DNA from: Candidatus Gastranaerophilales bacterium
GTDB taxonomy: Bacteria; Cyanobacteriota; Vampirovibrionia; Gastranaerophilales; Gastranaerophilaceae
Direction: 5' to 3'
Assembly (NCBI GenBank): GCA_944326645.1
Contig: CALVEW010000002.1
Coordinates: forward strand, 1-36,024
DNA length: 36,024 bases
Position 1 is the stretch's first letter; every line of letters starts with the position of its first letter. Below, in pieces: positions 1 to 36,024 of the stretch. The notes under the pieces were generated by a model. That model was not told where the DNA came from. It was given only the letters and a program-made list of their open reading frames with translations, and ran no database searches. The translations under genes and the position numbers were made by a program.

Positions 1-25
1 ACATTTCTTAATATTATAAAGATAA

Positions 26-1348
26 TTAATTATTCATATCATTAATTAATTTTTTTATATTCTCTCTTTGTTGATAGAATTCAGTTGTATCTTGTGTATT
101 TTGAATGTTTTTATAACAAGATATAAGATATTTGTAATATGAATTTAATTTATTAATTTGAGTTTCAGATGCAAGTTTATTTGTATTGTTAGGTTTTTCT
201 ATTTCTATAAAAATTTTTGATAATTCATTTAAGTCGTTTCTTAAATCGCTTAAGTATTGAGATTTAGGAGTATTCCATATTTCAATATTTTGTTTTGGGT
301 ATTTATTTTTATCGATTTCTTTTTGAATATTAGATTTTAGTTTAACATCAAAGTTTCCTTTTCCTGTCATTATTTTATCAATTAGGTTGAACCAAGCAAG
401 TTTTGTGTCTCGAGGTATTGCATTTGAATTTATTATTGCTTTTGAAGCATTAGTAGTTTCATTTAAAAAATATGAGTTTCCGATAAAAGCAAAAGGCTTA
501 TATTCAGATTCATATAGTATATTTTCTAATTTGCTGTGAATATTTGTTTTTGTAGAATCTTTTTTTATTGAAGAATTAATTATAGATTCATCAAATCTAT
601 TAAGTAAACTAATAAAATCAACAGCATGTATATTATTTTTTTTATTCCCGCATACTAAATTTGATTTAAATAGTTGTTCAGCTCCTTTTAGAGAAAATCC
701 TGATACACAATAGTCTATTAAAATATAATGTTTATTTGATGTTTCAATATCTTTTTTACTAATATGTTTTTCTTCCAGAAATTTAAGGAAATCATTTAAT
801 CCTTTATCATTCTTTAACCTGTTTGTGTAGTATTCATAAGCTTCTTTTGTTGGTGTAGGTGAAAAATATTGGCTAGCTCCACTTAATGGAATATTTATAA
901 CATGTTCTTTTCCTATTTTTAATTCTAGAGATTTCCCAATACTGGATAATGAACGCCCAATAGGTAGTACAATATAATTGTTTTTTCCAAATCTTTTATC
1001 GAAAGTTTTTTTTAGGCATTCTGCTGCATATGCGTGTATTTCTCCCATTGATTGATATAAGTATGGATTTTCTTCTTCTAATTGTTTGTATTCAGCTCTT
1101 AATTTATTCTTTTGATTTTCGGTTAATTTTAAATATTCTTCTTTCGAAAAAGTTTTAAATTCTTTTATTGGATCTTTAGTTAATATATTAATAAAATACT
1201 CTTTGTTTATTTTTCCATGAAAATTAATACCATAATTGTAAATGGTATTGTTATTGTGGGGTAAAGAAGTATCATAAATGTGTTCAATACATTTATTAGA
1301 GTTAATTTTATTATAGTACTGAATTGTAGAGATGTTATTAACTTGCAT
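26..1348 (-). CDS. Unknown protein with phosphoribosyltransferase-like motifs
   Basis: I do not recognise this 440-residue protein as a named family. Two segments suggest a phosphoribosyltransferase-like Rossmann fold. Residues 127-142 (VLPIGRSLSSIGKSLE) could be the first strand and loop. Residues 208-223 (YILIDYCVSGFSLKGA) resemble the PRPP-binding motif, in which hydrophobic residues are followed by D-x-x-x-S/T-G. The N-terminal ~45 residues are Asn-rich, look disordered and end in INFHGK. The C-terminal half is Lys/Asn-rich and probably helical. There is no signal peptide or membrane segment. The start is ATG followed by QVNN; I see no convincing promoter or Shine-Dalgarno sequence in front of it. 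It is divergent from the HD-domain gene. The fold is inference; the reading frame itself is convincing because it is long and uninterrupted in AT-rich DNA. Confidence 0.7.
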   Translation of the reverse strand: MQVNNISTIQYYNKINSNKCIEHIYDTSLPHNNNTIYNYGINFHGKINKEYFINILTKDPIKEFKTFSKEEYLKLTENQKNKLRAEYKQLEEENPYLYQSMGEIHAYAAECLKKTFDKRFGKNNYIVLPIGRSLSSIGKSLELKIGKEHVINIPLSGASQYFSPTPTKEAYEYYTNRLKNDKGLNDFLKFLEEKHISKKDIETSNKHYILIDYCVSGFSLKGAEQLFKSNLVCGNKKNNIHAVDFISLLNRFDESIINSSIKKDSTKTNIHSKLENILYESEYKPFAFIGNSYFLNETTNASKAIINSNAIPRDTKLAWFNLIDKIMTGKGNFDVKLKSNIQKEIDKNKYPKQNIEIWNTPKSQYLSDLRNDLNELSKIFIEIEKPNNTNKLASETQINKLNSYYKYLISCYKNIQNTQDTTEFYQQRENIKKLINDMNN

Positions 1349-1380
1349 TGTATAAATAACAAAACTTATAAAGATTTTTT

Positions 1381-1430
1381 TTGCTAATTTAATAGAAAAT
1401 GTTGCTAAAGAATAATCCTAGGTTTGCTAA
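1381..1430 (+). repeat. Three TTGCTAA direct repeats at helical spacing
   Basis: TTGCTAA occurs at 1381-1387, 1402-1408 and 1424-1430, with start-to-start distances of 21 and 22 bp, about two helical turns. The third copy overlaps the -35 box of the promoter for the HD-domain gene. This looks like an array of regulator-binding sites on one DNA face. The regulator is unknown. Confidence 0.45.
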
Positions 1431-1452
1431 AAGCTAAATTTAACGTTATAAT
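1424..1452 (+). promoter_or_regulatory. Sigma70-type promoter of the HD-domain gene
   Basis: A -35 TTGCTA (1424-1429), a 17-bp spacer and a perfect -10 TATAAT (1447-1452) predict a transcript start near 1459. The HD-domain gene follows at 1475 with a GAGGT Shine-Dalgarno sequence. Confidence 0.65.
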
Positions 1453-1474
1453 TAAATATATGAGGTAATATTAA

Positions 1475-2281
1475 ATGAAATCTGTAAAAGAACACATTAC
1501 TGAATCTAAAATATTAGATAGACTAAAAAAATATCCACAATGTTTGGAATTAGTTAAGTATTTATTTAATGATTTAGAATTACAAGAATTACAAGAATAT
1601 GCAAATAATGTATCAATCAAGCGTTTAGGATATAACGATCACGGACCTGTACATATGCGTCAAGTTGTCGGTAATGCTATCAAAATGCTTAAAATTCTTC
1701 ATGAAACAGGAATTCCAACATCATTAGAAAAAGAAGAAATTGGAACATTTGAAGATAGTATGTCAGCAGTTATTTTGGCTGGCATGATGCATGATTTAGG
1801 AATGGCTATAGGTAGACAAGGGCACGAAGAAATGTCTGTAATGTTAGCACAGCCATTATTTGATAGAGCATTAATGCATATGTATCCTGATGATTTACAC
1901 AAACGAGTAATAATAAAATCCGTTGCAACAGAAGCTATTATAGGTCATATGTCATCAAGAAAAATACATTCTATTGAAGCAGGTATTTTATTGATTGCAG
2001 ACGGTTGTGATATGACTAAGGGGCGCGCAAGAATACCTTTATCAATTAATAAAACTCCACGAGTTGGAGATATTCATAAATATTCAGCAAATGCAATCAA
2101 TCGAATAGGAATACATCGTGGCGAAAGAAAGCCTATAAAAATTGATATTGAAATGTCAGGAGATGTCGGATTTTTCCAAATTGAAGAAGTTTTATTAACC
2201 AAAATAGATTCAAGCCCTGCTAAACAATATGTAGAGTTATATGCAGGAGTTGAAGGGCAAGAAAGAAAATGCTATTTATAA
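1475..2281 (+). CDS. HD-domain metal-dependent phosphohydrolase
   Basis: This 268-residue protein has an HD-superfamily core. His56 and His60 lie in the segment NDHGPVHM, His106-Asp107 form the HD pair in MMHDLGM, and His117, His158 and the Asp176/Asp179 region can complete a metal site. HD proteins hydrolyse phosphoester bonds, often in nucleotides or signalling nucleotides; the substrate cannot be told from sequence. The region after residue 190 is a beta-rich extension with no motif I recognise. There is no membrane segment, so it should be cytoplasmic. The start is supported by GAGGT 8-9 nt upstream and by the promoter at 1424-1452. The next gene has its own promoter-like element, so this is probably a single-gene unit. 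Confidence 0.85.
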   Translation: MKSVKEHITESKILDRLKKYPQCLELVKYLFNDLELQELQEYANNVSIKRLGYNDHGPVHMRQVVGNAIKMLKILHETGIPTSLEKEEIGTFEDSMSAVILAGMMHDLGMAIGRQGHEEMSVMLAQPLFDRALMHMYPDDLHKRVIIKSVATEAIIGHMSSRKIHSIEAGILLIADGCDMTKGRARIPLSINKTPRVGDIHKYSANAINRIGIHRGERKPIKIDIEMSGDVGFFQIEEVLLTKIDSSPAKQYVELYAGVEGQERKCYL

Positions 2282-2321
2282 ATAATCATAATTAATACTT
2301 TATTTATCAAAATTATTTTTA

Positions 2322-2330
2322 TGATAATAT
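2322..2330 (+). promoter_or_regulatory. Extended -10 element directly before the U32 gene
   Basis: TGA at 2322-2324 followed by TAATAT at 2325-2330 forms an extended -10. Six bases separate it from the ATG at 2337, so the predicted transcript starts at the start codon. There is no Shine-Dalgarno sequence between. The -35 is weak (TTTATC at 2303-2308). Confidence 0.45.
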
Positions 2331-2336
2331 TTAACT

Positions 2337-3581
2337 ATGATTAAACCTGAATTATTAATGCCTGCCGGCAATTTAGAAAAGTTAGAATATGCTATTAGAT
2401 ATGGTGCAGATGCCGTTTATCTAGGTGTTGTTGATTTTAGCCTTAGAGCAATGAGAAAAGGTGAATTAATAACGATGGATAACCTAAAACAAGCTATTGA
2501 TTTAGCCCATTCATTAGGTAAAAAGGCATATTTAACGTTAAATATTTTTGCATTTAATAGAGATATTAAACTTTTAGAATCTTGTATGGATAGAATAAAA
2601 GATTCTAATCCTGATGCATTGATTATTAGTGATATAGGTATAATGCGTATTGCGCAAAGATATATGCCTAATACCCCAATACATGTGAGTACTCAGGCAA
2701 ATACATTAAATTATGAAGCAGTAAAATTCTGGCAAGATTTAGGAGCAACTCGTTCTATTTTAGCAAGAGAATTACCAATAAAAGATGTTGCAGAAATAAA
2801 AAAACAAGTTCCGGATATGGAATTAGAGGTTTTTGTTCATGGGGCTCAATGCGTGTCTTTCTCAGGTCGTTGTTTAATAAGTGACTATATGACAAATGGT
2901 GAACGAGAAGCAAACCAAGGGAATTGTTGTCAACCTTGCCGATGGAGTTATAAACTTGTTGAAGAAACAAGACCTGGTCAATATTATGAGATAGAACAGA
3001 ATGAAAGAGGTACTCATATTATGAGTACAAAAGACTTATGTTTAGTTAAACATTTAGGTAAATTAATTGATGCAGGTGTTGATTCTTTAAAAGTTGAAGG
3101 ACGTACAAAGAGTCTTTATTATGTATCAGCTGTTGCAAAAGCTTATAGAGAAGCAATTGATACAGTATTTGAAAATAGAGATGCTGATTTATCTCAATAT
3201 TATGATGAATTATTAAAAGTTGGAAATCGAGGATACACAACAGGTTTTTATCTAGGAGATGGAGAGTATCCAGCGGACGGATACAGTTATAATATATCTA
3301 AAGGTTTAGCAGGCGCAGATTTCTTATGTGAGGTTTGGGATAAATCTGAAGATATTTATAAAGTAAAAGTAAAAAATAAATTTTATGTAAATACAGACAT
3401 AGAAGTTATTTCTCCATCTGAAAAATTTATTACTCAAGCAATTGAAATCAAAAATAATGAAGGTGAGTTATTAGAATTTGCAAATACTAATGATGAGCTT
3501 TTTATTAAATTTAAAGATGAAATAAAAGATTATAAATATGCAATAATAAGAACTGTAGGGATAAAAAATAATGATAATTAA
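2337..3581 (+). CDS. U32-family peptidase / tRNA hydroxylation-type protein
   Basis: A 414-residue U32-family protein. The N-terminal part is a TIM-barrel-like repeat (PELLMPAGNLEKLEYAIRYGADAVYLG), followed by the U32 signature at residues 164-181 (E-V-F-V-H-G-A-Q-C…G-R-C). Cys172 and Cys179 plus Cys197/198 and Cys201 could ligate an iron-sulfur cluster, as shown for the U32 proteins UbiU/UbiV and proposed for TrhP. The TrhP/YegQ group hydroxylates uridine 34 of tRNA, and I infer the same role because the architecture and length match. Older annotations call such proteins collagenase-like proteases, but no protease site is evident. It overlaps the next gene by 11 bp, so they are co-transcribed. 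No Shine-Dalgarno sequence precedes its start. Confidence 0.88.
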   Translation: MIKPELLMPAGNLEKLEYAIRYGADAVYLGVVDFSLRAMRKGELITMDNLKQAIDLAHSLGKKAYLTLNIFAFNRDIKLLESCMDRIKDSNPDALIISDIGIMRIAQRYMPNTPIHVSTQANTLNYEAVKFWQDLGATRSILARELPIKDVAEIKKQVPDMELEVFVHGAQCVSFSGRCLISDYMTNGEREANQGNCCQPCRWSYKLVEETRPGQYYEIEQNERGTHIMSTKDLCLVKHLGKLIDAGVDSLKVEGRTKSLYYVSAVAKAYREAIDTVFENRDADLSQYYDELLKVGNRGYTTGFYLGDGEYPADGYSYNISKGLAGADFLCEVWDKSEDIYKVKVKNKFYVNTDIEVISPSEKFITQAIEIKNNEGELLEFANTNDELFIKFKDEIKDYKYAIIRTVGIKNNDN

Positions 3582-4047
3582 ACCTGATTATAACTTAAAG
3601 TGTGTATATGATATAGATTTAGATGAACTATTAAATCAAGGAATAAAAGTTATAATGTTTGATTTAGATAGTACTATAATGATATCAAAATCAGGTTGTT
3701 ATCGTCCTGAAACAGAAGAATGGTTAAAAGAAGTGCAGGAAAAATTTTCTATTGCAGTTATATCAAATAATAAATCAGAGGAATATATCAATAAAGTAAA
3801 AAATATTTCAGACTTTGATGTAATTGGTCACGCTTCAAAACCTAATCCAAAGAAAATGAAAAAATATCTTGAAAGTTTAGGAGTATCACCTAAAGAAGCT
3901 GTAATGGTTGGTGATAGACCTTTAACAGATATAGTAGCAGGAAAATTACTAGGTTGTAAAACTATTTTAGTTGATTCAATTAATGCTGAGAATGAAAATA
4001 TCCCAACTCGTTGTGTTCGTTGGTTGGAACGTAGAGTAATAAGATAA
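3571..4047 (+). CDS. YqeG-type HAD phosphatase (class IIIA)
   Basis: A 158-residue HAD-superfamily protein. Motif I is D31-L-D33-S-T, close to the usual DLDNT. Motif II is S65-N-N, motif III is the Lys90 region (SKPNPKK), and motif IV is GDR with Asp115 and Asp120 in VGDRPLTDI. All residues for the aspartyl-phosphate mechanism are present. Length and motif spacing match the YqeG/PGP family, whose bacterial substrates are poorly defined; some relatives dephosphorylate phosphatidylglycerophosphate. It starts inside the end of the U32 gene, so translation is probably coupled. The shared operon does not reveal its substrate. Confidence 0.85.
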   Translation: MIIKPDYNLKCVYDIDLDELLNQGIKVIMFDLDSTIMISKSGCYRPETEEWLKEVQEKFSIAVISNNKSEEYINKVKNISDFDVIGHASKPNPKKMKKYLESLGVSPKEAVMVGDRPLTDIVAGKLLGCKTILVDSINAENENIPTRCVRWLERRVIR

Positions 4048-4055
4048 TTTTTTAT

Positions 4056-4082
4056 AAAAAAAAAGAGACGATAACGTCTCTT
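4056..4082 (-). terminator. Intrinsic terminator read on the minus strand
   Basis: AAGAGACG (4063-4070), loop ATAA and CGTCTCTT (4075-4082) form an 8-bp perfect stem. The run of A at 4056-4064 becomes a U-tract only when read on the minus strand. On the plus strand the hairpin is followed by GGAATT and should not terminate. No minus-strand gene lies upstream of it. Confidence 0.55.
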
Positions 4083-4215
4083 GGAATTAAGAATAGCTGG
4101 AAGTATGAAAAAGATTTAATGATTATATTTAACAAAAAACCAGATATTTTGAATATTACCCGATTCACTAATCTTTTTTATCAGTTAGATTAGCCTATAT
4201 AGAAATGTAAAGAAT

Positions 4216-4243
4216 TTGCTCTTATTTGTTTTATTGTTACCAT
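4216..4243 (+). promoter_or_regulatory. Possible promoter of the kinase operon
   Basis: TTGCTC (4216-4221), a 16-bp spacer and TACCAT (4238-4243) place the transcript start at the ATG at 4250. Each box matches the consensus at about four of six positions. The rest of 4083-4249 is AT-rich and holds only an imperfect CTAATC…GATTAG hairpin. Confidence 0.35.
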
Positions 4244-4249
4244 AGTAAT

Positions 4250-6265
4250 ATGGCAAAAGTATTACTAGTGACAGAAAATAACAGCTATGAAAAAGATATG
4301 AAAGCAATTCTATCAGGTCAAGAGTTGCTTGTAAGTTGTGATGAGACTTTAATAATTGATATTTTAAAAGTTGAAAATCCTGATATTGTAATATTTGATT
4401 GTGATATAGAAGTTGTTGATTTTAAGTATTTATACAGACAAATTAAGGAATTTAATGTTATCACAATTTTAATTTTAAACAAGAAAGAGGTTACAAAAGA
4501 TATTCTAAATCACGCAAACATGTTTATATCTTATCCTTTTTCGCCAACCGTATTAAAAGCATCAATAAATTCTTGTTTAAAGACTAAAAAGTCATTGGTG
4601 AAATTAGCTAAATCAAATAAAGAATTAGCAAACAGTTTATATCAATTAAATGTTTTATACACAACAACATCAAATTTATCAGGGAGTTTAGATAAAGAAC
4701 AATTAATATCGATAATGAATGATGGAATTGAAAAATCATTAAATTACAATTTATTATGTACCTTAACGTTTAAAAATACAAAAGAACCTGTGTTATTGAT
4801 AGATTCTACGTATAATCCATCAGAAAGACTTGTTGAGTCATTAAAATTGCGAGCTGTAATGAATTACAAATCAAGAAATTCTGCAAACAATTTTGATATA
4901 AATATTGATGATATAATTGTTGAAAAAAAAGTTAAATATGCAATTTCGGATTATGATTTTGAAGTATTAAATTTTGATAATTTATTATCTTTTATTGATG
5001 TAAATAACGATTGTCATGGATTTACCGAAATATTTAGAGAAACAGATTTTACTTTAGAGGATTCTACCTGTTTTCAAACAATTGTTCAACAAGTTTCTTT
5101 ACCTTTAAAGAGTGCAATATTGTATCAAGAAATAATTGATACAAATAAAAAATTGGAAAAATTAGAACGTTTAAAGTCCGATTTCATATCAATCGTATCT
5201 CATGAATTAAGAACCCCTTTAACAACAATAAAAAATTCATTAGATATAATAATAAGTGGTAAAACAGGTGAGTTGCACGAAAATACCGTTAAATTTTTAG
5301 ATATGGCAAAAAGAAATGTTGTAAGATTGTCAGGTATAATTAATGATTTATTGGATATATCCAAAATAGAAGCCGGAAAGTTAGATTTTAAATATACAAA
5401 TGCAAGTATATTACCTGTAATTGAATATGTTAAAAATAATCTTCAAAGTATGGCTAAAGAAAAAGATATTCAATTAGAGTATGTAAATACAGATAATTCC
5501 GATTTAGCGATTTATGCAGATACAAACAGACTAGAACAAGTACTAACCAATTTGGTATCAAATGCAATCAAATTTACTCCGAATAATGGAAATATAAAAA
5601 TAACAACAACAATCGTTAATGCAAAAGACATTCAAACAGAAGAATGTTTTAAGTCTGATATTGAAAGATTGTCAGGTGATTATGTTCAAGTTTGTGTGTC
5701 AGATCAAGGTATTGGAATTGATAAAGATAATTTAAGACAAGTATTTGATAAATTCCAACAAATAGAAAATTCTCTATCAAGACAAGTTGGTGGCTCCGGA
5801 TTAGGTTTGGCGATTGCAAAACAATTGATAGAGGCACATAATGGTGCAATATGGTGTGATAGTGTTGTTAATAAAGGGTCAAATTTTTATTTTGTAGTCC
5901 CTGTGTTAACATCAAAAACTAAATTTTTACTAACAAAAAAACAATTGTTGCAAAAAGCTAAGGAAAAGAATTCAACACTTTTATCAATAAAAATAAAAAC
6001 AAATAGCAAAGCTATGAACTCATTAATAAATGATGAAAAAGTATTTAATGAAGCTTATTTAAGGAATTCCTTAATAGAGGAAGACGCAGAAAATTCAATA
6101 TTATCCATAGCGATAGTAGATGGGAATAAGACATTTGCAGAATTTTTGCAAAAGAGAATTAATGATGTAATAAGTCAAAATGCAGAAAAGTATAAAAACT
6201 GTGATATAATGTACTCATATGTTGTAGAAGGAGTATCCGATGAAAAAAATTCTAATCGTAGATGA
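4250..6265 (+). CDS. Sensor histidine kinase with N-terminal pseudo-receiver
   Basis: About 671 residues from the ATG at 4250; an in-frame TTG at 4226 would add eight unlikely residues. Residues 1-110 resemble a receiver domain that keeps an aspartate in the strand-3 position (Asp50). The usual acidic pair is T-E-N and the conserved Lys of the K-P motif is Tyr (ISYPFSP), so it is probably a pseudo-receiver. Residues ~125-290 look like a GAF sensor. HisKA carries the H-box SHELRTPL (His318). The ATPase domain has N-box NLVSNAIKF, G1 DQGIGI and G2 GGSGLGLA, all intact. A further ~110-residue C-terminal domain follows that I cannot assign. There is no membrane segment, so it is cytoplasmic. It overlaps the response regulator gene by 26 bp. 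Confidence 0.88.
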   Translation: MAKVLLVTENNSYEKDMKAILSGQELLVSCDETLIIDILKVENPDIVIFDCDIEVVDFKYLYRQIKEFNVITILILNKKEVTKDILNHANMFISYPFSPTVLKASINSCLKTKKSLVKLAKSNKELANSLYQLNVLYTTTSNLSGSLDKEQLISIMNDGIEKSLNYNLLCTLTFKNTKEPVLLIDSTYNPSERLVESLKLRAVMNYKSRNSANNFDINIDDIIVEKKVKYAISDYDFEVLNFDNLLSFIDVNNDCHGFTEIFRETDFTLEDSTCFQTIVQQVSLPLKSAILYQEIIDTNKKLEKLERLKSDFISIVSHELRTPLTTIKNSLDIIISGKTGELHENTVKFLDMAKRNVVRLSGIINDLLDISKIEAGKLDFKYTNASILPVIEYVKNNLQSMAKEKDIQLEYVNTDNSDLAIYADTNRLEQVLTNLVSNAIKFTPNNGNIKITTTIVNAKDIQTEECFKSDIERLSGDYVQVCVSDQGIGIDKDNLRQVFDKFQQIENSLSRQVGGSGLGLAIAKQLIEAHNGAIWCDSVVNKGSNFYFVVPVLTSKTKFLLTKKQLLQKAKEKNSTLLSIKIKTNSKAMNSLINDEKVFNEAYLRNSLIEEDAENSILSIAIVDGNKTFAEFLQKRINDVISQNAEKYKNCDIMYSYVVEGVSDEKNSNRR

Positions 6266-6605
6266 TGAACAAGATATCGTAGAAAGTTTAAAATTTGTTC
6301 TTGAGGTGAGCGGATATACTTGTTACTGTGCATATAATGGTGAAGATGGTTTAAGAATGGCTAAGGAATTAGCCCCTGACTTAATAATCTTAGATGTAAT
6401 GATGCCAAAAATTAATGGATATAAAATTAGCAGATTGTTAAAATATGATAAAAAATATAAAGATATACCAATAATAATGGTGACAGCGCGTTCTCAAGAA
6501 GAAGATAAATTAATAGGTGAAGAAACAGGGGCTGATGAATATATTACAAAACCTTTTGATTTAGATTATGTTGTTCAAAGAGTTAATGAATATATAAATA
6601 AATAA
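6240..6605 (+). CDS. Single-domain CheY-like response regulator
   Basis: A 121-residue stand-alone receiver domain with every catalytic residue: acidic pair Asp8/Asp9, phosphoacceptor Asp52 in LDVMMP, Thr82 and Lys104 in ITKPFD. There is no output domain, so it acts by protein contact. It starts 26 bp inside the kinase gene after GAAGGAG, which indicates translational coupling; the upstream kinase is the obvious partner. The degenerate GspE-like protein 23 bp downstream is a candidate target. The partner assignment is inferred from gene order. Confidence 0.9.
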   Translation: MKKILIVDDEQDIVESLKFVLEVSGYTCYCAYNGEDGLRMAKELAPDLIILDVMMPKINGYKISRLLKYDKKYKDIPIIMVTARSQEEDKLIGEETGADEYITKPFDLDYVVQRVNEYINK

Positions 6606-6628
6606 TAATATATAATAAGAAGGCTTAA

Positions 6629-8011
6629 ATGGAAGTAGTAACTAATAAGACATTAGAGAAATGGAAATATGAACTTGTAAGAGACGGTTTGGTTCAGTAT
6701 GAGGTTTTGGAACAAGCTGAAAATATTGCTAATGCAGAAAATATTAATATTGGGCAAGCTCTTATAAATTCGGGAATATTATCAGAAGAAACTCTGTTAA
6801 AATTCTTAGAGCAAAAATTACATATACCATATGTCAATTTAGATGATTACTCATTAGATGTAAATTGTTTAAAATATATAAGTTTTTCTGATGCCTCAAA
6901 ATATAAAATAATTCCATTATTTAAAATAGAAGATGTTCTAACAGTTGCAATGACAGATCCTTTAGATTTATTTGTTGTTGATAAAATTATGGAAACAGCT
7001 GAATGCTCAATAGAACCAGTATTAGCATCAGAAGCTAGTATATTGAATAAAATAGATGAGTATTATAAGACCTCAGATACAGTTGATAAAATATTTACAA
7101 ATGAGTATGATGCATCTTTTGATTGGCGTGATGAACTTCATAAAGATGATTTATCAGAAGAACATATACAAAAGATTATTAGAGCAATTTTAAAACAAGC
7201 ATTGTTTGAAGGTGTACATGAATTGTATTTTGAACAAGTAGATGAAGGTTTAAATGTTGTATTTAAAAAACAAAATGATGCTTGGTCAAAAGGAACAATT
7301 CCATTGATTTTGGTTACATCATTTGTATCAAAATTAAAACTTTTATCTAATTTAGATCCATCAGTTTGTGAAGTTCCGCAATTGGGGAAATTGAACTTTA
7401 AAGTTGATGAAACTACTTTGGTAGCAAGTATTTCAGCATTTCCAACAATTGTTGGAGAAAGAATTGCATTAAAAATATATAAACCACCAAAAGATTTAGT
7501 GGAAATAATTAAAGATGAACGTCAAAGAAAGTTATTACAAGATTCCTTGGCAAAACCCGGGATTATATTAGTTTGTGGTTCTCAGTTGAGTGGCAAAACT
7601 CATATAGTATATTCTTTATTATTAGAAGCTGTAAAATATAATAAAAATATAATGACGATTGAATCATTATCAAAATATAATTTAAAAAATGTTCACCAAT
7701 GTGAATTAAATGAAAATGTAGGTTTCAATTTAGATAAAGCATTAAGATTTATAGAATTTCAATCTCCTGACATTGTTTATTTAGAAGGAGTAAAAACAAA
7801 ACAAGCATTCGATTATTTGTCAGAACTTGTCTATAACGATAAGACAATAATTACAGAATTTATGGCAAATAACATGACAGATTTAAGAGAAAAAATGGGA
7901 TTTGAAGATTTTCAGTCATTCAAGTCCTTAATAAGTTCAATGATTTTTATTCATTCAAAAGATAGTATAGAAGTTTTTGATAAATTGGCAATTCAAAAAT
8001 ATATTGCTTAA
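6629..8011 (+). CDS. Degenerate GspE/PilB-like protein with MshEN domain
   Basis: A 460-residue protein with the layout of type II secretion / type IV pilus ATPases. Residues ~20-140 match the GspE N-terminal (MshEN) domain, including IGQALINSGILSEETLLKFL; such domains bind cyclic di-GMP in some relatives. The ATPase region has a recognisable Walker A (GSQLSGKT, 317-324). The motifs around it are eroded. The Asp box is ESL rather than EDP (from Glu345). The Walker B region reads DIVYLEGVKT instead of a GEIRD-like motif. The arginines before the PQ-x-G motif are lost (DPSVCEVPQLGK). The His box seen as THxN in active enzymes is absent. I infer a regulatory or weak ATPase rather than an extension motor. 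It sits behind a kinase and a response regulator. Its stop abuts the stop of the convergent gene. Confidence 0.8.
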   Translation: MEVVTNKTLEKWKYELVRDGLVQYEVLEQAENIANAENINIGQALINSGILSEETLLKFLEQKLHIPYVNLDDYSLDVNCLKYISFSDASKYKIIPLFKIEDVLTVAMTDPLDLFVVDKIMETAECSIEPVLASEASILNKIDEYYKTSDTVDKIFTNEYDASFDWRDELHKDDLSEEHIQKIIRAILKQALFEGVHELYFEQVDEGLNVVFKKQNDAWSKGTIPLILVTSFVSKLKLLSNLDPSVCEVPQLGKLNFKVDETTLVASISAFPTIVGERIALKIYKPPKDLVEIIKDERQRKLLQDSLAKPGIILVCGSQLSGKTHIVYSLLLEAVKYNKNIMTIESLSKYNLKNVHQCELNENVGFNLDKALRFIEFQSPDIVYLEGVKTKQAFDYLSELVYNDKTIITEFMANNMTDLREKMGFEDFQSFKSLISSMIFIHSKDSIEVFDKLAIQKYIA

Positions 8012-8401
8012 CTATTTCAAATAATCATTGAAAGATTTTTTTACAATTTTATATCCACAGCCTTCATGTAGAGCTCCTGGATAATAAATTTTTTTGGCAG
8101 GGTATTTTTTGCACATAGGAAGTCTTTTTGAATATACAGAGCAAAGACCTTCATCTGTTACATATTTGCAGGCAAAAATTAAATTCCCGTTTTCATCTCT
8201 ACCTTTTATATAGAATCTTCGGTAAGAAGGAAATAAAAGTTGCATGAATTTAAATTCTTTTTCTGTATAAGTATCAAAACTATACATATAATTGCAACAT
8301 TTTCCGCATTTTTTACATTCCCCTTCAATAGTGTATTCTACTTTTTCCGGAACAAAATAAGATAAAAATTCATTTTTAATATTTTCAAAAAAATCAAGCA
8401 T
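8012..8401 (-). CDS. YkgJ-type cysteine-cluster protein
   Basis: About 129 residues from the ATG at 8401. It carries the YkgJ-family pattern: Cys-x2-Cys-x2-Cys-Cys (CKKCGKCC), then FACKYVTDEGLCSVYSKRL, MCKKYPA and a late GC pair. Family members are predicted to bind zinc or an iron-sulfur cluster; their function is unknown. An in-frame GTG (8419) and ATG (8410) lie upstream. However, a perfect minus-strand TATAAT (8414-8409) overlaps those codons, so transcription should start at 8402-8401 and favours this start. Its stop is directly back to back with that of the GspE-like gene. Two more YkgJ-like genes occur at 23273-24467. Confidence 0.82.
   Translation of the reverse strand: MLDFFENIKNEFLSYFVPEKVEYTIEGECKKCGKCCNYMYSFDTYTEKEFKFMQLLFPSYRRFYIKGRDENGNLIFACKYVTDEGLCSVYSKRLPMCKKYPAKKIYYPGALHEGCGYKIVKKSFNDYLK
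8015..8042 (+). terminator. Weak intrinsic terminator inside the convergent gene
   Basis: TTTCAA (8015-8020), a 7-nt loop and TTGAAA (8028-8033) are followed by GA and seven T (8036-8042). It begins three bases past the GspE-like stop codon region and lies within the C-terminal codons of the opposite-strand gene. The stem is AT-rich, so efficiency is uncertain. Confidence 0.45.
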
Positions 8402-8408
8402 GCTTAAC

Positions 8409-8440
8409 ATTATACTCACATAAGTTTTTTTTGGTACAAT
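8409..8440. promoter_or_regulatory. Overlapping divergent promoters
   Basis: On the plus strand an extended -10 (TGGTACAAT, 8432-8440) predicts transcription toward the PBP gene from about 8447. On the minus strand TTGTAC (8439-8434), 19 bp and TATAAT (8414-8409) drive the YkgJ-like gene. The plus -10 and the minus -35 occupy the same bases, so the two promoters should compete for polymerase. Confidence 0.55.
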
Positions 8441-8477
8441 ATTAGCATGAAGAAGGAGTGTATAGAAGGGGATATTT

Positions 8478-10640
8478 ATGTCTAAATATTCAGTACCAAA
8501 GAGAGTTAAAAGTTATACTAAAGTGAGTCGTTCTAATAATGAAAATGATTCATTTTTTGATAATATAAAAAGATTATTTATAGTAGGAGTAGCTTGTGTA
8601 TTAGCCGGTATAGTTGCATTGAAATTATATCTTGCAATACTTCCTCCAATTGCTAATCTATCAGATTTTAAACCTAATATGGTTACTAAGTTCTTATCAT
8701 CTGATGGTGAAGTAATAAAAACTTTTAATGCTTGTACATTTTCAAAAGTAGAAGCAAATGAAATTCCAAAAGAATTGAAAGAAGCGATTGTTGCGACAGA
8801 AGATAAAAACTTCTATAATCACCCGGGCTATGATTTATGCGGTGTAGCTCGTTCTGTAGTAGAAAATGCTATTGCAGGAAGAGTTGTACAAGGTGGTAGT
8901 ACAATTACTCAACAATTATCAAGAATGTTATTTTTATCTAATGAGCAATCCTTCAGTAGAAAAATAAAAGAAATTATTATTGCAGCTCAAATAGAAAAAT
9001 CAATAACAAAAGACCAAATACTTACAATGTATTTAAATAATGTTTATTTAGGTTCAGGTGCTTATGGGGTAGAAGGTGCAGCCCAAATATATTTTGCAAA
9101 GCACCTAAATCAATTAACACTAGCAGAAATGGCTTTAATTGCGGGTTTACCACAAGCTCCATCAATTTACTCACCATTCAATAATCTTGATTTAGCCGTA
9201 AAACGTAGAAATCAGGTATTATTAAGAATGTATAAAATGCGATATATTGATAAAGAAACAATGGAAAAGGCCCAAGCAGAAAAGGTTCATTTGACAACAA
9301 TGCCTCAATCTTATCTGTTAAATAAAGCCCCATATTTCTGTGATAGGATAATGCAGGAATTAGAAAAACTTGGATTTTCAGAACAAGAAATTAGCCAAGG
9401 TGGTTATAAAATCATAACGACCTTAGATTATAAAACACAGATAAAGACAAATGAAGCTATAGTATCAGATATGAATGCATATGGCTTACGAGGAGATAAA
9501 AATCAAGCTGCCGTTTTTGTATTTTCACCTGTAGACGGCAAAATATTAGCATACGCAGGAGGTAAAGATTACTCAAAGAGTCAATATGATAGGGTAACTC
9601 AAGCTGTTCGTCCCCCTGGTTCTGCGTTTAAACCATTTATATATACAGCAGCCGTAGAAAAAGGGGTTTCTCCAAACGATCTAATTGATGATAAACCTTT
9701 TTCAGCTGGAACTTGGACTCCTCATAACTATGGTAACAAATATAGAGGTCAAATCCCTGTATACAAGGCTTTAATGATATCTTCCAATGTTTGTGCTGCA
9801 AGATTAATTCAATATGTTGGAGTTCGAGCAGTAATTCAAATTGCAAGAATTATGGGTATAACAACTCCATTAGAATATGACTATACAATTGCTTTAGGTT
9901 CAAATGGTGTTAAATTATATGAATTAACAAGAGCATATGGAGTTTTTGCAAATGGAGGTTTTAAAGTTGAACCTTATGGTATAGAACGAATAGAATCTTC
10001 TCGCGGAAAAGTATTATACTCTGCATCCAGACCAAGAATTACAAAAGTTTTAAGTACTGATACCGCAGCAATAATGACTGCAATGTTAGAAACTGTAATA
10101 GAAAGAGGTACAGGTGCAGCTGCAAGAATAGGTAAACCTGCAGCAGGTAAAACCGGAACAACTGATGATTATAAAGATGCTTGGTTTGTAGGTTATACTC
10201 CAACAATTGTTGCAGGTGTATGGGTCGGAAATGATGATAATACAAAAATGGGAGGTCTAACAGGGGGTAGTGTTCCTGCTGTTATATGGCGTGATATTAT
10301 GAAAGTTGCAGTAGATAGTATCGGTAGTGGTGATTTTGAGTATCCTGAAGTTCAATTGGACGGGAATCCAAAATCAATTAATCCTAAATTGACATCTTCC
10401 AGTTCTAAAGGTCAGTCAAATGAATCAAGAATAGAAGATGAGCAAATTGATGAAGTTCCAATGGTTCCTGTAAATCAAATTGAACATGTAAATCCAAATG
10501 TTATTAAACCAATAGAACAAAATCAAAGTGTAGGAGTGGCTAAACCTTCAGCTGTCCCATCTCAATCAGAGCAATCTCGAGTATCAGCTCCAATACCTGC
10601 TCCTGTACCGGTACAGAATCCGGTCGTAAATGCTAATTAA
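8478..10640 (+). CDS. Class A penicillin-binding protein (PBP1A type)
   Basis: This 720-residue bifunctional peptidoglycan synthase polymerises lipid II and crosslinks peptides on the periplasmic side of the inner membrane. A short cytoplasmic tail is followed by a membrane anchor (~31-53). The GT51 domain has the catalytic Glu108 in ATEDKNFYNHPG and the GGSTITQQL motif (139-147). The transpeptidase has Ser382-x-x-Lys385 (PGSAFKPF), S435-S-N437 and KTG (558-560), all intact. The last ~80 residues are a low-complexity Pro/Gln/Ser tail, probably disordered. Length is usual for the family. A GAAGGGGA Shine-Dalgarno sequence sits 5 nt before the ATG. A 12-codon leader ORF overlaps the start. Confidence 0.95.
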   Translation: MSKYSVPKRVKSYTKVSRSNNENDSFFDNIKRLFIVGVACVLAGIVALKLYLAILPPIANLSDFKPNMVTKFLSSDGEVIKTFNACTFSKVEANEIPKELKEAIVATEDKNFYNHPGYDLCGVARSVVENAIAGRVVQGGSTITQQLSRMLFLSNEQSFSRKIKEIIIAAQIEKSITKDQILTMYLNNVYLGSGAYGVEGAAQIYFAKHLNQLTLAEMALIAGLPQAPSIYSPFNNLDLAVKRRNQVLLRMYKMRYIDKETMEKAQAEKVHLTTMPQSYLLNKAPYFCDRIMQELEKLGFSEQEISQGGYKIITTLDYKTQIKTNEAIVSDMNAYGLRGDKNQAAVFVFSPVDGKILAYAGGKDYSKSQYDRVTQAVRPPGSAFKPFIYTAAVEKGVSPNDLIDDKPFSAGTWTPHNYGNKYRGQIPVYKALMISSNVCAARLIQYVGVRAVIQIARIMGITTPLEYDYTIALGSNGVKLYELTRAYGVFANGGFKVEPYGIERIESSRGKVLYSASRPRITKVLSTDTAAIMTAMLETVIERGTGAAARIGKPAAGKTGTTDDYKDAWFVGYTPTIVAGVWVGNDDNTKMGGLTGGSVPAVIWRDIMKVAVDSIGSGDFEYPEVQLDGNPKSINPKLTSSSSKGQSNESRIEDEQIDEVPMVPVNQIEHVNPNVIKPIEQNQSVGVAKPSAVPSQSEQSRVSAPIPAPVPVQNPVVNAN

Positions 10641-10668
10641 AATTAAGTATAAGTATAAGGAAATATAA

Positions 10669-11568
10669 ATGGACAATATTAATTTTGAATTTATTAAACA
10701 ATTAGAACATGGGGCAAATAAACAACAATTGGCTTCATTAAATAAAACGCATGAAACAGTCGATTATGAAACCAAATATGAGTTGACTTATAATGATATT
10801 ATAGGTTTAACAAAAGCATTAGAGATTGCATCAGAATTTTATGATGTAAAAGGTGCTGTAATTACAAAAAATACTCAAGTAACAGGAGTTGCATTAGGTA
10901 CAGATTTATCTGATGCTTTGGTCAAAGCTATTGACTGTAATCCAATTGATGCATTATCTGGGGTTGTAGCATTTACAGATTGTGTAGATAAAAAAACTGC
11001 TATGCAATTAAATGCCGGACATTTAATTATTGCTCCATCTTATAGTGATGATGCATTAGAAGTTTTTGAAAAAAATTCTATCAGATATGTAAAACTTAAT
11101 ACTCCACTAAAGGATTTTAAAAATTATATTGATGAAGAAATCGTAATAACTCCATTTGGCACATTAGTACAAGAAGTAAATAAAACAGAATTGAGTAAAG
11201 ATAATTTCAAGGTAGTTACTAAAATAAAACCACAGGTTGAACAGATAGAAGATGCTATATTTGCATGGAAGGTTGCAAAATATGTAAAAAGTAATGCAAT
11301 AGTTGTTGCAAAGAATTTTAAAACATTAGCAATAGCTCAAGGTTTGCAAAGTCAATCAACAGAGTTTGCGATGAATTATTCTTGTGATACAGCTAAAGAA
11401 TCTGTGATGGCATCAGATTTACCTATTACTATTTCAGATTTTAATGCTGCTATACAAAATAGAGTATCAATGTTTATATTACCAGGTGTAACTCAAGAAA
11501 TAATAAAGTTGGCCGATAAGTATGAAAAAGTGATTATTACAACAGGGTTTACAACTTGTTTACATTAA
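10669..11568 (+). CDS. Stand-alone PurH C-terminal (AICAR transformylase)-like protein
   Basis: This 299-residue protein aligns by eye with the AICAR formyltransferase domain of PurH. Corresponding segments are ELTYNDIIGLTKALE near the start, NPIDALSGVVAFTDCVDKKTA, LIIAPSYSDDALEVF, KSNAIVVAKNFKTLAIAQG and the terminal VIITTGFTTCLH. There is no IMP cyclohydrolase domain. The catalytic motif KHxNPCGVA of PurH is here KNTQVTGVA (67-75): Lys67 remains but the catalytic His is Asn68. The terminal TGxRHFRH is TTGFTTCLH. I infer a pseudoenzyme or an enzyme with a changed reaction, perhaps regulatory, rather than a working purine-synthesis step. It follows the PBP gene by 28 bp with an AAGGAA Shine-Dalgarno sequence. 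Confidence 0.7.
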   Translation: MDNINFEFIKQLEHGANKQQLASLNKTHETVDYETKYELTYNDIIGLTKALEIASEFYDVKGAVITKNTQVTGVALGTDLSDALVKAIDCNPIDALSGVVAFTDCVDKKTAMQLNAGHLIIAPSYSDDALEVFEKNSIRYVKLNTPLKDFKNYIDEEIVITPFGTLVQEVNKTELSKDNFKVVTKIKPQVEQIEDAIFAWKVAKYVKSNAIVVAKNFKTLAIAQGLQSQSTEFAMNYSCDTAKESVMASDLPITISDFNAAIQNRVSMFILPGVTQEIIKLADKYEKVIITTGFTTCLH

Positions 11569-11663
11569 TGTTTGAATTTTTGTAACAATATTTTTAATAC
11601 TAGCAAAAATGTAATACAAAAACACTTTATATAAGTGTGTGTAAATAATTTTTGTAGGTAGAA

Positions 11664-12386
11664 ATGACTGTAGCTCTAGCAAATGCATTAAGAAAAGGAT
11701 GGTTTGCCTATACAAACTCAGAAAAGGGGAATAATTATACCCGTGCTGATCGTTTGGAACGTAAAGTTACTTCTTATTGTCAAGATGTTACAACTGCTAA
11801 TGATACCTTAAAAGTAGTAAGAGAAACAACACGTGGATCTAAGTATGTTGATGCTTTATCAAGAACATTAAATTCAAGTGCAAAAACAAGTAAAATGTTA
11901 GAATGGGCATCAAAGGGAGCTAATATTGCAGGAGAATTAGTAAATCCACTATTATGTGTTGCAGCAGGTGCAAGAGTATTAAATGCCGAAGATAAAAAAT
12001 CTTCATTAATTCAAGAAGGTGCTGCAATGGCTGGCATGTTTGCTGTAGAAGGGGTTATTAAATCAAATTTAGGTTTAAATGGAAAACCTGCAAAATATAT
12101 TAATAATAAGTTTTTGGCTAATCTTGCAAAAGAAACTAAAGCATTTTTAGCAACAACAAAATTTTTAAATAAAGTACCAACAAATCGATTAACAGGAATA
12201 TTAAAAGCTGCAATATTTGTAGTAGGATCTTGTACCGGTTTTGCTTTAGGTCAAAAAGCAGGTAAATTAATTACAAAAAATACTACAGAAAAAGATTTTC
12301 AAACAAAAAAAATGATTAAAGAACAAATGCAACTAAATGCGATTTTAGAAAAATCAAATGGTGTTAAAAATATTGCTGTTGCATAA
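11664..12386 (+). CDS. Unknown Ala/Gly-rich protein
   Basis: I do not recognise this 240-residue protein. Residues ~1-80 are charged and polar. Beyond that there are three Ala/Gly-rich hydrophobic stretches (VNPLLCVAAGARVL, EGAAMAGMFAVEGVI and ILKAAIFVVGSCTGFALGQKAG) that could pack as helical hairpins in or on a membrane. The C-terminal ~45 residues are charged. There is no signal peptide. The start has a GTAGGT Shine-Dalgarno sequence 5-6 nt upstream. The 95-bp gap before it contains a small hairpin, ACACTT…AAGTGT (11622-11638), without a U-tract. Its stop codon abuts that of the convergent gene at 12387. Confidence 0.7.
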   Translation: MTVALANALRKGWFAYTNSEKGNNYTRADRLERKVTSYCQDVTTANDTLKVVRETTRGSKYVDALSRTLNSSAKTSKMLEWASKGANIAGELVNPLLCVAAGARVLNAEDKKSSLIQEGAAMAGMFAVEGVIKSNLGLNGKPAKYINNKFLANLAKETKAFLATTKFLNKVPTNRLTGILKAAIFVVGSCTGFALGQKAGKLITKNTTEKDFQTKKMIKEQMQLNAILEKSNGVKNIAVA

Positions 12387-13127
12387 TTATTGATTAATTT
12401 TAATTTTTCCTGTTTCTTTATAAAGTACTTCAAAATTAGTTTTTGAGTGTCTGTAGTTTTGAATTGTTGCTTCCATTGAAACATTAAAAATCATATATAT
12501 TACAGGAACTGCAATCAAAAAAGTTATAATACTAATAAAAGTTTTAATTGTACTTTCTTTCTTTTTTAATTCAGCTTTTTTTTGTTCAGATATAATATTC
12601 TGTTCATATAAAACTTTATTAATTAATTTTTTTCGTTCTTCAATCGATAAAGAATCAATAAATTTTTCGTTTTCATTATTTATATAAATAACGTATTTTT
12701 TGTATACTGCATTTAATTTTGCTTCTTCTAATGGATCAATTTCTTCTTGTTTGTGATTGTTTATTACCCAAGCATTATTAGAATATGAGTCATTATCATT
12801 ATTAATAGGTCTTTCAAGAATGTCTGCAGTAATATTTACAGCACCATCTTCTGCCGGCAATCCTTCAGGTATATTTAAATCTTTTTGTTCTTCTTCTTCG
12901 GCTTTTTTTAATTCTTTATCAGCCATGTCCATCTTTTTCTGCTCTTCTTTGGCTCTGGCTTCTAATTGAGCTAAAATGTCAGGGGTAATATCTGTATTAG
13001 ATAAATTTATAAGATTATTAACTTCAATGGAATCATTGCTATTAAATATTTTTGCCGGTTTTATGGGGATAATACCATTATTGTCCGTATCATCTAATTT
13101 GTTTTGTTTATCTTTTTCGTTATCCAA
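12387..13127 (-). CDS. Unknown acidic protein with one C-terminal membrane helix
   Basis: About 246 residues from a TTG at 13127 (LDNEKDKQ). The longer frame back to 13190 is unlikely because its TTG lies in the -35 box of a near-consensus promoter and its next codons cover the -10. The N-terminal two-thirds is highly charged, with a Lys/Glu-rich probable coiled coil near residues 70-105. A single hydrophobic segment (FISIITFLIAVPVIYMIF) lies near residues 195-215, leaving a short tail. This suggests a membrane-anchored protein with a cytoplasmic head. No family is recognised. It is divergent from the sugar-kinase operon and its stop abuts that of the gene at 11664-12386. Confidence 0.65.
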   Translation of the reverse strand: MDNEKDKQNKLDDTDNNGIIPIKPAKIFNSNDSIEVNNLINLSNTDITPDILAQLEARAKEEQKKMDMADKELKKAEEEEQKDLNIPEGLPAEDGAVNITADILERPINNDNDSYSNNAWVINNHKQEEIDPLEEAKLNAVYKKYVIYINNENEKFIDSLSIEERKKLINKVLYEQNIISEQKKAELKKKESTIKTFISIITFLIAVPVIYMIFNVSMEATIQNYRHSKTNFEVLYKETGKIKINQ

Positions 13128-13161
13128 GGGTTTAACTCTCTCTTTTTGTATTATAATATAA

Positions 13162-13190
13162 ATTATACAATGTATTTTTAAAATATTCAA
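13162..13190 (-). promoter_or_regulatory. Near-consensus minus-strand promoter
   Basis: On the minus strand TTGAAT (13190-13185), exactly 17 bp and TATAAT (13167-13162) form a strong sigma70-type promoter. A second TATAAT on the minus strand follows within 20 bp. It sets the start of the 12387-13127 gene downstream of the -10. Confidence 0.7.
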
Positions 13191-13204
13191 TGAGTTGAGG
13201 GAAC

Positions 13205-14218
13205 ATGAAAGTAGATAAAACTAAATTAATAGAATTAGTTGAACAATTAGATAAACCTAAAATTTTGGTAGTTGGTGATTTAGCGATTGATGAAATGGTT
13301 TACGGAAATACAGAACGAATATCAAGAGAAGCACCTGTGTTAATTTTAAAACATACACATACAAAACATATTTTAGGTGCCGCATCAAATGCTGCTCATA
13401 ACGTTTCTACAATAAATAATGGTAAAATTAGTGTAATTGGAATTATTGGCACAGATTACCAAGCTGAAGATTTAATAAATGCTTTCAAAGAAGCAAATGT
13501 TAACTGTGAGTATTTAGTAGAAGATGCATCAAGAAAAACTGTTACAAAAACAAGAATTTCAGGTTCGTGTTTCCAATCAATAACTCAACAAATTGTTAGA
13601 ATTGATAGACAAACAGATGAACCTTTATCAGACGAAACTGAGTCAAAAATAATTACAAACTTAGAAAAAGCAATTCCAGAACATGATGCAGTAATATTAT
13701 CTAACTATCATATTGGAACATTAACTGATAATGTTATAAAAAAGACCATTGAACTATGCAAGAAACATAATAAAATTGTTGTTGTTGATGCACAAAAAGA
13801 TTTGGACATATATCAATATGTAACATCAATGACTCCAAATCTACCTGATACTCAAAAGTATGTTGGTTTTGAAGTTCAAAATACAGATGATTTAAAACGA
13901 GCAGGGAAAAAATTATTAGAAGATACTAATGCAGAATTTGTTTTAGTTACTTGTGGATCCGGTGGAATGGCAGTATTTGAAAAGAATGATGTTTTTACCA
14001 AAATACCTGTATTTAATAAAGCAGAAGTTTTTGATGTAACAGGTGCAGGTGATACAGTTACTGCTGTTTATACTCTAGCGCTTGCGGCAGGTGCAGAACC
14101 TGTTTATGCTGCGATTATTGGAAATATTGCAGCAAGTATTGTTGTGAAGCAATTTGGCTGTGCAACGACGACTATTTCTGAAATAAAGGAAATGATTGAG
14201 CAAAGAATCAATAAATAA
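13205..14218 (+). CDS. rfaE1: PfkB-family sugar kinase, RfaE1/HldA-like heptose kinase
   Basis: This 337-residue protein matches the kinase half of HldE: VVGDLAIDEMVYGNTERISREAPV near residues 22-45, GAASNAAHN (58-66) for the usual GGAANVA, and the PfkB signature DVTGAGDT with catalytic Asp283. HldA/RfaE1 phosphorylates D-glycero-beta-D-manno-heptose 7-phosphate at C1, a step toward ADP-heptose for LPS. No adenylyltransferase domain is fused, so that step would need another gene. The start has GAGGGA 4-5 nt upstream. A DUF4330 gene and an IctB/O-antigen-ligase-like gene follow closely, which supports an envelope-glycan role. Another sugar phosphate as substrate cannot be excluded. Confidence 0.75.
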   Translation: MKVDKTKLIELVEQLDKPKILVVGDLAIDEMVYGNTERISREAPVLILKHTHTKHILGAASNAAHNVSTINNGKISVIGIIGTDYQAEDLINAFKEANVNCEYLVEDASRKTVTKTRISGSCFQSITQQIVRIDRQTDEPLSDETESKIITNLEKAIPEHDAVILSNYHIGTLTDNVIKKTIELCKKHNKIVVVDAQKDLDIYQYVTSMTPNLPDTQKYVGFEVQNTDDLKRAGKKLLEDTNAEFVLVTCGSGGMAVFEKNDVFTKIPVFNKAEVFDVTGAGDTVTAVYTLALAAGAEPVYAAIIGNIAASIVVKQFGCATTTISEIKEMIEQRINK

Positions 14219-14238
14219 TAATGAATTAGGAGAGCAAT

Positions 14239-14733
14239 ATGAAATTTAATAAGTTCGTTGATATTATAATAATTTTAGGAATTATTCTTGCAATTTTTGT
14301 AGGTATTATAACAATAAAACATTATAGAGAAACAGCATCAAAACAAATAGAAGCTACATCACAAATTAACTTTAATGTTTATCTAAGGGGGGTTACTTTA
14401 ACAGATGGTGATATCCCTATAAAAAAAGATGAAACAACATTTATTAGCATCAGAAATGTCCCTTATTCTGATTTGAAAGTAATTAATGTTGAATCAACTC
14501 AAAAAATGACTACAATTTCATCAAATAATGCAAATGGCTATAAGCTAGTTCCGGATGCAAGCCAACCTAATACTTATGATATTTCTGTTAAAGTTACAGA
14601 TACTGCAAAAATTACAAAAGACGGTGCTGTAGTTGGAGGTAATAAGATTAAAATAGGTTTACCTATTACTTTAGAAGGTAAAACATATAAACTTACCGGA
14701 ACTGTTTCAGATATAGAAATTTTAGAAGGTTAA
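14239..14733 (+). CDS. DUF4330-like membrane-anchored protein
   Basis: A 164-residue protein with one N-terminal membrane helix (~7-29, VDIIIILGIILAIFVGIITI) and a beta-rich extracytoplasmic domain. The segment FNVYLRGVTLTDGD and the later VPYSDLKVINV resemble DUF4330, a family I know mainly from cyanobacteria; its function is unknown. AGGAG 8 nt before the ATG supports the start. It lies between the heptose-kinase-like gene and the O-antigen-ligase-family gene, so a role in export or assembly of envelope glycan is plausible but unproven. The family call rests on visual resemblance. Confidence 0.65.
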   Translation: MKFNKFVDIIIILGIILAIFVGIITIKHYRETASKQIEATSQINFNVYLRGVTLTDGDIPIKKDETTFISIRNVPYSDLKVINVESTQKMTTISSNNANGYKLVPDASQPNTYDISVKVTDTAKITKDGAVVGGNKIKIGLPITLEGKTYKLTGTVSDIEILEG

Positions 14734-14734
14734 T

Positions 14735-16060
14735 ATGCTTTTAAATAAATTGTTGGATTTGATTCATATTCCGTTTAAGTATATTTATGAATCAAGTGTA
14801 ATACTAAAAAAAATAGATTTATTAATATTAATATCAATACTTGCGACATTTATATTTTCAACATTTTTAAGCTCTGATGTTTCAGGGTACTTGTGTTTTT
14901 CAACTTTTCTGTTGACAATAGTCCGAGTAATTACAAATCCAACAGATAAATTTAAGTGCGAGAAATTTGAAATATTTCTATTAATATATTTTATGCTACT
15001 AATAGTAAGTGTTGCAGGTTCAAGTCTTTTGGCTTTAAGTTTAAAAGGATTCTTCAAAACTTTTATATATTTAAGTTTTTATCTTTCTGTTGTGCATCAT
15101 TTGAAAAATAATAAACAAAATATTATCCCTATATTATTATGTATGGCAGGGTGTATAACTTTTGAATCATTAGTGGGGTTAAGTCAGAACTTTATCCAAG
15201 TCGGAGAAATTTCTGGTTGGCAAGATACTTCTCGTTTAAACCCTGAAGAAGTAATGACAAGGGTGTATGGAACATTACAACCTCTAAATCCAAACTTATT
15301 AGGTGGGTATTTAGTTGCAGGAATTGGCTCTGTTTTAGGACTTTGCGCTTATAATATTTATGAAAAAAAATATAAAAGAGGGTTATTTTTTGGAGTTTTA
15401 TCTGTTTTAGCAGCTGTTACAATATTTTTAACAGGATGTAGAGGTTCATATATTGGATTATTTTTAATATCTTCTTTAGTTTTTATTATAAGTTTGAAAT
15501 TTTTCTGGCCTACATATAAAAAAATATATTTTAGCTTAATATCATTTGTTGTAGGAGTTTCAACCTTTGCAATATTAACAATATCATCTTTAAGAGCAAG
15601 GGTATTTTCTATATTTGCAATGAGAGCTGACAGTTCAAATTCTTTTAGGTTTAATGTTTACCAAGCGGCTGTTCATATGTTTAAGGATAATTGGTTATTA
15701 GGTATTGGAATGGGAAACCAAAACTTTAGAGAAATATATGGTTTATATATGAAAACAGGTTTTGATGCTCTAAGCGCTTATAATATTTATTTAGAAACTG
15801 CTGTAGAAAGTGGAATTTTTGCATTATTAGCATTTTTAGGATTTTTATTTACATTAATAATTGATGGGGGTAAATATATATACCATTCAAAAGACTTAAA
15901 ACAAGTAATACTAGCATCAGCTGCATTTGTTTCTATTTGCGGGGTAATGATACACGGAATGGTTGATACTGTATTTTTCAGACCTCAAATTCAAATAGTT
16001 TTTTGGACAATGGTTGCAATACTATCTTCTGTAATTTATTCAGAAGATTTATCTAACTAG
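14735..16060 (+). CDS. IctB-like O-antigen ligase family membrane protein
   Basis: A 441-residue polytopic membrane protein with about ten hydrophobic segments. It carries hallmarks of the cyanobacterial IctB branch of the O-antigen ligase/Wzy superfamily: TRVYGTLQPLNPNLLGGYL in the middle, TGCRGSYIGL, then FRFNVYQAAVHMFKDNWLLGIG, ALSAYNIYLETAVESG, and HGMVDTVFFRPQ near the end. IctB was named as a putative bicarbonate transporter, but the family fold is that of glycan ligases and polymerases. Given its neighbours (heptose-kinase-like gene, DUF4330) I favour transfer or polymerisation of surface glycan over bicarbonate transport. It starts 1 bp after the previous stop, with AAGG upstream. Confidence 0.8.
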   Translation: MLLNKLLDLIHIPFKYIYESSVILKKIDLLILISILATFIFSTFLSSDVSGYLCFSTFLLTIVRVITNPTDKFKCEKFEIFLLIYFMLLIVSVAGSSLLALSLKGFFKTFIYLSFYLSVVHHLKNNKQNIIPILLCMAGCITFESLVGLSQNFIQVGEISGWQDTSRLNPEEVMTRVYGTLQPLNPNLLGGYLVAGIGSVLGLCAYNIYEKKYKRGLFFGVLSVLAAVTIFLTGCRGSYIGLFLISSLVFIISLKFFWPTYKKIYFSLISFVVGVSTFAILTISSLRARVFSIFAMRADSSNSFRFNVYQAAVHMFKDNWLLGIGMGNQNFREIYGLYMKTGFDALSAYNIYLETAVESGIFALLAFLGFLFTLIIDGGKYIYHSKDLKQVILASAAFVSICGVMIHGMVDTVFFRPQIQIVFWTMVAILSSVIYSEDLSN

Positions 16061-16101
16061 GTTATAAGCAATCTATATTATTTGTATATATATGTAAACA
16101 T

Positions 16102-16129
16102 TTGTTTGTAAATCTTTTCTAGCTATGAT
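16102..16129 (+). promoter_or_regulatory. Promoter of the GH13-like operon
   Basis: TTGTTT (16102-16107), a 16-bp spacer and TATGAT (16124-16129) predict a start near 16136. An AAAGGAG Shine-Dalgarno sequence follows before the ATG at 16166. Confidence 0.55.
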
Positions 16130-16165
16130 ACGATACTATCAGAAAAATAAAGGAGTATATTATCA

Positions 16166-18436
16166 ATGCTAGATTTTTTATTTAAAAAGGAAACAAAGGT
16201 TAACAACTCACAACTTTTAAATGAATTTTATTCAAAATTAAAAGAGAAGTATAGTTTTGATACAATTTCAGATGAGCGAAAAGAGGTTTTGCGTGATTTG
16301 ATGAATGAATATGGTTATATTCCTTATTCTTATTCAAAAGCATTAGCTGAATTAAGTAATACTGAAGTTTTATATGCTCTGGAATATAAATGGAAAGCAA
16401 ATAATGTAATGGACACTTTAGGTAAATTCATGTTTGCCAATCCAAGTGTATTAGCAAGAAATAACGTTACGAATTCTGATTGGATAAAAAAAGAAGGTCA
16501 TAATATAAAACTAATAAATTTAGCTGGTTTAGGCAACGGAAATGAATCTGAAGAACCGGGTAAATTTATGGATTGGTTAAGACAATTAGCAATATTACCA
16601 ACAGGTAATTTATCTAATGGAATTTTTAATACAACAATATATTTAATACCATTCCATCCAAGAGAATTTGGTTGTGCATATTTACCAACATCATCAGATG
16701 TTAGTCCAAATTTAGAGGATAAGGATTTAACAGAATTAACCGGACAAGATGTTGAACAGCAGGTTAAGAACTTTATAATGTTGGCTCAATTAGCAGGTCA
16801 CCCTGTAATATATGATATTCTTCCTCAAACCGGTAGGTATTCGAAGGCTGTATTATCTCATCCTTATATAGCAAGATGGTTTGATATAAATGGTTTGATT
16901 GAAGAATTAGAAAAATCTTTAGATAAAGTATGTAATGAATTATCAGATATTAACTCAGATGATTTAGAGATAGTTAAAGGTTTATATAAGCAATCTTTGC
17001 GCGGTGGAATTGGAACATTAACAGATTATTATCAAGATATTTACAGAAAAATTGATGAAAAAATGTTAGATGAGAAAAAATACCTATCAAATGCAATGTT
17101 AGAGAAATCAATTCAAGATAAATTGCATAAGAAAGTAAAAACAATCATTTCTACAATTCTACATACACATAAGAAATTAGAAGAATCAGACATTGAAAAT
17201 CAAAGTGTAATAATTCAATTATTAATAAGTGAAGGAATGTGGCCTGCCCCAGGTGGAGCTTGGTGTTCAGCAGGTGTTCCAATATTTGATAAAATGAGTG
17301 AATGTGGTTCTTATCCTGTATTTAAGCATTATGATTATAAGGGTGAGGACGTGTCAGAATTTGCTAACTTGGATTGTCAAACTCCATATTATTTTGTTTG
17401 TTTAGAAGATGGCAAATTTAATAATGAGGTAGTTAATTATTTTATTAACGCAATGAAAAAACTTCAAAAAGATTATAATTTTGATGGATTTAGAGTTGAC
17501 CATATTGATCATATTGTGGATGCCGTATCAGAGGATAATGGAACTCCAATAAGTTATAGGGCTCCAAGAAAAGTATTAGGAATGTTAAATTCAGAAATGA
17601 AAGAACATGTTTTATATTTTGCAACTCTTGCTGAGTATATGTTATGGGATAATTACTTGAAGGAATACCATGAAGATATGGGATTTGATTTACTATGGGG
17701 AAATGATATTGTTTCTCAAAGTTTCAAGACTCCTCAAGCAATTGTAGATGATAATACTCAATTATCAAATTATAATATTGAATCAAATAAAAAATCAAAA
17801 TTAGGGATTTTAAAAACTTATAACAACCAAGATGGAGAATTTGAAGCAATTGATAGATATCCAGGTCAATTAGGATTTGATGGTGCATTATTTAAATGGT
17901 TCAAATATAAGTTTTTACCAGGTGGTAAAAATGCTCAAAGACCTGTATTGTATATAGATGGTGATGAATCATTTACCAAAACAGGTATAGAAAGAGTTAT
18001 AGGTTCTGAAATATCTATGGTAAGAGAACGCAATGATGATTTCTTTGCTAGGTTTGATGCAATTGATAGGTTTGTAAAAAACAATGATGTAATTGTAAAT
18101 GGAGAAGCTCATGTTGTAAGACAAGATGATGATGGATTTACAGTTTGGCAAATATCTAAAGAAGGTGTAAAAAATGCATTATTAGTTGTTGCAAATAATG
18201 TTTCTCCAACTGAAAAGATTTTAGTAGAAGAAAATGGACGTTCATATACTGAGATAAAAGAAGGTCGTGAGGTATTTGATAAAAATTTAACATTACCTTG
18301 TGATTATGAGATAGTATCTGAGTATAGATTTAATGGTATAGATTATGTTGAAGAACAATTATCTACACCTTTGAAAGATTTGAATATAGGTAAGTTAATG
18401 CCTGCAGAATACAAAATATATTTATTAAGTAGGTAA
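16166..18436 (+). CDS. Divergent GH13 alpha-amylase-superfamily protein
   Basis: A 756-residue protein with recognisable GH13 landmarks. Region II is DGFRVDHIDHIVD with the probable nucleophile Asp445. Region III is LAEYMLW with the probable acid/base Glu490. Region I reads HPVIYDILPQTGRYS (212-226): the usual Asp is present (Asp217) but the Asn-His normally after it is missing. Region IV, usually NHD, appears as YIDGDES (Asp598/Asp600). Residues ~1-150 and ~240-350 are helical insertions atypical of short amylases. The C-terminal ~100 residues may be a beta-sandwich. I infer an alpha-glucan- or glucoside-acting enzyme of unusual specificity; GH13-type phosphorylases and transferases are alternatives. 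There is no signal peptide, so it acts in the cytoplasm. It heads an operon with an HTH gene 1 bp downstream. Confidence 0.7.
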   Translation: MLDFLFKKETKVNNSQLLNEFYSKLKEKYSFDTISDERKEVLRDLMNEYGYIPYSYSKALAELSNTEVLYALEYKWKANNVMDTLGKFMFANPSVLARNNVTNSDWIKKEGHNIKLINLAGLGNGNESEEPGKFMDWLRQLAILPTGNLSNGIFNTTIYLIPFHPREFGCAYLPTSSDVSPNLEDKDLTELTGQDVEQQVKNFIMLAQLAGHPVIYDILPQTGRYSKAVLSHPYIARWFDINGLIEELEKSLDKVCNELSDINSDDLEIVKGLYKQSLRGGIGTLTDYYQDIYRKIDEKMLDEKKYLSNAMLEKSIQDKLHKKVKTIISTILHTHKKLEESDIENQSVIIQLLISEGMWPAPGGAWCSAGVPIFDKMSECGSYPVFKHYDYKGEDVSEFANLDCQTPYYFVCLEDGKFNNEVVNYFINAMKKLQKDYNFDGFRVDHIDHIVDAVSEDNGTPISYRAPRKVLGMLNSEMKEHVLYFATLAEYMLWDNYLKEYHEDMGFDLLWGNDIVSQSFKTPQAIVDDNTQLSNYNIESNKKSKLGILKTYNNQDGEFEAIDRYPGQLGFDGALFKWFKYKFLPGGKNAQRPVLYIDGDESFTKTGIERVIGSEISMVRERNDDFFARFDAIDRFVKNNDVIVNGEAHVVRQDDDGFTVWQISKEGVKNALLVVANNVSPTEKILVEENGRSYTEIKEGREVFDKNLTLPCDYEIVSEYRFNGIDYVEEQLSTPLKDLNIGKLMPAEYKIYLLSR

Positions 18437-18437
18437 T

Positions 18438-18842
18438 ATGGAAACTTTATCATCTTTTATTAATCAAAGACGTGAACAACTAGGAATGTCATCACTCGGA
18501 TTGGCTAAGAAAAGCGGGATTGATATTTCTACAATCGAAGATATTGAATCAGGCAAGGAATTATTCTTGCCTGTTACAATTCGTCAAAAACTTGCTAAAG
18601 CATTAAAATGTCAACCTGCAGACATACAAAAATATGAAAGAAATATTAATACAAAAATTATTTCAGATGAAATAATTGATGAAATTAAACAAAAAATATT
18701 AGCTAGAGAAAAAGAGATATATTGCCCAATGTGTGGGAACATTCTAGTTACTAGAATTGCAAAAATGTATGATTTAGAAGACAATTTAATGCTGCATCCT
18801 AAAGCTCATTGTTCAAAATGTGTTTTCCAGATTAAAGATTAA
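18438..18842 (+). CDS. XRE-type HTH protein with C-terminal zinc ribbon
   Basis: A 134-residue predicted DNA-binding regulator. Residues ~1-65 form a Cro/CI-type helix-turn-helix (RREQLGMSSLGLAKKSGIDI, then IEDIESGK). A charged linker leads to a zinc ribbon formed by C96-P-M-C99 and C125-S-K-C128. It begins one base after the GH13-like stop, so it is co-transcribed and probably regulates glucan metabolism or itself; that link is inference from position only. The zinc ribbon could also serve protein contact or redox sensing. Confidence 0.8.
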   Translation: METLSSFINQRREQLGMSSLGLAKKSGIDISTIEDIESGKELFLPVTIRQKLAKALKCQPADIQKYERNINTKIISDEIIDEIKQKILAREKEIYCPMCGNILVTRIAKMYDLEDNLMLHPKAHCSKCVFQIKD

Positions 18843-18851
18843 TGATATAAT
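18843..18851 (+). promoter_or_regulatory. Extended -10 immediately before the TPR gene
   Basis: TGA (18843-18845) followed by a perfect TATAAT (18846-18851) places the transcript start at 18858, exactly the second in-frame ATG of the next gene. There is no Shine-Dalgarno sequence. The -35 region is poor, as expected for an extended -10 promoter. Confidence 0.5.
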
Positions 18852-18857
18852 ATGTTT

Positions 18858-20843
18858 ATGCAAAATGATACAAAGTTAAATTTGAATATTGTGAATTCAA
18901 TTCGTGAAAATAATGATATAGTAAATGATATTTTGCACGAACAAAATTTAAATGCGCAAAATTTAAAGAAATTAATCACAGCATATAAAAACTTATATAA
19001 TTTAACACAAAGTATTAAATATCAAAAAAATATTGGAAATATATATTACTTTTATTTTAACAATAAAGATAAAGCTCTTGAGCATTATTTGATTTATGTA
19101 AGTAAAGTAAAAAATGATAGTTCTATTTTACATTTAATAAGTTTAATATATAAGTCTAAAAAAGATAATGATAATTATAAAAAGTATTTAGAACTAGCAT
19201 TAGATACATCATTTATAAGTTTAGGTGATCCGATTCCTAATTCAGAAGATTTAATTTTAGGTTTGAATATTGGTGTTGCTGCCGGATTATCAATGAATGA
19301 TGATGTTAAATATGGAGTAGAGGTTTATAAGAAGATTCTTCAATATTCACCTTTGCCAACAAGTATTATGACTCCGTATTTAGATTTAGAATTAAAAAAA
19401 GCTAACCAGTTATTTAAAGATGAGAACTGGCATGAGGCAATGGTTAAATATAAGAACATTTTCAATAATTCAACTTTAGAAGAAGGTGATTTTATAAGAT
19501 TAATTGATTGCTTAGCAGAATTAAAAGAAACTGATTTAGCAATGGAAATATTGAAAAAATATGAAGAATCAACAGAAGATAAAGTTCGTGCGGATTATGT
19601 AATTGCTGATTTGTTATATTTTAAGTTTAATAAAATTCCGGAAGCAATCGAACGTTATGAAAGATATATAAAACATAATTCTAATGATGCTTTGGTCTAT
19701 AATACATTAGGTCATTTGTATTCAACATATTACAATGATAAGTTTTTAGATAAGCAATTAAGCTATTTCTTAAAAGCTTATGAGTTAAATCCAAATTCAA
19801 AAACATTTATTAGAAATATTGCTTTAATATATAGCAAGTTGGGAGATTTTAAGAATGCCGACAAGTATTATAATTTAATATTAAAAATCAATCCATCAAA
19901 TAATGATTGTTTTGATTATGGATGTTTTTTAATCCGTAATGGCGATTTTAAGAAGGGTTATAAGTATTTCTTACAACGATTTAATAAAGAGACAAAACCT
20001 GCATTATATCCACCAATGTTACCTCCTGATAAGTTGTTAAAAAATAAAAAAGACCTTAAAGATAAAGTGATATTGGTTCAATGTGAACAGGGTTATGGTG
20101 ATAGTATAATGTATGCAAGGTTTGTTAAAGAGTTATCTGATCTTGCAAAGGGTGTATTATTTATTGTTCAGAATGAGTTGGTTGATTTATTTAAGACATC
20201 TGACTTAGGGGCAACAATATTACCTTTGGATACAGATTTTGCATCATTAGAGTATGATTATCATGTTCCTATTATGAATTTGCCATATATTTTAGGAACA
20301 AAGACAGATACAATACCTTATACTAATAAGTACATTACAGTTGCGGATAAAAAAGTAGAGCATTTTGCTTGCGAGTTTTTAGCGGATAAAAATAAGTTAA
20401 AAATAGGATTAGCGTTTGAAGGTAATGATGTATCAAGGGATTTAAATCGAGATGTTGAATTGGTAAAGTTTTTACCTTTATTGAAGAATAAGGAAGTTGA
20501 TGTATATATATTGCAACATGAAGATCCTAAAAAACAAATAGATAGTTTACCATCAAATACAAATATTATAAATGTTGGTAAAGATTTTACAACATTTGAA
20601 GATACAGCAGCTGCAATAAAAAATATGGATTTAATAATTACAACAGATAATGTAATATTAAATCTTGCAGGTGCATTGGGTGCAAAGACTTTTGGTATAT
20701 TTAACAAGTACACAGAATATCGTTGGTTTAATATCAAAGGTAAAGATGTATGTTGGTACAATTCTGTTAAGCCTTATCAAGCAAAAAATGTTGATGATTG
20801 GGATGAAGTTATCGCTAAAATTATTAGAGATTTAAACTTATAG
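18858..20843 (+). CDS. TPR protein fused to a GT9/GT41-like glycosyltransferase domain
   Basis: About 661 residues. Residues ~30-385 are tetratricopeptide-like helical repeats (for example YNTLGHLYSTYYNDKFLDKQLSYF and YSKLGDFKNADKYYNLIL). Residues ~390-655 resemble glycosyltransferase family 9 / heptosyltransferase-like domains: VQCEQGYGDSIMYARFVKEL, then DTAAAIKNMDLIITTDN and LAGALGAKTFGIF, YRWF and the terminal W-D-E-V-I. The usual D-T-x-x-x-H before LAGALG is here DNVILN, so the His is lost. Such fusions are common in surface-glycan and protein-glycosylation loci; the acceptor is unknown. The ATG at 18852 is rejected because a -10 TATAAT ends just before it and predicts initiation at 18858. 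Its stop is back to back with that of the convergent kinase. Confidence 0.75.
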   Translation: MQNDTKLNLNIVNSIRENNDIVNDILHEQNLNAQNLKKLITAYKNLYNLTQSIKYQKNIGNIYYFYFNNKDKALEHYLIYVSKVKNDSSILHLISLIYKSKKDNDNYKKYLELALDTSFISLGDPIPNSEDLILGLNIGVAAGLSMNDDVKYGVEVYKKILQYSPLPTSIMTPYLDLELKKANQLFKDENWHEAMVKYKNIFNNSTLEEGDFIRLIDCLAELKETDLAMEILKKYEESTEDKVRADYVIADLLYFKFNKIPEAIERYERYIKHNSNDALVYNTLGHLYSTYYNDKFLDKQLSYFLKAYELNPNSKTFIRNIALIYSKLGDFKNADKYYNLILKINPSNNDCFDYGCFLIRNGDFKKGYKYFLQRFNKETKPALYPPMLPPDKLLKNKKDLKDKVILVQCEQGYGDSIMYARFVKELSDLAKGVLFIVQNELVDLFKTSDLGATILPLDTDFASLEYDYHVPIMNLPYILGTKTDTIPYTNKYITVADKKVEHFACEFLADKNKLKIGLAFEGNDVSRDLNRDVELVKFLPLLKNKEVDVYILQHEDPKKQIDSLPSNTNIINVGKDFTTFEDTAAAIKNMDLIITTDNVILNLAGALGAKTFGIFNKYTEYRWFNIKGKDVCWYNSVKPYQAKNVDDWDEVIAKIIRDLNL

Positions 20844-22451
20844 TTATTTATTAATAATGAATCCAAAAGTATTAATGTCATTTTTTGAGCTTGTCACAAA
20901 AATATTTCCTTTGTGAGCATCAATAATTTGTTTAAATAGGTATAATCCAAGTCCAGCGCCTACTCTGTTGAATTTGTCTTCGTGTGTAACATATTTTTTA
21001 AAAATGTTATTTATTGTTTCCTGACTCATATATGGGCTATGATTGATAAATTTTACGCATATTTGAGGCGTATTATTTTTTATAATTTCGTTTAATAATA
21101 TGGTAATTGTTGAAGATTTAAAATTATAAGCTAAGCCGTTCAATATTAAATTTTCAAGAACTTTTTTGAGTTGATCTTTGTCTGCATTTATTATTGGGTG
21201 TTCAATTCTAGATTCAATACGAATATTAATTCCTGATGACTTAATTTCATTATTTAGAAGTTGAATAGTATCTTCTATCAATTTTAAAATATTAAAATTT
21301 TCATATAATAAATTAATTTCGCCGTTTTCATATTTATATGAAAATACTAAATTTTCTACCATTGAATACATATAATTATTAGAATCAAGCATTAATTTAA
21401 GTAATTCAATTTGTTCTTCGCTAAAATTTTTAAGATTCCCTTTTAAAAATAATTCTAAAGTTCTTATTTGAGCAAGTATTGGTGTTTTTAGGTCATGGCT
21501 AAGAGTTGCGATATAATTATCTCGTTGTTTTTGAATGTTTTTTATTTCATCAATATTTTTTATAAAAACAATAACTCCATTTACTTCTTCATTATTATTA
21601 ATCAATGGAACTTTTCTTATTGAATACCAATGTTCCGATCCATCTTTAGCTTTTAGGAGTTTATCAACGACAAGATTTGTCTTGGTTCTAATAATTCGAA
21701 GATTTTCTTCATTATTAACTTTTTTAATTAAATTGATATCAATATTTATATTTTTATCTACAGGGTCTATGCCTTTGGTATAGAATAGGAATGATTGTTC
21801 ATTCCCCATAACGTAGTTTCCATTTAAATCTATTATATATGCAATCATAGGTAAATTATTTATAACTGATTTAATTTGGGAATAACTTGATTTAAGTTCT
21901 TCTTTTAAAAATTCTTCTTCAGTTATATTTCTAATTAAACTTGCAACACCTTTAACATTCTTTCCTTTTTTAAGTGGAACAGAAATGCAAAAATAATATG
22001 TTTTCTCTTTAGGATTGTATAATTTATATTTTACAATTTTAGAGTTTTCAAGGACTTTTGTATCTTGTTTCGTAATTTCATCAGCTATACTTTTCTCAAA
22101 GAAATGTGAAATTGGTTTTCCTTTGAGTTGGCTTAGTTTATTGATTTTAAATAAATCTAATATTGCTTTATTCCCTAAAGTACATTTTAGATTTTTATCT
22201 TTACATAAAACATAGTCAGGTAAATACTTATGTATATTTTCCATTAAAATAGAAATGTTTTCATATTTATATGCTAATTCATCTAAATTAGTTTTTTTTT
22301 CAAGCCAAGAAGATGCTAAAACAGATATTAGGATTAGAAATAATATTATTTTTAAAAAAATATGTGGAATATTTAAGTCGATTGTCATAATGACAATAGC
22401 AGTTATAATAAAAAATAATATTGGTTGTATGTTTTCTTTTTTTAACCCCAT
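20844..22451 (-). CDS. Membrane sensor histidine kinase with two PAS domains
   Basis: A 535-residue kinase. Two hydrophobic helices (~9-26 and ~30-48) anchor it with almost no loop between. PAS domains follow at ~70-178 and ~190-305. HisKA has His319 in TLSHDLKTPI. The ATPase domain has a clear N-box (ENLILNGLAYN) and G2 box (VGAGLGL), but the G1 box reads FINHSPYM where D-x-G-x-G is expected; the conserved Asp that contacts adenine is absent. Activity may therefore be reduced or the protein may act mainly as a phosphatase. It lies 28 bp downstream of a NarL-type regulator in the same direction, forming a two-component pair. Its stop abuts that of the TPR-glycosyltransferase gene. Confidence 0.88.
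   Translation of the reverse strand: MGLKKENIQPILFFIITAIVIMTIDLNIPHIFLKIILFLILISVLASSWLEKKTNLDELAYKYENISILMENIHKYLPDYVLCKDKNLKCTLGNKAILDLFKINKLSQLKGKPISHFFEKSIADEITKQDTKVLENSKIVKYKLYNPKEKTYYFCISVPLKKGKNVKGVASLIRNITEEEFLKEELKSSYSQIKSVINNLPMIAYIIDLNGNYVMGNEQSFLFYTKGIDPVDKNINIDINLIKKVNNEENLRIIRTKTNLVVDKLLKAKDGSEHWYSIRKVPLINNNEEVNGVIVFIKNIDEIKNIQKQRDNYIATLSHDLKTPILAQIRTLELFLKGNLKNFSEEQIELLKLMLDSNNYMYSMVENLVFSYKYENGEINLLYENFNILKLIEDTIQLLNNEIKSSGINIRIESRIEHPIINADKDQLKKVLENLILNGLAYNFKSSTITILLNEIIKNNTPQICVKFINHSPYMSQETINNIFKKYVTHEDKFNRVGAGLGLYLFKQIIDAHKGNIFVTSSKNDINTFGFIINK
20850..20886 (+). terminator. Possible plus-strand terminator within the kinase 3' end
   Basis: ATTAATA (20850-20856) and TATTAAT (20870-20876) form a 7-bp AT stem, with six T at 20881-20886 four bases later. 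It would end the TPR-glycosyltransferase transcript inside the antisense kinase gene. The weak stem makes this tentative. Confidence 0.3.
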
Positions 22452-22479
22452 AAATCTATATATTCCGTTTAAAAATTTA

Positions 22480-23133
22480 TTAGCACAGATTATATTTATA
22501 TGCTTTTACTGCAGCTTGGACTCTATCAGTTACAGCTAATTTAGATAGAATATTAGATACGTGAACTTTAGCTGTATGTGAGCTTATTATTAATTTTTTT
22601 GCAATTTCTGTATTTGAACAACCTTCAGAGAGAAGTTTAAGTACTTCTTTTTCTCGCTCTGTTAAATTTCCAAGATCTTCTTTTTCATTATTGTATTGCT
22701 TTTGTATTCTGAAAATTTCCATAGCCAATTTTACAATTCTTGGATCAAGCCATATTGCTCCATTTATAACAGAATGAATGATATTATAAATTTTAGGTGT
22801 ATTTGTATCTTTAATTAAATATGCATTTGCCCCGGCAGATAATGCTGTTAAGATTTCATCTTCAGAATCGTGAGAGGTAATAATTATTATTTTCGTATCA
22901 GGATATGATTTTTTTATAATATTAGTAGCTTCTAAGCCATTCATATAAGGAAGTCCTAAATCCATTAATATCACATCTACTTTGCTTCGTTCTAAATATT
23001 TTATACATTCTTCAGCATTATCAAAATCTTTTACGATATCAATATCATCATATTCAGAAAGAGAGTATTTAAGAGCAGTTCTTGTTAATGTGTAATCTTC
23101 AACTATACAAATTTTGATTTTATTAGTTATCAT
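22480..23133 (-). CDS. NarL/LuxR-family response regulator
   Basis: A 217-residue DNA-binding response regulator. The receiver has phosphoacceptor Asp58 (LMDLGLPYMNG), Thr86 and Lys108. A LuxR-type helix-turn-helix occupies ~150-212 (LTEREKEVLKLLSEGCSNTEIAKKL, then HTAKVHVSNILSKL). All key residues are present. GAGGAT precedes the ATG. The PAS kinase gene follows on the same strand and is the likely partner. The 139-bp divergent region to the YkgJ-like genes is the natural place for autoregulation, but I see no clear dyad there. Confidence 0.92.
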   Translation of the reverse strand: MITNKIKICIVEDYTLTRTALKYSLSEYDDIDIVKDFDNAEECIKYLERSKVDVILMDLGLPYMNGLEATNIIKKSYPDTKIIIITSHDSEDEILTALSAGANAYLIKDTNTPKIYNIIHSVINGAIWLDPRIVKLAMEIFRIQKQYNNEKEDLGNLTEREKEVLKLLSEGCSNTEIAKKLIISSHTAKVHVSNILSKLAVTDRVQAAVKAYKYNLC

Positions 23134-23237
23134 ATCATCCTCTATTTAAATTTTTCTTCTCATTTATAATGCAATAAACATAGTAATAGTATTATTAGCC
23201 GGTTGGGTTATTTGAAATATTAAGAGATTAAACAAAA

Positions 23238-23266
23238 TTGGATATAAAAAAAAATAATGTTAAAAT
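23238..23266 (+). promoter_or_regulatory. Promoter predicting a leaderless YkgJ-like mRNA
   Basis: TTGGAT (23238-23243), exactly 17 bp and TAAAAT (23261-23266) put the transcript start at 23273, the A of the ATG. There is no Shine-Dalgarno sequence upstream of that ATG. Confidence 0.6.
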
Positions 23267-23272
23267 TTATTT

Positions 23273-23851
23273 ATGGGTTTAGAAAATTATAAAAATTTTC
23301 TTGATATTTTAAATCAAGATTTAGATGCGATGTTTGAGCATCAAAAGGATTATATTTTTTGTAAAGAAGGTTGTTCCCATTGCTGTGAATACGGAGAATA
23401 TCCTTTTACAGAAATTGAGTTTAATTATTTAATGATTGGATATAATAATCTGGATAATAAAACTAAAGAAATTATTAATAATAATATTAAAAATTTACAA
23501 AAAGATGAAAACGGTTATTATATTTGTCCGTTTTTGATTAATAGAAAATGTTCTGTTTATGCCAATCGAGGAATTGTTTGCAGAACATTTGGACTATTAA
23601 ATAAAGAGGCAGACGGGAAAGTAAATGGTCCTTTTTGTGGGAAATTAGGTTTAAATTATTCCAATGTTTATGATAAAGAAACTAAAGAGCTTTTAATGGA
23701 TGTAATTGAAGAGAATCAATACAAAAATCTTCCAAGAGTATTTAGTTTAGATATTACCAACATAAGAAAATTAGATTTAGTCAAAGAATTAGGAATAGAA
23801 TTTGGGGTGCAAAAGCCTTTAGACGAATGGTTAAAAGAATATGCAGAATGA
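23273..23851 (+). CDS. YkgJ-like Cys-cluster protein, first of a tandem pair
   Basis: A 192-residue YkgJ-family protein. Cys pattern: CKEGCSHCC near residue 30, then CPFLINRKCSVYANRGIVCRTFG in the middle and FCGKLGLNYSNVYD later. The cluster is expected to bind zinc or an iron-sulfur centre; no enzymatic role is established for the family. It closely resembles the next gene along its whole length, including KDYIFC/KEYICC, YPFTEIEF/YPFSEIEF and VYDKET, so the pair arose by tandem duplication. The two genes overlap by 11 bp. The start is supported by the promoter placement rather than a ribosome-binding site. Confidence 0.85.
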   Translation: MGLENYKNFLDILNQDLDAMFEHQKDYIFCKEGCSHCCEYGEYPFTEIEFNYLMIGYNNLDNKTKEIINNNIKNLQKDENGYYICPFLINRKCSVYANRGIVCRTFGLLNKEADGKVNGPFCGKLGLNYSNVYDKETKELLMDVIEENQYKNLPRVFSLDITNIRKLDLVKELGIEFGVQKPLDEWLKEYAE

Positions 23852-24467
23852 ACAAACCTTAAAAAATTATGAACAATACATACAATTATTAACTATTGAG
23901 TTAGATAAAATGTTTGAGAATCAGAAAGAATATATTTGTTGTTCTAATGGTTGTTCTATGTGTTGTGAACAGGGAATGTATCCATTCTCAGAAATCGAAT
24001 TTGAATATATAAAACAAGCATATGAAAAATTGCCAGAAGAGATAAAACAAAAAGTTAAAGAAAATGTTCAAGAATTATCTGATTTAGTTGGTAATGGGGA
24101 ATTTTTATACAAGTGTCCATTCTTAATAGATAAAAGCTGTTCAGTATATTCAAACAGAGGTTTGATATGTAGAACATTTGGTTTAATATCAGAAAATGCG
24201 GCTAAAAAACTAACAATTCCATATTGTGCAGAATATGGTTTGAATTATTCAAAAGTATATGATAAAGAAACACATCAAATATATATGGAAAAAGTACAAG
24301 AGCTTGGATATAAAAATATCCCAATGGCATATAATTTAAGCAAACATAATTTAATGTATGGAATTGCAAAAAGTCTTAACTTTGATTGGGGAGAATCTAA
24401 ATTATTAATTGAATGGTTATTAGAATATTTTTCAGGCTTGACTGATAGTCACTCTCAAGAATTATAA
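23841..24467 (+). CDS. YkgJ-like Cys-cluster protein, second of a tandem pair
   Basis: A 208-residue paralogue of the preceding gene with the same cysteines: CSNGCSMCC, then CPFLIDKSCSVYSNRGLICRTFG and PYCAEYGLNYSKVYDKET. It is slightly longer at the C-terminus. Translation is probably coupled through the 11-bp overlap. Its last codons contain a MerR-type promoter element (24437-24468) for the oxidoreductase gene. The spacing and conserved Arg-x3-Cys-Arg motif suggest the same metal site as its twin. Confidence 0.85.
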   Translation: MQNEQTLKNYEQYIQLLTIELDKMFENQKEYICCSNGCSMCCEQGMYPFSEIEFEYIKQAYEKLPEEIKQKVKENVQELSDLVGNGEFLYKCPFLIDKSCSVYSNRGLICRTFGLISENAAKKLTIPYCAEYGLNYSKVYDKETHQIYMEKVQELGYKNIPMAYNLSKHNLMYGIAKSLNFDWGESKLLIEWLLEYFSGLTDSHSQEL

Positions 24468-24468
24468 T
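24437..24468 (+). promoter_or_regulatory. MerR-type promoter/operator of the oxidoreductase gene
   Basis: TTGACT (24438-24443) and TATAAT (24463-24468) are separated by 19 bp, the long spacing typical of MerR-activated promoters. The spacer holds a dyad: the site 24437-24459 starts CTTGACT and ends CTCTCAAG. It matches the site at 25478-25500 in 20 of 23 positions. It overlaps the end of the preceding gene. Transcription from ~24475 is followed by AGGAG and the ATG at 24489. Confidence 0.75.
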
Positions 24469-24488
24469 ATTTAAAAAGGAGATTAATT

Positions 24489-25028
24489 ATGAAAAACATT
24501 TTAATAATATCAGCAAGTCCAAGAAAGAATGGAAATTCCGATATTCTATGTGATAAATTTATGCAAGGTGCAAAAGTCGCAGGACACAAAGTAGAAAAAA
24601 TATTTTTAAAGGATAAAAATATAAATTATTGTACAGGGTGTGGTTTATGTACAACAAATAATTATACTGCCTGTTCTCAAGTTGATGATATGGAAGAACT
24701 CCTTCAAAAACTATTACAAGCCGATGTTATTGTTATGGCTACTCCGGTTTATTTCTATACAATGAATGCACAAATGAAAACATTTATTGATAGATGTTGC
24801 TCTAGATATACCCAAATAAATAATAAAGAGTTTTATTTTATTGCAACTTGTGCCGATTCAAATAAGAATAATCTAAATAGAACATTTGATAGTTTTAGAG
24901 GGTTTACAGCATGTTTAGAAGGTGCAACTGAAAAAGGTTGCTTATATGCAACTGGTGTTTGGGAAAAAGGTGATGTAAATAATACAGACCTTGTCAACCA
25001 AGCATATAATATGGGATTAAATGCTTAA
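24489..25028 (+). CDS. Flavodoxin-family NAD(P)H-dependent oxidoreductase
   Basis: A 179-residue flavodoxin-fold protein of the NADPH-dependent FMN reductase / iron-sulfur flavoprotein group. The FMN phosphate loop is SASPRKNGNSD (8-18) and the second flavin loop is ATPVYFYTM (~84-92). A compact Cys motif, C48-TG-C51-GL-C54, with another Cys at ~62, resembles the cluster-binding region of iron-sulfur flavoproteins. It probably uses FMN to reduce quinone-like or electrophilic substrates. An AGGAG Shine-Dalgarno sequence and a MerR-type promoter lie upstream, placing it under the convergent MerR regulator. The stop codons of the two genes touch. Confidence 0.85.
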   Translation: MKNILIISASPRKNGNSDILCDKFMQGAKVAGHKVEKIFLKDKNINYCTGCGLCTTNNYTACSQVDDMEELLQKLLQADVIVMATPVYFYTMNAQMKTFIDRCCSRYTQINNKEFYFIATCADSNKNNLNRTFDSFRGFTACLEGATEKGCLYATGVWEKGDVNNTDLVNQAYNMGLNA

Positions 25029-25439
25029 CTAAACAGCATTTGTTTGTAAATCATTCACAGGATTATACTTATCAATTTCATTATTCTTGATAAGTTCCTC
25101 GTAATAATTTTCTTTATAATCAAGGAGTTCTAATTGTTTTTTTAGTTCTTCCATTTGTTGAAGAGCTTTTATTCTAGTTGCTTTAATAATTCCGTATCTT
25201 TCAGGAATTGTAGAATCACCTATCAGGCATAAATCAACATATCTTTTGATGGATTTATTATCTGTTCCAACTGACCTTAGGCATTTAACTATTTTAACCC
25301 ATCCCAAATCGTGCTCAGAAAATTGTCTTATATTATTTTCATTACGTTTTATATTTGGGAAAAGACCACTTTTTGCCCAAAACCTAAGTGTATGTTCTGA
25401 AACATCCATTAATTTAGCAACTTCTTTTATTGTATACAT
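25029..25439 (-). CDS. MerR-family regulator, AdhR-like
   Basis: A 136-residue regulator from the ATG at 25439, which has AGGAG 6 nt upstream; an upstream in-frame extension to 25499 would read through the operator and is rejected. The winged HTH is YTIKEVAKLMDVSEHTLRFWAKSG, followed by GLFP and ENNIRQFSEHDLGWVKIV. A long coiled-coil dimer helix (~80-120) and a short tail follow. Cys53 in IVKCLRSVG falls where AdhR-type regulators carry the Cys that reacts with aldehydes. There is no C-terminal metal-binding Cys cluster. Matching 23-bp sites at 24437 and 25478 are its likely targets. The second also overlaps its own promoter region, so autoregulation is expected. Confidence 0.88.
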   Translation of the reverse strand: MYTIKEVAKLMDVSEHTLRFWAKSGLFPNIKRNENNIRQFSEHDLGWVKIVKCLRSVGTDNKSIKRYVDLCLIGDSTIPERYGIIKATRIKALQQMEELKKQLELLDYKENYYEELIKNNEIDKYNPVNDLQTNAV

Positions 25440-25477
25440 AAGGTACTCCTTTTTATATATATTATAATATAAAAATA

Positions 25478-25509
25478 CTTGACTGAGAGCAACTCTCAAG
25501 GGGTAAAAT
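25478..25509 (+). promoter_or_regulatory. MerR-type promoter/operator of the EamA-DUF3737-DXS-like operon
   Basis: TTGACT (25479-25484) and TAAAAT (25504-25509) are 19 bp apart. The 23-bp site at 25478-25500 has outer arms CTTGA and TCAAG and inner arms GAGAG and CTCTC. It lies between the divergent MerR and EamA genes, so one bound regulator could control both. Confidence 0.75.
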
Positions 25510-25514
25510 GTAAA

Positions 25515-25543
25515 TTGTAAGATGTTTATTTAGGAAGTACACT
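25515..25543 (+). promoter_or_regulatory. Second, MerR-independent promoter of the EamA gene
   Basis: TTGTAA (25515-25520), 17 bp and TACACT (25538-25543) predict a transcript start at 25550-25551, at the EamA ATG. No usable Shine-Dalgarno sequence is present, since AGGAA lies 14 nt away. This may give basal leaderless expression beside the regulated promoter. Confidence 0.45.
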
Positions 25544-25550
25544 AGTTAAT

Positions 25551-26462
25551 ATGAAGAAAGAACAAAAATATATTTTATGTAATATATCATTACTAATGGC
25601 TGCGTTTATATCAGGTTTGTCTTTTGTTGCACAAAAGACTGGCATGGAATATGTTGGACCTTTTACATTTAATGCGGTAAGAAGTATTATTGGAAGCTTA
25701 AGTTTACTACCTGTTATATTTATTTCAAATCTTTTGGGGAATTCTAAAATGGATAACCAACAAAAAAACTCTCTTTTAAAGGGAAGTTTATTTGCAGGGG
25801 GAGTTTTATTTATAGCCTTTTCAATAAATCAATATTGTATGATATTCGCAGATGCAGGAAAAGCTGGATTTATTACTTCTTTGTATGTTGTCTTTGTTCC
25901 TGTAATTGCAGTATTTATGAAGCATAAATTGTTACCAAATGTTCAATTAAGTATTGTACTAGCATTTATTGGTTTATATTTATTATGCGCAAAAGGAGTA
26001 ATGAATTTTGAAATATATGATATTTTATTGTTATTAAGTTCATTCTTCTTTGCTCTACATATTATTATTGTTAGCTACTATTCAAAAAGAACAAGCGCAT
26101 TATGGTTATCTTCATTACAATTTTTGATTGCAGGAATTTTAGCCTTGCCTTTTATGTTTATATTGGAAAATCCAACAGTAAGCTCAATAATTGCAGGATA
26201 TCAACCAATATTGTTTACAGGTATCGTTGTAACAGCAGGAGCATATACCTTGCAAATATTGGGACATAAAGCAACACACCCTGTCCTTGCAACCTTAATA
26301 TTAAGTACCGAAGCAATATTTGCAGTACTAGGTGGAGTATTAATATTAGGAGAAGTTTTAACTTTAAAAGAAATAATTGGATGTGTATTTATGATTTATG
26401 CGATTATTCTTTCTCAAATACCATTCAATTCTAAAAAACAATCAGATGATTTAAGTATATAG
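25551..26462 (+). CDS. EamA/DMT-family transporter
   Basis: A 303-residue inner-membrane protein with ten hydrophobic helices arranged as two EamA repeats (~5-145 and ~155-290). Typical family features are FTFNAVRSIIGSL in the first repeat and ATLILSTEAIFAVLGGVLILGE in the second. DMT-superfamily members export or import small metabolites; the substrate cannot be read from sequence. It is first in an operon with a DUF3737 gene (9-bp gap) and a DXS-like gene, under MerR-type control. By context it may export the product or the toxic substrate of that pathway. Confidence 0.88.
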   Translation: MKKEQKYILCNISLLMAAFISGLSFVAQKTGMEYVGPFTFNAVRSIIGSLSLLPVIFISNLLGNSKMDNQQKNSLLKGSLFAGGVLFIAFSINQYCMIFADAGKAGFITSLYVVFVPVIAVFMKHKLLPNVQLSIVLAFIGLYLLCAKGVMNFEIYDILLLLSSFFFALHIIIVSYYSKRTSALWLSSLQFLIAGILALPFMFILENPTVSSIIAGYQPILFTGIVVTAGAYTLQILGHKATHPVLATLILSTEAIFAVLGGVLILGEVLTLKEIIGCVFMIYAIILSQIPFNSKKQSDDLSI

Positions 26463-26471
26463 GAGATTATT

Positions 26472-27335
26472 ATGACCGAATATATTGTCGATAAAACTTA
26501 TGACGAAGAACGAGCTCTTTATAATCTTGTTGATGCAGAAGTCAATAACTGTACATTTGCAGGACCTAAAGATGGCGAATCAGTTTTGAAAGAAGCTAGA
26601 AATATTAAAGTAATCAATTCAAACTTTTCATTAAGATATCCATTATGGCATGTAAAAGAATTTTCTCTTATGAATTCTTCAATGGATGAACTAACAAGAG
26701 CTCCTATTTGGTATTCCGAAAATGGAGTAATAGATAATTGTAATATTACAGGTATTAAATGTGTAAGAGAGTGTGAAAACATTACAGTTACTAATTGTGA
26801 TATTAAATCCCCTGAATTTGGATGGAAGTGCGATGGTTTACATATAAATAATTCAAGTATTGAATCTGAGTATTTTTTATTTGATACAAAAAATGTAGAA
26901 ATATCTAATTTGAATATGAAAGGAAAATATTCTTTTCAGTATATGAAAAACCTTCACATAAAAGATTCTAATTTAGATACAAAAGATGCTTTTTGGCATA
27001 GTAAAAATGTAGTTGTAGAAAATTCCATTGTTAAAGGAGAGTATTTAGGCTGGTTTTCAAATGGTCTTACATTAATAAACTGTAAAATCATAGGAACCCA
27101 ACCATTATGTTATTGTAAGGATTTAAAATTAATAAACTGCACAATGGAAGATACAGATTTGTCTTTTGAATACTCAAATGTAGAAGCTGATATAAAAGGA
27201 CATATAATATCAATAAAGAATCCAAAATCAGGAACTATAAAAGTTGATAGTGTTGATGATATTATATTTGAAGATGCAGTTATGGAATGTAATGGAAAAG
27301 TAATTGTTAATAAGGAAAGGGAATGCAATGTCTAA
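26472..27335 (+). CDS. DUF3737 right-handed beta-helix protein
   Basis: A 287-residue protein matching DUF3737 by eye. It is built of short repeats with regularly placed Asn, Ile and Cys (VNNCTFAGP, VINSNFSLRYPLWH, IDNCNITGIK, VTNCDIKSPEFGW, LINCKIIGTQP, LINCTMEDTDL), giving a solenoid of about ten coils. No signal peptide is present, so it is cytoplasmic. Function is unknown. AGGAG precedes the ATG. It overlaps the DXS-like gene by 8 bp, indicating coupled translation and suggesting that the two proteins work together, for instance as a scaffold or sugar-modifying partner. Confidence 0.85.
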   Translation: MTEYIVDKTYDEERALYNLVDAEVNNCTFAGPKDGESVLKEARNIKVINSNFSLRYPLWHVKEFSLMNSSMDELTRAPIWYSENGVIDNCNITGIKCVRECENITVTNCDIKSPEFGWKCDGLHINNSSIESEYFLFDTKNVEISNLNMKGKYSFQYMKNLHIKDSNLDTKDAFWHSKNVVVENSIVKGEYLGWFSNGLTLINCKIIGTQPLCYCKDLKLINCTMEDTDLSFEYSNVEADIKGHIISIKNPKSGTIKVDSVDDIIFEDAVMECNGKVIVNKERECNV

Positions 27336-29094
27336 TATTTTGAATACAATAAATTCACCAGCTGATGTAAAAAAATTATCAATAAATGAAATGAAAGAAT
27401 TAGCTTCAGAAATAAGAGAAGTAATTATAAAAAAAGTAAATACAACAGGTGGTCATATGGCTCCAAACTTAGGTATTGTTGAAGCTACAATGGCATTACA
27501 TTATGTCTTTAATTCCCCTGTTGATAAATTTATATTCGATGTATCTCATCAATGCTATACGCATAAAATTTTAACAGGCAGAAAAGAAGGTTTTACAGAC
27601 GAAAGTAAATATTATAATTACTCAGGATATACAAATCCAAAAGAAAGTGAACATGATATATTTAAAGTAGGCCACACTTCAACATCAGTTAGTTTAGCAA
27701 CAGGTGTTGCAAAAGCAAGAGATTTAAAAGGAGAAACAGGTAATGTAATTGCTTTAATAGGCGATGGTTCTCTAAGTGGTGGAGAAGCCTTTGAAGGCTT
27801 GAATAACGCAGCTGTCTTAGATAGTAATATCATAATCCTTGTAAATGATAATGATATGTCAATTGCAGAAAATCAAGGCGGACTATACAAAAACCTTAAA
27901 GAACTAAGAGATACAAAAGGTAAAGCTGAATGTAACTTCTTTAAATCAATGGGATTTGATTATTACTATATTGAAGACGGTAATAACATTGAACAATTAA
28001 TTGATACATTTAATAAGGTTAAAGATATTAATCATCCAACTGTTGTTCATATGACTACTTTAAAAGGAAAAGGTTTACCTATTGCAGAAGAAAACAAAGA
28101 AACATTCCATTGGATTATGCCAGGAACTTTAGATGCAAAACCTAGTACAGAAGTTGTTGAAAACTATAATACAATAACAGTTGATTATGTTTCTAAAAAA
28201 GCTAAAGAAGATAAAACATTAGTTTTAATAAATCCTGCGACGCCTGGAGCTTGTGGGTTTAGCCCTGAATTTAGAAAAGAATTAGGTAAACAATATGTAG
28301 ATGTTGCAATATCAGAAGAACATGCAATTGCTTATTCTTCAGCTCTTGCAAAATGTGGTGCAAAACCTATTCTTGCAGTTTTGAGTTCTTTTATACAAAG
28401 AACTTATGACCAATTTTCACAAGATTTATGTTTGAATAATAACCCTGCAACAGTTCTTGTTTATTGGGGTGGAATATCAGGAGCTGATGCTACTCACTTA
28501 GGTTGTTTTGATATCCCAATGCTTAGCAATATTCCTAATTTAGTTTATTTAGCACCGGTTAATAAAGAGGAATACCTAGCAATGCTTGATTGGTCTGTTA
28601 AACAAAAAGATTATTCAGTAGCTATTAGAATTCCTTTTGGAAACTTTATCTCAACAGGTATTGAAGATAAAACTGATTATTCTCAAATTAATAAATTTAA
28701 AATGGAAGAAGAAGGTAAAGATGTTGCAATTATTGCTTTAGGAAGCTTCTTTGAATTAGGTAAAAAAGTTAAATCAATGTTAAAAGAAAAACTAAATATC
28801 AATGCAACATTAATCAATCCTCATTTCATAACAGGTATTGATAAAGATATGCTAGAAGAATTAAAATCTAATCATAGATTAGTTATTACATTAGAAGATG
28901 GTATTTTAGAAGGTGGCTTTGGAGAAAAAATTACAAGATTTTACTCTACATCTGATATGAAAGTAATTAACTATGGTGCAAACAAAGAATTTACTGACTG
29001 TGTTCCTTTAGATGAACTTTATGAAAGATATCATTTAAAAGAAGATTTAATCGTAAATGACATAAAAAGTTGTTTGAATTTAATTCAATTATAA
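27328..29094 (+). CDS. DXS-family thiamine-diphosphate enzyme lacking the G3P-binding arginines
   Basis: About 588 residues from the ATG at 27328 (AAGGAAAGGG upstream), shorter than canonical DXS (~620). The DXS layout is complete: GGH43MAPNLG, the cofactor motif GDGS (145-148) to NDNDMS (173-178), His261 and catalytic Glu330 in SEEHA. The acceptor site is changed. By alignment to E. coli DXS, Arg420 of DRAG is Trp380 (YWGG), Arg478 of RYPRG is Phe437 (RIPFG) and Tyr392 is Leu352. Arg398 (Arg358), Asp427 (Asp387) and a nearby His390 remain. These Arg residues hold the phosphate of glyceraldehyde 3-phosphate, so I infer a different acceptor, perhaps an unphosphorylated aldehyde. Regulation comes from the MerR-type promoter at 25478. 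Automatic annotation would call it dxs. Confidence 0.85.
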   Translation: MSNILNTINSPADVKKLSINEMKELASEIREVIIKKVNTTGGHMAPNLGIVEATMALHYVFNSPVDKFIFDVSHQCYTHKILTGRKEGFTDESKYYNYSGYTNPKESEHDIFKVGHTSTSVSLATGVAKARDLKGETGNVIALIGDGSLSGGEAFEGLNNAAVLDSNIIILVNDNDMSIAENQGGLYKNLKELRDTKGKAECNFFKSMGFDYYYIEDGNNIEQLIDTFNKVKDINHPTVVHMTTLKGKGLPIAEENKETFHWIMPGTLDAKPSTEVVENYNTITVDYVSKKAKEDKTLVLINPATPGACGFSPEFRKELGKQYVDVAISEEHAIAYSSALAKCGAKPILAVLSSFIQRTYDQFSQDLCLNNNPATVLVYWGGISGADATHLGCFDIPMLSNIPNLVYLAPVNKEEYLAMLDWSVKQKDYSVAIRIPFGNFISTGIEDKTDYSQINKFKMEEEGKDVAIIALGSFFELGKKVKSMLKEKLNINATLINPHFITGIDKDMLEELKSNHRLVITLEDGILEGGFGEKITRFYSTSDMKVINYGANKEFTDCVPLDELYERYHLKEDLIVNDIKSCLNLIQL

Positions 29095-29115
29095 AATACA
29101 AATAAATATTGCGAA

Positions 29116-29154
29116 AATGATGGCTGTTATGAAATATAATGGCCATTATTTTTT
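29116..29154 (+). terminator. Intrinsic terminator of the EamA-DUF3737-DXS-like operon
   Basis: AATGATGGC-TGTTAT (29116-29130), loop GAAAT and ATAATG-GCCATTATT (29136-29150) form a 15-bp stem with three G-T pairs. A T-run extends to 29154. It begins 22 bases past the DXS-like stop codon. Confidence 0.8.
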
Positions 29155-29190
29155 ATTAAAAAATGTAACAAAATATCAAAAATATGCAAT

Positions 29191-29218
29191 TTGTATATAC
29201 TCAAATACTTTATATAAA
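29191..29218 (+). promoter_or_regulatory. Candidate promoter of the small RNA
   Basis: TTGTAT (29191-29196), a 16-bp spacer and TATAAA (29213-29218) predict a start at about 29221-29226, just after the operon terminator and at the first hairpin of the small RNA. Confidence 0.45.
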
Positions 29219-29220
29219 TG

Positions 29221-29336
29221 TAAGCAATCAATGCTTAGAAAAAAGATTTTTCATACATAACCTACACACACTAACCTTCTACACACGAGGAATTACACAA
29301 AAAATTCCAACCTTCCATTTTCGGGAGGTTTTTTTT
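29221..29336 (+). ncRNA. Candidate structured small RNA (~115 nt)
   Basis: A stretch without a credible gene lies between a promoter-like element and a strong terminator. Its elements in order are: hairpin TAAGCA/TGCTTA (29221-29237, loop ATCAA); an unpaired, A/C-rich segment (~29258-29288) containing CCTACACACAC and CCTTCTACACAC; hairpin GGAATT/AATTCC (29289-29308); and the terminator hairpin. The C-rich single-stranded stretch between hairpins could pair with Shine-Dalgarno sequences. This recalls the plan of the cyanobacterial small RNA Yfr1 (stem, unpaired CU/CA-rich motif, terminator stem), but the core sequence is not the same. A 65-codon frame across it runs through the terminator and is not credible. 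Confidence 0.55.
29309..29336 (+). terminator. Strong intrinsic terminator of the small RNA
   Basis: AACCTTCC (29309-29316), loop ATTTTC and GGGAGGTT (29323-29330) form an 8-bp stem with one G-T pair, followed by an uninterrupted run of T to 29336. Confidence 0.85.
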
Positions 29337-29372
29337 ATGCTATTTATACAAATAATCGCTAATTTATATGAA

Positions 29373-29606
29373 TTATATTAATAATTTAGAGAAAAGTTCA
29401 ATCTCGTACTTTTGTGATTTATTTGATAAATCACAAACCATTTTGTTTAAAATCATAGAAAGTGTGTAAATATCAGAATAAGTTAAATGTTCACTTTTAT
29501 TTAATAATAATTCTTCCAAAATTTTTGATAAACATTTAATGTTAAAGATTTCATCATTAATTGTTTCAAATTTGTTATAAATAAATAATTTGTCAGATTC
29601 CAGCAT
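29373..29606 (-). CDS. Small unknown protein, divergent from an HTH gene
   Basis: A 77-residue, mostly helical, charged protein (MLESDKLFIYNKF at the start, then LSKILEELLLNKSEHLTYSDIYTLSMIL). I recognise no family. The start has AGGTGA about 5 nt upstream and a minus-strand TATAAT about 20 nt upstream. It faces away from the small HTH gene across an operator-like dyad, so it is probably regulated by that protein. It could be a remnant of a mobile element or half of a small regulatory pair. It is too short for more. Confidence 0.5.
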   Translation of the reverse strand: MLESDKLFIYNKFETINDEIFNIKCLSKILEELLLNKSEHLTYSDIYTLSMILNKMVCDLSNKSQKYEIELFSKLLI

Positions 29607-29639
29607 ATATCACCTATTGTTAAATTATATTAAAATGCT

Positions 29640-29677
29640 TTTGATATATTTGTCGTTTTTAAGACAAATATATCAAA
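29640..29677. promoter_or_regulatory. 15-bp inverted repeat operator
   Basis: A perfect inverted repeat (29640-29654 and 29663-29677, 8-base spacer) has arms ending TTTGTC and starting GACAAA. The half-site GACA recurs at 29693-29704 (GACATATTTGTC) and at 29713-29718 (GAGACATAA), inside the promoter of the HTH gene. These look like several binding sites for the small HTH protein. Confidence 0.6.
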
Positions 29678-29700
29678 TATAATACATCTAATAGACATAT

Positions 29701-29729
29701 TTGTCAATTAGGAGACATAATTATATAAT
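29701..29729 (+). promoter_or_regulatory. Promoter of the small HTH gene, leaderless
   Basis: TTGTCA (29701-29706), 17 bp and TATAAT (29724-29729) give a transcript start at 29736, the A of the ATG. The -35 box lies in an operator half-site and another GACA lies in the spacer, so bound repressor would block it. Confidence 0.65.
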
Positions 29730-29735
29730 TAATCT

Positions 29736-29951
29736 ATGGATAATTTTGTAAAAAAACAGATAAAAATATTACTTCTACAAGAAGACATGCTACTAAAAGA
29801 ATTGGCATCGGAATTAACTAAAAAAATCGGTAAAAATTATTCACCTGATTCTTTATCTCATAAAATTGCAAGGAATAGCATAACATATAGTGAAATGGTT
29901 TGTATAGCTGATATTTTAGGATATGATATCGAATTTATAAAAAAGAAATAA
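29736..29951 (+). CDS. Small XRE-like HTH regulator
   Basis: A 71-residue helix-turn-helix protein: LKELASELTKKIG, then SPDSLSHKIARNSITYSEMVCIADILGY. This is the compact helix-turn-helix fold found in Cro-like and plasmid or phage regulators. There is no effector domain. It is divergent from the 77-residue gene and lies beside GACA/TGTC operators that overlap its own promoter, so it is probably an autorepressor. The mRNA is predicted to be leaderless. A phage or mobile-element origin is possible but no other such genes are nearby. Confidence 0.7.
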   Translation: MDNFVKKQIKILLLQEDMLLKELASELTKKIGKNYSPDSLSHKIARNSITYSEMVCIADILGYDIEFIKKK

Positions 29952-30037
29952 TAAAATATTTTTATTTTAATTAGTATTTTAATTTAAATTTTTAAAATAT
30001 TAAGGTTATATAAAGAGAGCTGAAAACTATGATACAC

Positions 30038-30043
30038 TATAAT
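30038..30043 (+). promoter_or_regulatory. Possible -10 box of the aminotransferase gene
   Basis: TATAAT (30038-30043) lies 31 bp before the ATG at 30075, with no good -35. A near-repeat, TAAGGTTATA (30001-30010) and TAAGGTTACA (30046-30055), flanks it and might bind a regulator. Confidence 0.35.
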
Positions 30044-30074
30044 AGTAAGGTTACAAAAGAAAAGGGGAAATTAT

Positions 30075-31193
30075 ATGATACCTATTTTTGATTCAAAACG
30101 TCAATACCAAGAAATTGGTTCTGATATTGAAAAAGCAGTATGTGAAGTATTAAGATCAGGAGCTTATATATTAGGTCCAAATACAAAAGCATTAGAACAA
30201 GAATTAGCTGAATATACACAATCAAAATATGCAATTGCACTAAACTCAGGAACAGATGCTCTACATTTGGCATTAAGAGCTTTAGATATAGGTGCAGGTG
30301 ATGAAGTTATCACAACAGCATTTACATTTGTAGCAACAACAGAAGCAATAGGTATCGTTAATGCAAAACCTGTATTTGTTGATATTGATCCGGATACATT
30401 TAATATTGATCCTGCAAAAATTGAAGCTGCAATAACACCTAAAACAAAGGCAATAATTCCTGTTCACTTATATGGTCAACCTTGTGATATGGATGCAATT
30501 ATGGATATTGCAAAACGTCATGATTTATATGTAATTGAAGATGCTTGCCAAGCAATGGGTGCAACTTATAAAGGAAGAAAAGTTGGATCAATTGGTGATA
30601 TAGGATGTTTCAGCTTCTATCCTACTAAAAACTTAGGTGGTATGGGAGATGGTGGTTTAATTACTACTAATGCAGAACACTTAAAAGATAGAATTATTGC
30701 ATTAAGAAACCATGGTGGTGCAATTAGATACCATCACGATGAAATAGGCGTAAATTCAAGACTTGATGAAATTCAAGCAGCAATTTTAAGAGTTAAATTA
30801 CCTCATCTTGATTCTTGGAACAAAAAACGTAGAGAAAGAGCTGCAATATATAATGAATTATTTGCAGGTTGTGAAGATATTATAACTCCTAAAGAACTTG
30901 ATGATACTTATTGTATTTATCACCAATATACAGTTAAAATTCCTAACAGAGATGAAATTTTTGATAAAATGCACGAAGCAGGTATTGGAACAATGTTATA
31001 TTATCCAATTCCATTACACCTTCAAAAAGTTCATGAATATTTAGGAGTTGGTAGAGGATCATTACCTCATACAGAAAAAAATACTGATATCGTAATGTCT
31101 TTACCTATGTTCCCTGAATTAACAAGAGAGGAACAAGAATTTATTGCTAATACATTAATTAAATTAGTTGAAGAAGCTAAAGCATTAGCATAA
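30075..31193 (+). CDS. DegT/DnrJ/EryC1/StrS sugar aminotransferase
   Basis: A 372-residue PLP-dependent aminotransferase that transfers an amino group, usually from glutamate, to a nucleotide-linked keto-sugar. Visible features: [10 protein letters not shown] (58-67, cofactor phosphate loop), ED156ACQAMGA, the Schiff-base Lys185 in [16 protein letters not shown], and [10 protein letters not shown]. Length is standard. The product would be an amino sugar for LPS, capsule or glycoprotein. It is a single-gene unit: AAAGGGGA Shine-Dalgarno, its own -10 upstream and a strong terminator directly downstream. No sugar-nucleotide partners are adjacent. Confidence 0.92.
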
Positions 31194-31210
31194 TTTTTTC
31201 AAATATTAAT

Positions 31211-31247
31211 AAAACAAGGTATATTATTCTTAATATACCTTGTTTTT
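31211..31247 (+). terminator. Strong, probably bidirectional terminator
   Basis: AAAACAAGGTATATTA (31211-31226), loop TTCT and TAATATACCTTGTTTT (31231-31246) form a 16-bp perfect stem with a T-run at its 3' end. The A-run on the left arm gives a short U-tract on the minus strand too. Confidence 0.85.
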
Positions 31248-31260
31248 GTAGGTATAAATC

Positions 31261-31289
31261 TTGATTAAAAGGTTAGTTTATTGTATCTT
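31261..31289 (+). promoter_or_regulatory. Promoter of the HEAT-queC operon, leaderless
   Basis: TTGATT (31261-31266), 17 bp and TATCTT (31284-31289) place the transcript start at 31296, the G of the GTG start codon of the HEAT-repeat gene. Confidence 0.5.
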
Positions 31290-31295
31290 AATGGT

Positions 31296-32243
31296 GTGAG
31301 TGAAAGAAGATTTATTGATGTGGATTTAGTTATATCAGAGTGCGGGATTAATTCTAATATCGACCAAGAAATTAAAGTGCAAAATATCATAAATCTTGAA
31401 AATAAATATGATGAATATGAATTGGTTCAGCTTTACAATCATATATTAACTATTTCAAAAGAACCCAAAGTTTTGATGACAACAATCACTTATGCTGATA
31501 AATTAAGAGATGAATCAACACTAGGTCCTTTGGTTGATTTGTTGTTAACTAAAAACGGAATTAATGAAGAACTTGAACCGGATGATTTAATTAATCTTAG
31601 GGTTTTATGCGCTAAAGCAATATCAAATTACAAGGATACATCTGTCGTTGGAGCTTTATTGTATTGTTTAAACAATAAAGATGAACATTACAAAGTAAGA
31701 TTAGCTTGTGCAGATGCATTGGGCAAAATTGGTGATAAATATGCAGTCGCTCCATTAATTGACTTGGTTCAAGATGAAGAAGAAAAATCAGTTTATCTAA
31801 AAGAATCTGCTGCATCTGCATTGGGTAAAATAGGTGATTTACGAGCTGTAGATCCATTGGTATCGATATTGGAGGCAAAACAAGGTTTCTTAGATAAATT
31901 TTCATTTCTGAAGGAACGTGTAATAGAAGCATTAGGAAAATTAAATATTGATAACCATAAAGTAATCAAAGCATTAAAAAAATCATTATTGGATTCATCT
32001 CCAATGGTTAGGATTAATGCAATTGAAGCGATAATGAATTCAGGTGCTGACAATGCATCAGAATTGATTAAGACCTGTTTATTTGATGACGATAAAGAGG
32101 TTCAGAAAAATGCATTGATTGCAATGTATAACTTAGAAGGTCGTGATATTTTAGAAGAAGTTTTATCTTTAGAAGAATATTCTGACTATTTAAAAGAAGA
32201 AGCTCAAAATTTAATTGATGAGTATGAGGATGATGATGAATAA
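31296..32243 (+). CDS. HEAT-repeat protein, PBS-lyase type
   Basis: About 315 residues from the GTG at 31296 (SERRFIDVDLV follows). An in-frame TTG at 31281 has AGG about 9 nt upstream and is the alternative. At least five HEAT repeats cover residues ~95-300, such as VRLACADALGKIGDKYAVAPLIDLV, ESAASALGKIGDLRAVDPLVSIL and VRINAIEAIMNSGAD. The repeat type is that of phycobilisome-lyase-like (E/Z) HEAT proteins, abundant in cyanobacteria. No catalytic residues are evident, so it is probably a protein-binding scaffold. The C-terminus is acidic and overlaps the QueC start. It leads a six-gene operon ending with tlyA. Confidence 0.85.
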   Translation: MSERRFIDVDLVISECGINSNIDQEIKVQNIINLENKYDEYELVQLYNHILTISKEPKVLMTTITYADKLRDESTLGPLVDLLLTKNGINEELEPDDLINLRVLCAKAISNYKDTSVVGALLYCLNNKDEHYKVRLACADALGKIGDKYAVAPLIDLVQDEEEKSVYLKESAASALGKIGDLRAVDPLVSILEAKQGFLDKFSFLKERVIEALGKLNIDNHKVIKALKKSLLDSSPMVRINAIEAIMNSGADNASELIKTCLFDDDKEVQKNALIAMYNLEGRDILEEVLSLEEYSDYLKEEAQNLIDEYEDDDE

Positions 32244-32910
32244 TAAATCAATTATCTTATTATCAGGCGGTTTAGATTCTCTTGTTTGTTTAGGGGCTGT
32301 AAAAGATGAATATAACATTGAATTAGCTTTAACATTTGATTATGGACAAAAATCAGCAAAACAAGAAATAGAAGCCTCAAAAAAATTAGCATCATATTAT
32401 CAAATTGAACATCAGGTTATAGAATTACCATTTTTAAAAAAAATTACCAAAACAGCTTTAGTTGACGATAAAGATATACCTGAAAATGAACTATACACAG
32501 AATATAGTGCAAAGGCTGTTTGGGTTCCAAATAGAAATGGTTTATTTTTAAATATAGCAGCAGCATATGCTGATACATACAATTTCACTCATATTATATT
32601 TGGGGCAAATAAAGAAGAAGGTGTTACATTCCCTGATAATACAAAAAAATTCGCAGATTTGATAACAAGTTGTTTCAAGTTTTCAACTCTATGTAACCCT
32701 CAAGTTGTTGCGCCATTGATAAGCATGGACAAAAATGATATAGTAAAATTGGCATTAGAAAAAAACATGCCACTTGAATTAACGAGGAGTTGTTATAATA
32801 AAAGCAAGACAAATTGCGGGAAATGTGAATCTTGCAAACACTTAAAAGAAGCATTAATAAATAACGGGGATACAAAATATATAAGGGTTTTATTTGAAGA
32901 TGTTAACTAA
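32236..32910 (+). CDS. queC: 7-cyano-7-deazaguanine synthase (QueC)
   Basis: A 224-residue ATP-dependent enzyme that converts 7-carboxy-7-deazaguanine to preQ0 in queuosine synthesis. The PP-loop is SGGLDS (10-15). FDYGQKSAKQEI and VPNRNGLFLNIAAAYA follow as in QueC, and a C-terminal zinc site is formed by SCYNKSKTNCGKCESC. All expected motifs are present. GAGGA at 32226-32230 selects the ATG at 32236 over several earlier in-frame starts. It overlaps the HEAT gene end by 8 bp and the DUF366 gene start by 11 bp. Confidence 0.93.
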   Translation: MNNKSIILLSGGLDSLVCLGAVKDEYNIELALTFDYGQKSAKQEIEASKKLASYYQIEHQVIELPFLKKITKTALVDDKDIPENELYTEYSAKAVWVPNRNGLFLNIAAAYADTYNFTHIIFGANKEEGVTFPDNTKKFADLITSCFKFSTLCNPQVVAPLISMDKNDIVKLALEKNMPLELTRSCYNKSKTNCGKCESCKHLKEALINNGDTKYIRVLFEDVN

Positions 32911-33454
32911 ACTAATAGACGAAGAGATTAAATATATAGGCTCTCAATTACAACCACATTGGATTTATAAAAACTTTAAAATGCAAGGAGATGCAATCGT
33001 TGCATTTATCGGTGAATGTGAAGTTAAACTAACTGAAATGGTTGATATCGAGGATGTTATTAATAATGAACCAATATACAGTAAGTCAATGTTGAGCTTC
33101 ATAACAGAACAATTTAATATAGATTTAGTTGAGGGTGTTTTTAGACAAAGATTGTTAATATGTATAATAAAAGAATTATTAGAAAAGAGAGGGATTTTTG
33201 TTGTTAGAAATGGTGATGATTTAATGATTGATGGTAGAAAGTTATCTGTATCAATAGCAACTAAATCAACAACATCAATTCTAATTCATACAGGTTTGAA
33301 TATCGATTCAGAAGGAGCACCTGTTAAAGCTTCCGGCTTAACAAGTGAATTAGGTATAACAGATATAAAAGAGTTTGCGAATGAAGTTATGGAAGCCTAC
33401 GCTGAAGAACTTAAAGATATAGAACTTGCAAGTACAAAAGTTCGAGGAGTTTAA
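32900..33454 (+). CDS. DUF366-family protein
   Basis: About 184 residues from the ATG at 32900; a TTG at 32894 would add two residues. It matches DUF366 as I recall it: LMIDGRKLSVSIATKS near residues 108-123, SILIHTGLNIDSEGAPVKA, and a C-terminal FANEVMEAYAEELKDIELASTKVRG. The family occurs in archaea and some bacteria and has no firm function. It overlaps queC by 11 bp, so a link to deazaguanine metabolism is possible. The whole operon is tightly packed, however, so adjacency alone is weak evidence. Confidence 0.75.
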   Translation: MLTKLIDEEIKYIGSQLQPHWIYKNFKMQGDAIVAFIGECEVKLTEMVDIEDVINNEPIYSKSMLSFITEQFNIDLVEGVFRQRLLICIIKELLEKRGIFVVRNGDDLMIDGRKLSVSIATKSTTSILIHTGLNIDSEGAPVKASGLTSELGITDIKEFANEVMEAYAEELKDIELASTKVRGV

Positions 33455-33456
33455 AC

Positions 33457-34155
33457 ATGGGGAATCAATATTATAAAAAATATAACAAGCAAGTAGAAGA
33501 AAAACCTAGTTATATAAAACTATTTTTTGGCGCATTTTTCATGATGCTTATATTGTTTGTTGTAATTGCAGTACACTTATTTTCAAGTGTTGATACAGCA
33601 ATAGGCGAAAATGATGAAGGAGATATAAAAGAATCAGGCTTAGGTGTAAAACATTTAATTGATAGCAGATTGAAATTTATACAAATGGAAGATAATAATA
33701 AACTTCCATCAAATCAAGTTCCAAACGTTATACAGTCAAAAGAAGAGGCAATGAACCAAACAAATAATTCGTCAGATGAGGTTCAATTCCAGACATTTGG
33801 AGGTCAGGATTATTCTAATCCATATGGTAACAGTAATTCTTTTACATCAAGCCAAACAACTTTTCCTGAAACAGAAAGACAGCCTATAAAACATCCAACA
33901 GGGGTTCCATCACAGGCTTCATCTTCTAGTGCGGTATATAAAGTTTTTGTTGGAACTTATAGTACATTAGAACAAGCAAGAGTTGCACAGAGTATTGTTC
34001 AAGATGCTAATATAGGTGTTACTTCTTTTGTGAAAACATTAAGTAATGGGACATATACTATTCAGGTTGGTTCTTATAACGATGTTACAAAAGCACAAAA
34101 TCTTACAAATGATTTAAAACGAAATCATTTTCCGGCAAGAATGGTTCAAGAATAA
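33457..34155 (+). CDS. SPOR-domain inner-membrane protein
   Basis: A 232-residue protein with a short cytoplasmic tail, one membrane helix (~22-44), a Ser/Gln/Asn-rich linker and a C-terminal SPOR domain (~158-230: YKVFVGTYSTLEQARVAQSIV and YTIQVGSYNDVTKAQNLTNDL). SPOR domains bind denuded glycan strands of septal peptidoglycan, so a role at the division site is likely. The topology is type II with the SPOR domain in the periplasm. AGGAG precedes the ATG. It sits 2 bp after the DUF366 gene and 3 bp before tatD. Confidence 0.88.
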   Translation: MGNQYYKKYNKQVEEKPSYIKLFFGAFFMMLILFVVIAVHLFSSVDTAIGENDEGDIKESGLGVKHLIDSRLKFIQMEDNNKLPSNQVPNVIQSKEEAMNQTNNSSDEVQFQTFGGQDYSNPYGNSNSFTSSQTTFPETERQPIKHPTGVPSQASSSSAVYKVFVGTYSTLEQARVAQSIVQDANIGVTSFVKTLSNGTYTIQVGSYNDVTKAQNLTNDLKRNHFPARMVQE

Positions 34156-34158
34156 ATT

Positions 34159-34923
34159 ATGAGTAATTATTATTTAATTGATACACATGCTCATATAGAT
34201 ATGAGTGAAAATGTTTGTGAAGTTATAAAAAACGCAAATGATAACGGTGTGAAAAAAATAATTATTCCTTCTGTTGAGGAAGAATATTTTGAAAAAATAA
34301 TTAAAATAGCAGAAGAAAATGATAATATTTTTTGTCAATTAGGTTTGTATCCATCTGAAGCTTTAAAATGGAATGATAAAATTGCTGATAAAATAAGAAT
34401 ATTAGCGCAAAGTAAAAAAGTTGTTGCAATAGGTGAGATTGGTTTAGATTATTATTGGGACAAAACATATATTGAAGAACAAAAAAATATGTTCAAAGCT
34501 CAAATAATATTAGCAAATGAATTAAATTTACCAATCGTTGTTCACGATAGAGAAGCACATAAAGATTCCATAGATATAGTTAAAGAGTATAATAAAACCT
34601 CAGAAGTTGTATTCCATTGTTTTTCAGGTAGTGTAGAAATGATGCGAGAGTGCGTTAAAAATAATTGGTATATAGCATTAGGTGGAGTTGTAACTTTTAA
34701 AAATGCAAAAAAGATGAAAGAAGTTGCAAAAGAAATCCCATTAGAATACTTATTATTAGAAACAGATTCTCCATATTTAACACCTGTTCCATATAGAGGC
34801 AAAGAAAATCAGCCTGCATATATTAAATATGTAGCAGAAGAAATTGCAAGTTTACGAAATGAGCCTGTTGAAGATATAATAAAAATGACAACAGCAAATG
34901 CAGAAAGAGTATTTAGAATTTGA
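34159..34923 (+). CDS. TatD-family metal-dependent hydrolase (DNase)
   Basis: A 254-residue TatD-family protein. Metal ligands are visible: DTHAHID (8-14), GEIGLDYYW, VVHDREAH, HCFSG and LETDSPYLTP. These enzymes act as 3'-5' exonucleases or DNases. The conserved G-x-H-P element reads GLYP here, a change near the active site but not in a metal ligand. Length is usual. It overlaps tlyA by four bases (TTGA), so translation is coupled. Confidence 0.92.
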   Translation: MSNYYLIDTHAHIDMSENVCEVIKNANDNGVKKIIIPSVEEEYFEKIIKIAEENDNIFCQLGLYPSEALKWNDKIADKIRILAQSKKVVAIGEIGLDYYWDKTYIEEQKNMFKAQIILANELNLPIVVHDREAHKDSIDIVKEYNKTSEVVFHCFSGSVEMMRECVKNNWYIALGGVVTFKNAKKMKEVAKEIPLEYLLLETDSPYLTPVPYRGKENQPAYIKYVAEEIASLRNEPVEDIIKMTTANAERVFRI

Positions 34924-35741
34924 AAAAAGAACGTTTAGACAAAATATTAGTAGACTTAGGCTACTTTGAAAATAAAAGTAAAGCATCAGCAGCAATAATT
35001 GCAGGAGATGTAAGAATTGGTGATGAAAAAATTACAAAAGCAGGTTATCAATTAGATCCTAACAAAGAATATGATTTTGTAATCAAGACAATGCCTTATG
35101 TATCAAGAGGAGGATTTAAACTTCAAAAAGCACTAGATGCATTTAAATTTTCACCAAAAGACAGAATTTGTTTTGATGCAGGAGCATCAACTGGTGGCTT
35201 TACTGATTGCTTGCTTCAAAGAGGTGCTAAGTATGTTTATGCCGTTGATGTTGGATATGGACAACTAGCCTGGAAAATACGAAATGACGAGAGAGTTAAG
35301 ACAATCGAAAAAACTAATTTAAAAATATGTACTCCTGATGAAATATATTCAGAAATTGATACTTGGGCAGATTTATTGGTGTCGGATTTATCATTTATTT
35401 CGTTGGAAAGAACATTACCAAATTTAAAAAAACTTTTAAATCCTGAGTTTCATGAAATGATTTGTTTAATAAAACCTCAATTTGAAGCAGGTAAAGAATT
35501 TATTGAAAAAGGTGGGGTTGTTAAAAATCCCCAAACACATATAATGGTAATAGAAAATGTTATTAATTGTATTCATAATTTAGGGTATAAAATAAAAGGC
35601 TTAACCTATTCCTCAATAAAAGGCCCTGCAGGAAATATTGAATACTTAATATATTTTTCGACTGAAGACATAGAAGAGAGTTATATTCAACCAAATTTAA
35701 TAGTAGAAGAAGCCCATAAAGAGTTAAATAATCTTAACTAA
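34920..35741 (+). CDS. tlyA: TlyA-family rRNA 2'-O-methyltransferase
   Basis: A 273-residue protein with an N-terminal S4 RNA-binding domain (~3-60, RLDKILVDLGYFENKSKASAAI) and a Rossmann methyltransferase (SAM motif FDAGASTGGFTDCLLQRGA; SDLSFISL; LIKPQFEAG). TlyA methylates C1409 of 16S and C1920 of 23S rRNA; TlyA-like proteins are often annotated as hemolysins. Lys in GGFKLQKAL, Asp in VSDLSF and Lys in IKPQFE fit the catalytic tetrad. It starts with TTG overlapping the tatD stop codon, with no room for another start nearby. Confidence 0.9.
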   Translation: MKKERLDKILVDLGYFENKSKASAAIIAGDVRIGDEKITKAGYQLDPNKEYDFVIKTMPYVSRGGFKLQKALDAFKFSPKDRICFDAGASTGGFTDCLLQRGAKYVYAVDVGYGQLAWKIRNDERVKTIEKTNLKICTPDEIYSEIDTWADLLVSDLSFISLERTLPNLKKLLNPEFHEMICLIKPQFEAGKEFIEKGGVVKNPQTHIMVIENVINCIHNLGYKIKGLTYSSIKGPAGNIEYLIYFSTEDIEESYIQPNLIVEEAHKELNNLN

Positions 35742-35766
35742 ATTAGCTAGCAAATTTAATTTTTTT
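35739..35766 (+). terminator. Weak terminator after tlyA
   Basis: TAAATT (35739-35744) and AATTTA (35753-35758) form a 6-bp AT stem around an 8-nt loop, followed by seven T (35760-35766). The stem begins at the tlyA stop codon. The rest of 35767-35820 is AT-rich with a TATAGT -10-like hexamer and a Shine-Dalgarno sequence for speD. Confidence 0.4.
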
Positions 35767-35820
35767 AATTTTTATTATATTATAGTAAATGTGACTAGTT
35801 TATGAAAGGAGCCTAATGAA

Positions 35821-36024
35821 TTGGAAATAACAAATAACTTTAACGGAACTGATGAACACTTAGGTAGACATATCTTAGCAGAATTTTTTGATTGCGACCC
35901 TAATATTTTAAATAATAGAGATAGAATTGAAAATAATATGGTAGATGCAGCAATTGAATGTGGAGCAACAGTTGTTCAAAAATGTTTTCACATGTTTTCA
36001 CCATTTGGGGTAAGTGGAGTAGTT
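35821..36024 (+). CDS. speD: S-adenosylmethionine decarboxylase, 5' part
   Basis: The first 68 codons of a pyruvoyl-dependent AdoMet decarboxylase proenzyme for polyamine synthesis; the gene runs off the window. The frame starts at a TTG with AGGAG 9 nt upstream. Diagnostic segments are LGRHILAEFFDCDP, then the AAIECGATVV and CFHMFSPFGVSGVV stretches of the bacterial SpeD1 group. The self-cleavage serine lies just beyond the window edge. An ATG at 35816 is out of frame and hits a stop within five codons. It appears to be transcribed separately from tlyA. Confidence 0.9.
   Translation, partial: MEITNNFNGTDEHLGRHILAEFFDCDPNILNNRDRIENNMVDAAIECGATVVQKCFHMFSPFGVSGVV

Follow-up and report, generated by a model that had tools for sequence, protein, structure and literature searches.

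PurH belongs to textbook purine metabolism. The window analysed here, a stretch of 36,024 nucleotides from a Candidatus Gastranaerophilales bacterium, carries a gene for a short relative of this enzyme, PurH-psi, which an initial annotation had described as an orphan transformylase domain that lacks the catalytic His, is intact as a gene, and may sense a purine intermediate or regulate a true PurH. The locus raises the question of what such a protein is and for what it is kept. A literature search, which covered part of the literature, found no published report of PurH-psi.

The transformylase half of PurH with a dismantled substrate site

PurH-psi is encoded by an uninterrupted frame with an ATG start (Table 1). 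Its residues 5-229 align to positions 72-301 of the 311 in the PF01808 profile (E=4.2e-43). With the alignment beginning at profile position 72, the IMP cyclohydrolase half of PurH is missing, and the cyclohydrolase-type MGS domain PF02142 has no match anywhere in the genome, which bears out the description of the protein as a transformylase domain only. Structure prediction gave a confident PurH-like fold: the AlphaFold2 model, made with 80 aligned sequences, has a pLDDT of 92.2 and a pTM of 0.90, and the most similar known folds are those of PurH/ATIC chains (Z 30-35). By transformylase homology and by fold, PurH-psi is thus a relative by descent of the bifunctional AICAR transformylase-IMP cyclohydrolase PurH/ATIC (PF01808, TIGR00355, PRK00881), from which it differs in having lost the cyclohydrolase half, the catalytic His and most substrate contacts; it scores far below the equivalog cut-offs (155 bits with the full-length PurH model, where the cut-off is 402). 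The transformylase-only architecture is common to PurH-psi and the stand-alone AICAR formyltransferase NF005492 / PRK07106, but that family is a predicted enzyme, whereas PurH-psi has lost the site and matches the family model weakly, at 43 bits across residues 70-229 (cut-off 415).

Table 1. Features of the PurH-psi locus in the window
Feature	Position	Strand	Evidence or remark
CxxCxxCC-domain gene, transcribed away from mrcA, at left boundary of conserved block	8012..8419	-	PF03692
Class A PBP gene, mrcA/PBP1a type (transglycosylase + transpeptidase)	8478..10640	+	PF00912, PF00905; 28 nt upstream of PurH-psi
Weak Shine-Dalgarno-like AAGG	10657..10660	+	8 nt 5' of PurH-psi ATG, read from sequence
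PurH-psi, AICARFT-only probable pseudoenzyme, 299 aa	10669..11568	+	PF01808 E=4.2e-43, AlphaFold2, dN/dS
EHGANKQQ replacing RYGENPHQ, ligand segment, codons 13-20	10705..10728	+	alignment
KNTQVTG replacing KHxxPCG, catalytic Lys-His, codons 67-73	10867..10887	+	alignment
KPxxEQxEDxxFAWKxxK, codons 187-204, top conservation in dead and active forms	11227..11280	+	alignment
TTGFTTCLH replacing TGxRHFxH, codons 291-299	11539..11565	+	alignment

The substrate site was compared with that of 15 canonical PurHs of relatives at positions invariant in all 15, using human residue numbers (R207 to H592) read off an alignment with solved PurH structures. Twelve of the 15 substrate-site positions are changed in PurH-psi. 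In the N-terminal part the substitutions include R207 to E13, Y208 to H14, N239 to D43, H267 to N68, F315 to L96 and G316 to S97, and in the C-terminal part R451 to Q229, F541 to P252, R588 to T295 and F590 to C297; around residues 250-258 the alignment is uncertain by one residue, so that D257 may correspond to human D546 or N547. Kept are K266 (K67), N431 (N209) and H592 (H299). We take R207, Y208, N239, H267, R588 and H592 to have AICAR-side roles. Folate-pocket residues, according to the available text of PMC6193938, are K266, N431, R451, D339, D546, N547, F541 and G316. Both altered motifs of the initial annotation, KNTQVTG and the C-terminal TTGFTTCLH, were found at the residues it gave, and its reading of a kept Lys beside a His replaced by Asn is right as far as it goes; the loss extends far beyond the His, to the substrate contacts as well as the catalytic Lys-His pair. 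From the lost residues we infer a catalytically inactive protein, and AICAR transformylase activity is very probably absent.

The same picture holds for the clade to which PurH-psi belongs. From titled genome records we took the best 80 of 228 relatives, the titles being mostly those of Candidatus Gastranaerophilales and of uncultured bacteria from gut or rumen; the 75 short forms in this sample are all 293-317 aa long, and the sampled clade members form one branch (SH-aLRT 97). When the equivalents of R207, Y208, K266, H267, R451 and R588 were scored in the 74 clade sequences among these best 80 relatives, none was kept in 41 sequences, one in 25, two in 7 and three in 1. Equivalents of R451 and R588 are retained in 0 of the 74; the Lys at position 67 is retained in 31, PurH-psi also having it, and a His at 68 in 4. 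The KH pair is still readable inside an otherwise degenerate motif in clade members L106, L114 and L129, and among sister species of one genus positions 67-68 vary, K or R being followed by N, S, G or A. In the same 74 sequences most near-invariant residues belong to the scaffold of active PurH, for example SEFxDV (55-60) and the 187-204 segment of Table 1, and among positions at least 97% conserved only two carry a residue that is new with respect to active PurH, N171 (74/74) and Q224 (99%).

Conservation of the gene and its place behind a class A PBP gene

PurH-psi is the only PF01808 match in its own genome (assembly 90.6% complete), and each of the 8 genomes of its genus has exactly one. 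A second, true PurH was thus found neither in its own genome nor in the 7 others; the search for a full-length PurH left PurH-psi as the only PurH-like protein. The proposal that it regulates a true PurH is not supported, since no other PF01808 gene exists in these genomes.

The length of the protein is exactly 299 aa in 8/8 genus genomes, and pairwise Nei-Gojobori dN/dS is 0.03-0.12 over all 28 pairs. The neighbouring mrcA gave 0.04-0.09 (4 comparisons against the same genome) and a sugar-kinase-like gene 0.03-0.10 (3 comparisons against the same genome); the constraint on PurH-psi matches that of the neighbouring penicillin-binding-protein gene. Among the other short forms, pairs more than 75% identical have dN/dS of 0.03-0.13 in 24 of 27 cases, rough ratios, as 3 of the 27 pairs are saturated at silent sites and silent divergence exceeds 1 in most others. 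Because of its fixed length and low dN/dS, PurH-psi is to be regarded as a working protein and not a relic. A pseudogene reading is ruled out by the same two observations, in agreement with the initial annotation, which had judged from the open frame, the Shine-Dalgarno sequence and the normal composition that the gene was not decayed. A homologous fold, the loss of catalytic residues and purifying selection, the marks of a pseudoenzyme, are found together in this protein.

In the window no terminator-like site was found between mrcA and PurH-psi by a simple consensus scan. In the sample of the best 80 of 228 relatives, 71 of the 73 short loci with upstream sequence have the same class A PBP gene as their immediate same-strand neighbour on the 5' side, at a median gap of 17 nt and with overlap in some; the exceptions are L150 and L152, the latter outside the clade on the tree. 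On the far side of the PBP gene, and divergent from it, the CxxCxxCC gene is present in 60 of the 66 loci with enough flank in this sample, while the downstream neighbours fall into 31 different clusters across 66 loci. For the five full-length genes in the sample, no PBP neighbour was found in the flanks examined. The linkage to the PBP gene is thus operon-like, in the window's clade only. Such an order can pass down by descent even where it serves no function, and the CxxCxxCC gene has stayed in the block as well.

In other genera the degenerate forms are not adjacent to mrcA, and mrcA has different followers, which by eye we take to be RNase HIII, LysS and riboflavin synthase. Consequently, the PBP link cannot account for the retention of these forms. 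They neighbour flagellar (FliE, FliF), deaminase-like or MFS genes; a single partner could not be picked from the neighbours over the whole family, as no neighbour is common to it. In genus g18, a PF01808 gene and a close mrcA match are both missing from one genome (G152, 97% complete), although in another (G024) the two genes lie apart. Further side observations concern the window itself. The frame at 11664-12386 (+), which has no Pfam match, follows PurH-psi at the same spacing in 6 of 8 genus loci and evolves fast (dN/dS 0.20-0.34, 4 comparisons). The protein encoded at 12387-13190 (-) is likewise without a Pfam match, and the 756-aa protein of 16166-18436 (+), without one at E 0.001, presumably resembles a carbohydrate-active enzyme.

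Purine and histidine synthesis and the graded decay of PurH in the family

We examined 383 Candidatus Gastranaerophilales genomes, of which 289 formed a high-quality subset. PurC (PF01259) was found in 2 and is missing from the other 381: the family has lost de novo purine synthesis. A PF01808 gene is present in 374 of the 383 genomes and in 285 of the 289 high-quality ones (in a smaller set, in 56 of 58 genomes, the window's own counted); its absence from 9 of the 383, 4 of them of high quality, indicates that the gene can be lost. Five genomes (G015, G018, G022, G024 and G028) have strong AIRS_C matches of PurL/PurM size, yet no PurC, and other purine enzymes besides PurH may perhaps be kept in a similar way. 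Two sources of AICAR were tested for, PurC and HisF, and the window's own genome and genus lack both.

AICAR is also produced by the HisF-HisH step of histidine synthesis (available text of PMC4177761), and in Buchnera, as far as the text of PMC7360925 at hand describes it, the early purine steps are lost and purines are made from this AICAR. Full-length PurH was scored as a PF01808 match of at least 334 bits and HisF as a PF00977 match at E 1e-70 or better, and the two genome lists were transferred by hand into the association script. Both are present in 85 of the 383 genomes and neither in 278; HisF occurs without full-length PurH in 8 and full-length PurH without HisF in 12, which makes 20 discordant genomes (Fisher p 1e-61, a value that ignores shared ancestry). 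Among the 12 PurH-only genomes, 9 show a weaker or partial PF00977 match, and 8 of those are from genomes below 90% completeness. Genus g17 supplies the remaining three, G023, G081 and G107, which have full PurH with no strong HisF or HisA match and stand against a strict rule; the 8 HisF-positive genomes without full PurH likewise count against the explanation proposed below. In G193, G324 and G370, HisF-type matches occur beside degenerate PurH, with a second, adjacent PF00977 match in G193 and G324; these genes were possibly acquired, or are assembly contamination.

The association recurs inside three genera. Counting HisF-positive genomes with and without full PurH and then HisF-negative genomes with and without it, the tables are 9/1/1/12 in g6, 27/0/3/11 in g57 and 11/1/2/14 in g22; such within-genus tables lessen the shared-ancestry problem only in part, and in genus g19 (0/3/0/2) the association was not seen. 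A tree-corrected test, which was underpowered, yielded 4 supported independent pairs, with a mean of 2.6 concordant and 0 opposite (median p 0.25, not significant), on a quickly built tree with long unsure branches, among them G014, G016 and G032. Given the tight association and the Buchnera case, full-length PurH probably serves HisF-positive members as the enzyme that recycles histidine-derived AICAR to IMP, and would decay after histidine synthesis is lost. The window's genus differs from Buchnera, as described in the available text of PMC7360925, in that this AICAR source has gone as well and just a dead domain is left.

The decay is graded, as seen from the number of active-site columns retained (76 sequences, 33 columns of our choice, 20 reference PurHs). 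HisF-positive full-length forms retain 31-33 of the 33 columns, forms without the cyclohydrolase half or from genomes without HisF mostly 15-29, and the window's clade 8-15. Exceptions are G019 (24) and G228 (26), which are HisF-positive with fewer columns; G023, without HisF yet with 32 of 33; and, outside the window's clade, G014 (13) and G016 (8). In many intermediates KH is intact and the C-terminal RHFxH largely so, the folate-side positions 252-257 being the first to change. Less decayed relatives in other genera, for example G072, G163 and G312, also retain KH and the C-terminal RHFxH. Short forms of g6 and g57 (such as L159-L164 and L170-L172), mostly from HisF-negative genomes, are transformylase-only proteins of 314-328 aa with KH and RHFxH retained, and are possible ligand-binding intermediates. 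On the tree, the minimum number of state changes is 6 for the KH pair, 8 for the cyclohydrolase half and 7 for HisF. Thus, loss of HisF goes with decay of the cyclohydrolase half and of the active site, as a correlation.

Possible functions of PurH-psi

These results confirm and extend the initial observation, place PurH-psi in a probable pseudoenzyme branch of PurH and weaken the sensor and regulator readings: of the initial interpretation, the transformylase-only relative without the catalytic His, not decayed, is retained, whereas the regulator role is not supported and the sensor role is unlikely. We consider it probable that this transformylase half of PurH, its substrate site dismantled, is kept as a pseudoenzyme for a non-catalytic job; that this job is protein binding is likewise the better bet. 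The proposed course of events begins with the loss of de novo purine synthesis in the family, seen in the absence of PurC, after which PurH would have survived by turning AICAR from histidine synthesis into IMP. Where HisF was lost afterwards, decay would have reached the cyclohydrolase half and the active site, as their correlation suggests, while the transformylase fold stayed under strong selection. Strong selection on the fold despite the decayed site suggests that PurH already had, or acquired, another function, one dependent on the fold and not on the chemistry. In the window's clade, the gene became locked behind the class A PBP gene, and because gene order is fixed, PBP1a is the best partner candidate, although PBP1a, or wall growth, is a tentative choice of target. 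The likeliest mechanism would be a cytosolic, probably dimeric, protein-binding subunit made with PBP1a, which would tune PBP1a or another step of envelope growth. Human ATIC has its transformylase site at the dimer interface (available text of PMC8780674), so that a dimer could outlive catalysis in PurH-psi by analogy. The full version of this proposal, a dedicated cytosolic cell-wall subunit made with and controlling the class A PBP in a clade of gut Gastranaerophilales, latent in ancestral PurH and exposed when both AICAR sources were lost, is more speculative still.

The protein might instead be a refashioned enzyme, in which the cytidine-deaminase-like AICARFT fold, with new pocket residues, now carries out another reaction. 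New polar residues are fixed in the clade among the best 80 of 228 relatives (besides N171 and Q224, N296 in 72/80, N91 in 71/80 and D94 in 70/80), and part of the fold also matches deaminases; however, the old site varies freely between sister species and just the two residues named above are both new and nearly invariant, so we regard this as unlikely. A sensor of AICAR or ZMP is less likely again: K67, N209 and H299 are still present, and the half-decayed g6 and g57 relatives, with KH and RHFxH intact and their folate side changing first, would suit it, but in PurH-psi the equivalents of R207, Y208, N239, R451 and R588 are altered, the last two throughout the 74 clade members, and there is no target PurH. 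The initial sensor proposal is therefore improbable for PurH-psi, most substrate contacts being lost and both tested AICAR sources missing; for the less decayed relatives in other genera it may hold.

A ribosome-linked role we rank a little lower, as improbable. In Methanosarcina, PurH and aEF2 hold 50S dimers together, a structurally seen catalysis-free use of PurH (available text of PMC12605026 and PMC13324472); in M. acetivorans both PurH active sites are empty (PMC12605026, in the text at hand), and this PurH chain (9ou7) is among the closest folds to the PurH-psi model (Z 29.7). The methanogen ribosome dimerisation factor thus uses PurH without catalysis, as proposed here for PurH-psi, but it is an archaeal full-length enzyme whose dimer is built by N-terminal domains (PMC12605026, same text). 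PurH-psi lacks these domains, which mark an MRDF-type factor, and 38 of the 39 family genomes tested have PF02482, the domain of the canonical hibernation factor; the lower rank of this role rests on these two points. On the same count, a ribosome-hibernation gap is rejected. That PurH-psi is a slowly decaying relic without function is very improbable: graded decay over the family and occasional complete loss would fit, but dN/dS stays at 0.03-0.13 within the genus and between pairs of other clade members, and length is held within the narrow ranges given above for the 75 short forms (best 80 of 228 relatives) and the 8 genus genomes.

The PurH series implies that PurH can serve a function without catalysis, and one structural precedent for this exists, in an archaeon. 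The series can be traced genome by genome: genomes that make histidine have the intact enzyme, others have half-length forms, and at the far end stands a dead form whose length is fixed and which is under strong selection. It offers a natural model for the change from enzyme to pseudoenzyme. If these genes are given the PurH label, many gut bacteria would be wrongly credited with a purine step.
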